Assembly (NCBI RefSeq): GCF_030169785.1
Contig: NZ_CP125854.1
Span: 744,001 to 808,000 of the forward strand
DNA length: 64,000 nt
DNA from: Bdellovibrio sp. 22V
GTDB lineage: Bacteria > Bdellovibrionota > Bdellovibrionia > Bdellovibrionales > Bdellovibrionaceae
Direction: 5' to 3'
The notes under the pieces are model-generated. The model was not told where the DNA came from. It worked only from the letters and a program-made list of their open reading frames with translations, and did no database searches. Of the stretch, positions 1 to 64,000 are shown one piece after another (within the stretch, counting starts at the first letter, position 1; each line of letters starts with the position of its first letter). Both the position numbers and the translations under genes were made by a program.

Positions 1-86
1 CTTTCCATGATGACGATCGCAGAAACAATGTCGATACATCGAGATTCCACTGGTTCTTCTATAACGACAAGCGAAGCTGCAACTAA
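1..86 (+). CDS. C-terminal end of an unidentified protein (partial)
   Basis: An open frame enters from the left edge, read from base 3, and stops at TAA 84-86. It encodes 27 residues rich in Asp, Arg and aromatic residues, ending in Lys-Arg-Ser-Cys-Asn. A terminator hairpin follows 24 bases later, which supports this being the end of a real gene. Too little is visible to name a function. Confidence 0.5.
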   Translation, partial: FHDDDRRNNVDTSRFHWFFYNDKRSCN

Positions 87-110
87 TCCAGACGACGAAG
101 AAATAAAAAA

Positions 111-145
111 GCCTCTGTGTTTCGCACAGAGGCTTTTTCTTTTTT
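111..145. terminator. Bidirectional rho-independent terminator
   Basis: Perfect 9-bp stem GCCTCTGTG (111-119) with CACAGAGGC (125-133) and a 5-base loop, flanked by A-rich sequence on the left and T-rich on the right. It can end the plus-strand gene stopping at 86 and the minus-strand desaturase gene stopping at 152. Confidence 0.85.
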
Positions 146-151
146 AAACAA

Positions 152-1258
152 TTAAACAGATCTTAAGCAGACTTGCCATTGCTTCATTCCCATTTGGAAT
201 TCCAGCTTGGCAATTTCCATCTCACGTCTGATTTCTGCAAGCTTGTGATCGTAAGCCTCTTTCAGCTCTTCACGTTTGCGAGCCGCATCGACTTTGAATT
301 GTTCGTAGTCTTCACGCAACTTTTTCATTTTGTTTTGCGCTTCAAGAATTTTTTCTTTCATGGCTTGCAGTTTCTCGTCCGCGAAGCCATGCATTTTCAT
401 TTCAGCAGCTTCTGCCTGCAAGCGAGCTTTCAAAATCTCGGCATTGGAGATTTGACGAAGCTTTGTCGCCAAGCCCATGAAGTTCAAAGTGCGAATCGTC
501 CACTTAGTCGGATCCCAGTGATACCACTTGATACCGTTACGATAGTCGATTTGAAATTTATGATGGAAGTTATGATAACCTTCTCCATGAGTCAAAACCG
601 CCACGAACCATGAATCGCGCGCAGAGATCTCTTTAGAGTAGGTTTGTTTGCCCAAAGTATGGCAAAGAGAGTTCACAAAGAAAGTGCTTTGTTGAGTCAA
701 AGCGATGCGTAGACCGCCACCGATCACCAAGCCGCCCAACCACGAACCCATCATCCAGCCAATCAAAGTCGGAAGGGCAAAACCTGTAAGAATCGCCAAG
801 GGCACATAATATTTGTGTTGGAATGTGACCATCCAGTCTTTTTGTAAATCCGGAGCCACGATTTTTTGATCGACAGAGTCCTTAAAGAACAACCAGCCCA
901 TGTGTGCGTACCAGAAGCCTTCATTGATGTTGTAAGGATCTTTCTCTCCATCAATGTGCGTGTGGTGACGGCGGTGGTCTGAAGACCATTTCAAGGCAGA
1001 GCCTTGGAAGCCCGAAGCACCCACCAAGAGGAATAAGGCCTTTGCGATAGGATGCGCATCATAACTTTTATGAGAGAAAAGACGGTGGTAGCCCGCTGTG
1101 ATACTCAAGTTTGTCGCGGCTGCAAAGATAAGAGCAAAGAGGAGAAGGTCCCATTGAAAACCATAGTTATAGAAGTAAATGGGAGCAAGAATCAGAGTCA
1201 CCAGTGGATTGATTGTGAGGAAGAGCGCCACCGGCCATTCAATACGTTTTTTAGTCAT
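152..1258 (-). CDS. Acyl-CoA/acyl-lipid desaturase (delta-9 type) with C-terminal coiled coil
   Basis: Membrane di-iron fatty acid desaturase of the OLE1/SCD family, expected to insert a double bond in acyl chains at the inner membrane. Numbering from the ATG at 1258, the three histidine boxes are HRLFSH (58-63), HRRHH (95-99) and HNFHH (229-233), with hydrophobic segments near 10-50, 75-90 and 155-190. The catalytic part ends near residue 265; the remaining ~95 residues are a charged, Glu/Lys/Ala-rich helix of coiled-coil type, not a cytochrome b5 domain. The ATG at 1258 has GAGG five bases upstream; a GTG two codons earlier overlaps that site and is less likely. The gene ends at a shared terminator. 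Electron donor and substrate position are not shown by sequence. Confidence 0.9.
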   Translation of the reverse strand: MTKKRIEWPVALFLTINPLVTLILAPIYFYNYGFQWDLLLFALIFAAATNLSITAGYHRLFSHKSYDAHPIAKALFLLVGASGFQGSALKWSSDHRRHHTHIDGEKDPYNINEGFWYAHMGWLFFKDSVDQKIVAPDLQKDWMVTFQHKYYVPLAILTGFALPTLIGWMMGSWLGGLVIGGGLRIALTQQSTFFVNSLCHTLGKQTYSKEISARDSWFVAVLTHGEGYHNFHHKFQIDYRNGIKWYHWDPTKWTIRTLNFMGLATKLRQISNAEILKARLQAEAAEMKMHGFADEKLQAMKEKILEAQNKMKKLREDYEQFKVDAARKREELKEAYDHKLAEIRREMEIAKLEFQMGMKQWQVCLRSV

Positions 1259-1493
1259 TTGCACCTCTAGCCTTGAAGTCTATCAGAGGGCCCAAGAATT
1301 CAATACTTAAATGCATTAGCCAAGTGCAAAATGACGGTTCCTTTACTCATTTTAGCGGGTGCGTTGGTGATTAAAACGCTCTCATTAGAGTTCGCGGAAT
1401 TTCCCGAAATAAATCGTTTTTTTTACCATCCTGATTGGAGATTAAGACCTTCGTCGTACTCTCTTTTGTGAGGTAATTTGTTAACTTCAATCT

Positions 1494-2480
1494 ATGCTCA
1501 TCGATGTACTGCGCCCGGAAGCTTGGGAAGATTTAAATGACCGCGTTAAAACTTCCCTCGAGTTGGATGTAAAAATCCGCGCGCGTTCTTATGCGGGATT
1601 AGGCCAAGCTGTGTTCGAGATTTCGCAGGGAACAGCGCAATTTATGTCGCATAAAAAAGCCATTGGTGTGCTCCAAGGTCAAACCTCCGTTTTTGATTCT
1701 TTACTGCCGTACTACTACAAAGAAACTTACGACGTCGCCGTGCTGTCACATCTTAAGCTCGCGAATGTGAAGGAGTGGGTCGAAGGACTTAAGAAGGACA
1801 CTTGTTTTGTTCTTTACAGTGAAGATCATCCGGTGACAGGAGAAAAATACGGCTTTGTCGAAGAATTGGATAAACTGCTTAACGAGAAAAGAATTTTTTC
1901 TTTTCGCGTATCTCATGCGACACATTTTCACGAAAAAATAGAAATCAGACCTTACACGGTCCGTCTTTGTTCTTTCACTGCCTCCGCCGCGGTCGCTGTT
2001 TTAGGAGAGAGGTTTCGTTCTCCCACACTCATGGCGCAAAACATGTCTTGGAACGCGGACGGATTTTTAAATGAACTCAAGACGTCGCAACAAGGCCGTG
2101 CGACGAACGCGACATTGATTGAAAAGTTTGAACAAGAAATTTCCTCCGTTGCCAAAAAATTCTTTAAACAGGACAGCCTTCGTTTATTTGATCGTGCCGT
2201 GGCCATTCTTCCTGACGTGAGCGCGGAAGCTGTTGCACAAAATCTTTTTAAGAAATTAGGTCTCAGCGCAGAACAGGGTTGGCAGAAAATCAACAGCACC
2301 AATATGTGTCATTGGTCGGCGACAAAAATGTTTCGGCACTGGTGGGAACCGACTCCCTCCGCCGAGGACTTGCGCGGCCTTCTTGTGATCAGCCCCGAAT
2401 TGTTAAATACAAAAGACTTTGCCAAGATGTTGATATCTTCGTATGAAGAAGTAAAAGCACAGCAAAGTTGGGACGTTTGA
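1494..2480 (+). CDS. Unknown protein, possibly a degenerate PLP-transferase fold
   Basis: Predicted soluble protein of 328 residues with no signal peptide or membrane helix. I do not recognise it firmly. The stretch from about residue 100 to 180 (FVLYSEDHP, then VSHATHF, then YTVRLCSF and AVLGERF) resembles the large domain of fold-type-I PLP enzymes such as cysteine desulfurases, but no lysine sits where the PLP Schiff base would form; this is an impression only. The 3' end overlaps recO by 13 bases, so the two are probably co-transcribed and translationally coupled. The ATG at 1494 has only a distant GAGG about 20 bases upstream, so the start is less certain. Confidence 0.6.
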   Translation: MLIDVLRPEAWEDLNDRVKTSLELDVKIRARSYAGLGQAVFEISQGTAQFMSHKKAIGVLQGQTSVFDSLLPYYYKETYDVAVLSHLKLANVKEWVEGLKKDTCFVLYSEDHPVTGEKYGFVEELDKLLNEKRIFSFRVSHATHFHEKIEIRPYTVRLCSFTASAAVAVLGERFRSPTLMAQNMSWNADGFLNELKTSQQGRATNATLIEKFEQEISSVAKKFFKQDSLRLFDRAVAILPDVSAEAVAQNLFKKLGLSAEQGWQKINSTNMCHWSATKMFRHWWEPTPSAEDLRGLLVISPELLNTKDFAKMLISSYEEVKAQQSWDV

Positions 2481-3076
2481 CACAAGCCAAAGAACGCTTC
2501 ATCATTCTTCGAAAAATCAAATACTCAGAAGCGGATCTGATTCTGCACGCTATTTCCACGCAAGGAGAGAAGCTGTCTTTTATCGCGCGCGGAGCTTTGA
2601 AAAGTAAAAAGCGTTTCGGCGGAGGCGTTCTTGAACCCACGCATTTCGTTACTTTCACCTATAAGATGGCGAATGAAGAAGGCCAGCTCAACGTTTTGCA
2701 AGAAGCCAATCTGGTAAATGATTTTCCAGGATTGCGCACGGACTATGACCGCCTCGATTTAGCTTTGCACATTTTGGAATGTGTCAGCAAAGTCAGTCAG
2801 GAAGGCGACAAAACTTCGGACTTCTTGTTCAATCTCTTAGGCAACACTTTGAAGGCGATGGAGACGGCCCAAGATCCACTGATTGTGAAAATGCACTTCT
2901 ATCTGAAATTTCTTTTGCAACAAGGGGTGGTGAACGCAGAGCCATGGATGACTCCCTTTCTGCGCACAAACCTGCAGGATACAAATCAGCTCTTAAATCA
3001 AAGACAAATCGTCGACGAAGAACTCCAAAACGTCGAACAAATGGTCCGCCACTACCTAGAACACGCCACTCTCTAG
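2468..3076 (+). CDS. recO: DNA repair protein RecO
   Basis: RecO loads RecA on SSB-coated single strands in the RecFOR pathway. The N-terminal 80 residues fit the RecO OB-fold domain (KYSEADLIL, LSFIARGALKSKKRFGG, LEPTHFV), followed by the helical domain. At 202 residues it is shorter than the ~240 of E. coli, and the zinc-finger cysteines found in some RecO proteins are absent (one Cys in total). The start is a TTG at 2468 inside the upstream gene; no ATG is available before the conserved core, so coupling to the upstream gene is likely. Xer recombinase lies convergent downstream. Confidence 0.85.
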   Translation: MGRLTQAKERFIILRKIKYSEADLILHAISTQGEKLSFIARGALKSKKRFGGGVLEPTHFVTFTYKMANEEGQLNVLQEANLVNDFPGLRTDYDRLDLALHILECVSKVSQEGDKTSDFLFNLLGNTLKAMETAQDPLIVKMHFYLKFLLQQGVVNAEPWMTPFLRTNLQDTNQLLNQRQIVDEELQNVEQMVRHYLEHATL

Positions 3077-3119
3077 GTACCCGCTTCCCTTTGCGCACGA
3101 AAGGTACATGCGGCCTTCG

Positions 3120-4007
3120 CTAGCCGCTCTTTTTTCCCAGCGGATGCGCTTTTTCCATCGTGCGCGCCAGTTGATCAATTCCTAAGTGCGTGTACTTCTC
3201 GGTGGCTTGTAGACTTTCGTGGCCGAGGAGTTCTTGAAGTGTTCTGAGATTAGCTCCACTGCTTAAAAGATGAGTTGCAAAGCTGTGTCTTAGAGCATGA
3301 GGATGAAGTGGCTTAAGAAGGCCCGCGCGAATTCCGCTCTGACGAACCATCTCGTACGCTGTTCTTGTATTCAACGGTTTTTCGCCGAAGACATATTCAT
3401 CAAACGAACTTTCTTTTTTCCACTTTTGCAAAACTTGAATCGTCAAGGAGGGGAGAGCCACAACTCTTTCTTTCGAGCCCTTTCCTTTCACACGCAAAAC
3501 TTTTTGCGACAACTGCACACTGGCCCATTGCAGGTTGCAGGCTTCGCTGACTCGCAGGCCGCCGCCATAAAGAAGAAGGAAAAGGACTTTTTCTTTTAAG
3601 GGAATCGTGACCTTTGCATCATCAAAACTTTTAAGCACAGCGAGAGTCTCATCGACGCTTAAAAAATGCGGAAGCTTCTTCGGCACTTTAGGGCTGACGA
3701 TTTGTAAAGAGAGATCGCGCTCTGTCAGACCTTGATCAAAGGCCCAGGAAAAAAAGCTCTTTAGCGTTGAGGCTTTGCGATTGCGGGAGGCCAGGGAAAG
3801 ATGAGCCCAGCCATTAAAGGCAGCCCGGGCGGAGGCTAGGAGCTCGGCCTCGGTCCAGCTCGTTTTTATAGAAGATGAGTTATTCTCGAAATTATAAACT
3901 TGGTTGAGGTCCAAGCGATAGTGCTTGATCGTCAAGGGTGATGCCGATTTTATAAACGTCATGTATTTCAGATACTTATCTATATTTTCAATAAGTCTAA
4001 AAGCCAT
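3120..4007 (-). CDS. xerC: Tyrosine recombinase XerC/XerD
   Basis: Site-specific recombinase expected to resolve chromosome dimers at dif together with FtsK (also in this window). The 295 residues comprise an N-terminal SAM-like core-binding domain (about 10-95) and a catalytic domain with the full residue set: R152 (GGGLRVSEA), K176, H237 and R240 (HALRHSFATHLL), H263 (LLGHES) and nucleophile Y272 (KYTHL). Length and composition are those of housekeeping Xer proteins rather than phage integrases. Whether it is XerC or XerD cannot be decided here. Its ATG faces a 195-bp divergent region shared with the sigma-54 activator. Confidence 0.88.
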   Translation of the reverse strand: MAFRLIENIDKYLKYMTFIKSASPLTIKHYRLDLNQVYNFENNSSSIKTSWTEAELLASARAAFNGWAHLSLASRNRKASTLKSFFSWAFDQGLTERDLSLQIVSPKVPKKLPHFLSVDETLAVLKSFDDAKVTIPLKEKVLFLLLYGGGLRVSEACNLQWASVQLSQKVLRVKGKGSKERVVALPSLTIQVLQKWKKESSFDEYVFGEKPLNTRTAYEMVRQSGIRAGLLKPLHPHALRHSFATHLLSSGANLRTLQELLGHESLQATEKYTHLGIDQLARTMEKAHPLGKKSG

Positions 4008-4202
4008 AATTCATGCCTGATCTTTCATTTATATGAAACACGGCCCCTAAAAAAAATCTAACGCCATGCAATATTTTTCTTGCAAATCTTACACGACCAA
4101 AGTTATAACTCAATGCGTTGTCGCGGCGTATCAAGTTGAGCCATTCAATTTGAGACACCCAAGAAGTTTTAAAAAAAGTACGTTTACCGAAAGGGAGTCC
4201 CC

Positions 4203-5261
4203 ATGAACGAAAACAACTCAACAACTGTTTTGCCCTCTTCACAGAATGCAAACCAAGTTATGTGGAACACAAATCAAACTTCGAAAGTCGTAGAAAACAA
4301 GACTATCGTCTACCAATCCGAGGTGATGGGTAGCTTGATGAAGATGATAGACCGAGTGGCTCCTTCAACGGCGAACATCTTGGTTCTGGGTGAGTCGGGT
4401 ACAGGTAAAGAGTTGATCGCTCGTTCGATCCATGAGCGTTCAGGCCGCAAAAACAAACCCTTCATCGCGATCAACTGCGGTGCTCTTCGCGAGACTCTTC
4501 TTGAGTCAGAACTTTTCGGTCATGAAAAAGGCTCTTTCACGGGCGCTTACAACCGCAAGATCGGTTTGGCTGAGGCTGCTAATGGCGGAACTTTGTTCCT
4601 TGATGAAATCGGTGAGTTGGATCCAGCGATCCAAGCTAAACTTCTTCGCTTCATTCAAGAAGGTGAAATCTATCGCGTGGGCGGTAAGGATCCAATCAAA
4701 GTTGATATCCGTTTGATCTGTGCGACGAACAGAGAGTTGGACCAAGAAGTTGTAAAAGGTAATTTCCGTGAAGACCTTTTCTATCGTATTAATACAATCG
4801 TGGTGAGCGCTCCTCCTCTCCGTCGTCGTAAAGAGGACATCCCCGCTCTTGTGAATCATTTCTTGAATAATTCACAACACGCTTACTTGAACCGTGGTCG
4901 TTCTGTGAATGAAGAAGCTATGAAAGCCCTTGTTCGTTACGACTGGCCAGGTAATATCCGTGAGCTTCAGAACGTGTGTGAAAGACTTCAGATCTTGTCT
5001 GAAGGTCATATGATCATGTTGAACGATATTCCAGAAAACATCCGTAATGGCGAGATGGAAAAAGACGTGATCGAATACGATCCAAGCATGACTTTGCATG
5101 ATCTTGAGAAGCGCTACATCTTGAAAGCTTTGGCTCACTTTGGTGGGAACAAGACGCAAGCTGCGAACAACTTGGGTATTACGATCAAGACTCTTTATAA
5201 CAAACTTCATGAGTACGGCGAATTCGAAAAATTCGCGGTTCACACGAAGCCGATGAAATAA
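4203..5261 (+). CDS. Sigma-54-dependent transcriptional activator without receiver domain
   Basis: AAA+ enhancer-binding protein that would remodel sigma-54 RNA polymerase. It has a short, polar N-terminus (1-38), an AAA+ domain with Walker A GESGTGKE (63-70), the sigma-54 contact loop GSFTGA (110-115, a GAFTGA variant) and Walker B in GGTLFLDEIGE (128-138), a sensor arginine region, and a C-terminal Fis-type helix-turn-helix (GGNKTQAANNLGI). There is no phosphoacceptor receiver or other sensor domain, so control may be by binding partners or expression level. A GGGAG ribosome site precedes the ATG. Its stop is one base from the stop of the convergent fibre gene. Targets unknown. Confidence 0.9.
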   Translation: MNENNSTTVLPSSQNANQVMWNTNQTSKVVENKTIVYQSEVMGSLMKMIDRVAPSTANILVLGESGTGKELIARSIHERSGRKNKPFIAINCGALRETLLESELFGHEKGSFTGAYNRKIGLAEAANGGTLFLDEIGELDPAIQAKLLRFIQEGEIYRVGGKDPIKVDIRLICATNRELDQEVVKGNFREDLFYRINTIVVSAPPLRRRKEDIPALVNHFLNNSQHAYLNRGRSVNEEAMKALVRYDWPGNIRELQNVCERLQILSEGHMIMLNDIPENIRNGEMEKDVIEYDPSMTLHDLEKRYILKALAHFGGNKTQAANNLGITIKTLYNKLHEYGEFEKFAVHTKPMK

Positions 5262-5262
5262 A

Positions 5263-7698
5263 TTAGTTACTAGCGCGGCCCGGAGTGGTTTTCTCTCTTC
5301 CCACTTCGGGCTCGATTTTTTCTAGACGCTGCTCAAGTCTGTCTAAGCGTTCCTTTAAATCCTGATTTTCTTTTTTCAAAGCTTCGACTTCTTCTTTTTG
5401 ATCCAGATACAGCTTATGCAATTCTTTGATTGCCTCAATGATCGGCGACACAAGGTTTTGATACGCTACGCTCAGATATCCATTCGGCGCTTTTCTAACA
5501 GCTTCAGGAAAAACTTTTTGGACATCTTGTGCGATCAAACCCATTTGTTTGCGCGGATCTCTTTCGCGGTCTTTCCAGTAGTAAGTCACACCGTTAAGCT
5601 GTTCGATCTTCGCAAGACTCGCGGGGATGCGATGAATGTCTTCTTTAAGACGGATGTCCGAGTTTTGCGTCAGCGTTCCCGCCATACTTCCATTTCCATC
5701 CCAGCTAAATGTTGTATTGATCGCACCATTTTTTCCAAGACCTAACGTCGCTTCGACATACGCGTCCCAGGTCCAAAGGCCTCCGCCCCAACCTGTTGGA
5801 GCTGAACTCAGTGTCGTTGGGTGAAGTTTTAAGAAAGGTCCTCCCGAACCCGCTGTCACGAGGCGAGCGGCGTCGGTATCTTTAATCCGGAACATAAGTT
5901 CGTTGATCATACCCGTTGTTGCATTCGAGTTAAAACCAATCGCCGCCTTCTGAGTGTCGGTCCCAGTTCCTGTTGCGCTTAAGTACGCATTGTTGACGCC
6001 GTCTCTTCCCATCAAGATGCGGGCGCCCGTCGTGACATTTCCAGTCAAAGTGACGTCGCCTGTCGAGCGGGAAATAACCAACGGTGTATCAATATAAACG
6101 CCGGAGTCATTCGCGCGATTGATATAAAAATCAGAGCCGATATTCGAGCCACTTTCTCCAACGTTGTTAACACCCATATGCCAGCGGCGACTGCCTGCGC
6201 TTGTAAAATTGATGTAACTAAAAAGACCGGCAGGGCGATGGATCATGATCGCTTCGCCGCCCGAGTTCTCAACGCGAACCACACCGCCATTGACATGAAG
6301 TTTTGCAGCAGGAGCACTCGTGCCCACGCCGACCTCACCCGTAGCCTGAATGCGCATACGCTCTTCATTGATCGAAGAGCCTCCGGTATAGAAACGGATA
6401 GCTGAAGCGACAGAGGTTTCAATGCTGAGACCGCCAGCACCGTTTGCAGAAATCAAACTTCCGTTCGGTTGAAACGAGTTCGTACCGCCACTGAGAGTTG
6501 CGGCGTATTGACTGAAGGACAATTGTTTTCCAGAACTATTCGTAATACGCATGTTGGCGATTGCCGCCGAGCCCGTGTTTGTATTTGTATAACTAATGCC
6601 GTCCATTCCCGAGACGTTCGTTTGTACGTCCAAAGCTCTGGTCGGTGAGCCAGTACCGATCCCGATCTGACCGTTGGAATCAATAGTCATTCGTGTTGTT
6701 GCGTTCGTTTCGAAAGCCAAAGGATAGTTGTCATTTGTTCCCAGCGTTGCATTTGTCGCGAAGGAGTTTCCCCCATTTACAAACACGGAGCCGTTCGTAA
6801 AGGAAGTACATGTCATCATTCCTGTCGCATCGAATGTTAAGAGTTGTCCGGTTGCGCAGTTAAATGCCGTGACGGCCGAACCCGTTCCATTCGAAGCAAG
6901 AAGTCGGTTGGCTGTGAGAGATGTCGAGCCCGTACCGCCTTTACTAACAGGAACTGCCGAAGGGAAGTTCGCAGGATCCGCACTGATCGTTCCGGCAGAG
7001 ACAGCGATACCTGCGCCGACTTGCACAGCGCCTTTCGCCAACGTTGTTGCGTCAGCAATTGAAATCACCGGTGTTGATGTTCCGGTCGCAACGGAAATCG
7101 GTGCTGTCCCAGAAACGCTCGTCACAGTTCCGTTTGTTGGAGTGATCCACTGAAGTCCTGAAGGCTGAGCTGAGTTTGCGGAAAGAACTTGTCCGTTGGT
7201 GCCGACACCGAGACGAATATCATTTGTGCCGTCGTTAACAACGATGTCACCTTTTGTTGTCAGCGGGGAGAGAGCATTAAACGCGGCTGTTGCCGATGTT
7301 TGACCCGTACCACCGTTTGCGATCGGTAAAGTTCCAGTGACTTCGGTTGCAAGATTAACCGCAGCTCCGTTCGAAGCGGCTGTCAAACGGCCTTGAGCAT
7401 CGACGGTGATATTAGCACGAGTGTAAGAACCTGCAGTCACCGCTGTATTCGCAAGAGAAATAGTTCCGGTCGAAGTAATAGGTCCACCCGTTAAGCCCGT
7501 ACCTCCACGACGACGAACCAACTCGCGCAGGGTATTGAGTTCGTCTTCTTTCATCGGCTGGTCAAACTTTAGATAGAGCTGAATTCTTTCAAGCTTCAAA
7601 CCGTGCGCAAACAAAAGCTCAGCATCCAAGCGCGGAGTCTCGAATTTTTTGTCTTTAAAAAACGCCGTTGTTTTATCGAGAATTTCTTTAAGCTTCAT
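5263..7698 (-). CDS. PrmC N-terminal domain fused to a trimeric fibre protein with S74 chaperone domain
   Basis: An 811-residue chimera. Residues 1 to ~65 match the N-terminal helical domain of PrmC/HemK release-factor methyltransferase (ETPRLDAELLFAHGLKLERI, then LYLKFDQPM). At RRRGG (62-66) the sequence switches to Gly/Thr/Ser-rich beta repeats typical of fibre shafts (GTGLTGGPITSTGTISLA, then LPIANGGTGQTS). Residues 679-765 form an S74 intramolecular chaperone domain with the SDIRLK motif (680-685), followed by a C-terminal coiled coil. The AdoMet domain and NPPY motif of PrmC are absent, and no signal peptide is visible. The gene starts 44 bases after prfA, exactly where prmC is expected. 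The fibre part resembles MAT adhesins used by Bdellovibrio for prey recognition. It may be a genuine deletion fusion or an assembly chimera. Confidence 0.85.
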   Translation of the reverse strand: MKLKEILDKTTAFFKDKKFETPRLDAELLFAHGLKLERIQLYLKFDQPMKEDELNTLRELVRRRGGTGLTGGPITSTGTISLANTAVTAGSYTRANITVDAQGRLTAASNGAAVNLATEVTGTLPIANGGTGQTSATAAFNALSPLTTKGDIVVNDGTNDIRLGVGTNGQVLSANSAQPSGLQWITPTNGTVTSVSGTAPISVATGTSTPVISIADATTLAKGAVQVGAGIAVSAGTISADPANFPSAVPVSKGGTGSTSLTANRLLASNGTGSAVTAFNCATGQLLTFDATGMMTCTSFTNGSVFVNGGNSFATNATLGTNDNYPLAFETNATTRMTIDSNGQIGIGTGSPTRALDVQTNVSGMDGISYTNTNTGSAAIANMRITNSSGKQLSFSQYAATLSGGTNSFQPNGSLISANGAGGLSIETSVASAIRFYTGGSSINEERMRIQATGEVGVGTSAPAAKLHVNGGVVRVENSGGEAIMIHRPAGLFSYINFTSAGSRRWHMGVNNVGESGSNIGSDFYINRANDSGVYIDTPLVISRSTGDVTLTGNVTTGARILMGRDGVNNAYLSATGTGTDTQKAAIGFNSNATTGMINELMFRIKDTDAARLVTAGSGGPFLKLHPTTLSSAPTGWGGGLWTWDAYVEATLGLGKNGAINTTFSWDGNGSMAGTLTQNSDIRLKEDIHRIPASLAKIEQLNGVTYYWKDRERDPRKQMGLIAQDVQKVFPEAVRKAPNGYLSVAYQNLVSPIIEAIKELHKLYLDQKEEVEALKKENQDLKERLDRLEQRLEKIEPEVGREKTTPGRASN

Positions 7699-7742
7699 TT
7701 TCTCTGCTTTCGAGTCCTGAAGCGGAAGAAGACTTATCAGTC

Positions 7743-8813
7743 TTAAGAAGTTTGCTTCTTCAACGCCTCGGCTTGGAAGTTTGCCACGAGTGGATCAATA
7801 AGCAACTCAAATGCACCACCCATGACTTGATCCAACTGATGGATCGTCAAACCAATACGGTGATCAGTAATGCGAGTTTGCGGGAAGTTATAAGTGCGGA
7901 TACGCTCTGAGCGATCGCCCGTTCCAATTTGCTCCAAACGAACGTCAGAAGCCTCTTTACGCGCTTTTTCGTCTTCGATTTGTTGAAGTTTAGCGTAAAG
8001 AATTTGGAAAGCGCGCTCTCTATTTGCGGATTGTGATTTACCTTCTTGGCACTTCACATCGATACCCGTTGGAATATGCACGACACGAACCGCTGACTCC
8101 GTTCTGTTGACCGACTGACCACCAGAACCTTGTGAACGCATTGTTTCGATACGCACATCACTCATTGGGATTTTGATTTCGTTCACTTCCACTTCTGGAA
8201 TAACCGCCACAGTCACTGTCGACGTATGAATACGGCCCGCAGCTTCTGTTTTTGGAACACGTTGAACGCGGTGAACGCCGGATTCGTATTTCAATTTACT
8301 GAAAACGGAATCGCCTGTGATACTGGCGATGATCTCTTTCGCTCCACCCACGTTACCTTCGGAGAAAGAAAGCATTTCCACTTTCCAGCCTTGAGTGCTT
8401 GCGTAGTGAACGTAACCGCGGAAAAGCTCGTCAGCAAAAAGAGAAGCCTCGTCACCGCCGGCTCCAGCACGAATCTCTAAGATAATATTCTTATCATCGT
8501 TAGGATCTTTAGGAATCAGGGCAATTTTAAGTTGTTGCTCAAGCTCAGGGAGTTGGGCTTCAAGTTCTTTCACTTCTTCGCGGATAAGCTCGCGCATTTC
8601 AGAATCTTGTTCTGCCGTAAGAAGTTCTTTGCTGGCTTTTAGATTTTCCGTTTTCTTTTTGTAGTCACGATAGACAACAACGATCTTCTCAAGATTTCCC
8701 AGCTCTTTCATCAAGGCACGGTACTGAGTTTGGTTTGAAGCAATATCGGGCCTTTGAAGAGCCATATTGACTTCTTCATAGCGTGATTCCACTTCATCCA
8801 ATTTTGAGAACAT
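7743..8813 (-). CDS. prfA: Peptide chain release factor 1
   Basis: RF1 reads UAA and UAG and triggers peptide release on the ribosome. The 356 residues are full length. The peptidyl-hydrolysis motif GGQ is at 231-233 and the codon-recognition PxT tripeptide is PKT at 187-189 within [18 protein letters not shown], which distinguishes RF1 from RF2 (SPF). The downstream neighbour should be prmC, which methylates the GGQ glutamine; here only its N-terminal part remains. The upstream neighbours rpmE2 and rho fit the common rho-rpmE-prfA-prmC order. Confidence 0.97.
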
Positions 8814-8863
8814 GGGAGTAACTCCTAGATCGGTTGCAAAATCGAGTTGAGACTCTGAAACGG

Positions 8864-8888
8864 AAAAAAGGCCGCTGTGGCCTTTTTT
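8864..8888 (-). terminator. Terminator-like hairpin between rpmE2 and prfA
   Basis: Perfect 10-bp inverted repeat AAAAAAGGCC (8864-8873) and GGCCTTTTTT (8879-8888) with a 5-base loop. It would end rpmE2 transcripts on the minus strand, so prfA may have its own promoter downstream of it or depend on read-through. Confidence 0.75.
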
Positions 8889-8906
8889 CGCGTCAGCCCC
8901 GTAAGG

Positions 8907-8929
8907 GTTTCGAGCAAGAGGCTCGAAAC
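8907..8929. other. Perfect inverted repeat in the rpmE2-prfA gap
   Basis: GTTTCGAGC (8907-8915) pairs with GCTCGAAAC (8921-8929) over a 5-base loop. No T-run follows, so it is not a classical terminator by itself; it could stabilise the rpmE2 3' end or be an operator. Function unknown. Confidence 0.5.
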
Positions 8930-8960
8930 TGAGGGCGGCTCATTGAAGAGCCGACGGGAT

Positions 8961-9206
8961 TTACTTTTTGCCGTAACGTTTTTTGAAACGATCGATACGA
9001 CCTTCAGTATCCATCACACGTTGCTTACCAGTGAAGAACGGGTGAGATGCAGAAGAGATCTCAACTTTAATAAGAGGATATTCTTTGCCGTCTTCCCATT
9101 TAACAGTTTCGCTAGAGTGAAGAGTGGAAGTTCCCAAGAAAGAGAAATCGCAAGAGATATCTTTAAATACAACAGTATTTACTTTTGGATGTAGGTTTTG
9201 TTTCAT
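8961..9206 (-). CDS. rpmE2: 50S ribosomal protein L31 type B
   Basis: L31 sits in the ribosomal central protuberance and bridges the subunits. The 81 residues carry the type B signature: [11 protein letters not shown] at the N-terminus, WEDGKEYPL and [15 protein letters not shown] in the middle, FKKRYGKK at the end. The CxxC zinc ligands of type A L31 are missing (a single Cys), so this is the zinc-independent form. It starts at the ATG at 9206 and ends at a hairpin. Confidence 0.95.
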
Positions 9207-9399
9207 GACCTGATTCCTTCTAAATAATCAAAAACTATGGTCTTAAGATGTAAGGGTTTAACACAGTGGGTCCCCCGTGTCGAGCATTAATCGCTGCTTT
9301 TTTTGGCAACAAACACCTTGCAGATGGGGCCCTTATGTTTCAAAATATCCTCGTATTTTCAAGGCTTTATCTTAATACTTTAGTAGGAGCTGTTCGTTC

Positions 9400-10107
9400 A
9401 TGAAAAAGGCCACTGTGATCGAAATTCCGGACTTTAAGGGCTTCTCTCCCGAGGCCTTTCGCTTTCTGCGCTCTCTGAAAAAGAACAATCGCCGTGAATG
9501 GTTTCAGCCGCGAAAAGAGGACTACCAACGCTTGGTCCATCTACCGATGATGGGGCTGATCATGGAGCTGGGTGAGGTCTGTCGCGGTTTCGCTCCCGAA
9601 GTTCCGTTCAACCCGCAAAGAAATATTCTGCGCGTTTATCGCGACACTCGCTTTGGCAAAGATAAAACGCCCTACAAAACTTTTGTGGGCGCCAGTTTTC
9701 CGTACGGAAATTTCCCGAAAACCGTGGATAGCACCGGACTCTACATGCAAATAGAACCGGGAGAAGTTTTCATCGGTGGTGGCTTGTGGAAGCCCTCTTC
9801 TTTACAGCTGCGAAAAATCCGTCAGTTTATGCTGCAAGATCCAGATGCTTTCTTAGAGATCATCGAGGATAAAAATTTTAAAAAGCATTTTGGTAGCATT
9901 CAGGGAGAAAAACTCAAAACCACTCCGCGAGGGATTTCTCCGGATCATCCTCTTGTTGAATATTTACGCCTTAAACAATTCTTTATCTCGATCAGCCTCC
10001 CCGAGGACGCTGCTCTTAAAAAAGATCTTCCCAAAAAGATTGCCGCGGAATTCAAGCTGATGATGCCGCTTTTACGCTGGCTCAACAAATCGCAAAGAAT
10101 GTGGTGA
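9400..10107 (+). CDS. DUF2461 family protein
   Basis: Soluble protein of 235 residues matching the DUF2461 (TIGR02453) family. The conserved core is visible: an N-terminal FLRSLKKNNRREWFQPRK segment, then NILRVYRDTRFGKDKTPYK and the following Gly/Phe-rich beta region. Biochemical function of the family is unknown. A TAGGAG ribosome site precedes the ATG at 9400. It is followed closely by a small secreted protein gene on the same strand. No signal peptide. Confidence 0.85.
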   Translation: MKKATVIEIPDFKGFSPEAFRFLRSLKKNNRREWFQPRKEDYQRLVHLPMMGLIMELGEVCRGFAPEVPFNPQRNILRVYRDTRFGKDKTPYKTFVGASFPYGNFPKTVDSTGLYMQIEPGEVFIGGGLWKPSSLQLRKIRQFMLQDPDAFLEIIEDKNFKKHFGSIQGEKLKTTPRGISPDHPLVEYLRLKQFFISISLPEDAALKKDLPKKIAAEFKLMMPLLRWLNKSQRMW

Positions 10108-10188
10108 TTTGCCATTTACTTGATTACAGAGGGGAAACTTGAGAACTTCCTGCAGTTGATAGAAAGTGCGCTTCATCGGAGGTTTTCA

Positions 10189-10539
10189 ATGAAAGCACTT
10201 TTGATTCTGGCTCTTTCACTTATGTCGGTATCTGCTTCGGCAGAAAGTATTTACTGCACATTCACGGAGCCCTTCTTAACAGTCACATACAACTCGGAAA
10301 CAAACAAAATTCGCGTGGACTCGGCCGAGCACGGCTCTGCGGAAACAACAGCGCACGTGATTTTCAAATCCGGCGGAATTTTGCACATTGACGCTGAGGG
10401 AATCACTCAGTACCTCGAAGTGAATCTTACAAAAGAAGGTTCCGACGGAATGTCTGACGCGATTTATCCCTTTGAAGGAAAGATCAGTGAGCTTCTTGTG
10501 GGCGGCTGCGAAACCGACACTCTGAAAAAACGTCAATGA
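10189..10539 (+). CDS. Small secreted protein of unknown function
   Basis: The reading frame is open further upstream, but the ATG at 10189 is preceded by a CGGAGG ribosome site and starts a clear Sec signal peptide (MKALLILALSLMSVSASA, cut before ES). The mature ~98 residues contain two cysteines (one near the start, one near the end) that could form a disulfide, and alternating polar/hydrophobic segments suggesting a small beta-rich periplasmic domain. I do not recognise the family. Confidence 0.7.
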   Translation: MKALLILALSLMSVSASAESIYCTFTEPFLTVTYNSETNKIRVDSAEHGSAETTAHVIFKSGGILHIDAEGITQYLEVNLTKEGSDGMSDAIYPFEGKISELLVGGCETDTLKKRQ

Positions 10540-10596
10540 CGTTGACCGGGCTTCTTTAGGTTCCTAATATCAGCCTTTATTTGGAGGAATGATTCT

Positions 10597-11364
10597 ATGA
10601 CTAAGAAGCCCTTTATGAACTTCACAGTGGATCACATGACGATGCTTCTGCATCCGAAACTGTACACTCTTTCCTATGCTGTGTTCCGCATTATCTTCGG
10701 CACAACTCCCGACGACCTTCTTTATGAAAAAAAGCGTGCTGGTAAAAATGGTGCGAAAGATGTTTCCATGACTTACGCAACTCGCGTGGGTGAATGGCAA
10801 CCTCGCGGCGACAAAGATCCTCTCAACACGATCTTTGCGATTGTTCAACCTTCCGAGCCAGAGGGAACTCCTTCCCACGTTCGTCAAATGTTGGATGGCC
10901 ATGAAAACGTCGCGCACTTGCAGCACGTGGCTTTGCGTACGCCGGATTTGATTGCTTTCCACAAACATTGTGTTGAGCGCGGCGTTCAGTTCGTAACTCC
11001 AATCTTGAAAGACGATCACGAAAACTTGATCCAAGTTTTCTCTGGTGAGTGGTTCTTGCCGGGTGGAAAGCCATCTGGATTCTTCTTTGAGTTCTTGCAA
11101 CGCGATCCAAGCGATAATGAACTTGCCCAAATTCAAAAAGCCAACAAACAAAGCTGGTTCCGTGATGAAACATTCTTGGGACTTTACGACGAAAAAGAGC
11201 GTGAGTACCAATCAGGAAAAGTTCTTTCCTTCCTTTCTCCTGAGCTTTTCAACGCCATCATGGAGAAAATCGGTCACAAACAAGTTTTCGAAATCACAGA
11301 GCAAGACCTCAACGAAGTTGAACAACTCATGCTCGACATGACAGCAAAAGCCAACAAAGCCTAA
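10597..11364 (+). CDS. VOC-fold protein like the catalytic half of 4-hydroxyphenylpyruvate dioxygenase
   Basis: Predicted cytosolic 255-residue protein of the vicinal oxygen chelate superfamily. Its layout matches the C-terminal half of HPPD and keeps the 2-His-1-Glu iron triad at equivalent places: H13 (FTVDHMTM), H110 (HLQHVALRTPDL) and E165 (FFFEFLQRD). The N-terminal VOC domain of true HPPD is missing and the last ~70 residues are a helical extension of unknown role. A non-heme iron oxygenase role is an inference; the substrate is unknown. A GGAGG site lies upstream of the ATG. A strong terminator follows. Confidence 0.7.
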   Translation: MTKKPFMNFTVDHMTMLLHPKLYTLSYAVFRIIFGTTPDDLLYEKKRAGKNGAKDVSMTYATRVGEWQPRGDKDPLNTIFAIVQPSEPEGTPSHVRQMLDGHENVAHLQHVALRTPDLIAFHKHCVERGVQFVTPILKDDHENLIQVFSGEWFLPGGKPSGFFFEFLQRDPSDNELAQIQKANKQSWFRDETFLGLYDEKEREYQSGKVLSFLSPELFNAIMEKIGHKQVFEITEQDLNEVEQLMLDMTAKANKA

Positions 11365-11400
11365 GAAAAAGGTACCAGGTATCTTTTTCCCATTCTCAAT

Positions 11401-11430
11401 AAAAAAGGGAGTCTCGCGACTCCCTTTTTT
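11401..11430. terminator. Bidirectional terminator between the VOC gene and rho
   Basis: Perfect 13-bp stem AAAAAAGGGAGTC (11401-11413) and GACTCCCTTTTTT (11418-11430) with the loop TCGC. The symmetric A/T tracts allow termination of both converging genes. Confidence 0.9.
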
Positions 11431-11472
11431 TATTTCAAATCTAATTTCCAATCTCCAATGTCCAATGCTCCA

Positions 11473-13206
11473 CTAGCCAGGACCAGACATTGCCTTAAGG
11501 AAGTCGGTGTTTGTCTTCGTGCCTTGAACTTTGTCGATCAAGAATTCCATCGCATCAACGACGTTCATTGGCGCCAAAACTTTTCTCAAAACCCATAGGC
11601 GATTGAGATCTGCTCTTTCAACCAACAAGTCCTCTTTACGAGTACCCGATTTGTTGATGTCCATACAAGGGAAGATACGTTTTTCCATAAGCTTACGATC
11701 CAAGTGGATCTCGGCGTTACCTGTACCCTTAAATTCTTCGAAGATAACCTCATCCATACGAGAACCCGTGTCGATCAACGCTGTTGCGATGATAGTCAAA
11801 GATCCACCTTCTTCAATGTTACGAGCCGCACCGAAGAAACGTTTTGGTTTATGAAGGGCGTTGGAATCCACACCACCCGACAAGATTTTTCCAGAAGGAG
11901 GAACAACCGTGTTGTAAGCGCGCGCCAGACGAGTGATGGAATCAAGCAAGATAACCACGTCATGCTTGTGCTCAACCAGACGTTTTGCTTTTTCGATAAC
12001 CATCTCTGCAACTTGAACGTGGCGAGTTGGTGGTTCGTCGAATGTTGACGATACAACTTCACCTTTTACAGTACGTTGCATGTCAGTCACCTCTTCCGGA
12101 CGTTCATCGATCAATAGAACGATCAACTTCACTTCAGGGTGATTGTGCGTGATAGCGTTAGCAATTTGTTGCATCAAAACTGTTTTACCAGTTCTTGGAG
12201 GTGCCACGATCAATGCACGCTGACCTTTTCCAAGCGGAGCCATCAAGTCCACAACGCGTGTCGTGTACTCGCCAGGGCTGTGCTCAAGTTTCAGTCTTTC
12301 ATTTGGATAAAGCGGAGTTAAGTTGTCGAAAAGGATTTTATCTTTACCCTTTTCCGTCGTCTCGAAGTTCAAAGAATCAACTTTGAGAAGTGCGAAGTAA
12401 CGCTCACCCTCTTTTGGCGGACGAACAGTACCAGTCACAGTATCACCTGTTCTTAAACCGAAGCGGCGAATTTGTGATGGGCTGACGTAGATATCATCCG
12501 GACCTGGAAGATAGTTGTAATCTGGAGAACGCAAGAAACCGTAACCGTCAGGCAAGATTTCAAGAACGCCAGAACCATAAATGTCCTGACCCAGCTTCGC
12601 AGCACGTTTCAAAATTTCAAAGATCATATCCTGACGGCGAAGGCCGGCAGCGTTTTCAATTTTTAATTTTGTCGCAAGCTCTGTGAGCTGAGTGATGTTT
12701 TTAGATTTAAGGTCTTTTGAAGAAAGCCATGTTTTTTCTTCATCAGTCAGTTGAATGTCAGCCAAATCAACTTCTTGAGTTTGTGCCGGTGGAGTGGATT
12801 GTGCTTCATCAGAAGGTTGGCCTTCGTCACCACGGTGTCTGTCTTGACGGAAGTCACGGCGTTGATTGCTGCCGTTGCTGCCATGACGGTGACCGCGGTC
12901 ACGGTCGCGATCGCGATCGCCACGGTTGTCTCTATCTCTATTGTCTCGGTTGTGAGGGCGGAATTCGCGGCGTTGGTGTTGCTGTTGTTGCGGTCTTTCT
13001 GGACGACTTTCTTGCGGAGCTGCAGAAGGTGTTGCAGTTGCTTCAGGGGCCGCGGCGGCTGGAGCCGTTTCAGTTGCAGGAGCGGAGGTTGGCGCTGGAG
13101 CCATTGCTTCTGCAGTTTCTTGAGCTGTTGGAGCAGCTTCTTCGACGTTTTTAGTGCGGGTACGCTTTTTAACTACCTCAACGCCTTGATCTTTAGGTTC
13201 AGACAA
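11473..13206 (-). CDS. rho: Transcription termination factor Rho with long disordered N-terminus
   Basis: Hexameric RNA-dependent ATPase that ends transcription. Of 577 residues, 1-148 are a low-complexity insert-free tail: Pro/Ala-rich (35-66), Gln-rich (73-77), then an Arg/Asp/Asn/Gly-rich tract (80-130). The usual Rho core follows: N-terminal helical domain (~155-205), RNA-binding cold-shock domain with GYGFLR (221-226), Walker A APPRTGKT (335-342), the Q-loop region with [21 protein letters not shown], and a complete C-terminus. E. coli Rho has 419 residues. The tail is likely a disordered RNA- or condensate-forming segment, by analogy with other long-tailed Rho proteins. It has its own upstream region of 385 bp. 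Confidence 0.96.
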
Positions 13207-13591
13207 ACAGATTCTCCTTGTGGGATTTTATAAAGAAAATAAAGAACGATAACTTTGAAAAGAATGATCCGATTGGATTTATGTATAAGTTCTGCCACCA
13301 CTGTCCTAAGGAACGGGTGTTCTTGTCAATCGAAAAGCGGTGAAATGGAGTGAAGATTCTAATAATTCTTGCCGTCTCAAATTGGTTCATCATTTTATGA
13401 GTTCTCCTAGGGGCCCAAAGACATGTTTATAAAAAAGTGAGGATAATCAAATGTTTAAATATGAGCCACGCTAAGTCTAGTTTCACGAGAATTTGCTCTT
13501 ATTTAATGAAAAAGACCTCGACCCCCTATTAATTTTTCGTAAGTAATACCGAAAGGATAGGTATCCATTTTTTAAGCACAAGGAGTCTAAA
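13207..13591. other. Divergent intergenic region between rho and the PilZ gene
   Basis: No convincing ORF or RNA gene. It must hold the divergent promoters of rho and the PilZ gene. The part next to rho is A/T-rich; a 5' leader-like stretch before the PilZ gene contains ATACC (13547-13551) and GGTAT (13560-13564), which could pair. An AAGGAG ribosome site stands before the GTG at 13592. No clear sigma-70 or sigma-28 consensus was found by eye. Confidence 0.5.
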
Positions 13592-13960
13592 GTGGAGGAT
13601 ACATTAAATGTTCCGGCACCAAGAACCCCTCTAAACCTCGAGGTTTCCTTCAAACGCAATTACGCACGAGAAGAGACAAAAGGCACGCTTAAGAACATCA
13701 GCATCACGGGAGCCTTTCTTGAGTTTACTGGCGGTGAAGTACGCGCCAACGAAAAGCTAAATCTGATGTTTGTCGTTGCAGGTCGCGAGCGCAAAGTTGC
13801 AGCTCATGTGATCTGGACAAACTCAGCAGGTTGTGGAGTGAAATTCATGCCTGTAAATAACAGAGACGTGCAAATCGTCGACGACTTGATCTACTTCGTA
13901 GAGAACAGCCGTAACGACCGTCGCTCTGTTATGGATACTATCTTCAAAAAAGTAGGATAA
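13592..13960 (+). CDS. PilZ-domain protein
   Basis: A 122-residue single-domain protein resembling PilZ, the cyclic-di-GMP receptor fold. The NISITGAFLEF segment (about 36-46) corresponds to the conserved (D/N)xSxxG element, followed by a beta-barrel pattern (LMFVVAGRERKVAAHVIW, GCGVKFMPV). The N-terminal RxxxR ligand motif is not clear: only a single KRNYAR region is seen, so nucleotide binding is uncertain. Start is GTG at 13592 with AAGGAG upstream. Monocistronic, closed by a terminator. Confidence 0.75.
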   Translation: MEDTLNVPAPRTPLNLEVSFKRNYAREETKGTLKNISITGAFLEFTGGEVRANEKLNLMFVVAGRERKVAAHVIWTNSAGCGVKFMPVNNRDVQIVDDLIYFVENSRNDRRSVMDTIFKKVG

Positions 13961-13989
13961 GTATCTTTGTAGTCCGTTTTAAAACACCA

Positions 13990-14023
13990 AACCCACATCT
14001 CTTCGAGGTGTGGGTTCTTTTTT
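13990..14023 (+). terminator. Rho-independent terminator after the PilZ gene
   Basis: AACCCACATCT (13990-14000) pairs with AGGTGTGGGTT (14005-14015), one G-T pair, followed by CTTTTTTTG. The stem sequence AACCCACATC is nearly the same as in the terminator after ligA. Confidence 0.85.
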
Positions 14024-14030
14024 GTCGTTA

Positions 14031-15404
14031 TTAAGTTCCGACGTGTGTATTATCCATCGCTTGTTGTTCAAGCTCTTTTTGTTTTCTTTTCTTTCTCATC
14101 ACGATGAGAACTGCAAGACCTGCTGCTGACAAACCAACCACTGACAAAGCAAGAGTTGTGTCGTTATCCATTCCTTGCGGAGCTTCTTCAGCCATTTGCG
14201 GAGCTGGCGCCGGTGGGTTCACAGCTTCCACTGGAGGTGGTGGCGGTGGAGCCATTTGTTCTTGCGCTAGATCTTGTGGAGGAGGAGGTGGCGGAGCCAT
14301 TTCCATTCCAGGCTGCTCAGGCATTGGCGGAGGAGGAATTTCTCCTTGCGCTTGTTGCGGAGGCATCATCTCTTCAGGTGCTGGCGGAGCCGGCATTGAA
14401 GGAGCTTGTGGTTCTTGCATTGAACCCGCTACCTCTTGGTGAGCCATTTGTTGTTGCTGCTGAGAAGGAGCCGCTGCAACCGCGCCGCCTCTCCAGAAAC
14501 GAAGTTCCGTTCCTTCAGCAATGTTTCCTTTAGAGTCTACAGAATTGCTCGACCAAACTTCTTTCCATGCATTGTCGTAACCCAACAAATCTTTGGAAAC
14601 TTTTCTGATATTGTCGCCAGGTCTTGCAACATACATTTCAGGCGCAACGCCATTATCTTCGTAATAAGTGATCATTCTTGAAGAATCATCAGGACGATTT
14701 GGAGAATTGTAATAAACTTTATCGCCAGGTCTTACATCACGAGATTTATAAGTAGGATTTCCTTTTTTCAACTCAGCTGTTTTATCAGCGCCGTAGATCA
14801 TTTGGCTGATGCTAGCCAAAGAATCGCCAGGGCGTGCAAAGTAAACTGTGTTGTACCAAGTTTTTCCAACCTTCCAAGGAGCTGTCGCAACTTTCTGAAG
14901 AGGAATATTGGCTTTCTTTGGAGCTTCTTCGCCGCTTTCAACAACTGTTGTTGTTGAAGTTTCTGTGTGCGTGGAGCTTTCAACCATCGTTGTATTATCA
15001 GGTACCGTTGGAGCTGTCTCTGTCACAGTTGTTGATGGAGCATCGACAGGAGGAGTGATTTCTGTTGTCTCTGCAAACGGATCTGCTGGAAGTGTCTCTG
15101 TGCTTGTCGCAACGTCGGTCTTTTCCGTTGTCGCTTGATCTTCGCCTACAGTTGTTTCGGTAGTCGTTGTCGTCGTTTCCGTCGTTGTTGTAGTTTCGCC
15201 TAGAGCATCTTCAGGAAGTTGGTCGCTTGCCAACGAATCATCACCAGCGATTTCAAGAGCTTCATCGCCTTCGAGCTTTTCAAGATCCGCAGAATCCATA
15301 TCTGCTGCGACTTCTGCGTCAGATTGGCTATCTTTGGACGTACAGCTTGTTAGCTGGAATCCCAGACTTAAGCACGCTAGTAAGATAACGAATTTTTTCA
15401 TCAT
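14031..15404 (-). CDS. LysM lipoprotein with proline-rich linker and C-terminal membrane helix
   Basis: A 457-residue exported protein. Signal peptide with lipobox LTSC (Cys21, Thr at +2, which by the E. coli rule predicts the outer membrane). Residues 22-165 are acidic then very Thr-rich. Two LysM-like domains follow: ~187-234 (VYFARPGDSLASIS) and ~257-305 (MYVARPGDNIRKVS), expected to bind peptidoglycan. Residues 308-411 are Pro/Gln/Met-rich. A single hydrophobic helix (417-436) then a basic tail (RKKRKQK) ends the protein. Lipid anchor at one end and helix at the other suggest a link across the envelope. SD AAGGA precedes the ATG at 15404. Monocistronic. Confidence 0.85.
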   Translation of the reverse strand: MMKKFVILLACLSLGFQLTSCTSKDSQSDAEVAADMDSADLEKLEGDEALEIAGDDSLASDQLPEDALGETTTTTETTTTTTETTVGEDQATTEKTDVATSTETLPADPFAETTEITPPVDAPSTTVTETAPTVPDNTTMVESSTHTETSTTTVVESGEEAPKKANIPLQKVATAPWKVGKTWYNTVYFARPGDSLASISQMIYGADKTAELKKGNPTYKSRDVRPGDKVYYNSPNRPDDSSRMITYYEDNGVAPEMYVARPGDNIRKVSKDLLGYDNAWKEVWSSNSVDSKGNIAEGTELRFWRGGAVAAAPSQQQQQMAHQEVAGSMQEPQAPSMPAPPAPEEMMPPQQAQGEIPPPPMPEQPGMEMAPPPPPPQDLAQEQMAPPPPPPVEAVNPPAPAPQMAEEAPQGMDNDTTLALSVVGLSAAGLAVLIVMRKKRKQKELEQQAMDNTHVGT

Positions 15405-15521
15405 GTCTTCATCCTTGAGTGATGCTATGAAACATACTGTTTCAGTAAAGCGTTATTAACAATCTAAAACACAAGATCGAAGGCGTGCAAACACTAATAA
15501 AAAGTCCCTGGACTTAGGGAC

Positions 15522-15989
15522 CTATGGGACTTTCAGCTTGCTGCCAATTTTAATCTTGTTTTTGTCAAACCAGCCTTTGCTCATTTCAAGAGCGTACTTG
15601 GCCGGCTTTGCGCTGGGATAAGAGGGTAGAGCCGCTTCAGGAACACCTTTTCCCGATTTCATTTCTTGGATGTCGATCAGCGTTCCGTTTTTATCGAAGT
15701 AGGCAATAGAGAGATCAATCAAAGTATTCTTCATCCAGAAAAATCTTGTCTCTTCATTTTTAAAGATGAAAAGCATTCCCTCGTTTTCTGGCAATTTATC
15801 TCGAAACATCAAACCGCGTTCGTGTTGATCGGGTGTTTCCGCCACCTCCACGACCAAAGTCTTAGCTCCCAGTTTGATCGTCTTCTTCTGAAAGTCAGCG
15901 GCGTTAGCGGAGAAAACTACAAAGCTCGCAAAAAGGACCGTAAAAACGAACGCCCACTTATTTTTTAAACATTTCAAGAGCAACCCCAT
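15522..15989 (-). CDS. Exported DUF192 protein
   Basis: A 155-residue protein with an N-terminal signal sequence or anchor (hydrophobic 12-30, cut likely after SANA-A). The rest is a DUF192 domain with its hallmark segments: ERGLMFRDKLPENEGMLFIF, then RFFWMKNTLIDLSIAYFD. The family is widespread and its function is not established. The gene overlaps the 3' end of ppx by 32 bases and is the last gene of the gatCAB-ppx operon. Confidence 0.88.
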   Translation of the reverse strand: MGLLLKCLKNKWAFVFTVLFASFVVFSANAADFQKKTIKLGAKTLVVEVAETPDQHERGLMFRDKLPENEGMLFIFKNEETRFFWMKNTLIDLSIAYFDKNGTLIDIQEMKSGKGVPEAALPSYPSAKPAKYALEMSKGWFDKNKIKIGSKLKVP

Positions 15990-16866
15990 AACGAACTCCT
16001 TTTGTGGAGACGATCATTCCCGAAAGACCCAAGGCCTCAATGACAGATAATAATATAGAGGCGCCAGCATATATAATGTCAGCACGGCCTCCTAGACCAT
16101 ATTTGTTCTTCTTTTCTTCAACGGTCGTATTGGCAAACTCGTCGACCCAATACTGCAAACGTTCTTTTTTCAAGAAAAAGCCATCCACTTTTTTCTCGTC
16201 GAATCCGCCCACTTCGATGGCCACCAAAGAAGTCGGTGTTCCAGCCACCGCGATGATTTGATCGATCGGATGCTTTTTTAGTTCCGGAAGAATCTTTGCG
16301 ATCTGCTCTTGAATATATTGAACAAGCGTTGTGCGTTCGTTATTTGGAACTGGCTGTGTGCTAATGAATTTTTCAGTGAGGCGAACTCCGCCGATATTTA
16401 AGCTCTCTCCGAAAAAGATTTGCGATCCTCTTCCAGAGATAAGTTCCGTTGATCCGCCACCGACATCAATGACCAAAGATGTTTTTTTATTGTCATTAAG
16501 TCCCGCGGTTGCGCCTTGATAAGTAATGCGCGCTTCATCTTCTCCGGGAATGATTTCTATAGGGATACCAAGGTCTTCGCCGATTTTAAAAAGCTCTCGA
16601 CCGTTTTTCGCGTCGCGGGCTGCTGATGTTGCCATCGCAAGAATCTTATCCACTTTCTGCGCATCAATTTCTTTTTTAAATTCGGTCAGACATTGGCGTG
16701 CTCTTGCCAAAGCGTCGGGATGAAACTCTCCCGTTTTGTCGACTCCCTGACCTAAACGCACAACCTGAACAAGGTCTTTATGAACTTTTGTGATGCCGTT
16801 TTCTGTGCCTTCCGCAATCAGGCACAGAAAAGTATTTGTTCCCAGATCTAAAGCCGCAACTTTCAT
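15958..16866 (-). CDS. ppx: Ppx/GppA family exopolyphosphatase
   Basis: Actin-like ATPase-fold phosphatase that hydrolyses polyphosphate and/or pppGpp. At 302 residues it has just the two-lobed catalytic core without the C-terminal HD domain of E. coli Ppx. Visible motifs are the phosphate-1 loop AALDLGTNTFLCLIAE (4-19), phosphate-2 loop IDVGGGSTELI (near 137-147) and a late Gly-rich motif (GGRADIIYAGASIL). It begins one base after the gatB stop. Preference between polyphosphate and pppGpp cannot be told from sequence. Confidence 0.92.
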   Translation of the reverse strand: MKVAALDLGTNTFLCLIAEGTENGITKVHKDLVQVVRLGQGVDKTGEFHPDALARARQCLTEFKKEIDAQKVDKILAMATSAARDAKNGRELFKIGEDLGIPIEIIPGEDEARITYQGATAGLNDNKKTSLVIDVGGGSTELISGRGSQIFFGESLNIGGVRLTEKFISTQPVPNNERTTLVQYIQEQIAKILPELKKHPIDQIIAVAGTPTSLVAIEVGGFDEKKVDGFFLKKERLQYWVDEFANTTVEEKKNKYGLGGRADIIYAGASILLSVIEALGLSGMIVSTKGVRYGVALEMFKK

Positions 16867-16867
16867 C

Positions 16868-18301
16868 TTATTTTAACTTCTCCTGAAGAATCTTATTAAC
16901 GAGTTCAGGATTTGCTTGGCCTTTTGAAGCCTTCATCACTGCACCCACGAAAAATCCAAAAAGGTTTTTCTTCTTACCTGTCTTATGATCTTCCACATTT
17001 TGCGCATTTGCAGCTAAAACTTCGTCGATGATCTTTTCCAAGGCCGCCGGATCAGAAATCTGGACAAGGCCTTTTTCTTTGATGATCACTTCTGGATCTT
17101 TACCTGAGTCCCACATCTCCTGGAAAACGGTTTTCGCAATTTTTCCTGAGATCGTCCCTTTATCAATCAAAGCAATCATTCGACCTAACTGTTGGGGTTT
17201 GATCGGGGAGTCTTTAATTTGTTTATTTGCCTGATTTAACTCGCGCAAAAGCTCTGTCATAATCCAGTTTGAAGACGCTTTAAAATTTTTGGATTCAGTT
17301 GCCGTCGCCTCGTAGAAATCTGCCAGGTCTTTTTCCGTTGTCAAAACCGTTGCATCATATTCTGGAAGGGCGTGTTCGTCTTGAAAGCGTTTTGCTCTGG
17401 CGATGGGAAGCTCTGGCAGCTCTTTGCGGAACTGCTCAATCATCGAGTCGCTTACAATCACAGGCAATAAATCCGGATCGGCAAAGTAGCGATAGTCCTG
17501 CGCATCTTCTTTTGTGCGCATCGAGAACGTGCGGTTTTTATCCGGGTCCCAGAGGCGAGTCTCTTGAATGATCTTTTCGCCCCTTTCAACGGCATCAATC
17601 TGACGTTCGATTTCGTACTCAATCGCCTTTTCCACGAAACGGAAAGAGTTGACGTTTTTAATTTCAACTTTTGTTCCGAATTGTGTTTCGCCGATCTTGC
17701 GTACAGACACGTTACAGTCGCAGCGCATGGAACCTTCTTCGAGGTTGCCGTCGCAAACATCCAAGTAACGAACAATTTGGCGGATGTTTCTCGCATACTC
17801 CGCCGCCTCAACAGGCGTTCTTATGTCTGGACCGGAAACGATTTCAAGAAGAGGAATGCCCGAGCGGTTGTAATTGATAAGTGTGTATTCACCATGGTGA
17901 GTGGACTTGCCGGCGTCTTCCTCCATGTGAGCACGGGTGATAGAAACAGTTTTTGATGTGTCGCCGACTTTGAATGTGATGGTTCCATTTTCACATAGAG
18001 GCTGATCATATTGAGAAATCTGATAACCCTTGGGAAGATCCGGATAAAAATAGTTCTTACGAGCGAAAATAGATTTGCGACGAATATCGCATCCCAACGC
18101 GAGGCCGGTTTTGATCGAATACTCGATCGCTTTCTTATTCACAACGGGCAAAGTTCCAGGCATACCCACGCTGACGGGAGAAGTATTTTCGTTGTCTCCC
18201 GCATTGAATGTCGTTGGATCCGCGCAAAACATCTTTGTGGCAGTGCTTAGTTGCACGTGAATTTCAATACCGATGACGGCTTCATAACCTCTAGATGACA
18301 T
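16868..18301 (-). CDS. gatB: Asp-tRNA(Asn)/Glu-tRNA(Gln) amidotransferase subunit B
   Basis: Kinase/transamidase subunit of GatCAB, which converts Glu-tRNA(Gln) and/or Asp-tRNA(Asn) to the amide form. Full length at 477 residues. Family marks are YEAVIGIEIHVQL at the start, CRADPTTF-like segment (FCADPTTFNAG), KNYFYPDLPKGYQISQYD, and GSMRCDCNVSVR, then a C-terminal YqeY-like helical tail (from ~330). The 5' end overlaps gatA by 11 bases. The presence of gatCAB implies indirect charging of at least one of tRNA-Gln and tRNA-Asn. Confidence 0.97.
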   Translation of the reverse strand: MSSRGYEAVIGIEIHVQLSTATKMFCADPTTFNAGDNENTSPVSVGMPGTLPVVNKKAIEYSIKTGLALGCDIRRKSIFARKNYFYPDLPKGYQISQYDQPLCENGTITFKVGDTSKTVSITRAHMEEDAGKSTHHGEYTLINYNRSGIPLLEIVSGPDIRTPVEAAEYARNIRQIVRYLDVCDGNLEEGSMRCDCNVSVRKIGETQFGTKVEIKNVNSFRFVEKAIEYEIERQIDAVERGEKIIQETRLWDPDKNRTFSMRTKEDAQDYRYFADPDLLPVIVSDSMIEQFRKELPELPIARAKRFQDEHALPEYDATVLTTEKDLADFYEATATESKNFKASSNWIMTELLRELNQANKQIKDSPIKPQQLGRMIALIDKGTISGKIAKTVFQEMWDSGKDPEVIIKEKGLVQISDPAALEKIIDEVLAANAQNVEDHKTGKKKNLFGFFVGAVMKASKGQANPELVNKILQEKLK

Positions 18302-19763
18302 GGGGATGTTTTCCTTTCACAGCAGAAGCACTTTCCAGTGCGGCGGCGACATCCAACATTTTTTGTTCTTCAAAATGACCCGCGGTCAGTTGGATTCCGA
18401 TCGGCAAACCGTCTTGAGACATTCCAAAAGGAACGCTCAAGCCGGGCAGACCGGCAAGATTTGTTGAAGTTGTGAAAATATCATTGAGATACATCGTCAA
18501 AGGATCAGAAATGCGCTCGCCAATTTTAAAAGCTGGTGCTGTTGTCACCGCACTTAGAATCACGTCGCAACTTTTGAAGGCTTCCAAATATTGATTCATG
18601 ATCAAGCGGCGCACTTGGCCTGCTTTGTTGTAGTAGGCATCGTAGTAACCGCTGGAAAGACAGTAAGTTCCAAGCATAATACGGCGTTTTACTTCTTTAC
18701 CAAAACCTTCACCGCGAGTCAGACCGTAGAAATCCTCCAGCTCTATCGCTGAAAGATTTTTGATCTCGGCACGATGACCATATTTAACGCCATCATAACG
18801 AGCTAAGTTCGAAGAAGCTTCGCTGGCCGCAACAAGATAGTATACAGGAACGGCGAACTCGGTCATTGGCACGGAGACTTCAACAATCTCCGCGCCCATT
18901 TTCTTTAATGTTTCAATCGAGTTTTCCACAGTCTTCTGCACATCCGGGTGCAAGCTGCCTTTCATGTACTCTTTCATGAGGCCGATCTTAAGACCTTTTA
19001 CATCCGCCTTAAGATTTTTGCTCCACTGCGGGACCGCTTTTTGTGTTGTCGTGGAATCACGATCGTCAAAACCCGAGATCACTTCCATCGTCAAGGCCGC
19101 GTCTTTCACACTGCTCACCATCGGGCCGGCCTGATCCAAGGAGGAAGCGTAGGCGATGATCCCATAACGACTGACTCGGCCGTACGTTGGTTTGACACCA
19201 ACCACGCCGCAGAAACTTGCAGGTTGACGAATCGATCCGCCGGTATCGGTTCCGATTGTTCCTACAACCAAGCGTGCTGCTTGAGCTGCGGCTGAACCGC
19301 CGGAGGACCCGCCTGGCACACATTCAAGATTCCAAGGGTTTTTAACGGCTCCGAAGTAGGATGTTTCGTTGGAAGAGCCCATCGCAAATTCATCTTGGTT
19401 CAACTTTCCCATGACGACGATGCCGGCTTTTTTTAGGCGCGCTACAACCGTAGAATCGTAAGGTGCCACAAAGTTTTCAAGAATTTTAGAGCCCGCTGTC
19501 GCCTTCATGCCCTTTGCACAAAGCATTTCTTTAATTCCAAAAGGAACGCCCGCCATAGGCCCGACGTCTTCACCTTTGGCAATGCGGGAATCAATGGCCT
19601 CCGCATCTTGCAAAGCATTTTCATTTTTTGAAGTGAAGGAATTAAGTTTTCCGTCCAGATTTTCAATACGACCCTGAAAGTGTTTCGTCACTTCCTTCGC
19701 ACTGACTTTTTTTGCTTTTACGGCATCTGAAATTTCAGAGATCGAGGCAAATGTTAAATCCAT
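18291..19763 (-). CDS. gatA: Asp-tRNA(Asn)/Glu-tRNA(Gln) amidotransferase subunit A
   Basis: Glutaminase subunit of GatCAB, an amidase-signature enzyme releasing ammonia for the GatB step. Length 490 residues is standard. The Ser-cisSer-Lys triad is intact: K78 (GIKEML), cis-Ser S153 in GGSSGGSAAA and nucleophile S177 in DTGGSIRQP. The gene follows gatC by 10 bases and overlaps gatB, giving the order gatC-gatA-gatB. Confidence 0.98.
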   Translation of the reverse strand: MDLTFASISEISDAVKAKKVSAKEVTKHFQGRIENLDGKLNSFTSKNENALQDAEAIDSRIAKGEDVGPMAGVPFGIKEMLCAKGMKATAGSKILENFVAPYDSTVVARLKKAGIVVMGKLNQDEFAMGSSNETSYFGAVKNPWNLECVPGGSSGGSAAAQAARLVVGTIGTDTGGSIRQPASFCGVVGVKPTYGRVSRYGIIAYASSLDQAGPMVSSVKDAALTMEVISGFDDRDSTTTQKAVPQWSKNLKADVKGLKIGLMKEYMKGSLHPDVQKTVENSIETLKKMGAEIVEVSVPMTEFAVPVYYLVAASEASSNLARYDGVKYGHRAEIKNLSAIELEDFYGLTRGEGFGKEVKRRIMLGTYCLSSGYYDAYYNKAGQVRRLIMNQYLEAFKSCDVILSAVTTAPAFKIGERISDPLTMYLNDIFTTSTNLAGLPGLSVPFGMSQDGLPIGIQLTAGHFEEQKMLDVAAALESASAVKGKHPHVI

Positions 19764-19773
19764 GTTCTATTCC

Positions 19774-20055
19774 TTAAACCACAGGTGGAACTTTAAAGAG
19801 GTTGCCCGCTTTGGCTGGAGCATTGGCCGTCATTTCTTCGGCCGTGAACTCTTGCTTAACAACATCTTCGCGCCAGTAGGCTTCGATTTCTGTCGGTGTA
19901 ATTAAGGGCTCAACACCTGCCGTATTGATTTTGGAAATTTGCTCGAAATGATTCAGGGCTTTTGCCAGTTGGGCGCTGTACTCTTGAGCCTCTTCGTCTG
20001 TCACATGAAGGCGCGCGAGTTTGGCAATGTGTTCGATCGTTTTCTTGTCAATCAC
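19774..20055 (-). CDS. gatC: Asp-tRNA(Asn)/Glu-tRNA(Gln) amidotransferase subunit C
   Basis: Small (93-residue) subunit that wraps around GatA and GatB. The typical N-terminus is seen (IEHIAKLARLHVTDEEAQEY), followed by the linker motif INTAGVEPLI and a C-terminal LFKVPPVV. An AGGTCCC-type site precedes the ATG. First gene of the operon; its 5' region (134 bp) is shared divergently with ligA. Confidence 0.95.
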   Translation of the reverse strand: MIDKKTIEHIAKLARLHVTDEEAQEYSAQLAKALNHFEQISKINTAGVEPLITPTEIEAYWREDVVKQEFTAEEMTANAPAKAGNLFKVPPVV

Positions 20056-20090
20056 AGGGACCTCTCCTTCGTGGGATTGGAAGGCTCTAA

Positions 20091-22187
<2,097 letters not shown>

Positions 22188-22191
22188 AAAG

Positions 22192-22225
22192 AAAACCCAC
22201 ATCTTTTGGATGTGGGTTTTTAATT
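22192..22225. terminator. Terminator between ligA and the histone gene
   Basis: Perfect 12-bp stem AAAACCCACATC (22192-22203) and GATGTGGGTTTT (22209-22220), loop TTTTG, followed by TAATTT. A-rich sequence on the other side lets it work for the converging histone gene too. Confidence 0.9.
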
Positions 22226-22248
22226 TCAATAAGAAATCGACCTAAAAC

Positions 22249-22443
22249 TTATAGGTGGTCAATGACGATATCACGCGCCATAACAGTCTTACGACCATCA
22301 GCTTTCGCACTTTCGATACCTTTCAAGCAAAGTTGCTCAATAGCTTTGCTAAGTACATCGATTGTCTCAGCAGATGTGTTCATTTGACCTTTTTCCTTGA
22401 TAAGTTTTTTAACTTTGCTTGTAACTACAAGTACCTCTGCCAT
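22249..22443 (-). CDS. Bacterial histone-fold protein (HBb / Bd0055-like)
   Basis: A 64-residue protein that is a single histone fold with no tails. Helix 1 covers about 8-19 (TSKVKKLIKEKG), the long helix 2 about 24-50 (SAETIDVLSKAIEQLCLKG), and the short helix 3 follows the loop-2 motif RKTVMARDI, the RxTxxxxD pattern of archaeal and eukaryotic histones. It closely resembles the Bdellovibrio bacteriovorus histone Bd0055/HBb, reported as an abundant, essential nucleoid protein that coats or bends DNA. SD GAGAGG lies 7 bases before the ATG. Independent transcription unit of its own. Confidence 0.93.
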   Translation of the reverse strand: MAEVLVVTSKVKKLIKEKGQMNTSAETIDVLSKAIEQLCLKGIESAKADGRKTVMARDIVIDHL

Positions 22444-22533
22444 GATTGAACCTCTCCATCCGTGTTATTTGAACAATAAAAGGTTTGCATAGGGTCCAGT
22501 GATTGACAATATGAAATCTCTTCGTGCGGCGCA

Positions 22534-23994
22534 CTATCCTCTTCCAGGATTAGTAACTAATTCTGATTTACCATCCACGAATTTAAAAAGTTCCGCCTGT
22601 CTCGGTCCATTTTCCGTCGGAGAGATCCACACGAATGTTTTTTGATCGACGGCCTTTGTACACTCCACATCCAAAAATGCCGGCGACCAACACCCGCTAT
22701 TAAGATGCTCAACCGAACCAAAAATTTCATGACGGGCATTATGGGTGTGGCCAAAAACAATGCGCTGCGCTTTTGTGATTGCACTCGCCATTGCCAGGAC
22801 CCGGTCATCGGGTTCTTTGTACCCCGACACCAACGACGTTACTGACTTACTGTAAAACAAGAAGAACGGCAAAAGTAAGAACAGTGGAATGAACGCCCAG
22901 AAGAAAGAAATTTCATACACGGATCGAACAAAGACCATAAGTTGAAAAATCAAAAAGAAGGCTAAAAAGACGATGAACGCTCTATCAAGCCAAAGTTCCC
23001 GAGCCAGTAAAAAAGGATTGCTTGCGGCCGGAGCAACAAAAAGTTCTTTGAGTTCGCGAACCATGCGCGGTTCTGCATTGGCTTTTTCGGCGATCAAAGC
23101 AACACGGTCTTCAATTTTAAGGGGATTTCTGATAGGCGCCGCCAAACGATCAAAAAACGAGTGAAGGAGAGTCACCATTGCACCCCAAAACCATGTGATA
23201 ACAAGTCCCGGTTGAGCACGAACCATGTACTTTAAGAAGAAGCGAATATACTCTGGCAAACTCATGATATAGTTCGTATCCACGTGCGGATTGAAAAATC
23301 CCATGCCATTCATAATGTATCGGCACGCCAGATTTCCGAACGGCAGCTTCAAAGAGACAAAATTGTAGCCGCGAACATAAGGATTGATAGGATCTTCACA
23401 CATGCAATAGGGATCGTATTGATTGCCGTGCTCAACCAAAGTGTCTTGATTGCTGATATAGAACCATTCAACGAAGCGGACTTCGTTGCGTTTATGCTCT
23501 GGAAGAGCAATATGACGATGGATTTCCTCTTGGACTTCGGCAAAATGTAGTTCCAGGTCATGATTTCCCATGACAAAAATCACACGGTTGCCGCGCAATA
23601 CGAATTCACGCAAGGCGCGCACAAACTCCGCATGATCTTTCAAAATCACTTCGATTTTGTAGCGGGATCTTTCTTCTTGCGGATAAAGACCACGGTGTTT
23701 TTCAAGCCAGCTAATGTGAAATACCGGCTCTTCCGGCAGACGCAAAACACTGTCGAAGTCGAAGATGTCACCGTTTAAAATAAGCTCTACCGGTGCGCCT
23801 GCGGCTTTTTCTTCAATATGTTTCAAGAAACTTTCAAAGATATCATCGAAGAAAAACTGTCTTGTCTTAAATTTTTTCCATAATGGAAATTTAAGATTCA
23901 CGGGCTCCGCTTCGCTTAAATGCAAATCACTAATAATCGCCGTATGCGACGCGGATCTAAAATCAGGATAAGGTTGTGAAAAAGACGTGGGCAA
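22534..23994 (-). CDS. Membrane-anchored calcineurin-like metallophosphoesterase
   Basis: A 486-residue protein with the metallophosphoesterase motifs in order: ISDLHLSE (~21-28), NGDIFDFDSV (~73-82), MGNHDLELHF (~141-150), a GNQYDPY segment (~195) and GHTHNARHE (~418-426). Two adjacent hydrophobic helices (~345-390) are inserted between motifs, so the enzyme is probably held at the inner membrane. LpxH-like UDP-diacylglucosamine hydrolases share the motifs, but size and helices differ; the substrate is unknown. The start is TTG at 23994, with GGGAGG five bases upstream; no other start precedes motif I. Its 5' end overlaps the divergent murD frame. Confidence 0.82.
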   Translation of the reverse strand: MPTSFSQPYPDFRSASHTAIISDLHLSEAEPVNLKFPLWKKFKTRQFFFDDIFESFLKHIEEKAAGAPVELILNGDIFDFDSVLRLPEEPVFHISWLEKHRGLYPQEERSRYKIEVILKDHAEFVRALREFVLRGNRVIFVMGNHDLELHFAEVQEEIHRHIALPEHKRNEVRFVEWFYISNQDTLVEHGNQYDPYCMCEDPINPYVRGYNFVSLKLPFGNLACRYIMNGMGFFNPHVDTNYIMSLPEYIRFFLKYMVRAQPGLVITWFWGAMVTLLHSFFDRLAAPIRNPLKIEDRVALIAEKANAEPRMVRELKELFVAPAASNPFLLARELWLDRAFIVFLAFFLIFQLMVFVRSVYEISFFWAFIPLFLLLPFFLFYSKSVTSLVSGYKEPDDRVLAMASAITKAQRIVFGHTHNARHEIFGSVEHLNSGCWSPAFLDVECTKAVDQKTFVWISPTENGPRQAELFKFVDGKSELVTNPGRG

Positions 23995-25328
23995 ATCTGC
24001 CTCCCAAGAATATGATCGTGCAGATGAACGAATTTATCAAGAACCTGAAAACACCAATTGCCATTGTCGGAATGGGAAAAAGCGGTGATGCCGCCTATAA
24101 ATTGCTTCAACACTTCGGCTTCGCGAAGGAATCTCTATTCACATTTGATGGAAAACTAGAGACGGCTCACTTTAAAGACCCCGAAGCAATGATGGCAACC
24201 GCCCAGCCGCAAACTTTGGTGGTGTCTCCGGGGGTGCCGCTAACGGCAGGATGGATTCAAAAAGCGCGACAAAACGGCGTTAAAATCACCAGTGAAATTT
24301 CTTTGGCAGCAGCATGCTTAACTTCCGAAAAGCTTATCGGCGTGACCGGTTCGGTCGGAAAAAGCACGACTGTTTCACTTTTAGGCGCCGGTCTTGAGTC
24401 TTTTTCTCACACAGGGTTTGTCGGAGGAAACTTAGGTATTCCTTTCTGTGAATATGCCCTGCAAGTCGTTGAAGGCAAAAGACCTGCGGCAGACTGGGTG
24501 GTTCTTGAGCTTTCAAGCTACCAGCTCGAAAATTGCGAAGGATTGAAACTCGATTACTCTGCTATTACGTATTTTACATCCAATCATCTTGAGCGTTACG
24601 AAAGTTTACAGCACTACTACGATACGAAGTGGAGTATTCTTTCTCTTACCAAAAACGCGATGTTCTTAAATAGTGAAGGCGGCGATCTGGTTGAGTACTA
24701 TAAAACCAACGGAGATCATGAACAGGTAAAGATCATCTCAAAAAATGATCCTGCGATGGCCGCTTTGCACTTGGAAAAAGCGCTTCTGATTGGCCAGCAC
24801 AATCAAGACAATCTTGCTTTAGCTTCGGCTCTTGCCCTAGAGGCAGGGTGGCCAAAATCTTCCGTCGAAGCGATGAAAAACTTTAAAGGACTTGCGCATC
24901 GTTTGGAAAATGTCGGCACCTATAAAGGCATTCGCTTTATCAACGACAGCAAAGCCACGGCGATGGACAGCGTTCTTATCGCGACAACTGCGGCCTATGA
25001 CACTCTTGCGAATCAAGGAAAGCTTTATCTTCTTCTTGGCGGAAGAGACAAAAATCTTCCATGGCAAGATTTGATTCCTCTAAAAAATTTTAAAGGCATG
25101 GAGTTTATCTTCTTCGGTGAATGCCGAGTTATCGCGCAAAATAAATCTTTACTGCCCGGAAAGGCATTTGCTCGTCTTGAGGAGGCTCTTCACTATGCTC
25201 TTCAAGAGGCGAAAGAAAAAGACACGGTTCTTCTAAGTCCCGGCGGCACCAGTCTCGACGAGTTTAAATCCTTTGAAGATCGCGGAAACTTTTTTAAGAA
25301 AAAAATCGAAGATTTCGCGAAGAGATAA
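23976..25328 (+). CDS. murD: UDP-N-acetylmuramoylalanine-D-glutamate ligase
   Basis: Adds D-Glu to UDP-MurNAc-L-Ala in cytoplasmic peptidoglycan synthesis. Domain order is standard: N-terminal Rossmann-like domain (IAIVGMGKSGDAA), central ATPase with GVTGSVGKSTTVSLL, and C-terminal domain (LLLGGRDKNLPW, LLSPGGTSLDEF). The start is uncertain: GTG at 23976 has AGGA seven bases upstream but overlaps the divergent phosphoesterase by 19 bases, while ATGs at 24012 and 24024 give an N-terminus more like other MurD proteins. The stop abuts the next convergent gene without a gap or terminator. Confidence 0.92.
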   Translation: MKKTWANLPPKNMIVQMNEFIKNLKTPIAIVGMGKSGDAAYKLLQHFGFAKESLFTFDGKLETAHFKDPEAMMATAQPQTLVVSPGVPLTAGWIQKARQNGVKITSEISLAAACLTSEKLIGVTGSVGKSTTVSLLGAGLESFSHTGFVGGNLGIPFCEYALQVVEGKRPAADWVVLELSSYQLENCEGLKLDYSAITYFTSNHLERYESLQHYYDTKWSILSLTKNAMFLNSEGGDLVEYYKTNGDHEQVKIISKNDPAMAALHLEKALLIGQHNQDNLALASALALEAGWPKSSVEAMKNFKGLAHRLENVGTYKGIRFINDSKATAMDSVLIATTAAYDTLANQGKLYLLLGGRDKNLPWQDLIPLKNFKGMEFIFFGECRVIAQNKSLLPGKAFARLEEALHYALQEAKEKDTVLLSPGGTSLDEFKSFEDRGNFFKKKIEDFAKR

Positions 25329-27476
25329 TTATTCGCGGAAGTTTAGAACCGACAAAGAGTTCGCATCCACCGGCAGCACGCGAGAATATACTTTTTGCGT
25401 GCGCGCTCCTACGACCACCACTTCGTGGATGTCCTCAGGAACGTTGTAAAGGATGAATCCTCCACCTGCGATGCCTTTGCGATTTTGCAGAATCCGTCCC
25501 TGCATATCAAAGTACACAATGTGGCGGCTCTCGAATCCATCGTAGGCAGCCAAGTAAACTTCAAAGTCTTCGTCGGGCACAAATCCCACGATCAAGCCGG
25601 CACTCGGCGCATCGTCAATACGCAAATAAGATTTAATAGAAGACAGCCATGACCAGTGAACAAGAGGCGCGTGGATGAAAGCGTCCGTATCGTTATAGAG
25701 GTAACGAGCGGCCACGTAGTCTGCCCCTTCGGGCTGAATGCGCATCATACCTAAACGGCTAATATGTGGAAGACTGATCGTTGTTGTTCCGGTTTTTACT
25801 TCCAAGTCTTCTTGCAAGCTCTGCATGGTGACTGTTGCCGAACGCGCCTCACCCGTGAATGCATCGTAAACCCGTAAAGGCACGGCTTCGGACTTAATCG
25901 TCGATTCGATGTCACCTTGAGCTACAGACCCTTCTTCCACTACGACGTTCTGATATCCAAAGATAGAATCAGCTCGTGTCGCTAAAAGAGAATGGAAGCC
26001 CGGTTGCACGTTTACAAAAGCAAAAAGTCCGTTTTCACTTGTCGTTTTTAATGTCGCATCTGGAATCATGAATTGATTAAAGTAGACTGGTTGCAAACTT
26101 GGATCTGATTCGACAACTACATCAATGCCCGAAACATTTTTCCCATCCAAGGCGACCTTACCCCAAATGATGGTCGGGGCACCCTCAAAGGACTGAGCTC
26201 TTTGCTGAGCAACGATGTTTTGCAAAGCTTGAATCATAGAGTCCGGATAAAGTTGGGATTTAAATTCTTTCCCGGAAACAACAATGGAAGCTGTCTGCAT
26301 ATGACGAGGAGCGGCCGCTCTCATCACAGTGCTTGAACCCTTTGTGACGTTATCCATAGAAACAAAACCGTCTTTTTTTGCTGCGACTTCGCTAAGACCT
26401 TTTACGAAGGTCACTTTTGTTTGCGAAGGAGCCGCGTCGGTCGGTTTTGCGTTATAAGCACTTGTTACAATGCCTGCGAAGTCAGGATGCGGTTCAATCT
26501 TCAATTTAGGGCCTGAAACACGCTCTGCCTGATTTGTCGCTACGTGAGTCAGTCGGAAAGAACCTTCGCCCAAAGTTTTGCCATCTTTATCTACCAAACG
26601 GGCAATCACGGAACCCGTCGGCTCTTGCACTTGGATATTATAAAGACCTTGTTGTAAATCCACGCTGCCGAGTTCTTTTAAGATTCCTTCGTCACTTCGG
26701 CGGATTTCGATATGATGCTCATTTGTAACTGCAAGACCGCCGGTAATCTCAAGTGGGCCGACAATAGATTTAGCTCCGGCCGTTTCGCCGACCAGACCAT
26801 AAGAAGGCAGCATCTCGCCACCACCAGTGGCTGAAGTATCGGAAGAAGAAGGTGTGCGACCTTGGCTTTCATTCGGGAAAAACACTTTCGATTTCGGAAC
26901 TTGCGTCGTTTTTCCAGAAGGACCTGCGCCAGCAACATAGACGTTTGTTTTTTCCGGAGCTGGATTAAGAACTCCGGATTTTTCCAAAGTTTCTTTGGCC
27001 ATAGCTGACCACGTAGAACCTTGCCAGTCTTGTCCCAGAACTTCACTTCTTCTTTGCGCTTCTTGCAGGCGAACCGCTTGTGTACGAGGAAGCTGCTCTA
27101 TCCAAGTGTTATTGACTTCTTCTTCTCTTTCCGCAGACAACGGCAACGCCTCAGAAGCCAAGATCCTTTCGCTTGTCTTTTGAATTACCATCGCCGGCAA
27201 TTCCACACGTTTTGCAAACAAAGGAGCAGACGACGTATTTTCGTGAGCAAGGTTAACGGGTTTTATTTTTTCAATACGTGCCCATTCGGAATCACGTCTT
27301 TCAGATTCAAGAACTTCTTCGAAGGCAATATGGGGAGGGGAGTTTTTTTGCGCTTTAATGGTGAGTGCTTCATAAATAGGAATGAACTTCAAGCCACCTA
27401 AATGGCTTGACCAGCAGAAGCATCCCGCTAGTACTGCGAACGGTAGAAACCGCTTCAGTTGCATTCCTTGCAACAT
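25329..27476 (-). CDS. Large exported protein of unknown function
   Basis: A 715-residue protein with a hydrophobic N-terminus (residues 8-25, possible signal peptide or anchor). Residues 35-180 are charged and helical, 180-225 are Gly/Ser/Pro-rich and likely disordered, and the rest is beta-rich. Segments such as GKVALDGKNVSGIDVVVES and TSENGLFAFVNVQPGFHSLLA look like carboxypeptidase-regulatory or prealbumin-like repeats, suggesting a surface or envelope protein built of beta-sandwich units. I recognise no enzyme motif. It follows a small lipoprotein gene by 46 bases. SD GAGG stands three bases before the ATG; a second ATG at codon 5 is possible. Confidence 0.65.
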   Translation of the reverse strand: MLQGMQLKRFLPFAVLAGCFCWSSHLGGLKFIPIYEALTIKAQKNSPPHIAFEEVLESERRDSEWARIEKIKPVNLAHENTSSAPLFAKRVELPAMVIQKTSERILASEALPLSAEREEEVNNTWIEQLPRTQAVRLQEAQRRSEVLGQDWQGSTWSAMAKETLEKSGVLNPAPEKTNVYVAGAGPSGKTTQVPKSKVFFPNESQGRTPSSSDTSATGGGEMLPSYGLVGETAGAKSIVGPLEITGGLAVTNEHHIEIRRSDEGILKELGSVDLQQGLYNIQVQEPTGSVIARLVDKDGKTLGEGSFRLTHVATNQAERVSGPKLKIEPHPDFAGIVTSAYNAKPTDAAPSQTKVTFVKGLSEVAAKKDGFVSMDNVTKGSSTVMRAAAPRHMQTASIVVSGKEFKSQLYPDSMIQALQNIVAQQRAQSFEGAPTIIWGKVALDGKNVSGIDVVVESDPSLQPVYFNQFMIPDATLKTTSENGLFAFVNVQPGFHSLLATRADSIFGYQNVVVEEGSVAQGDIESTIKSEAVPLRVYDAFTGEARSATVTMQSLQEDLEVKTGTTTISLPHISRLGMMRIQPEGADYVAARYLYNDTDAFIHAPLVHWSWLSSIKSYLRIDDAPSAGLIVGFVPDEDFEVYLAAYDGFESRHIVYFDMQGRILQNRKGIAGGGFILYNVPEDIHEVVVVGARTQKVYSRVLPVDANSLSVLNFRE

Positions 27477-27522
27477 TCACCTCATTTGAAGAATAGTCAT
27501 TTCTGACTAGTCTTAATCGTAT

Positions 27523-27963
27523 TTAGAAGGATCGGAAGTCGTCAATGATGTTGCGATTGTCGCGACTTTGGTTAAGCGCCTGACGAATTTTTTCGGCGAT
27601 TCCTGCCGCGCGATCGTCATCTCTGTCCACAACGTCGAAACCGCCATCTTCATTACGACCTTCGACTAGGACCTCGACCTGAACGTCATACGGGCGGCGG
27701 CTGCCAAGAATTAAAACGTGGGTATAATAGCGCTCACGCGCCATGTTCATCTTTTCGATGACCTTGTTTTTTTTGTCATAGTACTGGGAAAACATTTCGC
27801 GCCCGTTTTGACTGACAGAGCGGGGCTCGCCAATCACACTAAAAACCACTCGACGAGTTTCGCTGACGTTCAGAGGCGTTTCGCGAATAACAACGCCCCC
27901 AGTACGGCAACTAGACAAAAGCAGTGATACGGTAACCAAAAACAGAGCCGAAACGTATTTCAT
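27523..27963 (-). CDS. Small lipoprotein of unknown function
   Basis: A 146-residue protein with a lipoprotein signal (lipobox LSSC, Cys19). The mature part has an RETPLNVSETRRVVFSVIG segment and a highly charged C-terminal half (DVVDRDDDRAAGIAEKIRQAL). Its ATG shares one base with the stop of the transaldolase-like gene (TAATG arrangement), so translation is coupled. No known family recognised. Confidence 0.75.
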   Translation of the reverse strand: MKYVSALFLVTVSLLLSSCRTGGVVIRETPLNVSETRRVVFSVIGEPRSVSQNGREMFSQYYDKKNKVIEKMNMARERYYTHVLILGSRRPYDVQVEVLVEGRNEDGGFDVVDRDDDRAAGIAEKIRQALNQSRDNRNIIDDFRSF

Positions 27964-28610
27964 TACTTCTTAAGACCTTTATTCCAGTCATCAAGAAATT
28001 GTTTAATTCCTTTGTCAGTGAGCGGATGGTGAGTCATCTGTTGCATAACCTTGAATGGAATTGTCGCGATATCCGCGCCCATTTCCGCAGCCAATTGAAT
28101 ATGCATCGGGCTTCTTACGCTCGCGACTAGGACCTCTGTCGAGAAATCGTAGTTTTGATACATCTGAATAACCTGATTAACCATCGTCATGCCTTCAACA
28201 CCAATGTCATCCAAGCGTCCCACGAATGGAGAAACCATTGTCGCGCCCGCCTTCGCCGCCAACAACGCTTGCATTGGAGAGAACACCAACGTGACATTTG
28301 TCTTGATACCTTCTGCCGTGAGTTTTTTTACAGCAATCATGCCATCTTCGCACATAGGGATTTTCACCACCACGTTCGAAGCCAGCTTCGCAAGCTCTTT
28401 ACCTTCACGAACCATTTCTTCGTGTTGCAGACTGATCACTTCTGCAGACACAGGTCCAGGAATCTCTTTGCAGATCTCTTTGATTACGTCGTGAAAAGGT
28501 TTTCCCTCTTTAGCGACAAGAGAAGGATTTGTTGTAACACCGTCAACCCAGCCGCGCATATTTGCTTGTCTGATTTCTTCAATGTTCGCTGTATCAATGA
28601 AAAACTTCAT
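27963..28610 (-). CDS. fsa: Transaldolase / fructose-6-phosphate aldolase family protein
   Basis: Short transaldolase (TalC/FSA type) of 215 residues; expected to act in the pentose phosphate pathway or as a fructose-6-phosphate aldolase. The family start [13 protein letters not shown], the [16 protein letters not shown] motif and the Schiff-base lysine K83 in [10 protein letters not shown] are present, along with [14 protein letters not shown] and short transaldolases cannot be separated by eye. A possible operator-like inverted repeat lies 30 bases upstream of the ATG. Confidence 0.92.
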
Positions 28611-28639
28611 GGGAACTCCCCTTAAATATGGAAATAAAT

Positions 28640-28656
28640 GTACATACTGTTTGTAC
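28640..28656. promoter_or_regulatory. Inverted repeat upstream of the transaldolase gene
   Basis: GTACA (28640-28644) and TGTAC (28652-28656) separated by 7 bases, 30 bases upstream of the fsa start. It could be a repressor site; the evidence is only symmetry and position. Confidence 0.3.
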
Positions 28657-28667
28657 GTTGGCTGAAT

Positions 28668-29177
28668 TTAAAAATCAACCAGGCTTTTTCCCTGCATATA
28701 AAACTCGGCTTGCTTCGCAGGCAGAGCTGATTTTGAAATTTCGCTTAAATTTTTCTGATAGATCGGATGTGAGTATTGCCCCCAAGCTTCCGCAGCACAG
28801 CGAATAATCAGAGGGTCTTGATGCAATTGCGGGTAGGGCAAGGTCAGACGCGGCGACATCAGTATCATGTCATCAAATGTCAGCAGAGTCAGCTCTGCAT
28901 GTCGATTCTGCAAAAGACCCGGCTGGCCTTGCTCACACAACGACAGGACTAAGTGAAGAACTTGATCCACACCCCAAGAAGTTTCAAAACGAATGACAAA
29001 CTCCAGGCGGGCGCTCAGATCCAGTCTTTCAGGCGTCAGATATCTTTTATAGATAGAGGAAATAGCGGAGATCTCTCCACACTCTAGAATCTTTTTTAAA
29101 AGGGCGCGTGATTTTTCCACGCCACCCATCAAGTCCAAAGACAAATGAATCAAAGCCGAGTGTTGCGTTGGACTCAT
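28668..29177 (-). CDS. FolK-like (HPPK fold) protein lacking catalytic residues
   Basis: A 169-residue protein whose overall pattern follows HPPK (FolK): ALIHLSLDLMGGVEKSRALL in place of the GSNLGD start, ISAISSIYKRY as the next element, RLEFVIRFETSWGVDQVL, and the diagnostic LTLPYPQLHQDPLIIRCAAE (compare LTLPHPRLHERRFVLVPL). The catalytic magnesium ligands of HPPK (Asp95 and Asp97 of the DLDxL motif) are E95 and T97 here, and the GSN motif is lost, so it is probably not a pyrophosphokinase. It overlaps dapB by 4 bases (ATGA) and ends the dap operon. Role unknown; homology assignment is my pattern reading. Confidence 0.65.
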   Translation of the reverse strand: MSPTQHSALIHLSLDLMGGVEKSRALLKKILECGEISAISSIYKRYLTPERLDLSARLEFVIRFETSWGVDQVLHLVLSLCEQGQPGLLQNRHAELTLLTFDDMILMSPRLTLPYPQLHQDPLIIRCAAEAWGQYSHPIYQKNLSEISKSALPAKQAEFYMQGKSLVDF

Positions 29178-29860
29178 TTATTCTTTCCAAAAAGGACGTC
29201 ACGAATTTGATACAAACCCGGTTTCTGTTTTACCAGCCATTCTGCCGCCTGAACCGCGCCCTTGGCAAAGACCGTGCGATTTAAGGCTGTGTGCTCAAAT
29301 GTCAGAACTTCTTCGTCGCTCATCGCATAGATCTTATGAACGCCAAAGATGCCGCCGCCACGAATAGCCAGCGCTTCGGGGAGCTCTCTGCCCACGGCTT
29401 TTTCCAAGTTTTCCTGGAGAGTGATCGCCGTGCCTGAAGGCTTGTCTTTCTTTTTGTTGTGATGAAGTTCTTCAATTTGAAAATCAAAATGAGAAATTGC
29501 CGACAAAGATTTCAAAGCTTCGTTAAGAACAGCAACACCCAGGCTCATGTTCGAAGACCACAACACGGGAATTTTTTTCCCGTATTGTACCAACAGATCT
29601 TTTTCTTTTTTGGAAAATCCCGTTGTGCCACAAACCACCGGTGTCTTATTTTCGGCGGCGCGCTTTAAAACGTCTTTCAATGCATCGGGGGACGAAAAGT
29701 CGATCCATACATCCACCGCCGCTGCTTTTTTCGTGTCATATTTCATTTCGCGATCGAAGGCATAAAAAACTTCACAGCGCGGATTAGCTTCGATCACCTT
29801 CACGATCTCTTGGCCCATTCTTCCCGAAGCGCCAACAAGACCGACTTTCACTTTCTTCAC
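29174..29860 (-). CDS. dapB: 4-hydroxy-tetrahydrodipicolinate reductase
   Basis: NAD(P)H-dependent step of the lysine/meso-diaminopimelate pathway, feeding peptidoglycan. The 228 residues contain the dinucleotide loop GLVGASGRMGQEI (7-19), the catalytic ELHHNKKKDKPSGTA region and a C-terminal FAKGAVQAAEWL segment. It is somewhat shorter than E. coli DapB (273). It overlaps dapA by 4 bases and the FolK-like gene by 4 bases, so the cluster is tightly coupled. Confidence 0.95.
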   Translation of the reverse strand: MKKVKVGLVGASGRMGQEIVKVIEANPRCEVFYAFDREMKYDTKKAAAVDVWIDFSSPDALKDVLKRAAENKTPVVCGTTGFSKKEKDLLVQYGKKIPVLWSSNMSLGVAVLNEALKSLSAISHFDFQIEELHHNKKKDKPSGTAITLQENLEKAVGRELPEALAIRGGGIFGVHKIYAMSDEEVLTFEHTALNRTVFAKGAVQAAEWLVKQKPGLYQIRDVLFGKNK

Positions 29861-30738
29861 AGAACACCCACTTTTTTCATTTCTTCTTTCAACTTTTCGG
29901 TGTGCTCAGGAGCCAGTTCAACTAGAGGCAAACGCAAAGAAGCTGAATCCAAAATTCCCATTAACGCCAGGGCCTTTTTCACAGGAATCGGATTGGCTTC
30001 GACAAAAAGAAGATCAATCAAAGGAAGATATTTTTTAATGTCCGCACGCGCTTTTTCGATTTGATTATCTTGCACCCATTTTTTCCACTGCACCATTTGC
30101 TGAGGAATCACGTGGCTTGCTACAGAAATAACGCCATGGCCGCCAACACCTAAGAACTCAACATAGCTTCCATCGTCTCCGGAAAGAACGACAAATTCAT
30201 TTCCACAAGCTTTAATAATTTCCGCCGCGAAATCTGCTTTTCCTGTCGCCTCTTTGATACCCATGATGCCGGGAACTTTTGCCAGGTCACGAATCGTTTC
30301 CGTCGCCAAAGACGTAATCGTTCTGCCTGGAACGTTGTAAAGCATCACAGGTGTTTTAACTGCAGTCGCAACCGCCTTAAAGTGCTCATACAATCCTCGT
30401 TGCGGAGGTTTGTTGTAATAAGGGACAACAACAAGAAGAGCATCCGCACCAAGTGCCTCGGCCTTCTTGGAGTCCTCAATCGTCTTGGCCGTGTTGTTCG
30501 AGCCTGTTCCCATAATTAACGGAATTTTGTCACCGCAGAAGGCACGTACATGTTTGAAAATTTCTGTTTTTTCCTCTGAAGTCAGAGTCGGGCTTTCGCC
30601 TGTTGTCCCGTTGATGACAAATCCGTCAACTCCACCATCCAATTGTTGCTTCAACAAACGATCCAAAGATGCGTAATCTACTTTGTCGCTTTTAAAAGGC
30701 GTTACTAGCGCTGTGAAAGTTCCTTTGAAATTTTTCAT
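29857..30738 (-). CDS. dapA: 4-hydroxy-tetrahydrodipicolinate synthase
   Basis: Condenses pyruvate and aspartate semialdehyde, first committed step to DAP and lysine. Standard TIM-barrel protein of 293 residues with INGTTGESPTL (42-52), catalytic Y134 in LYNVPGRT and Schiff-base lysine K162 in GIKEATG. The 4-base overlaps with dapF and dapB show one operon. Confidence 0.97.
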   Translation of the reverse strand: MKNFKGTFTALVTPFKSDKVDYASLDRLLKQQLDGGVDGFVINGTTGESPTLTSEEKTEIFKHVRAFCGDKIPLIMGTGSNNTAKTIEDSKKAEALGADALLVVVPYYNKPPQRGLYEHFKAVATAVKTPVMLYNVPGRTITSLATETIRDLAKVPGIMGIKEATGKADFAAEIIKACGNEFVVLSGDDGSYVEFLGVGGHGVISVASHVIPQQMVQWKKWVQDNQIEKARADIKKYLPLIDLLFVEANPIPVKKALALMGILDSASLRLPLVELAPEHTEKLKEEMKKVGVL

Positions 30739-31586
30739 TTCACCACCTCAAGATTGATATTAAAGTTTCCAACAAAGACGGCTTCACCCACCATCAGTGG
30801 GCAGGGATTTTCTTCTTCGAACGTCACCTGCAACAGACCGCCTGGCATTTGTACATTCACCTGATCTTGATTTGCCATATGAGCGTGAACAAAAGCGGCC
30901 GCTACGGCTCCCGTACCGCAAGCCAAGGTATAATCCTCAACGCCGCGCTCGAAAGTCACAGCGAGAAGCTTGCCGATGGTCTCTTCGCTATAAAACGTGA
31001 CATTCGCCCCCGCAGGTTTCAAAGCTGCGTGGTTGCGCATTTCTTTTGCCATAGTTTTTAAGCTTTCGACTTGTGAAAATTCTGAAATCTTTTGCACAAG
31101 ATGTGGAACTCCGGTGTTCACGAGCGCAAACGTCTCGACAGAACCAGCGCTGGTTTTAAGTTCTATGTTTTTCTGCACAAATTTAGCTTCAGGCATGCGA
31201 ACACGGATCTGATTCTTTTCAAGAACCTGAGCCGTGACTAAGCCGGCACCGGTTTTAAAGCGCAAGCTCGATCCACCCGAAAGAGTTTCACGACAAAAAC
31301 GGGCCGCACAACGAGCGGCGTTTCCACACATCTCTGCGGTGGAGCCGTCGGAGTTATAAAAATCCCAATTGAAGTCGTATCCTTCAGAGCCCTCTTCAAT
31401 TAAAAGCAGGCCATCTGTACTTACGCCGATCACTCGATCGCAAATAAGTTTTGCAAACTCAGGACGCGACATTCCCAGGCGTTGTTCTTCTTTTTTCCAC
31501 GCGCTGCCTGCGCGGGCGTCGATCAAAGCAAAGGTGTTTCCTGTTCCCGACATTTTCGTGATCGTCACAGGCCAAAGAGGTTTCAT
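30735..31586 (-). CDS. dapF: Diaminopimelate epimerase
   Basis: Converts LL-DAP to meso-DAP by a two-cysteine mechanism. Both catalytic cysteines are visible, in MCGNAARCAARF and in ACGTGAVAAAF, with the N-terminal GTGNTFALIDA motif. 283 residues, as usual. It overlaps lptM upstream and dapA downstream by 4 bases each. The lptM-dapF pairing is the same as in enterobacteria. Confidence 0.97.
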   Translation of the reverse strand: MKPLWPVTITKMSGTGNTFALIDARAGSAWKKEEQRLGMSRPEFAKLICDRVIGVSTDGLLLIEEGSEGYDFNWDFYNSDGSTAEMCGNAARCAARFCRETLSGGSSLRFKTGAGLVTAQVLEKNQIRVRMPEAKFVQKNIELKTSAGSVETFALVNTGVPHLVQKISEFSQVESLKTMAKEMRNHAALKPAGANVTFYSEETIGKLLAVTFERGVEDYTLACGTGAVAAAFVHAHMANQDQVNVQMPGGLLQVTFEEENPCPLMVGEAVFVGNFNINLEVVK

Positions 31587-31792
31587 CGCTCCTCCGTCTC
31601 GGCAGAAGAGCTATCCTCGTCTTGAATATTGTAGTTGTTCTTTTTAGTTTTTTTCTGCGTCTCTTTGTAAGTAGGTTCACCACGTCCAAGAGGTGCGGGA
31701 TTGAGTGGGGGGAGGGGACGACCTTTCACCCCACAGCCAAGAGGCCCCAGCAACAGAACCAGCGCAAGTGTTAATTTATTCAGACGTTCCAT
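31583..31792 (-). CDS. lptM: LptM (YifL)-like small lipoprotein
   Basis: A 69-residue lipoprotein: signal peptide ending in lipobox LGC (Cys20), then the GCGVKGRPLPPLNPA motif that characterises LptM (GCGxKGPLxxP). In E. coli LptM binds the LptD-LptE translocon and assists LptD maturation. The rest is a charged disordered tail. Position next to dapF matches the E. coli lptM-dapF order, which strengthens the call. It overlaps the TPR gene upstream by 17 bases and dapF by 4. Confidence 0.8.
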   Translation of the reverse strand: MERLNKLTLALVLLLGPLGCGVKGRPLPPLNPAPLGRGEPTYKETQKKTKKNNYNIQDEDSSSAETEER

Positions 31793-32648
31793 TCAACCCC
31801 TTGAGTTCGCCTTCAACTTCTGTCAGGCGACGGCAAAGCATGGGGTCTATCATATACTGTCTATACTGAATCGCTGAAATGTTTTTGCAGGTCATCACGT
31901 ATTTCTGAGCCTCATCGGTGTTGGCTTTGGCTTTTTTAGCCGCGTATTCCAACTTCCAGGCCCAATAGAAAAGCTCCGGGTACTTTTCGTCACTTTTCTT
32001 CATATTGCTAAGAGCTTCTTGTGCCTTAGCAAAGTTCTTGGCCGTCAGGAATTTTTCCGTTTCCAACGCCCACCAGAATTTTTGCTGCGGGGACCGTTTA
32101 ATAAGAACCGAGTCCGCCAGCTTCTGATAATCGGTCCATTTACCCATGCAGGCCAAAGCTTGCGCCGATGTCAGTTTGAGTTCTTCGTCGAAACCGACCA
32201 AAGCGAGCTGCTTTTGCACTAATTCTTGTGCCGCTTTGCAATCACCCTTCGCGATCATCAAATGGGCCAGCTCCGTCACAATCAAAAAGTTATCAGGTTC
32301 AATTCGTGAGGCTTCCGTCATTTTATCAAAAGCCTGGTTCAATTCTGTTTTTCTAAGCGAAACGCCGGTTTCATAAAGCTGTTGGGCTTTGTCACTAAAG
32401 AAAATATGGGAAACTTCGTTCACCGTTTTTTTAAGTTCGGCAATAGCCTGCGGTCGCGTCTCTTTTTGCAAGGCATTCGTGAGAATATTTAAAGCCTGCT
32501 GGCGATCGCGCTGAAGACTTAAGTTGTAGGCTTTTTCAATAATATCTTTGTACGTCTCAGACTTTGGAATTTTATTCTGAGCGAAACTAGAGGCGGGCAG
32601 AAAAGAAAGAGCCGCTATGAAAGCGGCTCTTATCAAAATCAAATTCAT
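31776..32648 (-). CDS. Exported TPR-like protein
   Basis: A 290-residue protein with a signal peptide (cut after ASSFA-Q) and an all-helical mature part with tetratricopeptide-like spacing (for example RDRQQALNILTNALQKE, GDCKAAQELVQKQLAL, KNFAKAQEALSNM). Likely a periplasmic scaffold for protein contacts; no catalytic motif. It lies 3 bases after the LolA-like gene and overlaps lptM, so it is in the dap operon and may have an envelope assembly role. Confidence 0.75.
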   Translation of the reverse strand: MNLILIRAAFIAALSFLPASSFAQNKIPKSETYKDIIEKAYNLSLQRDRQQALNILTNALQKETRPQAIAELKKTVNEVSHIFFSDKAQQLYETGVSLRKTELNQAFDKMTEASRIEPDNFLIVTELAHLMIAKGDCKAAQELVQKQLALVGFDEELKLTSAQALACMGKWTDYQKLADSVLIKRSPQQKFWWALETEKFLTAKNFAKAQEALSNMKKSDEKYPELFYWAWKLEYAAKKAKANTDEAQKYVMTCKNISAIQYRQYMIDPMLCRRLTEVEGELKGLNGTSE

Positions 32649-32651
32649 TGA

Positions 32652-33224
32652 TTAGTTCTTTTTGAAAGATTTCAAAACAACTGTCACGTTACCGAATTGG
32701 CTTGGAGCAACTTGTTTCAACATACCAGAAAGTGGAACTTGTTGTGGGTTGATCCATGCGTTGATTTCTGCATTTTGCTCTTTGTCTTTAAGACGAGCGT
32801 GGATGCAATCGAAAGTACCAGCAGGAACAGTGATTCTGTCTTCTTTAACTTCGATAACTTCAACGTCTTGTTTTGGTGGTTGTTGTTCTTTACCGTTAAC
32901 GATCATTTTTTTGATTTCACCAGTGTTTGGATCGATCAAAGTTTCAACTTTTTGTTTTCCAGCGAAACCAAGATCCATGTTTTGATCCATCCAGATGCCA
33001 TCAGCTTCTACAGAGCGAACTGACATTGTCATAGAACCTTTGATGAAGCCCATGTCGATGTTGTAGTTAGCTTGATCGCCAACTTTCCAGTCCAAACCCA
33101 TTGTTTGAGCTTGATCCATGATTGCCGCATTTTGAATGCCAGCAACAACTTCAACTGCAGATGGAGCAGCAACCGCGTTTAGTGAGAACGCAAGACCTAG
33201 AACGGCGATAAGAGCCTTAACCAT
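32652..33224 (-). CDS. Periplasmic protein, possibly LolA/DUF3108-like fold
   Basis: The frame is open further upstream, but the ATG at 33224 has a perfect AAGGAGG site and starts a signal peptide (MVKALIAVLGLAFSLNAVAA). The 190-residue protein is beta-rich with WKVGDQANYNIDMGFIKGSMTM and ITVPAGTFDCIHARL, patterns seen in LolA-like/DUF3108 periplasmic proteins that bind hydrophobic ligands. This is only a resemblance. First gene of the run leading to lptM and dap genes. Confidence 0.7.
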   Translation of the reverse strand: MVKALIAVLGLAFSLNAVAAPSAVEVVAGIQNAAIMDQAQTMGLDWKVGDQANYNIDMGFIKGSMTMSVRSVEADGIWMDQNMDLGFAGKQKVETLIDPNTGEIKKMIVNGKEQQPPKQDVEVIEVKEDRITVPAGTFDCIHARLKDKEQNAEINAWINPQQVPLSGMLKQVAPSQFGNVTVVLKSFKKN

Positions 33225-33306
33225 AAATTCCTCCTTGAATGGTTTTCGTATTCTTTTGTGTGTCTTAATCACACCACGACTTAGGGAGGTACAGTCAAGG
33301 CTCTAT

Positions 33307-35688
33307 TTATTGTTCTCTAAAACTACTCACTAAAACTTGACGCGGCTTGCTGCCATTAGCGGGGCCCACAACACCTTCTTTTTCAAAGATTTCAATCAAG
33401 CGTGCAGCGCGAGGATAACCGAGTCTAAACTTTCGCTGAATGAGAGACGCAGAAACTTCCTTTTGTCCCGACGTCCACGCGAGGATTTCGTCGTATCTCT
33501 CATCGTATTCTTCTTCACCGAAACCGCCACCGCTTCCGCCGTCACCAGCTTCAGCGCCATCGCCACCCGCAAAGCCATCAAGAGCTTTCATTGCGAGTGG
33601 ATCGTACTCAGGTTCGGCTTGAGATGCCCAGTGCTTCACAACGTTATTGATTTCGCGATCCGCAAGATAAGGCCCATGGTGACGAGTCGGCTTACCAACG
33701 CCCGGAGCTTGGAAAAGCATGTCTCCATTCGGAAGAAGGCGTTCCGCACCCGAATCATCGATGATAATTCGCGAGTCCATCTTGGAAGCAACCTTCAAAG
33801 CCACGCGGCCTGGAATATTCGTTTTAATCAAACCTGTAACGACATCTTTACGCGGCGATTGCGTCGCCACAATCAAGTGGATCCCGCAGGCACGCGCCTT
33901 TTGCGTCAGACGCTGAATCGGCTCTTCGATATTTTGTTTTTCCACGATCATGAGATCCGCAAGCTCATCGACCACGATGACGATAAATGGAAGCGGTTGG
34001 AAGTAGTATTGTTCTAACTTCGCTTTGCCTTCTTCCAGTTCAAGATTGATTTTTTCGTGCTCTTCAATCTCTGCTTTCGTTAAAGCTCCGGTTTTTTCGT
34101 TGAAGGCTTCAATCTTACCCACACCGAACTTTGAAAGAGACTTATAACGTTTTTCCATTTCGCGCACAGCCCACTTCAAAGCTGTTGCAGCTTTCTTCGG
34201 CTCTGTCACATGCGGCAGAACCAAGTGCGGCACTGTTGAGAACGGAGCCAAGTCGACCATTTTTGGATCGATCAAAACAAGGCGCAACGTTTTCGGCGAG
34301 TGACGGAAAAGAAGACCCGTAATGATAGAGCCGACAAAAACCGACTTACCAGAGCCCGTTGTACCGGCGATCAATAAGTGCGGCATCTTACGCAAATCAA
34401 CGACCTTCGGTTCACCATCGACCGCGCGGCCCACGGCCATCGGCAGTGCCAAGTCTTCACTCCAAAATTGATCTTCGGCGATCAAGTCTTTGTAATAAAC
34501 AGTTTCACGCTTCAGATTCGCGGTCTCGATACCGACAACATCCGTTCCAGGGATGTGACCGACAACACGCACTGATTCTGAAGAAAGCGCCAATGAAAGA
34601 TCATCCTCAAGCTCCGAGATCTTACTGATTTTAACATCGGCATTGGGTTTAAATTCGTACATCGTCACCAAAGGACCCGGCTTCGCATCCTGGATTTGCC
34701 CTTCGATAGAGAAGTTCTTAAGTTTTTCGACCAATGAATCCGCTTTTCTTTGAATCTCGGCCTTATCGATTTTAATACGGGACGCCGGAGGATCCTCCAG
34801 TAAAGCGAGCTTTGGCATTTCCCAGTTCTCGATGCGACGAGGCGGTTTCGCTTTCATCACGACCTTGCGTTTTTGCGCAAGCTTCACTGCGGGAACTTCT
34901 TCTTCATCTTCTTCCTCTTCTGATTCTTCTTCAGATTCATCGTCGGCAGAAGCTTCAAGTTCCTCTTCTTCCTCGTCCTCTTCTTCTTTTTCTACAAACT
35001 TTTTATCGGACAAAGGAAACACGGTCGCAGGTTTGGCTTCTTTTGCTTCGGCCTTTTTTGGGCTCTTTGCTTTTTTTGTGTTTTTCACGAACATGCCCGA
35101 GAAAAACGTCGCGATTTTATCCATGACTTTTTTCTTTTTCATCCACGCCAGAAATCCGCGCGGAGCTTCCGTCAACTCTTGCAGGCTTTTTTCGAAATAG
35201 AAAACAATCAGAACCGCCATCAAGGACCACAGGATCACTTGGACGCCAGCAAAATTAAAAGCCCGCGTCAGCGCCTGAGAAACGCCCAACCCCAAAAGGC
35301 CGCCCAAATAAATCTGATTCGAAAAAACCTTTGTATTCGGCAAATAGAGGGACAGTAACGACGCGATATTCACAATCGCCAACAGAGCCCAGACAAAGCG
35401 AATGTTTTTAAGATTAAGAGACTCCCCCTGGAAGGCGGAGTAGGCCATGCGAACAAGGCTCGCAACAACAACCCAGGCTGCCAAACCGAAAAACTGATAG
35501 AGCGCATCAGCAAGAAAGCTCCCCACAATTCCACAATAATTCAGTGCTTTTAAGCCTTGGCCCCCAATAGAATTGAAGGAGGGGTCTAAAGGATTGTAAC
35601 TAATCAAAGCCAGGGCGAGAAAGAGCCCTAAACCTAAAAAGCCGATTGCGATAACGTCCTGACGAAACTTTTTCAGTAATTGGTTCAT
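33307..35688 (-). CDS. ftsK: DNA translocase FtsK
   Basis: Septal DNA pump that clears chromosome ends and activates Xer recombination. The 793 residues have about four membrane helices (1-175), an unusually acidic Glu/Asp/Ser linker (~225-270), the RecA-like motor with Walker A IAGTTGSGKSVFVG and Walker B IVVVDELADLM, and a C-terminal gamma winged helix (YDEILAWTSGQKEVSASLIQRKFRLGY) that reads polarity sites. Shorter linker than E. coli FtsK (1329 residues). A Xer recombinase is encoded elsewhere in the window. Confidence 0.97.
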   Translation of the reverse strand: MNQLLKKFRQDVIAIGFLGLGLFLALALISYNPLDPSFNSIGGQGLKALNYCGIVGSFLADALYQFFGLAAWVVVASLVRMAYSAFQGESLNLKNIRFVWALLAIVNIASLLSLYLPNTKVFSNQIYLGGLLGLGVSQALTRAFNFAGVQVILWSLMAVLIVFYFEKSLQELTEAPRGFLAWMKKKKVMDKIATFFSGMFVKNTKKAKSPKKAEAKEAKPATVFPLSDKKFVEKEEEDEEEEELEASADDESEEESEEEEDEEEVPAVKLAQKRKVVMKAKPPRRIENWEMPKLALLEDPPASRIKIDKAEIQRKADSLVEKLKNFSIEGQIQDAKPGPLVTMYEFKPNADVKISKISELEDDLSLALSSESVRVVGHIPGTDVVGIETANLKRETVYYKDLIAEDQFWSEDLALPMAVGRAVDGEPKVVDLRKMPHLLIAGTTGSGKSVFVGSIITGLLFRHSPKTLRLVLIDPKMVDLAPFSTVPHLVLPHVTEPKKAATALKWAVREMEKRYKSLSKFGVGKIEAFNEKTGALTKAEIEEHEKINLELEEGKAKLEQYYFQPLPFIVIVVDELADLMIVEKQNIEEPIQRLTQKARACGIHLIVATQSPRKDVVTGLIKTNIPGRVALKVASKMDSRIIIDDSGAERLLPNGDMLFQAPGVGKPTRHHGPYLADREINNVVKHWASQAEPEYDPLAMKALDGFAGGDGAEAGDGGSGGGFGEEEYDERYDEILAWTSGQKEVSASLIQRKFRLGYPRAARLIEIFEKEGVVGPANGSKPRQVLVSSFREQ

Positions 35689-35740
35689 TTAAAAAATTTA
35701 CGAAATTCCAACGAGTTAGTCATGCGCCCCGCTCGGTTCC

Positions 35741-35769
35741 TTGACTTAGGACCTGGCTAGCAGGACATT
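35741..35769 (+). promoter_or_regulatory. Possible sigma-70 promoter of queE
   Basis: TTGACT (35741-35746) and GACATT (35764-35769) at 17-base spacing, 32 bases before the queE ATG. The -10 box is poor, so this is tentative. Confidence 0.25.
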
Positions 35770-35801
35770 GCGCAAAGACCAAGATAGAGTTTTAAGAAGT
35801 T

Positions 35802-36440
35802 ATGCTTAAGATAAACGAGATTTTTTACAGTATTCAGGGTGAAACAACGTACGTGGGAAATCCCACTGTTTTTGTGCGTCTGACGGCTTGTAATCTGCGT
35901 TGCACTTATTGCGACACCAAATACTCGTACTACGAAGGCGAGATGCAGACCTTCGAAAACATTCTTAAGGAAATTGATTCTCACAAAGCTCCGTATGTTT
36001 GCGTTACCGGCGGCGAACCTCTTTTACAAAAAGAAGTTCACACGTTGATGAAGACATTGTGCGATCGCGGCTACAAAGTTTCGTTGGAAACCAGCGGATC
36101 AAAAACTGTTGAGCATGTAGATCCGCGCGTGAAAATTATTTTAGATGTAAAAACTCCTGACAGTGGAGCAGCAAATTCTTTTTTGATGGACAACATCCGC
36201 TTTTCCACTCCTAGCACGGAATACAAGTTTGTGATCTGTTCCGAAAAAGATTTCGAGTGGTCTGAAGAATTCTGTCGTCAACATAATTTATTTGAAAAAT
36301 TTGTGGTTTTATACAGCCCATCATACGGCCAAGTGTCTGAACGCTGGTTGGCAGAAAAAATTCTGCAAAAAAATTCATCTGCAAGGTTGCAATTGCAGCT
36401 GCATAAGTATATCTGGTCTTCCGAAACACGCGGAGTATAG
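35802..36440 (+). CDS. queE: 7-carboxy-7-deazaguanine synthase
   Basis: Radical-SAM enzyme in the queuosine pathway, turning CPH4 into CDG. The start INEIFYSIQGE and the radical-SAM motif C30-x3-C34-x2-C37 (CNLRCTYC) preceded by RLTACN are typical, as is CVTGGEPLL. 212 residues, as in the family. No other queuosine gene is in the window. A Fis-like gene follows 37 bases later. Confidence 0.95.
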   Translation: MLKINEIFYSIQGETTYVGNPTVFVRLTACNLRCTYCDTKYSYYEGEMQTFENILKEIDSHKAPYVCVTGGEPLLQKEVHTLMKTLCDRGYKVSLETSGSKTVEHVDPRVKIILDVKTPDSGAANSFLMDNIRFSTPSTEYKFVICSEKDFEWSEEFCRQHNLFEKFVVLYSPSYGQVSERWLAEKILQKNSSARLQLQLHKYIWSSETRGV

Positions 36441-36477
36441 TCTCCACTTTTAATTAAGCAGAAATTTTGGGAGTTCC

Positions 36478-36777
36478 ATGACGCCGAACCTAAACAGTTC
36501 TGATAATCTTTTTGTCGCTAATCTTCAGTCCGTAAGCTTGGAAAAGCTTGTAAAGAGCAAACTGGAAGTTTTGTTTGCTCAACAAAAAGAAGCACAAGTT
36601 GAGTTGAATGGTTTGTACAATGTCGTGATCGAACAAGTAGAAAAGCCTCTTCTTGAGCTGGCTTTGCGCGCCTATAACGGCAATCAAGTAAAAACGGCGC
36701 AAATGCTCGGCATCAACCGCAATACTCTTAAGAAGAAAATTGACAACTACAAGATTCGTGTCAAAAAAATGAATTAA
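36478..36777 (+). CDS. fis: Fis-family DNA-binding protein
   Basis: A 99-residue protein matching the size and architecture of Fis: N-terminal dimerisation helices (about 15-60) and a C-terminal helix-turn-helix (GNQVKTAQMLGINRNTLKKKI, 73-93), near-identical in pattern to E. coli Fis. It would bend DNA and shape the nucleoid or regulate promoters. The closing HTH is also found in NtrC-type activators, but there is no AAA+ domain here. SD GGGAG before the ATG. Same strand as queE. Confidence 0.85.
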   Translation: MTPNLNSSDNLFVANLQSVSLEKLVKSKLEVLFAQQKEAQVELNGLYNVVIEQVEKPLLELALRAYNGNQVKTAQMLGINRNTLKKKIDNYKIRVKKMN

Positions 36778-36886
36778 TAGATTCGTTCATAGTATTTCAT
36801 CAGCGAGCCATCCAGAACCACCATCTTTTGCACAGGGCTCGCAAATTTTTGACTGAACTTAAATTTCGTTACTCTAGAGGGGTTCA

Positions 36887-38302
36887 ATGAGTACGCGAAT
36901 TCCACCTCAAAATCTTGAGGCCGAACAATCCATTTTGGGCGGCTTGATGCTCGACAGGGAAGCTCTCGACCAGGTAGGCGATATGCTTATGGCCGATGAC
37001 TTCTATAAGCCTGCTCATCAAAAGATTTATGAAGCTATTAAAGAGCTTCACGCCAAAAGCCAACCGATCGACATCATCACTGTGACAAACTTGCTGCAAG
37101 CAGGCGGACACATGGATATGGCCGGTGGACCTGAATATTTAATCAGTCTTCTAGATAAAACGATTTCTGCAGCCAATATCACTTCGCATGCGAAGATCGT
37201 TAAAGATAAAGCCACACTTCGCCGCCTTATCACTATCAACAGTCAGTTGATTGAAAAGGCCTACAATCAAGAATTCCAGGATGTGGAATCTTTTGTGGAC
37301 CAAGCGGAAAGCGAGATTTTCAAAATCGGCGAGAACAAAACGCAAAGTGGTCTTGTCGGCTCCATGGAAATCGTTAAAGCTTCCATCCAAAAGATTGAAG
37401 AACTTTATAAGAACAAAGCCGAGATCACAGGTCTTGCAACGGGCTTTAAAAAGCTCGATGAAATGACTGCGGGTCTTCACCCTGGCGAGATGACGATCAT
37501 CGCAGCACGTCCGTCGATGGGTAAAACAGCGTTCTCTCTGAACATCGCGCAACACGTGGCGCTTCGTCTGAAAAAGACTGTTGCTTACTTCTCTTTGGAG
37601 ATGGGTAAAGAGTCCATGATGATGCGTATGCTTTCTGCGGAATCCAAAGTGAGCATGAGTGAAATCCGTAACGGCCGTATTCAAGACTCTGCTTGGCCGA
37701 AACTTATCAATGCTGCCAGTGCACTCAGTGAAGCTTCGATTTTTATCGATGATACTCCGGGTGTTTCACCGTTTGAGATTCGTTCGCGCGCAAGACGTTT
37801 GAAAGCGGAACACGGTCTTGATCTAATCATGATCGACTACTTGCAGCTTATGAGCATGAAACAAAAAATGCAGTCACGTGAGCAAGAGGTCGCGGAGATT
37901 TCTAAATCTTTGAAAGCCATTGCCAAGGAATTGCAGATTCCAGTGATCGCACTTGCTCAGCTCAACCGTGGTGTTGAGGGTCGTACAGAAAAGAAACCGA
38001 TGCTCTCGGATCTGCGTGAGTCCGGATCTATTGAGCAAGATGCCGACGTTATCATGATGCTTTATCGTGATGACTACTATGACAAAGAAAATCCAGACAA
38101 ACAGGGTCATGCGGAAGTGATCGTCGGTAAACAGCGTAACGGTGCTACCGGCCCCGTTAAAATGCGTTTCGATGCTCAATACAATAGATTCCGTGATGCT
38201 GAACCTGAGGCAGGGGGCGTGAGTCCACTTCCTCCTCCACAAGCGCCGCCTCCGATGCCGGGCGGCAGACCTAAAAACTTTGCACCTGGCGCAGGTGTTT
38301 AA
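36887..38302 (+). CDS. dnaB: Replicative DNA helicase DnaB
   Basis: Hexameric 5'-3' helicase at the replication fork. 471 residues with N-terminal helical domain (PPQNLEAEQSILGGLML), linker, and RecA-like domain with TGFKKLDEMTAGLHPGE and Walker A ARPSMGKTA, then MIDYLQLM and the ESGSIEQDADVI motif. A Pro/Gly-rich tail closes the protein. SD GAGGGG precedes the ATG at 36887. A strong hairpin immediately follows the stop. Confidence 0.97.
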   Translation: MSTRIPPQNLEAEQSILGGLMLDREALDQVGDMLMADDFYKPAHQKIYEAIKELHAKSQPIDIITVTNLLQAGGHMDMAGGPEYLISLLDKTISAANITSHAKIVKDKATLRRLITINSQLIEKAYNQEFQDVESFVDQAESEIFKIGENKTQSGLVGSMEIVKASIQKIEELYKNKAEITGLATGFKKLDEMTAGLHPGEMTIIAARPSMGKTAFSLNIAQHVALRLKKTVAYFSLEMGKESMMMRMLSAESKVSMSEIRNGRIQDSAWPKLINAASALSEASIFIDDTPGVSPFEIRSRARRLKAEHGLDLIMIDYLQLMSMKQKMQSREQEVAEISKSLKAIAKELQIPVIALAQLNRGVEGRTEKKPMLSDLRESGSIEQDADVIMMLYRDDYYDKENPDKQGHAEVIVGKQRNGATGPVKMRFDAQYNRFRDAEPEAGGVSPLPPPQAPPPMPGGRPKNFAPGAGV

Positions 38303-38308
38303 GATAAT

Positions 38309-38337
38309 GGGCCTCGATGAGGCCCTTACTTTTTTTA
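38309..38337 (+). terminator. dnaB terminator hairpin containing the next gene's start codon
   Basis: GGGCCTC (38309-38315) pairs perfectly with GAGGCCC (38319-38325) around the loop GAT, followed by TTACTTTTTTTATTT. The ATG of the SDR gene is 38317-38319, in the loop and first base of the 3' arm. Confidence 0.85.
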
Positions 38338-39243
38338 TTTCAACGTAAGAAAGCTCAAAACTTTAAACCTGTTGTTTTGGTGACAGGTTGTTCTTCGGGT
38401 ATTGGCTTAGCCTTAGCCAAACTTCTGCACGAACATACTGAATATCGTGTGGTTGCCACTTGCCGCGAAAAAAGCATGGATAAGTTGCGCAATTTCTTTC
38501 TCGACGACGAACGTTTTATTGTTCGTCCCCTTGATGTGACGTCAGAAGCAGACCGCATTCGCCTTTACAATGAAATCAAAAAGCTTTGGGGTGGCGTTGA
38601 TATTTTAATTAACAATGCCGGTATTTCTTATCGCTCTGTGATTGAGCACATGACGGAAAAAGACGAAGAGCTGCAAATGGCGACAAACTATTTCGGTCCG
38701 ATGGGACTGATTCGTTTGGCTTTGCCACATATGCGCGACACGGGCCGTGGAAAGATCATTAACATATCCTCGGTCAGCGGAATGTTGGCGATGCCGACGA
38801 TGGCCTCTTACTCGGCCTCTAAATACGCGCTTGAAGGCGCGAGTGAGGCCTTGTGGTATGAAATGCGCCCGTTCGGAGTGACGATCACCCTTGTTCAGCC
38901 AGGATTTATTCACAGCAATTCTTTCCGCAACGTCTACCACACAGAACTGTCAGATCCCACGCGCAACTGGAGCGGGCCTTACTGTGATTTCTACGAAAAC
39001 ATGACTCCGTTCGTGGAAAGAATGATGAATATGTCTCTCACAACTCCAGAAAAAGTGGCGAAGATTGTTCTAAAGACGATGAAAAAGGAAAATCCACCGC
39101 TGTGGATTCCGGCGACTCTCGATGCAAAACTTTTTTATTATATTCGCCGGCTTTTGCCTCGCCGTATGCTTTTGCCGTTCCTTTATTGGAATTTGCCAAA
39201 GGCACGGAAGTGGTCCAAGTCTTATTCCCATCGCCGCAAATAG
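38317..39243 (+). CDS. Short-chain dehydrogenase/reductase
   Basis: NAD(P)-dependent oxidoreductase of the classical SDR family, 308 residues. The cofactor loop VTGCSSGIG (about 23-31), INNAG (~95) and catalytic YSASK (~165) are present. The C-terminal 50 residues are basic with a hydrophobic stretch, as in membrane-associated SDRs. The substrate is unknown. The only ATG before the cofactor motif lies inside the terminator hairpin of dnaB; no good ribosome site precedes it. Translation may need read-through of the terminator, so the start deserves checking. Confidence 0.85.
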   Translation: MRPLLFLFQRKKAQNFKPVVLVTGCSSGIGLALAKLLHEHTEYRVVATCREKSMDKLRNFFLDDERFIVRPLDVTSEADRIRLYNEIKKLWGGVDILINNAGISYRSVIEHMTEKDEELQMATNYFGPMGLIRLALPHMRDTGRGKIINISSVSGMLAMPTMASYSASKYALEGASEALWYEMRPFGVTITLVQPGFIHSNSFRNVYHTELSDPTRNWSGPYCDFYENMTPFVERMMNMSLTTPEKVAKIVLKTMKKENPPLWIPATLDAKLFYYIRRLLPRRMLLPFLYWNLPKARKWSKSYSHRRK

Positions 39244-39355
39244 CGCCAGCAGGACCAATGTCCTGTTGAAGGATTTTGGTTGTTTTCAGTTTAACCTCTT
39301 GATGGACTAGGGCTGTCTTAAAAATAGGAACCCTTGGAAAGCACGGAGGCTGATC

Positions 39356-39550
39356 ATGGGAGAGACCTTAACAAAGACGGTGATTGCGGCAACAGGACTG
39401 CCACAGGATCCGGTCGAAAGAGAATTCAACACTTTGCTGGCAAAGCACGGTAAATCGCCAGAAACGCTCACCCTTGAAGAGCTGCGCGAGGTGATGGCAG
39501 ATTACCTTCAAACAGTTTTCTTGGAAATGCAGAACGAACAGAGCGCTTAA
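39356..39550 (+). CDS. Small acidic protein of unknown function
   Basis: A 64-residue soluble protein with CGGAGG seven bases upstream of its ATG, which argues for a real gene. It is mostly helical (LTLEELREVMADYLQTVFLEMQ). No family recognised. It stands alone between the SDR gene and the convergent serine protease gene. Confidence 0.65.
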   Translation: MGETLTKTVIAATGLPQDPVEREFNTLLAKHGKSPETLTLEELREVMADYLQTVFLEMQNEQSA

Positions 39551-39592
39551 TCGCACCCATCCCCGGATGAACTCGGCGTCGCATTCCAAAAA

Positions 39593-39619
39593 TAAAAAAG
39601 GGTCCGCTAGGGACCCTTT
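39593..39619 (-). terminator. Terminator of the chymotrypsin-like protease gene
   Basis: AAAGGGTCC (39597-39605) pairs with GGACCCTTT (39611-39619). Read on the minus strand the stem is followed by TTTTTTATTTTT, so it mainly serves the protease gene. Confidence 0.8.
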
Positions 39620-39645
39620 CTAAAACTCTTAATCTTTATTTCTGA

Positions 39646-40497
39646 TTAGTTTTTTGCAGTCAGCTTTTTAAGAGCTTTTTCGATGAACTCCGATTGTGAC
39701 TTCACCTTCGTGTAAACGCTCACAAGAGAGCAATCGTCTACGCCGTCTTTACCAGCGCCACGGCTAGTGACACCCCATACGTATTGAACACCTTTTACTT
39801 CAAGGAAAGCGGGACCGCCAGAGTCTCCGTGGCAAGCCCCTTTACCTTGTGTTTGATCTAATAAAATTTCTGTTTTTCCGAAATCCTCGACAACTTCTAC
39901 ATCTACTTTACGAAGACGGTCGTCAGACTTTGTGTTCACGCCATCAGTTTCAATCAAACCGTAGCCTGCCAAAGTTACTTTCGTACCTGGCTTCAACAAA
40001 GTTTCGTCATCCAAGAATTTTGCAAGAGTATATCCAGGCGCCATTGGGCCCGCGAACTTGATAAGTGCTAGATCGTTTGCATCTTCGCCGTGCTCGCCAG
40101 CTTTGCCGTACTCCGTGTGAACTTCAGTATCAACAACAAGACGGATATCTGTCTTCGCCATTTTTCTAAGATCTGTATTGAAGATCACGTACAAGGCAAC
40201 TTCTTTGTAGTCAGCGCTGTTAGGAACGCAGTGACCTGCTGTCAAAACGATGTTTTCAGCAAGAAGAGAACCTGTGCAAATGAACTGACCCTCTTGATCA
40301 TCGTGAGTTACAACAGAAGCCACGATCGCAACAGTTGATTTAGCGATAGAGTCTTTAGCGTCTACAGGAACGCCACCAATTATAGAAGAGTTATCAGCGC
40401 CAAGATTTACAGCGTTTTGTTGCGCCGGAGAACAAGCAAGCAAAGATCCGAATAGACCTGCTGCCAACACTGCTTTCAAAAGATTTGTAGATTTCAT
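39646..40497 (-). CDS. Trypsin-fold (S1A) serine protease, lipoprotein-type signal
   Basis: Secreted or lipid-anchored chymotrypsin-fold protease of 283 residues. Lipobox LLAC (Cys22, Ser +2). A short propeptide ends before IIGG (39-42), the classical activation cleavage site. The catalytic triad is complete: H89 (LTAGHC), D142 (NDLALIKF) and S226 (GDSGGP). The residue at the base of the S1 pocket (six before the catalytic Ser) is G220, not Asp, so trypsin-like Arg/Lys specificity is not expected. Possible role in prey degradation or in extracellular processing. A motif shared with the subtilase gene lies 30 bases upstream. Confidence 0.9.
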   Translation of the reverse strand: MKSTNLLKAVLAAGLFGSLLACSPAQQNAVNLGADNSSIIGGVPVDAKDSIAKSTVAIVASVVTHDDQEGQFICTGSLLAENIVLTAGHCVPNSADYKEVALYVIFNTDLRKMAKTDIRLVVDTEVHTEYGKAGEHGEDANDLALIKFAGPMAPGYTLAKFLDDETLLKPGTKVTLAGYGLIETDGVNTKSDDRLRKVDVEVVEDFGKTEILLDQTQGKGACHGDSGGPAFLEVKGVQYVWGVTSRGAGKDGVDDCSLVSVYTKVKSQSEFIEKALKKLTAKN

Positions 40498-40526
40498 AAC
40501 CCCTCCAAGGTGCGGTGGTTAAACAC

Positions 40527-40539
40527 CCAAAATGGCACC
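40527..40539 (-). promoter_or_regulatory. Motif GGTGCCATTTTGG upstream of the S1 protease gene
   Basis: On the gene strand this 13-mer differs by one base from GGTACCATTTTGG upstream of the subtilisin gene (47190-47202). It overlaps a 10-bp palindrome, GCACCGGTGC. A shared regulator of the two protease genes is an inference from these two copies only. Confidence 0.3.
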
Positions 40540-40624
40540 GGTGCAATGAAATTATTCAAATGTATTCCATAAGAATTTTTTATGAAAAACTGCGTTAAAA
40601 ATAAGCAGCTCTAAGGAGGGTCTT

Positions 40625-40661
40625 AAAAAGAAAAAAGGACCCCGTTGTTACGGAGTCCTTT
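40625..40661 (-). terminator. rplI terminator
   Basis: On the minus strand AAAGGACTCCG pairs with CGGGGTCCTTT (one G-U pair), followed by TTTTTCTTTTT. It ends the rpsF-DUF2232-rplI operon. Confidence 0.85.
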
Positions 40662-40719
40662 CGAGAGTTTCTCTCTAGATTTTGCGAACACTCATTCAAA
40701 GAGTGATCTCAAATTCAAT

Positions 40720-41163
40720 TTATGCGCGCTCAACAGAGATTTGGATTTTAGCTTCCATACCTTCTGCGTAACGAACAACAGCTTTGTGCTGACCAAGAAC
40801 CTTAATAGGCTCTTCCAAGTGGATGTCACGACGATCTACAGAGTGACCCAACTTTTGAAGTTCTTTAGAGATATCTGTAGTTGTTACAGTACCGAAAAGT
40901 TTATCAGTCTCACCAGCTGCCAATTTGAATGTAACAGTTGTGCCGTTGATTTTGTTCAAAAGCTCTTGTCTTTCAGCAAGGGCTTTTTTCTTTTTAGTTT
41001 CAGCAACACGCTTCAAGTGTTCGTATTCTTTTACGCGTTTTTCAGTTGCTTCAGCTGCAAGTTTACGAGGGAACAAGAAGTTTCTCGCGAAACCTTCAGA
41101 AACGTTCACCAACTCACCAACTTTACCTACATCCTTAACATCTTTTTGAAGAATAACTTTCAT
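40720..41163 (-). CDS. rplI: 50S ribosomal protein L9
   Basis: L9 has two globular domains joined by a long helix. The N-terminal signature MKVILQKDVKDVGKVGELVNVSEGFARNFLFPR pattern is present (quoted in part: KVGELVNVSEGFARN), then the connecting helix rich in Lys/Glu and a complete C-terminal domain. 147 residues, standard length. It follows the DUF2232 gene by 15 bases. Confidence 0.98.
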   Translation of the reverse strand: MKVILQKDVKDVGKVGELVNVSEGFARNFLFPRKLAAEATEKRVKEYEHLKRVAETKKKKALAERQELLNKINGTTVTFKLAAGETDKLFGTVTTTDISKELQKLGHSVDRRDIHLEEPIKVLGQHKAVVRYAEGMEAKIQISVERA

Positions 41164-41178
41164 GTGATCCCCATATTC

Positions 41179-42069
41179 TTAGTTGTTTTCAGAAGCAGCC
41201 TTCATTTTTTTGATGCGGCCTCTGAAATCAATCCAGTAATCGATCAAACCAACAACACTCAAAATAAGTAGCAATTGGCCGACCAAGATTATGTATGTCA
41301 GAACTCTTGTGAACACACCGGCTCTTATCGAGTTCAGAAATACTTCCAACACTGCCAGCCCTTGAAAGAAATAAAGAACGATAGCTACGTTCACAATATT
41401 TACTGCGAGGATGGCAACGGCCTTACCGCCAAAACTCACCATTGTCAGAAGGAAGGCAATCATCGCAACCCAAATAAAATAATCAGGCACACGATATTCT
41501 AACAACTTGAGCTGAGAGGCAATTTTCTCACGGGGCATATTGAGCCATGAAAAAACCCTTCTCTCAAAAATAAGCCCCACACCTAACGCCATAATTAAAA
41601 CAATGACGATGGCTGATGGGATTTGCTGAACCAAGATCGCCGCATCTAATTTGACCGCCGGATTCATTTGTTGAACACGTTGGACGAATTGCTCTGCGAG
41701 TTTCTGTACCTCAGCATACGTGTTGATCCCTGTCTTATTGAAGGCGCCGATAATACCAAGGCCTGCAGCCCCGGAACCAAGAGCAACGCTCAACAATCCT
41801 GAGATCCACCACCCAAGTCCTCTTTGCTCCATTTCCATATAAGCCCCTAAAGTCATCCAAACAGAGCCTATAAAAAGTGCGAGAGGTTGAGCGTTCAGGA
41901 GCCACGCAGCTCCTGTAACTACAAGTCCGAGAACCCAAAAAGCCCAAGGACCGTAGGCTTGGCGAAGCACGCGAAGAAGGGGAGCGCCGAAAACCACCGT
42001 CAGCATCGACAACAAAATCGAGAGTGATGAAATTGTGATGAATTTTTGTGGTGTCGCTGTCTTCTTCAT
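41179..42069 (-). CDS. DUF2232 integral membrane protein
   Basis: A 296-residue protein with about seven to eight membrane helices, located between rpsF and rplI, the place where DUF2232 (YybS-like) proteins are commonly found. A basic tail (RGRIKKMKAASENN) ends it. Function is not established; some members are thought to be membrane transport-like components. The ATG at 42069 follows rpsF by 20 bases, and co-transcription is likely. Confidence 0.8.
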   Translation of the reverse strand: MKKTATPQKFITISSLSILLSMLTVVFGAPLLRVLRQAYGPWAFWVLGLVVTGAAWLLNAQPLALFIGSVWMTLGAYMEMEQRGLGWWISGLLSVALGSGAAGLGIIGAFNKTGINTYAEVQKLAEQFVQRVQQMNPAVKLDAAILVQQIPSAIVIVLIMALGVGLIFERRVFSWLNMPREKIASQLKLLEYRVPDYFIWVAMIAFLLTMVSFGGKAVAILAVNIVNVAIVLYFFQGLAVLEVFLNSIRAGVFTRVLTYIILVGQLLLILSVVGLIDYWIDFRGRIKKMKAASENN

Positions 42070-42089
42070 GGGCTTACGCCTTTACAAAA

Positions 42090-42551
42090 TTATTCGCCTT
42101 TGTCGTAGCGTTCTGAACGTTCTGCTTTTGCAGCAGCAAATGCAGCTTTACGTGCAGCCATTTTAGCTTCGCGCTCTTTTTCACGAGCAGCAGATTCAGC
42201 AAGACCTTTTTTGAAGCCTTCCATGAATTTAGCCAAAGAAACACGCTCATCAAGGCGAGTGTGCATAAAGCGAAGAACTTTGTCGTTGATACGCATAGTT
42301 CTTTCAAGCTCTGCGATAGCTTGAGTATCTGCTTCGAATGTAGAGTGGAAGTAGATCGCTTTTCTCAATTTGCCGATCGGAGTCGCCAAAGTTCTTTTAC
42401 CCCAAGTTTCCAAAGAGTTGATTGAACCTTTGTAAGATTCGATCGTCGCTTTGTTTTTCTTGAAAAGGTCTTTTTGCTCTTCAAGAGTTGCATCTGGGTG
42501 CATAAGAACGACAACTTCGTAAGGCATTTTAGCAGTCGTTTTAGTTTCCAT
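42090..42551 (-). CDS. rpsF: 30S ribosomal protein S6
   Basis: The frame is open upstream of 42551, but the ATG there has AAAGGA seven bases before it and gives METKTTAKMPYEVVVLMHPD, a normal S6 start after a short extension. The S6 fold is followed by a long Ala/Lys/Glu-rich helical tail (last ~40 residues), making 153 residues against ~100-135 in most S6. rpsR, which usually follows rpsF and whose product S18 binds S6, is absent here. Confidence 0.95.
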   Translation of the reverse strand: METKTTAKMPYEVVVLMHPDATLEEQKDLFKKNKATIESYKGSINSLETWGKRTLATPIGKLRKAIYFHSTFEADTQAIAELERTMRINDKVLRFMHTRLDERVSLAKFMEGFKKGLAESAAREKEREAKMAARKAAFAAAKAERSERYDKGE

Positions 42552-42701
42552 TGAACTATCCTTTCGGTTTATAGCCCCCACCACCGAGAGTGGGCGCAAG
42601 GATGACTTTTTTAAAAATGTTTGTTGGGTTTAGCACGGCTTTGGACCAAGCACAAGGATTAGGCATTTGAATCGACAAGAATCCGGTCCTAGAATGTGTA
42701 A

Positions 42702-43391
42702 ATGGTCACATTTATTGAGATAGTGGACGGTCCAAACGAAGGTTCTCGCTTTAAAGTCGAGGAGGGGCTTACTTTAGGCCGCTCCAACGCGGACATTGTC
42801 GTTAAAGATCCCAAGGTTTCCAGCCGTCATGCTCAGTTCTCATTAGATGGTAAAGGACAGTTTGTTCTGGTCGACTTAGAGTCGTCCAACGGCATTCATA
42901 TCAATGGTCGCCGTGTGAAAAAAGTCGCGTTATTACCAGGGGTTATCTTTGAGCTTGGGCGCACTCAGTTTAGAGTCGTAACGGTCGAAGAAGAGCTCGC
43001 CATCGACTTCAGTCGCTTGATAACGTGGCGCAGTATTCTGAAAGACTCTTTGTCAAACGTTGAGGCTCCTAAAAAATCCAAAAAAGCCCGGCTTCAACGC
43101 TTCAGTCCTGCCCTGAAATTGACCTTTATTCAGGGCATACAGACGGATGAGGAAATTATTTTAGGCTACGGCCCCCGAAAGGCAGGGGCGGACTCCTTGG
43201 ACATCGAACTGCTCGATGAGGAGGCTCCGAAAGAGGCCTTCGAACTTCATCCAGGTCCAGGGATGGTTGAATTAAAAAATAAATCTCCTGGTCGAGTGAC
43301 TCTTAACAATAAATCCATAGATGCCGAAATGCTTAAAGATGGCGACTTGATTTCTATCGGAAACACCCTCATTAAGGTGAGCTATCTGTAA
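42702..43391 (+). CDS. FHA-domain protein with a second degenerate FHA-like domain
   Basis: A 229-residue cytosolic protein. Residues 1-95 form a canonical phosphothreonine-binding FHA domain: GR (26-27), SxRH (41 and 42-43) and SSNGI (61-65). Residues 137-229 repeat the strand pattern (LTFIQGIQTDEEIILGYGP at the start, DGDLISIGNTLIKV at the end) but lack the binding residues, so this half looks like a degenerate copy. It is the first of three genes 18 and -14 bases apart. It probably reads Ser/Thr kinase signals. Confidence 0.85.
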   Translation: MVTFIEIVDGPNEGSRFKVEEGLTLGRSNADIVVKDPKVSSRHAQFSLDGKGQFVLVDLESSNGIHINGRRVKKVALLPGVIFELGRTQFRVVTVEEELAIDFSRLITWRSILKDSLSNVEAPKKSKKARLQRFSPALKLTFIQGIQTDEEIILGYGPRKAGADSLDIELLDEEAPKEAFELHPGPGMVELKNKSPGRVTLNNKSIDAEMLKDGDLISIGNTLIKVSYL

Positions 43392-43409
43392 ACGCAACTT
43401 GGAAGGCCC

Positions 43410-44297
43410 ATGGAGACGACACCAAAAACAACCGGCAGCTTTGAGAGCTTTGACGGCACTTCAATTTACTACGAAGTGCGCGGCGAGGGTGAGCCGCTCA
43501 TTCTGGTGTACGGCATCGCGTGCATTATCAATCATTGGCATCATCAAGTTGAATACTTCACAAAAAAATACAAAGTGATCACCTTCGATCTGCGTGGTCA
43601 TCAGAAGAGCGCTCCGGTGCGCGACATGAATGAACTCACGATGGACTCGCTGGCAAAAGACGTGATTGGTTTAATGAACCATCTCGGCATCGACAAAGCC
43701 CATTTCGCGGGTCACAGCTTTGGCGCTCCGGTCATCTTAAAGGTTTACGATCAAAAGCCTCAGTTATTTCTTTCCATGACCTTCATCAACGGCTTTGCCA
43801 GAAATCCGATCAAAGGAATGTTTGGCCTTGATGTGATCGAGCCTTTCTTTTTCTTCGTGAAAAGTCAGTATCTCGCGCAACCGACGCTGTGGAATACTCT
43901 GTGGAAATTGGCTGTTGAAAATCCCATGTCCGTTTATGTGGCGGCCCTGGCCGGCGGCTTTAACTTGCGAGTGTCACACTTCAAAGATATTGAAATTTAC
44001 GCTCGCGGTGTCGCGCGGTTGAACCTGGATGTCTTCATTCGTCTTTTCGAAGCTTTGATGGAGTACAACGGCGAACCTGTGCTTGAAAAAATCAACGTTC
44101 CCGCGCTGATTATTTCCGGTGAAAAAGATATGGTTACGCCGATACGTTTTCAATATCACTTTAAAGAAAAGATTAAACACTCTGAGTTTGTGCTGGTTCC
44201 TTACGGTTCACACTGCACGCAACTGGATTTCCCCGATTACACGAATCTAAAAATGGAAAAGTTTTTAAGAGAAGTAAGTCGCGATGGAAAGCTATAA
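43410..44297 (+). CDS. Alpha/beta hydrolase
   Basis: Soluble 295-residue hydrolase of the alpha/beta fold. Visible elements: FDGTSIYYEVRGEGEPLILV start, oxyanion region (VYGIACIINHW instead of the usual HGxxx), nucleophile S in GHSFGAP (~106-112), acid in ISGEKDMVTP and histidine in YGSHCTQLD. Ester or lactone substrate unknown. GGAAGG precedes the ATG. Overlaps the DUF3095 gene by 14 bases, which suggests linked function in the FHA module. Confidence 0.88.
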   Translation: METTPKTTGSFESFDGTSIYYEVRGEGEPLILVYGIACIINHWHHQVEYFTKKYKVITFDLRGHQKSAPVRDMNELTMDSLAKDVIGLMNHLGIDKAHFAGHSFGAPVILKVYDQKPQLFLSMTFINGFARNPIKGMFGLDVIEPFFFFVKSQYLAQPTLWNTLWKLAVENPMSVYVAALAGGFNLRVSHFKDIEIYARGVARLNLDVFIRLFEALMEYNGEPVLEKINVPALIISGEKDMVTPIRFQYHFKEKIKHSEFVLVPYGSHCTQLDFPDYTNLKMEKFLREVSRDGKL

Positions 44298-45441
44298 AAG
44301 TTTTCTAGAACGCGTCCCTGTCTTTGATGACTTTCTTAATATCGCGAACAGCAACTATTTCGTGGCCGTGCCCAGCGACTGGGCGCTGATTCTGACAGAC
44401 GTGAAGGGCTCAACGAAAGCAGTGCAAGCCGGCCGCTATCAAGACGTGAACATGGTCGGCGCGGCTAGCATCACCGCTCTTTTGAACGAATTTAACAATC
44501 GAAATTTGCCTTTTGTTTTTGGCGGAGACGGCGCCACTCTTCTTGTGCCGCCAGAACTTAAGAAGGATGCTGCCGCAGTCTTGCGTCGAGTGCAAAGATG
44601 GGCTCAAAAGGAATTCGGCTTTGAGCTGCGCGGTCACTATTTTGAATTGGCGGAAATTTACAGCTCCGGTCAGCAGCTCCTGATTGGGAAGTATCAATTA
44701 TCAAAAGGAAATGAAATCTATCAGTTTCGTGGCGGAGCCCTTTCGGTCGCAGATGAAAGAATGAAGTCTCTAAATGGCGGCATGGAAGTTCGCCCTGCGC
44801 GCCTGGAAAAACAACCCAACCTCACCGGTCTTTCTTGTCGTTGGCTGCCTCTTAAAACTCAACGAGGCACTGTTCTTACCGTGCTTGCAAAAGCGACGGG
44901 TCCGAAAGAGGCGCAGTTTTCTGAATACGGCCTTGCGCTTGCCACGATTCGCGAAATTTTAGGCGGAGACTTCAGAAATGCCTGTCCTACGCAAGAAGGG
45001 GCGCTCAGCGTAACCTGGCCGCCAAAGACATTGTTTGCGGAAGCCAAAGCACTGCCAGGATTTTATCCTTTACGCGTGGGAAGGACTTTGTTGCGCACAC
45101 TTTTTTCATTCGCGCTGTTTCGATTTAATATTTCAGTCGGTGGTTTTTCACCGGGGCGCTATCGCAGCGAGATGATTTCCAATTCCGATTTTCAAAAGTT
45201 TGATGACATCTTAAGAATGGTCTTAGACTGTTCAAACACTCAGGCTGATAAGATCGAAAAATTTCTTTTAGAACGAGAACAGGCGGGTGCACTTAAGTTT
45301 GGCGTGCATCGTTCTTCGGAAGCCCTTATGACATGCCTCGTGCATTCTGCAAGTCAGAATCAACATCTGCACTTTATTGACGGCGCTCACGGCGGCTATA
45401 CTCTCGCTGCCGTACAGTTAAAAAGAAAAGCCACCTCGTAA
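44284..45441 (+). CDS. DUF3095 protein with class III nucleotidyl cyclase-like N-terminus
   Basis: A 385-residue soluble protein assigned to DUF3095. The N-terminal part reads like a class III cyclase catalytic core: ALILTDVKGSTKAVQAG (34-50) corresponds to the first metal-Asp motif (xDIxGST), and FVFGGDGATLLVP (77-89) to the second GD motif; both Asp residues, D39 and D82, are kept. Base-selecting residues could not be mapped. The C-terminal half (~240-385) has no known motif. Cyclase activity is an inference. Its stop lies within the terminator loop. Confidence 0.7.
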   Translation: MESYKSFLERVPVFDDFLNIANSNYFVAVPSDWALILTDVKGSTKAVQAGRYQDVNMVGAASITALLNEFNNRNLPFVFGGDGATLLVPPELKKDAAAVLRRVQRWAQKEFGFELRGHYFELAEIYSSGQQLLIGKYQLSKGNEIYQFRGGALSVADERMKSLNGGMEVRPARLEKQPNLTGLSCRWLPLKTQRGTVLTVLAKATGPKEAQFSEYGLALATIREILGGDFRNACPTQEGALSVTWPPKTLFAEAKALPGFYPLRVGRTLLRTLFSFALFRFNISVGGFSPGRYRSEMISNSDFQKFDDILRMVLDCSNTQADKIEKFLLEREQAGALKFGVHRSSEALMTCLVHSASQNQHLHFIDGAHGGYTLAAVQLKRKATS

Positions 45442-45453
45442 GGTGGCTTTTCT
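45426..45453. terminator. Terminator overlapping the DUF3095 stop codon
   Basis: AAAAGCCACCT (45426-45436... ) pairs with AGGTGGCTTTT (45441-45451) around CGTA; the TAA stop (45439-45441) is in the loop. It can serve both this operon and the convergent subtilase gene. Confidence 0.8.
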
Positions 45454-45475
45454 CAATGAGCTTTATCCTAGAAAA

Positions 45476-47119
45476 TTACTTCCAAGCAGCTTTTGTGATG
45501 TCGAAACCGTAACGGTTTACAGAGTCATCAGATGTGAAAACGATTTTCACGTATTCACCATCGATTGGTGTTGAGAAGCTGTCGTCGTTTTTACCGCTGA
45601 TCGTCGCCACTTTGTTTCCTTTAGCGTCGAACAATTCTACTTTATCGTAATCTCTTTCTGTGTCGAATTTAGAGAAGTACAAAGCGATTTGTTTTGCGCC
45701 TGGAACACGAACTTCAAATTCTTCTTTTGCTTTTTCTTTGTATGGATGAGCAGAAGAAACGCTTACTGGAACTGTTTGCCAGTTGATTGGATCGTTTTGA
45801 TCTGGCTCAGGCAATGTGTTCGTCAACATTGCGTAGGCATTCGCCATACCGCCTTTAACCTTACCGCGAAGACCTGCAACAGGCTTCGAAGTTGCGATGA
45901 TTCTGTTTTTCATCTCAACATTTGTTAGGTTCGGTTCGTTTGTTGCCAACAATACCGCCATACCCGACACGTGCGGTGTCGCCATAGAAGTACCTGACCA
46001 AGAATCGTAAGCAGAGTCAGTGATTGAAGATACGATATTTACACCAGGAGCACCTACGTGAACTTTGTTTCTTCCGTAGTTAGAGAAAGAAGCGATTTGG
46101 CCTCTGTTATCTACAGCCGCTACGGAAAGAACGTTTGGAACGTCGTAAGTCGCAGGGTAAGTGGGGTTCGCATCATTATTATTAGATTCATTACCAGCGG
46201 CTGCTACGAAAAGAGCGCCTGCTGCATTAGATCTTTCGATCGCTTGTTTCAGTGTTTCAGAGTAGCCACCGCCACCCCAAGAGTTCGACATGATTTTCGC
46301 ACCCATTTTAGTTGCGTAATCGATACCTTTCAAAGCGCCATCAAGAGAACCCGAGCCGCTCGCAGAAAGGAACTTCACACCCATGATACGAACATTCCAC
46401 GCAACGCCCACAATACCTTTACCATCGTTACCTGTAGCACCGATTGTTCCAGAGCAGTGTGAACCGTGACCGTGGTCGTCCAAAGGATTTCCCGTTGGAG
46501 CATTTGCATTCACGAAATTGGCACCGTGGATATCGTCGACGATACCGTTTCCATCGTCGTCGATTCCAGCTTGACCGTTCAACTCAGCTTCATTCACCCA
46601 AACGTTGTCTTTTAAGTCTGGATGATTGTAGTTAAGACCTGTATCGATAACCGCAACGATCACATCTTTAGATCCCGTTGTGATATCCCAAGCTTGTTCC
46701 GCTCCGATATCAACACCCGCGATACCTGCGCGACGTTGAGAGTCTTGTTGACCCGTATTGATCATACCCCAAAGCTGACCCAACATTGGATCGTTCGGTG
46801 CTCTGTTGATTCTGTAGATGTAGTTGGGTTCAACGATATCTACGAGAGGATTCTGTGAAAGTGACTTAACAACATTCGATTGGATCTCGAACACCGGTCT
46901 TTTGATAACAACGATGTTTTGTCCAGGAATAGTGTCTTTAACGTATGAACCAAGTTGTTGGCTCAACACATTGATATTGGATTTAGCTGAAACAGAATCT
47001 TTGAGTTTAACGATGAATTCGCCTGGTACGGACTCAGGTGCTGCTGCGAATGCGTTAACTCCAGCGAAAAACAAACCCGCCATGGCTGCTTTGGAGGCTC
47101 TTCCGATAAGCCTTTTCAT
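45476..47119 (-). CDS. Secreted subtilisin-like serine protease with C-terminal CUB-like domain
   Basis: An upstream in-frame extension exists, but the ATG at 47119 has AAGGAGGGG and starts a signal peptide (MKRLIGRASKAAMAGLFFAG, cut near AFA-A). The 547 residues contain an inhibitor-type propeptide (~28-105), an S8 catalytic domain with D159 (VIDTGLNYNHPD), H218 (HGHGSHCSG), oxyanion N310 (AAAGN) and S378 (SGTSMATPH), and a ~90-residue C-terminal beta domain (YDKVELFDAKGNKVATISG, YVKIVFTSDDSVNRYGF) of CUB type. A likely exoprotease for prey protein breakdown. It is monocistronic. Confidence 0.93.
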   Translation of the reverse strand: MKRLIGRASKAAMAGLFFAGVNAFAAAPESVPGEFIVKLKDSVSAKSNINVLSQQLGSYVKDTIPGQNIVVIKRPVFEIQSNVVKSLSQNPLVDIVEPNYIYRINRAPNDPMLGQLWGMINTGQQDSQRRAGIAGVDIGAEQAWDITTGSKDVIVAVIDTGLNYNHPDLKDNVWVNEAELNGQAGIDDDGNGIVDDIHGANFVNANAPTGNPLDDHGHGSHCSGTIGATGNDGKGIVGVAWNVRIMGVKFLSASGSGSLDGALKGIDYATKMGAKIMSNSWGGGGYSETLKQAIERSNAAGALFVAAAGNESNNNDANPTYPATYDVPNVLSVAAVDNRGQIASFSNYGRNKVHVGAPGVNIVSSITDSAYDSWSGTSMATPHVSGMAVLLATNEPNLTNVEMKNRIIATSKPVAGLRGKVKGGMANAYAMLTNTLPEPDQNDPINWQTVPVSVSSAHPYKEKAKEEFEVRVPGAKQIALYFSKFDTERDYDKVELFDAKGNKVATISGKNDDSFSTPIDGEYVKIVFTSDDSVNRYGFDITKAAWK

Positions 47120-47189
47120 AATAATCCCCTCCTTCATTGGGTGATTTTTTCGAACGAACGAGGAAAATATTTCCCTCAACGTGCCAGTT

Positions 47190-47202
47190 CCAAAATGGTA
47201 CC
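47190..47202 (-). promoter_or_regulatory. Motif GGTACCATTTTGG upstream of the subtilase gene
   Basis: Second copy (12 of 13 bases) of the motif found upstream of the S1 protease gene, here 71-83 bases before the start codon. See the S1 protease entry; regulatory role is inferred only. Confidence 0.3.
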
Positions 47203-47328
47203 AATGTGAAGGTGAGCTGGTTATTTATTTTTTTGTTTGAAAGACAAACGTCGATTTTTTGGCTGAAGGTCGGGACAAAATAAGACTTACGTCGAGAGAA
47301 AAACAGGTCCTTGCACTAGTATGCTGGA

Positions 47329-47577
47329 CTAAGAAACTGCTTTTTTCCCAGACGAAGGTTTGGGTTTTTCTTCGCCAAAGTCGAAGCTCAATTGCTGAGG
47401 AGTTTTGAATTGCACGATTCTTTGCGGGTTCTCAGCGATCTCTTTTTTCTCTGAAGGAGTTGTAACGGAAACGCCAGTCGAGGCCTTAATAAGGTGTTTG
47501 ATGAATGCTTCTTTAACGCTATCTGGAGCGTTTTTGTTGAAGCCCAATTCCTGCATTAAAACATCTATCTTCTTCAT
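47329..47577 (-). CDS. Small protein of unknown function
   Basis: An 82-residue basic protein, probably cytosolic, with a helical N-terminal half (MKKIDVLMQELGF, SVKEAFIKHLIKAS) and a Pro/Lys-rich disordered tail. AAGGAT lies upstream of the ATG at 47577. No family recognised. Stands alone between the subtilase and sdh regions. Confidence 0.6.
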   Translation of the reverse strand: MKKIDVLMQELGFNKNAPDSVKEAFIKHLIKASTGVSVTTPSEKKEIAENPQRIVQFKTPQQLSFDFGEEKPKPSSGKKAVS

Positions 47578-47802
47578 AAGCCAATCCTTGGTCTAGTTTC
47601 GGAAGTTTTCTGATCGAGCTTTAGAAGAATTCAAGATGATGTTGTTAACAAAGATGCACTTCGAGCATTCTGCTCTCAGTCCTTCATGGACTCGCCACAG
47701 AAACAGCATTCTGCCATCTCCGTCTCTTATTGAGACAGACCAACGACGCAAAGTTTAAAGGTTAAAAGGTGCCTGCTTCTTTTTTCTGGCGATAGCGCGT
47801 CG
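47578..47802. other. Intergenic region with short hairpins and a direct repeat
   Basis: No ORF of note. AGCATTCTGC occurs twice (47664-47673 and 47705-47714); AGTCC/GGACT (47679-47693) and GTCTC/GAGAC (near 47728-47742) can form small hairpins. It could be a leader or a small RNA, but nothing is diagnostic. Confidence 0.3.
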
Positions 47803-47834
47803 AAAAAACAAAGGGCCCTCTTGCGAGAGCCCTC
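47803..47834 (-). terminator. sdhCAB operon terminator
   Basis: On the minus strand AGGGCTCTC pairs with GAGGGCCCT (one G-U pair) over GCAA, followed by TTGTTTTTT. It lies 27 bases after the sdhB stop. Confidence 0.85.
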
Positions 47835-47860
47835 ATTCATTTTTAAATTTTCGTATTCGC

Positions 47861-48649
47861 TTAGCCTGCGCCGCCATCCGAATGTTTCGGACGTTTTGTT
47901 GCGTTGGCCACGAAGAATTCGCGGTTCATGCGAGAGATGTTTGTAAGCTGGATGTCTTTAGGACAAGCCGCCTCACACGCACCTGTTGTTGTACAAGCGC
48001 CGAAACCTTCAGCGTCCATCGCTGCAACCATGCGCAACGCGCGCTCTTTTCTTTCAACTTGGCCTTGCGGAAGAAGAGCCATGTGAGAGATTTTTGCAGA
48101 TGTAAACAAAGCTGCAGAAGCATTTTTACAAGCCGCTACGCACGCGCCACAACCGATACAAGTTGCAGAAGACATCGCTTCGTCAGCGTCTGCCTTTGGA
48201 ACAAGAATCGCATTGGCGTCAACAGCATTGCCTGTGTTCTGAGAAATATATCCACCTGAAGAAATAATACGGTCAAACGCTGAGCGGTTCACCATCAAGT
48301 CTTTAATTACAGGGAAAGCTTGTGCGCGGAAAGGTTCGATCGTCAAAGTCGCGCCGTCCGTGAAGTTTCTCATATGCAACTGGCAGACAGTTGTAGATTT
48401 CATTGGACCGTGAGCTTCGCCATCGATAACGAATCCGCAAGCACCACAAATACCTTCACGGCAGTCATGGTCAAACGCGATCGGCTCGTCGCCTTTAGAA
48501 ACAAGCTCTTCGTTCACAGCATCGAGCATCTCCAAGAAAGAAGCGTCTTCAGAAACGTTCTTCGCTTGCAATTCAACGAAGCCACCTTGGTCTTTAGGAC
48601 CTTTTTGTCTCCATACTTTCAATGTCAAATTCAGTGTTTTTCCAGCCAT
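47861..48649 (-). CDS. sdhB: Succinate dehydrogenase/fumarate reductase iron-sulfur subunit
   Basis: Carries electrons from SdhA flavin through [2Fe-2S], [4Fe-4S] and [3Fe-4S] clusters. The motifs are [10 protein letters not shown] (2Fe-2S), [11 protein letters not shown] (4Fe-4S) and [15 protein letters not shown] (last cluster region). 262 residues, in the B. subtilis/Bacteroidetes-like SdhB style. It follows sdhA by 10 bases, third gene of sdhCAB. Confidence 0.96.
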
Positions 48650-48659
48650 TTTACGCCTC

Positions 48660-50576
48660 TTATTTGTAGCTACGAGTTGCTAGATGTACGTTTTCGAAAA
48701 CAAGTTCTTCTTTGTGGCGAATGGATGCTTTGTTTTCACCCGTGTATTCCCACGCAGCCACGTGACAGAAATTCGCATCGTCACGTTTTGCTTCGCCATC
48801 GACTTGATATTCTTCACGGAAGTGACCACCACAGGACTCTTGGCGCTCCAAAGCATCACGGCACATCAACTCGCCAAGCTCCAAGAAGTCGGCAACACGC
48901 CCGGCTTTTTCAAGCTCAACATTGAGATAATTTGCATCACCAGGGATGCGCACGTTTTGCCAGAATTCTTCGCGAAGTTTTGGAATCTCTTGAAGAGCTT
49001 TTTTAAGGCCCGCTTCGTTACGACCCATTCCGCAGTATTCCCACATAATGTGACCAAGCTCTTTATGGAAGCTGTCAACTGTGCGGTTTCCTTTAATACC
49101 CATAAGTTTCGAAATTTCTTTTCTTACACCGTCTTCCGCCGCTTTAAAGGCGTCATTCGATGTAGAAACTTTCTCAAGCTTCGTTCCGCCAAGGTAATTA
49201 CCCAAAGTGTATGGAAGAACGAAGTAACCGTCCGCCAAACCTTGCATCAAGGCCGAAGCTCCCAAGCGGTTCGCACCGTGGTCAGAGAAGTTCGCTTCAC
49301 CCGCAACGAAAAGACCTGGAATCGTGGATTCCAAGTTGTAATCGACCCACAAGCCACCCATTGTGTAGTGCGGAGCCGGGTAGATCATCATCGGTTGTTT
49401 GTACGGATTTTGACCCGTGATTTTGTCGTACATTTCGAACAAGTTTCCGTATCTCTCAGAAATCTTGTCTTCGCCCAAACGTTTGATAGCGTCTGCGAAA
49501 TCAAGGTAAACGGCTTTACCTGATTCATTTACACCGCGGCCTTCATCACAGCGATACTTCGCTTGACGAGAAGCCACGTCACGTGGAGCCAAGTTACCGA
49601 ATGAAGGATACACGCGCTCAAGATAGTAATCGCGTTCGCTTTCAGGAATATCGTTAGGATGACGTTTGTCGCCAACAGCTTTTGGAACCCACACGCGACC
49701 GTCGTTGCGCAGAGATTCAGACATCAAAGTCAATTTAGACTGATTTTCTCCATGAACGGGAATGCACGTAGGGTGGATTTGTGTGTAACAAGGGTTTGCA
49801 AAGTAAGCGCCACGTTTGTGCGCCTTCCACGCCGCCGTCACCGCACAAGCCATCGCATTTGTCGAGAGGAAGAAAACGTTAGAGTATCCGCCACTCGCGA
49901 TAACAACAGCATCTGCTTCGTAAGATTCGATCTCACCCGTAAGAAGATTTCTTACGATAATACCGCGCGCTTTTCCGTCGATGATCACAAGATCCAACAT
50001 TTCACGACGGTAGCGAAGCTCCACGTTGCCGGCGTCAACTTGCCTCATCATTTCAGAGTAAGCGCCCAACAACAATTGCTGACCAGTTTGCCCGCGAGCA
50101 TAGAAAGTACGGGAAACTTGCGCGCCACCGAATGAGCGGTTCGCCAAAGTTCCGCCGTATTCACGCGCAAACGGAACACCTTGCGCGACCATTTGATCGA
50201 TGATGTTCGCAGACACTTCAGCTAGACGGTAAACGTTGGCTTCACGTGCACGGAAGTCTCCGCCTTTAACTGTGTCGTAGAAAAGACGGTAAGTAGAGTC
50301 ACCATCATTTTGATAGTTTTTCGCGGCATTAATACCACCTTGCGCAGCTACGGAGTGAGCACGGCGAGGAGATTCATGCACGCAAAAAGCTTTAACTTTA
50401 TAACCAAGCTCACCCAAAGAAGCCGCTGCAGAGGCACCAGCAAGACCGGTACCTACAACGATGATGGAGTGTTTTCTTTTGTTCGCAGGATTGACGAGTT
50501 TGTAATCAAACTTCGACTTTTCCCATTTAGATTCGATAGGTCCACTAGGAATTTTGCTATCTAATTTGTTAGCCAT
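48660..50576 (-). CDS. sdhA: Succinate dehydrogenase/fumarate reductase flavoprotein subunit
   Basis: Oxidises succinate with covalent FAD at the inner membrane face. 638 residues. FAD-binding start [22 protein letters not shown]-attachment His in [15 protein letters not shown], and the substrate/active-site region with HPTCIPV and [13 protein letters not shown]. The length and form match the non-classical (type B, five-helix cytochrome) SDH. AAGGAG precedes the ATG at 50576; 12 bases after sdhC. Confidence 0.97.
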
Positions 50577-50588
50577 TTGAAGTGCTCC

Positions 50589-51248
50589 TTAGTGCGCAAA
50601 CACGAAGAGGTAAAGTGGTTGAGCGATAAAACCCAAAGCAACGATAATACCGTATGCGTAGCTCAGTTTTTTCCAAAGTCCACGGTAAGTGCCTTCCATC
50701 AAACCAAGCGATTGGAAAGAAGAGCCGACACCATGACTTAAGTGGAAACCAAGAAGAATAAGAGCGATAACATACCAGATCACGTAACCAGGCTGTTGGA
50801 AGACCTCTGCCATCAAGCGCGCAAGATCGCGCATCACAACGCCGTTCACGTTCGTTTCATAATGCGTTCCGTACTTGAACGTAATTAAGTGCAAGATCAC
50901 AAATACAAGAATCAATGAGCCCTGAATGGCCATCGTGCGGGACGCAAGACTCACACGCTTTTGTCCTTTTGCCGAGACTGCATAACGAGACGACTTCGCG
51001 GCTCTATTTTGCGCCGTCAGCGAAAACGCCATGTAGACGTGAGTGAACAAAGCCAAAAGCAAAATCGCTTCAGCAACGTAAAGTAAATTGCCACTCGTGA
51101 TCGCGTGTCCGTAAGCATTGTAAGCATCGTGACTGACGAAGATTAACAGATTTCCGGCCATGTGAGCGAGTACGAAACCTGCCCATACAAGACCAGAGAT
51201 TCCCATTATGTATTTTTTCCCGACGGTTGAACCGAGAAATCCAGACAT
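50589..51248 (-). CDS. sdhC: Succinate dehydrogenase cytochrome b subunit (five-helix type)
   Basis: Membrane anchor of SDH, 219 residues with five hydrophobic helices and several helix histidines suitable for two heme b (for example FVLAHMAGN, FHLSHGVGSSFQ). This single-subunit anchor replaces SdhC plus SdhD, as in B. subtilis and epsilonproteobacteria. First gene of sdhCAB; AAGGGG lies before the ATG. Such enzymes usually work with menaquinone, an inference here. Confidence 0.93.
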   Translation of the reverse strand: MSGFLGSTVGKKYIMGISGLVWAGFVLAHMAGNLLIFVSHDAYNAYGHAITSGNLLYVAEAILLLALFTHVYMAFSLTAQNRAAKSSRYAVSAKGQKRVSLASRTMAIQGSLILVFVILHLITFKYGTHYETNVNGVVMRDLARLMAEVFQQPGYVIWYVIALILLGFHLSHGVGSSFQSLGLMEGTYRGLWKKLSYAYGIIVALGFIAQPLYLFVFAH

Positions 51249-51430
51249 GGTGAAAAACCCCTTGTTTTATTGCTTTGTATTTTCTCAATAAGTTTACATT
51301 AACTTACTCCCGGGGGGTCTAAGTTGTCTATGACACCCGTCATGTTTCGCGACACGTTAAATATGGAATTTAGTTTTGCCTTTCCTGGACTTGGGATAGA
51401 ACAAAACCTCTAAAAAAACGGGGTAAAAAC

Positions 51431-52204
51431 ATGAAGATTTTTGTGTGTATCAAGCAGGTGCCCGACACCGAAACAAAGATTAAAATCACTCCCGACCAAA
51501 ACGGAATCGACACGGCGGGAATTAAATGGGTTTTGAACCCTTACGACGAATTTGCCGTTGAAGAAGCTAACAAGCTTCGCGATGCAAATCCTGGTTCCCA
51601 AGTATGGGTGTTGAGCGTTGGACCTAAGGCGCGTGTTGTAGAATCTCTTCGTACGGCTTTGGCTATGGGCGCTGATGAGGCGATCGTAGTAAATGCTGAA
51701 AATGTAGACAATTTCTCCACAGCAAAAGCTTTGGCAGAGGTTATCAAAGCTGAAGGCGGCGCTAAGGTTATCTTCTCTGGTAAACTCGCGATTGACGACA
51801 ACGCTTCATCTGTAAGCCAAATGCTTGCTGAGTTTTTGAATGTTCCTCACACGACAGTTGTTTCTAAATTTGCTTTCAATGGCGAAAACGTTGTTGTTGA
51901 GCGCGATGTTGAAGGCGGAGCAAAAGAAGTTGTGCAAATGATGACTCCGGCGGTTGTAGCTGCGAACAAAGGTCTTAATATGCCTCGTTATGCAAGCTTG
52001 CCTGGTATCATGAAGGCGAAAAAGAAAGTGATCAAAGAGGTTGAATTCTCTTCTTTGAACATTCCTGCAAGCGACATCAAAGTTAAATACTCCGGCTTCA
52101 CTCTTCCTGCTGAAAAACCTGCAGTGAAAATGATCTCTGGCGATGCTTCAGCGCAAGCATCTGAACTCGTAAAACTTCTTCGCGACGAAGCGAAAGTTTT
52201 GTAA
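51431..52204 (+). CDS. etfB: Electron transfer flavoprotein subunit beta
   Basis: Part of ETF, which takes electrons from acyl-CoA dehydrogenases to the quinone pool. 257 residues. Start MKIFVCIKQVPDTETKI and WVLNPYDEFAVEEA are typical, with the AMP-binding region ALAMGADEAIVV. It is followed 12 bases later by etfA. The upstream 182-bp region is divergent to sdhC. Confidence 0.97.
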   Translation: MKIFVCIKQVPDTETKIKITPDQNGIDTAGIKWVLNPYDEFAVEEANKLRDANPGSQVWVLSVGPKARVVESLRTALAMGADEAIVVNAENVDNFSTAKALAEVIKAEGGAKVIFSGKLAIDDNASSVSQMLAEFLNVPHTTVVSKFAFNGENVVVERDVEGGAKEVVQMMTPAVVAANKGLNMPRYASLPGIMKAKKKVIKEVEFSSLNIPASDIKVKYSGFTLPAEKPAVKMISGDASAQASELVKLLRDEAKVL

Positions 52205-52216
52205 GGAGCGGCGACA

Positions 52217-53185
52217 ATGGGAAAAATATTAGTTTTTGCTGAACAAACAAACGGTAAACTTAAACGCAGCTCTATTGAACTTTTGCAGGCGGCGGCGAAA
52301 TCTGGAAACACAGTTGTTGCTGTTGTTTTCGGTTCTCACGCGGGCGATGTTACTGCGGCCATCGGTCATAACGGTGCTAACGAAGTTCACGTCGTTAAAG
52401 ACGCGGCTTTGGATGCCTACAATCCTGAACTTTTCACAGCGAACATCGCTGCGATTGTTGAAAAAGTACAGCCTTCGATTCTCTTGGCTTCTGCTTCTTC
52501 AACAGGACGTGATTTGTTCCCGCGCGTAGCCGCTCGCTTGAACACAGGTATTGCGAGTGATTGCACAGAGCTTAATATCTCTGGCGACAACGTAACGGCA
52601 ACTAAGCCTATGTACTCTGGTAAATGTTTTGCGAAAGCAAACTTTGAAAACAGCTCTGTAAAAATCGTTTTGATGCGTGCAAATCAACTTCCAGTTGCTG
52701 CCGCTGACACCGCAAAATCTGCGAACGTTGTAGAACAAGCGGCTGTTAAACCGGATCTTAAAACTTTGATTAAAGAAGTTGTTAAAGGTGCAAGCGAGAA
52801 ACTTGATTTGACTGAAGCGAATGTCATCGTAAGCGGCGGCCGCGGTTTGAAAGAAGCGGGCAACTTTAAAATGCTTCACGATCTCGCGGATGTTTTGGGC
52901 GCGACAGTAGGTGCTTCACGTGCCGTTGTTGACGCGGGTTGGGTTGGACACGGAATGCAAGTGGGTCAAACTGGTAAAACAGTCGCTCCAACATTGTACA
53001 TCGCTGTCGGCATTTCTGGCGCGATTCAACACTTGGCAGGTATGAGCGGTTCAAAAGTGATCGTTGCGATCAACAATGATCCAAATGCTCCTATCTTCCA
53101 AAAAGCCACTTACGGTATCGTGGGTGACGCTTTTGAAATCGTTCCTAAACTTACAGAAGAGTTCAAAAAAGCTCTTCACCACTAA
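52217..53185 (+). CDS. etfA: Electron transfer flavoprotein subunit alpha
   Basis: FAD-binding partner of EtfB, 322 residues. The C-terminal FAD domain has VSGGRGLKEAGNFKML, GASRAVVDAGWV, QVGQTGKTVAPTLYIAVGISGAIQH (in parts) and AINNDPNAPIF. An AAGGAG site lies before the ATG. Two bases after its stop the DUF374 gene begins, so fatty acid oxidation and phospholipid work may be co-expressed. Confidence 0.98.
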   Translation: MGKILVFAEQTNGKLKRSSIELLQAAAKSGNTVVAVVFGSHAGDVTAAIGHNGANEVHVVKDAALDAYNPELFTANIAAIVEKVQPSILLASASSTGRDLFPRVAARLNTGIASDCTELNISGDNVTATKPMYSGKCFAKANFENSSVKIVLMRANQLPVAAADTAKSANVVEQAAVKPDLKTLIKEVVKGASEKLDLTEANVIVSGGRGLKEAGNFKMLHDLADVLGATVGASRAVVDAGWVGHGMQVGQTGKTVAPTLYIAVGISGAIQHLAGMSGSKVIVAINNDPNAPIFQKATYGIVGDAFEIVPKLTEEFKKALHH

Positions 53186-53187
53186 TC

Positions 53188-53841
53188 GTGTTTAGAAAGT
53201 ATATTCTTCCGATTATTGTGTTTGCATTCTACCGAACCCTCTCATGGACATGGAGGGTTCGGGTTATCGAGCCGGATTCTCTGGCAAACTCTCTTGAACA
53301 AAAAAATCCTGTTGTTTTAGCTCACTGGCATGGTGATGAGCTCGCGCTTCTTTCGATCGTTAAGCGTTATCGTATCGCTACGATTGCTTCGCAATCCAAA
53401 GACGGTGAGCTGATGGCGACTGTACTTAAATGGTTGGGCGCGAAAACCAGTCGCGGGTCGTCTACACGTGGAGGAGTTCAAGCTCTTAAAGGTCTTTTGC
53501 GTTTAGTAAAAGACGGGGGAAATTGCAGCTTTGCAGTTGATGGCCCTAAGGGTCCGTTACACAAAGTGAAACCCGGTGTTTTTGAACTTTCACGTATGAT
53601 TAACGGTCCGATTTATGCGGCCGGCGTCGCGTGTGATCGCGCGATTCATTTTCCTAAATCATGGAATAAAACTTTTCTTCCCAAACCTTTTGCGAAGGTC
53701 ATTATTTATTGGGTCGGACCTCGTGTCGCCGTCACTCGCGAAGAGGATCCAAGAAACCCAGACCTTGCTCTAGAGTTAGAAGCTCTTTTGCACCACGCGA
53801 GACAGCAAGCTCTTAAATTCATTGCGGATAATGATGCCTAG
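53188..53841 (+). CDS. DUF374 lysophospholipid acyltransferase-like protein
   Basis: A 217-residue protein with an N-terminal hydrophobic segment and the DUF374 core related to LpxL/LPLAT acyltransferases: LAHWHGDELALL (HxxxxD/E type motif), SRGSSTRGGVQALKGLL and AVDGPKGPLHKVKPGV. It probably acylates a lipid at the inner membrane; substrate unknown. Start GTG at 53188, directly behind etfA, with overlap-free coupling. Confidence 0.85.
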   Translation: MFRKYILPIIVFAFYRTLSWTWRVRVIEPDSLANSLEQKNPVVLAHWHGDELALLSIVKRYRIATIASQSKDGELMATVLKWLGAKTSRGSSTRGGVQALKGLLRLVKDGGNCSFAVDGPKGPLHKVKPGVFELSRMINGPIYAAGVACDRAIHFPKSWNKTFLPKPFAKVIIYWVGPRVAVTREEDPRNPDLALELEALLHHARQQALKFIADNDA

Positions 53842-53894
53842 TGCTAGCGTTTTTAGGTAACATGTCTTCAACTTTTTAAAGGGACTTTTAAAGT

Positions 53895-54704
53895 ATGAAA
53901 CTTTTTATCAGCATCTTGTTGCTCATCTCTGCGACTTCCTACGCTCAAAAATCCACAGAAGTGGTGGCTCAGGTTGGCAAAAAATCTATCACGGTTGAAG
54001 AGTTCAACAAAAAATACAACGAAGTAAAATCGCAAACAATCAATCCACCTTCTAAAGAGCTTTTCTTGGAAGATTTGATTCGTTACGAAGTAGGTTTGCA
54101 AGAAGCCGAAAAGCGTAATTTGCAGAAAGATCCTATCGTACAAGAGCGCTTCAACCAGGAAATGTACAAGGCATTGCTTGAAAAAGAAATTGGACCTCGC
54201 ATTCAAAAGATCCAAGTTTCTGACAAAGAAATGCAAGCTTGGTATGCGAAAAATCCTGAGCTTCGTACAAGCCACATCTTGATTGAATTCAAGCCGGGCG
54301 CAACGGCGGCGCAAGTCGCTGAAGCAAAAAAACGCGCGACGGAAATTTATGACGAAGTTAAAAAGAGTAAAAGACCGTTTGAAGAACTTGTAAAACTTTA
54401 TTCAGACGACGCTCTTTCGAAACAAGCCGGCGGTGATATCGGCTGGCAATCTCGTGTAACACTTGTTCCTGGATATTATGAGGCGGCAGCGTCTATGAAG
54501 GTCGGTGAAATCAAGGGGCTCATCGAAACTCAATTCGGCTTCCACATCATCAAGTTGACAGGCAAGCGCAGCTTTGAAAACGCAAATAAGCGCCAAATCA
54601 GAGCCGCTGTTTTCGATGAAAAAAGAAAACAGATCTTCAACGACTATTTCGATAGATTGAAAAAGTCGTACACAATCAAAGAAAACAAGAGTGCGATCAG
54701 ATAA
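53895..54704 (+). CDS. Periplasmic parvulin-type peptidyl-prolyl isomerase
   Basis: 269 residues with a signal peptide (cut after TSYA-Q), a SurA/PrsA-like N-terminal helical chaperone region (about 25-115) and one parvulin domain (about 120-220; RTSHILIEFKPGA, GGDIGWQS, FGFHIIKLTG). It folds exported proteins by proline isomerisation. It begins a tandem of three PPIase genes. AAAGGGAC upstream of the ATG. Confidence 0.93.
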   Translation: MKLFISILLLISATSYAQKSTEVVAQVGKKSITVEEFNKKYNEVKSQTINPPSKELFLEDLIRYEVGLQEAEKRNLQKDPIVQERFNQEMYKALLEKEIGPRIQKIQVSDKEMQAWYAKNPELRTSHILIEFKPGATAAQVAEAKKRATEIYDEVKKSKRPFEELVKLYSDDALSKQAGGDIGWQSRVTLVPGYYEAAASMKVGEIKGLIETQFGFHIIKLTGKRSFENANKRQIRAAVFDEKRKQIFNDYFDRLKKSYTIKENKSAIR

Positions 54705-54717
54705 GGAAACTTACTAG

Positions 54718-55698
54718 ATGAAATCTCTAAAGAGCCCCGCTAAGACGGGGCTTTTGACTTTTTTGGGCCTTACTTTAACTCTGTCTTTGGTGGGTTGCCC
54801 TTCCAGTTACCAAAAGATCTCTACGAAACCCGTAGAGAAAGTGAACGATCACGTCCTGACCTCCAAACAGTTCGCCAATCAATTAGCGCGTAGACTTCGT
54901 AACTTCGATGCACTTGCCGCAAAAGACCCCAATAACATCCACCGCGTGAAAGAAGAGATCCTTAAAGACTTCTTAGTTAAAAGTCTTACGCTTGATTGGG
55001 CGCGCGCACAGAGCATTGTCATTACGGAATCGACTCTGGATAAAGAGGTGGATAAGTTGCGAGCGAATTATCCTGACGACCTTTCGTTCCGCAGAGCTTT
55101 GGCGCAGGAAAACCTCTCGTTTTCCGAATGGCGCGAAGAACTTCGTTATTCTCTAGTTGAAAAAGAAGTTTTCAAAAAGATCAACGAGAAGGTCAAACCT
55201 CCGACGGACGAAGAAATTAAACGTTACTACGAAGACAATAAAGACCGCTTCAAACGCAAAGAGCGTATTTACATTCGCCAAATCGTTGTCGATGAGGATG
55301 CGAAAGCGGACGCCATTAAGGTCGATCTAAAAACGAACGAGTTTTCGGAGCTGGCAAAGAAATATTCCATCACTCCTGAAGCAAAAACGGGCGGTGTTGT
55401 TGGCTGGATTGAAAAAGGTTCTGTCGATTACTTCGATCCTCTTTTTACCGCAGGATCTGGAGTACAAACTGTTAAAAGTCCTTTTGGCGTGCATCTGATT
55501 CGCGTTGAAAAGAAAGCTCCGGCGACGACTCTTCCCCTGGAAGAAGTTAAATCACAGATTATTCGCGCTTTGCGCGCACAACGCGAGCAGGCAGAATACG
55601 TGGCTTGGCTTGATGCTCAGCTCAGAAGTAGTAAAGTCTTAAAAGACTACGATTTGATGAATTCCATTAAGGTAGATACACGAGGAACCAATGATTAA
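54718..55698 (+). CDS. PrsA-like parvulin-type lipoprotein
   Basis: 326 residues with a lipoprotein signal ending in LVGC (Cys27), then a helical chaperone region (~40-165) and a parvulin domain (~178-275; KERIYIRQIVVDEDAK, GGVVGWIEKGS, FGVHLIRVEK). Anchored version of its neighbours. The first ~17 codons, including the basic part of the signal peptide, are encoded by a hairpin with a T-tract that looks like a terminator. AAGGA lies 10 bases before the ATG. It overlaps surA by 8 bases. Confidence 0.9.
   Translation: MKSLKSPAKTGLLTFLGLTLTLSLVGCPSSYQKISTKPVEKVNDHVLTSKQFANQLARRLRNFDALAAKDPNNIHRVKEEILKDFLVKSLTLDWARAQSIVITESTLDKEVDKLRANYPDDLSFRRALAQENLSFSEWREELRYSLVEKEVFKKINEKVKPPTDEEIKRYYEDNKDRFKRKERIYIRQIVVDEDAKADAIKVDLKTNEFSELAKKYSITPEAKTGGVVGWIEKGSVDYFDPLFTAGSGVQTVKSPFGVHLIRVEKKAPATTLPLEEVKSQIIRALRAQREQAEYVAWLDAQLRSSKVLKDYDLMNSIKVDTRGTND
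54733..54764 (+). terminator. Terminator-like hairpin inside the PrsA-like coding start
   Basis: AGCCCCG (54733-54739) pairs with CGGGGCT (54746-54752) around a 6-base loop, followed by TTTGACTTTTTT. It begins 15 bases after the start codon of the gene at 54718 and 29 bases after the stop of the upstream PPIase gene. Confidence 0.7.
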
Positions 55699-56635
55699 TA
55701 TTCTCTTTTCTTTGCTAGTAGCGGCTCCTGTCCACGCTGAGATTGTGGAAAAAACTGTGGCTATCGTGAATACGGAACTCGTCCTAGAGTCTGACTTTAA
55801 AGAACTTGAGAAGAAAATTGGCAAGCCGGGTCTTATCGACGAGAGTCTTCTTTTCGACAAACCTGCATCCAGCCTTAAAGGAAATCGCAAAGCGCAACTT
55901 GATTACTTGATCAATGAAGCCCTTTTGCAGGCTGAAATCAAACGCTTGAACCTCACAGTGACAAGTGATCGCGTCGAAGCGGAATTGAAGGACATGGCAA
56001 AAAGAAACAACGTGAGTGTTGCGGATTTGCCTAACATCATTCGCAGCCAAGGCATCACGTATGACGAATATAAAGCGTTTCTTAAAGACAGTATTGAAAA
56101 ACGCGCTTTGATGGATACAGAGATTATTTCAAAACTTCGTATCTCTGACGAAGATGCTTTGAATGAGTATTTAAAAACAAATCCAAACAATCGTCCTTCC
56201 ATCGACGAATTCTCAGTAGCGCACATCTTCTTTAACCCGAAAAAGGGCGGAGCGGAAGCTTCGTTGAAACGTGCAGAAACTGTTTTGGGTAAGCTTCGCA
56301 CGGGCGACAGCTTCGATAATCTTGCACAACAGTTTAGTGAAGATCCGAATTTTTCCGCAGGCGGCAGCCTCGGAACCTTTAAGTCCGGCGAGTTCCTTCC
56401 AGAGATTGAAGAGGCTATTTCAAACTTGAAAGTGGGCGAGACCACTCCCATTGTTAAGTCGCGCATGGGTTTTCATATCGTAAAACTCACGGGTAAAAAA
56501 CTGACTCCGGATCCTAAGTTTGAAAAAGCAAAAGAGCGCATTAAGGCTCAGTTGCTTGAGGCGAGTTTCAAACGTCAACTTAAGAGCTGGTTGCAATCTA
56601 AGCGCGACGAATCTTTCGTTCGTATCAATGAGTAA
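55691..56635 (+). CDS. surA: Periplasmic chaperone SurA
   Basis: Outer-membrane protein chaperone. 314 residues: signal peptide (cut after PVHA-E), an N-terminal module opening with the SurA/PpiD-type VEKTVAIVNTELVLESDF, and a single parvulin domain (~185-285; SVAHIFFNPK, GGSLGTFKSGE, GFHIVKLTGKK). E. coli SurA has two parvulin domains. Located directly before pdxA as in E. coli, which supports the symbol. Overlaps both neighbours by 8 bases. Confidence 0.92.
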   Translation: MINILFSLLVAAPVHAEIVEKTVAIVNTELVLESDFKELEKKIGKPGLIDESLLFDKPASSLKGNRKAQLDYLINEALLQAEIKRLNLTVTSDRVEAELKDMAKRNNVSVADLPNIIRSQGITYDEYKAFLKDSIEKRALMDTEIISKLRISDEDALNEYLKTNPNNRPSIDEFSVAHIFFNPKKGGAEASLKRAETVLGKLRTGDSFDNLAQQFSEDPNFSAGGSLGTFKSGEFLPEIEEAISNLKVGETTPIVKSRMGFHIVKLTGKKLTPDPKFEKAKERIKAQLLEASFKRQLKSWLQSKRDESFVRINE

Positions 56636-57578
56636 AGTTAGAATTGCTCTTACCACGGGTGATGTCGATGGCATTGGCTTTGAAGTCACTGCCAAAGCCT
56701 TGCATCACCTCGGCCCGCAAAAGAACGCACAATTAATCCTTTGGCGTTCTGAAAACGTCGACAAAAGATATCTTCGTCTTATTGATCAAAAGTTCGAGCG
56801 AATCACAGTTGATTCATTAGAAGAGGCTTTAAAGATTGATGGACCTTATCTTGTCGACATCGCTTCGGATCTTTCACCAGCTCACTGGGTTGAGATCAGC
56901 GCGAAGGCTTGTCTCGCGAAAAAAATCGACGGTATCGCAACGGCGCCTTTATCAAAAACTTCAATCAAAGAGGCCGGATTTAAAGATCTTGGTCACACAG
57001 ATATTTTAAAGCGTCTTTCTAAAAGCCATTTCGTAAATATGGGATTTGTCGGAAGTAAGTTTAACGTCGTGTTAACGACGGCCCATATTCCTGTTGCTAA
57101 AATTTCTAAGAGTTTGAATTTCAAAATTCTTTCCGAGTCCTTACTGAATGCCAATGACCTGCGAAAGAAACTTCCTGCCAATCAACAAAAGAAACCTATC
57201 GCGATTTTGGGCTTAAACCCGCACGCCGGAGAAAAAGGTTTGATCGGCACAGAAGAATTGTCCTTATTTCCGCACATCAAAGACTTCGCAAGGGATAATA
57301 AGATTCCCGTGGATGGCCCCCTCGTTCCTGACGCCGCATTTTTTCCTACGAATTGGAAAAAGTATTCGGTCTATCTTGCGCTCTATCACGATCAGGGTCT
57401 TATTCCTTTTAAAACAATTCATGGCCAAGACAGCGGAGTCCACATGACTCTCGGTATTCCTTTCGTCCGCACCAGTGTAGATCACGGGACGGCGAAGGAT
57501 ATTTTCGGTCAAAACAAAGCCAATCCACATTCCATGATTGATGCCATTCGCTGGGCGATAAAATTAGCTCGACTGTAG
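56628..57578 (+). CDS. pdxA: 4-hydroxythreonine-4-phosphate dehydrogenase
   Basis: NAD-dependent enzyme of pyridoxal phosphate synthesis. The ATG at 56628 overlaps the surA stop (ATGAGTAA) and gives MSKVRIALTTGDVDGIGFEV, the standard family start; an in-frame extension upstream lies inside surA and is not needed. Zinc/substrate motifs: TAPLSKTSI, GHTDIL, LNPHAGEKGL, and YHDQGLIPFK. 316 residues. Confidence 0.96.
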   Translation: MSKVRIALTTGDVDGIGFEVTAKALHHLGPQKNAQLILWRSENVDKRYLRLIDQKFERITVDSLEEALKIDGPYLVDIASDLSPAHWVEISAKACLAKKIDGIATAPLSKTSIKEAGFKDLGHTDILKRLSKSHFVNMGFVGSKFNVVLTTAHIPVAKISKSLNFKILSESLLNANDLRKKLPANQQKKPIAILGLNPHAGEKGLIGTEELSLFPHIKDFARDNKIPVDGPLVPDAAFFPTNWKKYSVYLALYHDQGLIPFKTIHGQDSGVHMTLGIPFVRTSVDHGTAKDIFGQNKANPHSMIDAIRWAIKLARL

Positions 57579-57624
57579 AGCTCTAAGAATATATTTCTAA
57601 ATACCTGAAATAATTGAGGTGATT

Positions 57625-58995
57625 ATGTTCCAACCTGTCATTTTTAGAGAATACGATATTCGCGGTGTCTATAACGGACAATTCGACGATAACTTCGCAT
57701 ACCTCCTTGGCCGCGCTTATATCGTTTACATGAAAGACGTCGCAGGCGTCAGCAATCCAACAATTGCTCTTGGTCACGATGCGCGCGAAAGCTCTCCAGC
57801 TATCATCAGAAATCTTGCAAAAGGTATGATGGAGTCGGGTGCTAAAGTTATTCACTTGGGTCTTGTAACGACTCCTGTTTGCTATTTCTCAACATTTGAG
57901 TTGAAGGGTGTTAACGGAGCCATTCAAGTTACAGGTTCGCACAATCCACCCGAATACAACGGTTTTAAAATCTCTGTCGGCAAAGGCACTATCTTCGGCG
58001 CGGAGATCCAAAAGCTTCGCCAGATCATCGACAAGGGACAATTCATCGACGGCAAAGGCTCTGAAGAAACATTCGATATCAAACCGATGTACTACGAGCG
58101 CTACCATAAAGAATTCGGCGAGATCAAAAACGTAAAAGTCGTTTTGGATTGTGGTAATGGAGCCGGTGGTTCCGTTGTTCGCGGTTTGTTCAACGCCGTC
58201 GGTTTGAATCCGACGATTCTTTTCGAAGAGCCAGACGGGAAATTTCCAAATCACCATCCAGACCCGACAGTTGAAGAAAACTTGGAAGATCTTAAAAAAC
58301 AAGTTCTTAAAGAAGGCGCAGTTGCTGGTATCGGTTTCGACGGAGACGCCGACCGTATCGGGGTTGTCGATCATACTGGAAAAATGGTTTACGGTGACGA
58401 GTTGATGGTCATCATTTCCCGCGCGATTCTTGAAACACAAAAAGGTGCAAAGATCATTGGCGACGTAAAGTGCTCTGATCGTTTGTACCAAGACGTTGCA
58501 AAACATGGCGGTCAACCGATTATGTGGAAGACGGGGCACTCTTTGGTGAAAGAAAAAATCAAAGTAGAAAAAGCTCCATTCGGTGGAGAAATGTCCGGTC
58601 ACGTATTCTTCGCGGATCGCAACTACGGGTATGACGATGCTCCTTACGCAGCTTTGCGCTTGGTAGAGATCTTGGCGAAAACAGGAAAAACAATTCCGCA
58701 ATTGCTTGAAGGTTTGCCACCATCATTCAACACACCAGAAATCCGCATCGACACAACAGAAGAGAAAAAAGTTTTGATCGTGGAAAAAATGATCGAGGCT
58801 TTTCCGGATAAACCAGGCACAGACTACAAAGTTGATTTCACTGACGGCATCCGCTTAAGTTTTGCAGACGGCTGGGCTCTTTGCCGCTCATCCAACACAC
58901 AACCAGTTGTCGTCGTTCGCTACGAATCCACAACTCAAGCCGGCCTCGACAAAATCCGCAACCGCGTAGAAGCCGTAGTAAACAAGTACCTCTAA
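57625..58995 (+). CDS. Phosphomannomutase/phosphoglucomutase
   Basis: Interconverts hexose-1- and 6-phosphates for envelope polysaccharide precursors (AlgC/ManB group). The ATG at 57625 has GAGG five bases upstream (a GTG two codons earlier is less likely). 456 residues with REYDIRGVYNG start, phosphoserine loop TGSHNPPEYNG, metal loop GFDGDADRIG, sugar loop GEMSGHVFF and phosphate loop in the C-terminus (CRSSNTQPVVVVRYES). Single gene with terminator. Confidence 0.94.
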   Translation: MFQPVIFREYDIRGVYNGQFDDNFAYLLGRAYIVYMKDVAGVSNPTIALGHDARESSPAIIRNLAKGMMESGAKVIHLGLVTTPVCYFSTFELKGVNGAIQVTGSHNPPEYNGFKISVGKGTIFGAEIQKLRQIIDKGQFIDGKGSEETFDIKPMYYERYHKEFGEIKNVKVVLDCGNGAGGSVVRGLFNAVGLNPTILFEEPDGKFPNHHPDPTVEENLEDLKKQVLKEGAVAGIGFDGDADRIGVVDHTGKMVYGDELMVIISRAILETQKGAKIIGDVKCSDRLYQDVAKHGGQPIMWKTGHSLVKEKIKVEKAPFGGEMSGHVFFADRNYGYDDAPYAALRLVEILAKTGKTIPQLLEGLPPSFNTPEIRIDTTEEKKVLIVEKMIEAFPDKPGTDYKVDFTDGIRLSFADGWALCRSSNTQPVVVVRYESTTQAGLDKIRNRVEAVVNKYL

Positions 58996-59040
58996 AAGGT
59001 ACCCGCTTCCTATTCTTCACGAATAGTACACTGTAAAAAA

Positions 59041-59079
59041 CAAAAGCCCGTTCCAAAAGAGCGGGCTTTTGCATTTTTA
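59041..59079 (+). terminator. Terminator of the phosphomannomutase gene
   Basis: CAAAAGCCCG (59041-59050) pairs with CGGGCTTTTG (59062-59071) over an 11-base loop, followed by CATTTTTAG. Confidence 0.85.
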
Positions 59080-59103
59080 GACCTCATTGATTTTAGAGGT
59101 CCA

Positions 59104-59139
59104 CAAAATAAAAAAGGCCGGTATTGCTACCAGCCTTTT
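59104..59139 (-). terminator. Terminator of the ATP synthase F0 operon
   Basis: On the minus strand AAAAGGCTGGTA pairs with TACCGGCCTTTT (one G-U pair) around GCAA, followed by TTTTATTTTGTGG. It lies about 100 bases beyond the atpE stop, after a structured stretch. Confidence 0.85.
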
Positions 59140-59164
59140 AATTTTAATCATTTACACCAACCAA

Positions 59165-59224
59165 CTAAGGTTGGCGATAAGGGCGCAAGTCGAGACCCGA
59201 CAAAGAAGTCGATCGGGTCCTTAG
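59165..59224 (-). other. Structured 3' UTR element after atpE
   Basis: CTAAGG (59165-59170) can pair with CCTTAG (59219-59224), enclosing ACCCGA (59194-59199) paired with TCGGGT (59213-59218). This nested pairing sits in the atpE 3' UTR before the terminator. Whether it is an RNA element or chance is open. Confidence 0.35.
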
Positions 59225-59236
59225 CGACGACCGCGA

Positions 59237-59557
59237 TTACGCCAAACGAAGAGCGATGATCAACGCGTAGATAACTAGAGACTCAATAAGAGCTAGACCC
59301 AAGATCATTGGGATCAATAGTTTACCAGAAGCTGCTGGGTTACGAGCGATACCATCAAGAGCTGTAGAAGCTGTTTTACCTTGAGCCATTGCACCTGCGA
59401 ATACAGACAATGCGATAGCGATAGCAGCTGCGATAGCAACCAAACCGCGGTCAGTAGCAACAGAAGCAGCAGCTTCAGTAGCAGCTGGAGCAGCGTCTTG
59501 TGCGAATGCAGATACAGAAGCCAACAAAGCAACCATAGCAACGATCATTTTTTTCAT
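59237..59557 (-). CDS. atpE: ATP synthase subunit c with cleavable-type signal peptide
   Basis: Rotor ring subunit of F0. ATG at 59557 with GAGGAG seven bases upstream; an upstream in-frame start is not needed. The 106 residues begin with a typical signal peptide (MKKMIVAMVALLASVSAFA-QDAAP), unlike most bacterial subunit c. Two membrane helices follow (about 39-58 and 80-106) with the polar loop ARNPAASGK and the ion-carrying Glu in LALIESLVIY. A Gln 13 residues before the loop Arg, and Ser after the Glu, recall Na+-type rings. Last gene of the cluster. Confidence 0.93.
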   Translation of the reverse strand: MKKMIVAMVALLASVSAFAQDAAPAATEAAASVATDRGLVAIAAAIAIALSVFAGAMAQGKTASTALDGIARNPAASGKLLIPMILGLALIESLVIYALIIALRLA

Positions 59558-59594
59558 GTGATTTCTCCTCAATATGAGTGGTTAAGTTTGCTCT

Positions 59595-60284
59595 CTAGTG
59601 ATCGTGTGCAATCGCGAATGCCACGTAGACCATTGAAAGCAATGTAAATACAAAAGCCTGAACAAAACATACGAACAATCCCATGATGTAGAATGGGATC
59701 GGTACACCAATTGGTACTAGATCCAAGAACACAGACAATACTGTGTGGTCACCCATCATAACGTTCGCAAGACGAAGACCCAATGAGAACGGACGAACCA
59801 TGTGTGAAACAAGTTCAATCACGAACATCAAAGGTGCCAAGAAAAGAACCGGGCCCATGAAGTGCTTAAGGTAAGCGAAGATGCCGTTTTCTTTCACACC
59901 TTGGAAGTTGTAGAACAAGAACATCAAAACACCGAAACCGAATGTCGTGTTGATGTTCTCAGTCGCAGGAGTCATACCTGGAATCATACCGATCAAGTTG
60001 TTAAGTAAGATGAAAAAGAAAACTGAAGTGAAGAACGGAACATAGTGTTTGCCGTGTTCGCCGATAACCATGTCAGCAAGACCTGACATCATCTCCGTCA
60101 ACATTTCCATGATGCCACGAAGAGAGAATTTGCTAGCAGGAAGAACTGCAACTTCACCTTTACCAAGTGATGCGCGAGCAGCAACGCCGATAGCGACAGT
60201 AGCAACAGTAGCAGCGCCAAGAGTTGCAACGTGTGCGTACTCGTGACCTACACCAGGAATCAATTGTGTCCAGTTAAACGACAT
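59595..60284 (-). CDS. atpB: ATP synthase subunit a
   Basis: Stator half-channel subunit. 229 residues with five to six membrane helices, and the essential Arg in RPFSLGLRLANVMMGDH. The MTPATENINTTFGFGVL segment is also typical. Overlaps the AtpI-like gene by 11 bases and precedes atpE by 37 bases. Confidence 0.97.
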   Translation of the reverse strand: MSFNWTQLIPGVGHEYAHVATLGAATVATVAIGVAARASLGKGEVAVLPASKFSLRGIMEMLTEMMSGLADMVIGEHGKHYVPFFTSVFFFILLNNLIGMIPGMTPATENINTTFGFGVLMFLFYNFQGVKENGIFAYLKHFMGPVLFLAPLMFVIELVSHMVRPFSLGLRLANVMMGDHTVLSVFLDLVPIGVPIPFYIMGLFVCFVQAFVFTLLSMVYVAFAIAHDH

Positions 60285-60630
60285 GGTCTTTTCCTTCTCG
60301 TAAGGATTCTTTCACTGCATACACAAATGCAGCGAGAATAAAGCTGGCAACTCCGATGGCGAACCATAAAGTGTCGAACCATGGAAGAGCCGTAAGCTTA
60401 AAGATAATAATCCCTAAAATCGCGTACTTAAATACAATGATCCCGATAGATAGGGCAACCAATTTCTTCTGGAAGATCAATCCCCATCCCCAAGCGAGGA
60501 GTAAAAAGCTCAAAAAGATGGTCCCCGAGCCCGCCATATAGGAATAAGCTTGGGGTGGCGCAGCAAACAACCCTAAAAGCAGGCCGCCAAGCGCGATCAC
60601 AAAAATTTGCGTGATGAGAATAGACTTCAT
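60274..60630 (-). CDS. atpI: ATP synthase subunit I (AtpI-like)
   Basis: A 118-residue protein with four hydrophobic helices, typical of AtpI/UncI proteins, which help c-ring assembly. Its place directly before atpB supports the name; sequence alone is weakly conserved. Overlaps atpB by 11 bases. Confidence 0.8.
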   Translation of the reverse strand: MKSILITQIFVIALGGLLLGLFAAPPQAYSYMAGSGTIFLSFLLLAWGWGLIFQKKLVALSIGIIVFKYAILGIIIFKLTALPWFDTLWFAIGVASFILAAFVYAVKESLREGKDHVV

Positions 60631-60636
60631 GAAAAC

Positions 60637-60861
60637 CTAGGGTTTATCGGAATCTGAGTTTTTCTCTTCCTCTTTTTGCAGCTTGCGAAGCAGCCAAATG
60701 ACTCTCCAAAGCCAACCAATCAAAGCCGCAAACGTAAGACCCACAAAAATAAGTCCCTTCGTTTGATACTTCTGATCGAGGAATTGCCCTAGGTAAAAAC
60801 ATCCCAAGATCAAACCGACAAGTTCAAAGCCCATGGATGCAAAAATTATATACTTCTTCAT
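60637..60861 (-). CDS. atpZ: AtpZ-like F0F1 accessory protein
   Basis: A 74-residue protein with two membrane helices and a charged C-terminus (LRKLQKEEEKNSDSDKP). The GFELVGLILGCFYLGQFLDQ segment fits the AtpZ family (two-helix partner of AtpI). Located at the start of the F0 gene run, sharing one base with the upstream lipoprotein stop. Confidence 0.8.
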   Translation of the reverse strand: MKKYIIFASMGFELVGLILGCFYLGQFLDQKYQTKGLIFVGLTFAALIGWLWRVIWLLRKLQKEEEKNSDSDKP

Positions 60862-61658
60862 TACTTCCTGAAGCCTTTCGCACCCGGAGCGTTTTTCATA
60901 CGCTCTTGCAAACGTTTGATACGAAGCTCGATATACTCGGGAGGTTGATAGTTGGATTTATGCTCTTCTAAAACGGCAATCGCACTTTTGAAGTCAAAAT
61001 TTTCTTCGTAACAAACTGCCAGGGTCAGAGCGACGTTTTCCTGAATCGCTTTTTCCGGATATTTTTGAATAAGACTTTTAAAGATATCCGCAGCTTTTCC
61101 AAAATCTTTTCGTGCGACAAGAATATTCCCTTTCAACATCAAGGCGTTGAATCGAGTGTTGTCGTCACTTTTGAGTTTCAGCAATGAATCGATCTCCGAT
61201 TCAGATTGGAAAAAATTATTTTGATAGTACTGCGCACGCGCAATATTCATTTTGTACTGAGCCGCCTCAAAATCCGTGTGAGGCATCTGTTGCAGTTTGG
61301 AATACTCAATAATCGAGCGCTGATAATTCTGCAGATTATTAAAATAAATCGCCGCGATTTGCTTTTGCGACTCAAGACGCTCTTTTTCATCCGGAGAGTG
61401 CAAAACAATAAAGTGATGGTATTCAATCGCCTTATTGAAGTCTTTGATTTCAAAGAATGAAATACGCGCGGCTTCGCGAGCTGCTTCCAGTGGATATTTC
61501 GTCGGCGCATTTCTTTTGATAACTCGGTCAAGATAACCCAGGGCAATTCGGTAGTGCTCCTGGGCGATCTCTTTTTCGGCTTGTTTAAAATCTGCTTCTT
61601 CCTGGGAAGAGCAGGCGGTGAGTCCTAGCACTAAAACAATCAGAAAAATTCTGATCAT
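60861..61658 (-). CDS. TPR lipoprotein
   Basis: The frame extends to 61721 inside gyrA, but the ATG at 61658 starts a lipoprotein signal (MIRIFLIVLVLGLTAC, lipobox LTAC). The 265-residue protein has tetratricopeptide repeats (HYRIALGYLDRVIKRN, FNKAIEYHHFIVLH, FGKAADIFKSLIQKYPEKA), resembling BamD/CpoB-type envelope adaptors. It starts one base after the gyrA stop; a GAGGGAG lies 12 bases upstream. Partner unknown. Confidence 0.8.
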   Translation of the reverse strand: MIRIFLIVLVLGLTACSSQEEADFKQAEKEIAQEHYRIALGYLDRVIKRNAPTKYPLEAAREAARISFFEIKDFNKAIEYHHFIVLHSPDEKERLESQKQIAAIYFNNLQNYQRSIIEYSKLQQMPHTDFEAAQYKMNIARAQYYQNNFFQSESEIDSLLKLKSDDNTRFNALMLKGNILVARKDFGKAADIFKSLIQKYPEKAIQENVALTLAVCYEENFDFKSAIAVLEEHKSNYQPPEYIELRIKRLQERMKNAPGAKGFRK

Positions 61659-61659
61659 C

Positions 61660-64000
61660 TTACTGAGTAACTCCCTCTGTTGTTGGAGCTGGAGTCGATT
61701 CCTCGCTGCCTTCATCCTCAACGACGGCTACGCCGGTAACTGTTTCTTCTTTCTCGTCGATATTGATAAGGCGAACACCTTGAGTGTTACGGCCAAGAAC
61801 AGAGATGTCCGTCATCTTCATGCGAATCACTTGTCCTTTATCTGTAGAAAGAATCAGTTCGTGTTTCTCGGAAACCTTCTTGGTTCCGATGACCACACCC
61901 ACTTTGTCAGTCGTTTTCTGAGTGATGATACCAACACCACCACGGGACTGAACGCGATATTCACCAGTTTCAGAACGTTTACCGTAGCCTTTAGATGTCA
62001 CCATCAAGATTGTGTCTGTCGTGTTCTTCTCAAGAACTTCCATCGCAACAACAATGTCGTCTTTCGCAAGAGTGATTGCTTTCACGCCGCGAGCAGTACG
62101 ACCCATACCACGAACGTCGTTTTCGTTGAAACGAATCGACATACCTTCTTTAGTTGCAATGAAGATATCGCTTTGTCCATCAGAAATCTTAACGTCGATA
62201 ACGCCGTCATCTAGATCCGTCGTCAACGCAATGATACCGGCTGTTCTTGGATTCGCGAAAGCATCCAAAGATGTTTTCTTGATCACACCTTTTTCTGTCA
62301 ACATTACAACGTATTTGTTTTCGTTGAACTCATCTACCGGAAGAATTGCACGAACACTTTCACCGCTAGCAAGCTGAACAACGTTCGCCAAAGATTTACC
62401 TTTAGACGTTCTTGTTCCTAGAGGAAGTTTGTGCACCTTACACCAGTAAACTTTACCTTTATCTGTGAACACTAAAAGCATTGTCTTCGTGCTCGCAGAG
62501 AAAAGATCCGTTACATAGTCTTCTTCTTTCGTCTCCATGCCTTTCAAACCTTTACCACCACGTTTTTGCGTGCGGTATTCCGCTGTCGGCATTCGCTTAA
62601 TCAGACCTGTGTTTGTCACAGTGACAACCATGTCTTCATCGGCGATCAAATCTTCGTCTTCGATATCATCCAAGCTTCCTTGGATTTGTGTGCGGCGAGG
62701 ATCTGCGTAACGTTTTTTGATATCTTCAAGCTCAGATACGATAATTTTATAAATTTCACGAACGTCGGAAAGGACGAATTTCAACCAGTCGATTTGTTTC
62801 ATCAATTCTGCAAGTTCAGCGATGATTTTATCACGCTCCAAACCTGTCAAACGTTGAAGACGCATTTCCAAAATCGCAACGGCTTGTTTTTCAGAGAATT
62901 CGAATTTCTGCATCAAAGCTTCGCGGGCAGCGTTTGCCTCCTTAGAAGCACGGATAGTTTTGATAACCTCTTCGATATGATCGAGGGCTTTTTTCAAACC
63001 TTCCAAGATATGCGCGCGCTCTTGGGCTTTCTTAAGTTCAAAGATACAACGTTTCGTAACAACGTCACGACGGTGATCCACGAACGCTTCCAGCATGCCT
63101 TTAAGATCGAAAGTAACCGGTTGGTTTTTCGCATCCAAAGCCAGCATGATAATACCCAAGCTGATTTGCATTTGCGTGAATTTGTAAAGACGATTCAAGA
63201 TCACGCTGGCGTTTTCACCGCGCTTCAATTGAATCACGATACGCATACCTTCACGCGAAGACTCATCGCGGATATCAGAGATACCTTCGATTTGTTTGTC
63301 ACGAACAAGGTCCGCAATGCTTTCGATCAATTTTGCTTTATTAACTTGGTAAGGAATCTCGGTAACGATGATTTCTTCACGGTCTTTAACCTGAACGATT
63401 TCCGCAACCGCTTTCAAAGAGATAATTCCGCGGCCTTTTTTATAAGCCTGAAGAATACCTTCGCGACCTGCAATCACACCGTAAGACGGGAAGTCCGGTC
63501 CCTTGATATGTTGCATGAGATCTTCAAGTTGGCAGTCCGGATTATTGATCAAGTGCACGCAACCGTCGATCACTTCTCCTAAGTTATGTGGAGGAATGTT
63601 CGTCGCCATACCTACGGCGATACCCGCAGAACCGTTCACTAAAAGATTCGGAAACTTTGCAGGAAGAACCGTTGGAATTTCTAAAGAGTCATCGTAGTTC
63701 GGACCGAAAGAAACTGTTTCTTTTTCGAGGTCGTTAAGAAGTTCTTCAGCAAGGCTCGTTAAACGAATCTCCGTGTAACGCATGGCTGCCGGGCTATCAC
63801 CGTCGATAGAACCGAAGTTTCCTTGTCCATCCTCAAGCGGGTAGCGCAAAGAGAAGTCTTGCGCCATACGAACCATTGTATCGTAAACGGAAGCGTCACC
63901 ATGCGGATGGTATTTACCGATAACATCCCCGACCACACGAGCCGACTTCAAGTACGGTCTGTTGTGGCGGTTGTTCATTTCACTTTGTGCAAAAAGAACG
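61660..64000 (-). CDS. gyrA: DNA gyrase subunit A (partial)
   Basis: Breaks and rejoins DNA to add negative supercoils. The frame stays open through base 64000, so the N-terminal ~45 residues lie outside the window (visible start VLFAQSEMNNRHNRPY). Catalytic Tyr is in AAMRYTEIR. The quinolone-determining segment reads HGDASVYDT, with Ala where E. coli has Ser83. The C-terminal beta-pinwheel contains the GyrA box QRGGKG(L). The tail is acidic (EDEGSEESTPAPTTEG). Confidence 0.97.
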   Translation of the reverse strand, partial: VLFAQSEMNNRHNRPYLKSARVVGDVIGKYHPHGDASVYDTMVRMAQDFSLRYPLEDGQGNFGSIDGDSPAAMRYTEIRLTSLAEELLNDLEKETVSFGPNYDDSLEIPTVLPAKFPNLLVNGSAGIAVGMATNIPPHNLGEVIDGCVHLINNPDCQLEDLMQHIKGPDFPSYGVIAGREGILQAYKKGRGIISLKAVAEIVQVKDREEIIVTEIPYQVNKAKLIESIADLVRDKQIEGISDIRDESSREGMRIVIQLKRGENASVILNRLYKFTQMQISLGIIMLALDAKNQPVTFDLKGMLEAFVDHRRDVVTKRCIFELKKAQERAHILEGLKKALDHIEEVIKTIRASKEANAAREALMQKFEFSEKQAVAILEMRLQRLTGLERDKIIAELAELMKQIDWLKFVLSDVREIYKIIVSELEDIKKRYADPRRTQIQGSLDDIEDEDLIADEDMVVTVTNTGLIKRMPTAEYRTQKRGGKGLKGMETKEEDYVTDLFSASTKTMLLVFTDKGKVYWCKVHKLPLGTRTSKGKSLANVVQLASGESVRAILPVDEFNENKYVVMLTEKGVIKKTSLDAFANPRTAGIIALTTDLDDGVIDVKISDGQSDIFIATKEGMSIRFNENDVRGMGRTARGVKAITLAKDDIVVAMEVLEKNTTDTILMVTSKGYGKRSETGEYRVQSRGGVGIITQKTTDKVGVVIGTKKVSEKHELILSTDKGQVIRMKMTDISVLGRNTQGVRLINIDEKEETVTGVAVVEDEGSEESTPAPTTEGVTQ

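Follow-up and report, generated by a model that had tools for sequence, protein, structure and literature searches.

Bacterial histones are a recent field in which few proteins have been studied, and the closest described system to the gene considered here is the histone HBb (Bd0055) of Bdellovibrio bacteriovorus. In attack-phase cells Bd0055 ranked 12th of 2,125 quantified proteins, exceeded every other protein of the nucleoid fraction in abundance and localised to the nucleoid; a homologue was reported in 67% of Bdellovibrionota genomes, and deletion of bd0055 failed (PMC10627809). HBb is homodimeric, binds genome-wide without sequence specificity (PMC11317129) and has been classed as a 'bacterial dimer' among the α3 histones (PMC11390915). 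Its DNA-binding mode is disputed in print: one crystal structure presents the complex as a straight nucleohistone sheath (PMC10627809), whereas another study describes a dimer that bends DNA by ~84° over 36 bp through contacts from T8, S9, K10, K12, K16, N22, S24, K52, T53 and R57 (PMC11317129).

An earlier note on this DNA had placed a bacterial histone gene in the window, the 64,000-nucleotide stretch of Bdellovibrio sp. 22V analysed here, and had left its strand unstated. The coordinates proved exact, and the gene lies on the minus strand: in the ORF listing of the window a single ORF with its stop fills the interval, with an ATG start and 64 codons that translate to MAEVLVVTSKVKKLIKEKGQMNTSAETIDVLSKAIEQLCLKGIESAKADGRKTVMARDIVIDHL (Table 1). 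The plus strand is interrupted by a stop in the frame of this ORF; the listing also holds an overlapping plus-strand ORF at 22255–22449, which is without any support. Against 13 genomes of the genus, dN/dS ranged from 0 to 0.045 at pS values of 0.36 to 0.72, and a match (E ≤ 1e-3) is present in 132 of the 140 order genomes; on both counts the ORF is not a chance occurrence.

The protein is identical to HBb/Bd0055 at 63 of 64 positions across its full length, the sole change being I43V, and it therefore groups by sequence with the α3 family member HBb. A phmmer search of PDB sequences returned two Bdellovibrio histone sequences (8fvx, 8cmp) at E = 2.2e-35 and 2.5e-35. Pfam family CBFD_NFYB_HMF (PF00808) matches just over its cut-off (22.8 versus 21.4 bits) and has this single match in the genome of 3,601,631 bp. 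A reading of the sequence locates the RxTxxxxD motif at R51-K-T-x-x-x-x-D58, in which four residues separate T53 from D58, whereas the motif is printed as RKTxxxD in PMC11390915. Since the chain stops at L64, six residues past D58 of the RD clamp, the protein has neither an N-terminal nor a C-terminal tail, and the earlier description of a tail-less histone fold with this motif is borne out. At 64 residues, with no Cys-rich N-terminal part, the protein lacks the N-terminal ZZ zinc finger that marks ZZ histones.

Fold prediction, which the earlier note had proposed as a check, led to the same family. An AlphaFold2 monomer model, built from an alignment of 22 sequences, had a mean pLDDT of 86.5 and a pTM of 0.63 for the single chain and contains helices at residues 2–19 and 25–48 followed by a three-residue helical turn at 56–58, the truncated α2 and α3 arrangement of the bacterial dimer histones. 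With this model as the query, Foldseek found only five chains at E ≤ 0.001, all of them HBb crystal chains (8fvx, 9ezz A, 9ezz B, 8cmp and 9f0e) with E values of 3.3e-8 to 4.4e-7, each below 1e-6; HTkC, archaeal histones and HLp followed at E values of at least 0.019. Absence of the histone fold or of similarity to Bd0055, which the earlier note had named as grounds for abandoning its reading, can be set aside because of the 63/64 identity and the HBb chains heading the fold matches, and the kinship to Bd0055/HBb stands. The histone gene is real and had been read correctly, its protein is already known, and the value added here is comparative.

Residue conservation was counted in 97 sequences of 64 aa, our histone included, which are its nearer relatives (two of 99 sequences were left aside, L110 with 63 aa and L096, which is cut). 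Twenty-six positions are invariant in this set, among them D58, and so are the RKT...D motif and the α1 lysines K10, K12 and K16 that characterise the bacterial dimer histones of the α3 family. All published DNA-contact residues of HBb are unchanged in our histone; T8, S9, K10, K12, K16, N22, K52, T53 and R57 are invariant in the 97 sequences and S24 is present in 96. Farther relatives depart at T8, with serine in L110 and alanine in L120, L125, L126 and L127.

The statement in the earlier note that few bacteria encode such proteins is too strong. The 132 matches in 140 order genomes (101 of 102 of good quality), a count that includes ZZ-histone matches (G047, G077) and weak ones (G043, G102, G103, G104, G124, G126), are accompanied by histone-fold matches of any kind at E ≤ 1e-6 in a profile search of the phylum in 314 of 368 genomes, or 211 of 234 of good quality. 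Among the matches listed, and leaving partial, weak and ZZ-only ones aside, scores in the order and in three f11 genomes ran from 107 to 142 bits; elsewhere in the phylum the best match listed reached 102 bits and most others 82–96. Because of this gap, HBb proper appears to be characteristic of a single class; beyond it, other kinds of histone occur.

A second histone was sought with a 178-aa ZZ-type histone of another genus member (G004) as the query, the name 'ZZ' being that of PMC11390915; Pfam assigned this copy to no family above cut-off. A ZZ histone was found over most of the query length in seven of 24 genus genomes. In the other 17, our genome included, only HBb was matched, so that no ZZ (Bd3044-like) histone and, at the thresholds used, no second histone fold of any kind was detected in our genome. 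The gene bd3044 of HD100 has been stated to be essential as well (PMC11318664), whereas the deletion attempts covered here from PMC10627809 concern bd0055 only; our genome, in which a search turned up no Bd3044-like gene, bears on that statement.

Taken as a whole, these data are best explained by a dimeric histone, present in abundance, that binds DNA without sequence preference, bends it and compacts the nucleoid, which is almost certainly the correct account. Near identity to the HD100 protein suggests that the histone is a major chromatin component here too, and its function in this species would be that of HBb. It is the only histone detected in the species, and a promoter of its own, at a locus close to the origin, probably drives its production in quantity. 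Two 64-aa chains would pair into a histone-fold dimer, which would bind the DNA backbone through the α1 helix and the paired L1–L2 loops, using the ten contact residues (T8, S9, K10, K12, K16, N22, S24, K52, T53 and R57), and would bend the chromosome without sequence specificity and compact the nucleoid. PF00808 also takes in CBF/NF-Y subunits, and the gene could in principle encode, instead of a general chromatin protein, an NF-Y/TAF-like transcription factor or subunit dependent on a partner chain of another kind; this is highly improbable given the near identity to a homodimeric, genome-wide and sequence-independent binder (PMC11317129) and the lack of a second histone fold in the genome at the thresholds used. 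A mode in which dimers of the same protein bind end-on and sheathe straight DNA, with no bending, has a crystal structure of the complex in its favour (PMC10627809), yet two further crystal forms, tethered particle motion, circularisation assays and molecular dynamics (PMC11317129) make it unlikely, and the bending dimer remains the preferred reading.

The gene sits in a recurrent neighbourhood (Table 1). As the earlier note had said, it lies beside ligA, which is its convergent neighbour across an inverted repeat; the name ligA is that of the earlier note and is presumptive. Of 99 loci obtained after duplicate removal, 92 have a convergent ligA no more than 4 kb away (within 450 bp in 68 and at 450–4000 bp in 24), and the phosphoesterase lies within 450 bp upstream of the histone in 71. 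The seven loci with no convergent ligA comprise five with only 1.5 kb of downstream DNA and two (L046, L052) with 4 kb. Among 19 more divergent loci of the order, which partly overlap the first set, 14 have convergent ligA and five (L117, L120, L125, L126, L132) have none within the fetched stretch. The three f11 loci, from the same class and another order, also carry it; three f29 loci and three other phylum loci showed neither ligA nor the phosphoesterase in the stretch fetched. One locus retrieval took the best 80 of 96 loci. Our gene has each mark of the HBb-orthologue locus as we define it: the phosphoesterase, convergent ligA and proximity to dnaA.

Table 1 Features at the histone locus (window coordinates).
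Feature	Position	Strand	Basis or remark
ligA, NAD-dependent DNA ligase (presumed), convergent neighbour	20190–22187	+	ORF
Inverted repeat, 12 pairs, terminator-like	22192–22220	both	T-runs after it on either strand
Histone gene, HBb/Bd0055 orthologue, bacterial dimer histone	22249–22443	minus	ORF, PDB identity, PF00808, fold match
RBS-like GGAGAGGT	22450–22457	minus	6 nt before histone ATG, sequence reading
Weak -10-like AAACCT	22481–22486	minus	17 nt from TTGTCA
TATG, TG-type extended -10 element	22488–22491	minus	Conserved upstream element, putative promoter function
-35-like TTGTCA	22504–22509	minus	Conserved upstream element
Calcineurin-like phosphoesterase, co-directional	22534–23994	minus	PF00149, 90 bp upstream of histone

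Several features of these loci were noted in passing. The genes that occupy the histone–ligA gap vary between lineages in the 11 loci L008, L010, L003, L024, L043, L053, L061, L073, L086, L100 and L104, as if this stretch were tolerant of insertion; by eye, and with no family search, they appear protease-, acetyltransferase- or beta-lactamase-like. A 715-aa protein at 25329–27476 (minus strand) of the window has no Pfam match over cut-off; many loci carry a relative of it on the upstream side of the histone. The contig of L055 is titled as a Streptomyces griseus MAG and carries a Bdellovibrionales-like histone–ligA–gatCA locus; the title is probably wrong.

The earlier note had also credited the gene with signals of its own. 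An RBS-like site, a conserved upstream element and a terminator-like repeat are indeed present, and conservation is what points to a promoter. The pattern TTGTCA-N11-13-TATG, at 22509–22488 (minus strand) in the window, occurs within 150 bp upstream in 37 of 97 loci (111 loci less three with short upstream DNA and 11 duplicates) against 0.07 expected from mononucleotide shuffles; because the sequences are related, this shows conservation and not the frequency of independent retention. By eye it is present in all 24 loci of the genus, and it is missing from 60 of the 97. The stricter pattern TTGTCAN{11,14}TATGNAAA occurs once in the genome, at the histone, which says little alone because the reversed control pattern is likewise found once. 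TTGTCA and TATG together resemble a promoter of the TG-extended -10 type whose -10 hexamer is weak, and a generic sigma-70 scan found no promoter upstream of the histone. The terminator scan lists the inverted repeat on the minus strand only, the plus-strand T-run being read from the sequence; the repeat probably serves as a terminator-like element common to the histone gene and ligA. A search for Rfam elements in the window gave none at gathering scores.

The less familiar aspect of this known gene is the steadiness of its place near the start of replication. Where histone and dnaA share a contig, which is the case in 54 genomes from nine of the ten families of the order, the distance between them is 41.8–65.0 kb in 53 (median 48.2 kb); our histone lies at 46.9 kb, and the exception is G045 at 100.8 kb. 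These distances used 124 of the 132 histone matches, the eight ZZ-only or weak ones named above being omitted, and on the dnaA side 110 of 128 dnaA-bearing genomes were computed and the other 18 compared by eye, which added G079 and G081, both with the two genes on one contig and with direction unscored. Of 52 genomes scored for direction, 50 (all except G045 and G097) have the histone oriented away from dnaA, and it would therefore lie on the leading strand if oriC is at dnaA, as reported for HD100 (PMC11318664). Across the 11 genus genomes that consist of a single contig, ours among them, the distance of HU/IHF-family genes from dnaA ranges from 64 to 2,012 kb and is at least 371 kb for 43 of the 44 genes. 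In our genome the nearest HU/IHF-family gene (G000:C1:876712-876978) is 64 kb from dnaA, the nearest in the ten other genus genomes being at 371 to 1,249 kb; with orthology presumed, this position hints at a rearrangement.

A location close to the origin may bring the histone a dosage benefit, but the same data fit slow decay of an ancestral gene order, in which the steady place beside dnaA and ligA gives the histone no dosage advantage, and we rate this the likelier account. The gatCA–ligA–histone–phosphoesterase block tends to stay together, so that the neighbours of the histone are equally origin-proximal, which favours slow decay; the retention of the position in 53 of 54 genomes across nine of ten families, and the shifts in HU/IHF-family distances in three of the 11 single-contig genus genomes (G000, G011, G014), argue against it.

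A second comparative pattern concerns residues 26 and 56. The common HBb state is E26/A56, and one group of the family has A26/D56. Among 129 distinct histone folds, drawn from HBb, ZZ and a small number of further histones of the phylum, 128 carry at least one acid (D or E) at these two sites: 97 at residue 26 only, 24 at residue 56 only and seven at both. The one fold with neither comes first in a histone that fuses two folds (L185). This 131-aa protein, encoded at 1698–2093 (minus strand) of its locus in a phylum member outside the window's class (G256), has its two histone folds head to tail. The exchange gave a Fisher p of 8e-19 with kinship among the folds ignored, and mutual information placed the pair 10th of 1596, with nine other pairs ranking higher. 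On a poorly resolved tree of 62 columns residue 26 changes 10 times on the best tree, only two changes being forced by well-supported branches, and the median p of a sign test across independent pairs was 0.5.

The exchange of acids suggests that both sites may serve one purpose. In the monomer model α2 starts at residue 25 and α3 at 56, which puts residues 26 and 56 in the first turn of a helix, and each could therefore act on its own helix. Dimerisation in histone folds brings loop 1 of either chain into contact with loop 2 of its partner, so the two residues should meet across the dimer. An N3 capping role for both was dropped, as the model helices begin at 25 and 56. Insulation of paralogues, by which an acid at 26 in HBb and at 56 in ZZ would make mixed dimers clash, was rejected as a general explanation. 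Its pattern is present in several genomes (for example G004, G007, G010 and G011, with HBb E/A and ZZ S/D); against it, both proteins have an acid at 26 in G052, G028, G030, G058 and G027, and in G061 and G063 HBb is A/D and the ZZ fold acidic at both sites (loci were assigned to genomes through coordinates, by eye).

A joint reading of the two patterns, which we put forward tentatively and hold somewhat less probable than its negation, is that the DNA-binding end of α3 histones needs a carboxylate from either subunit and that the position 42–65 kb from dnaA serves a dosage need, which would arise when filaments replicate many chromosomes. Residue 26 would lie on the loop-1 side of α2 and residue 56 adjoins the DNA-contacting R57 of α3; the acid would position R57 or stabilise the paired loops, and two types of histone that can stand in for each other would result. 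In the portions of the literature searched, neither the 26/56 rule nor the distance to dnaA nor the linkage with ligA was met, and the word 'ligA' is absent from the main text of PMC10627809 and PMC11318664. Our histone adds no new kind of protein; the comparison yields testable handles in an acid rule with two states for the DNA-binding end, a histone locus that nine families of one order keep close to the origin, and a natural species of Bdellovibrio with no detected second (ZZ) histone.

Set against known systems, our histone shares with HBb/Bd0055 of HD100 (PDB 8fvx, 8fw7, 8cmp, 9ezz, 9f0e) the fold, the RD clamp R51/D58 with D49, the contacts and the lack of tails, and differs in having I43 instead of V43. 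The ZZ histone of Bd3044 type resembles HBb in its C-terminal histone fold, which is 45–50% identical to genus HBb over 58–59 residues, and differs in its Cys-rich N-terminal part and in frames of 154–225 codons in complete copies. The face-to-face histones HLp (Leptospira perolatii) and HTkC (Thermococcus) share the α3-truncated fold (Foldseek TM 0.72–0.73 over 52–55 columns) and are 34–40% identical to our histone; unlike HBb they form tetramers, and HLp wraps about 60 bp (PMC12701072). The archaeal histones HMfA and HMfB, 28% identical to ours, have the histone fold, RD clamp and KT motif in common with HBb but possess longer α2 and α3 helices and form hypernucleosomes (PMC11317129).
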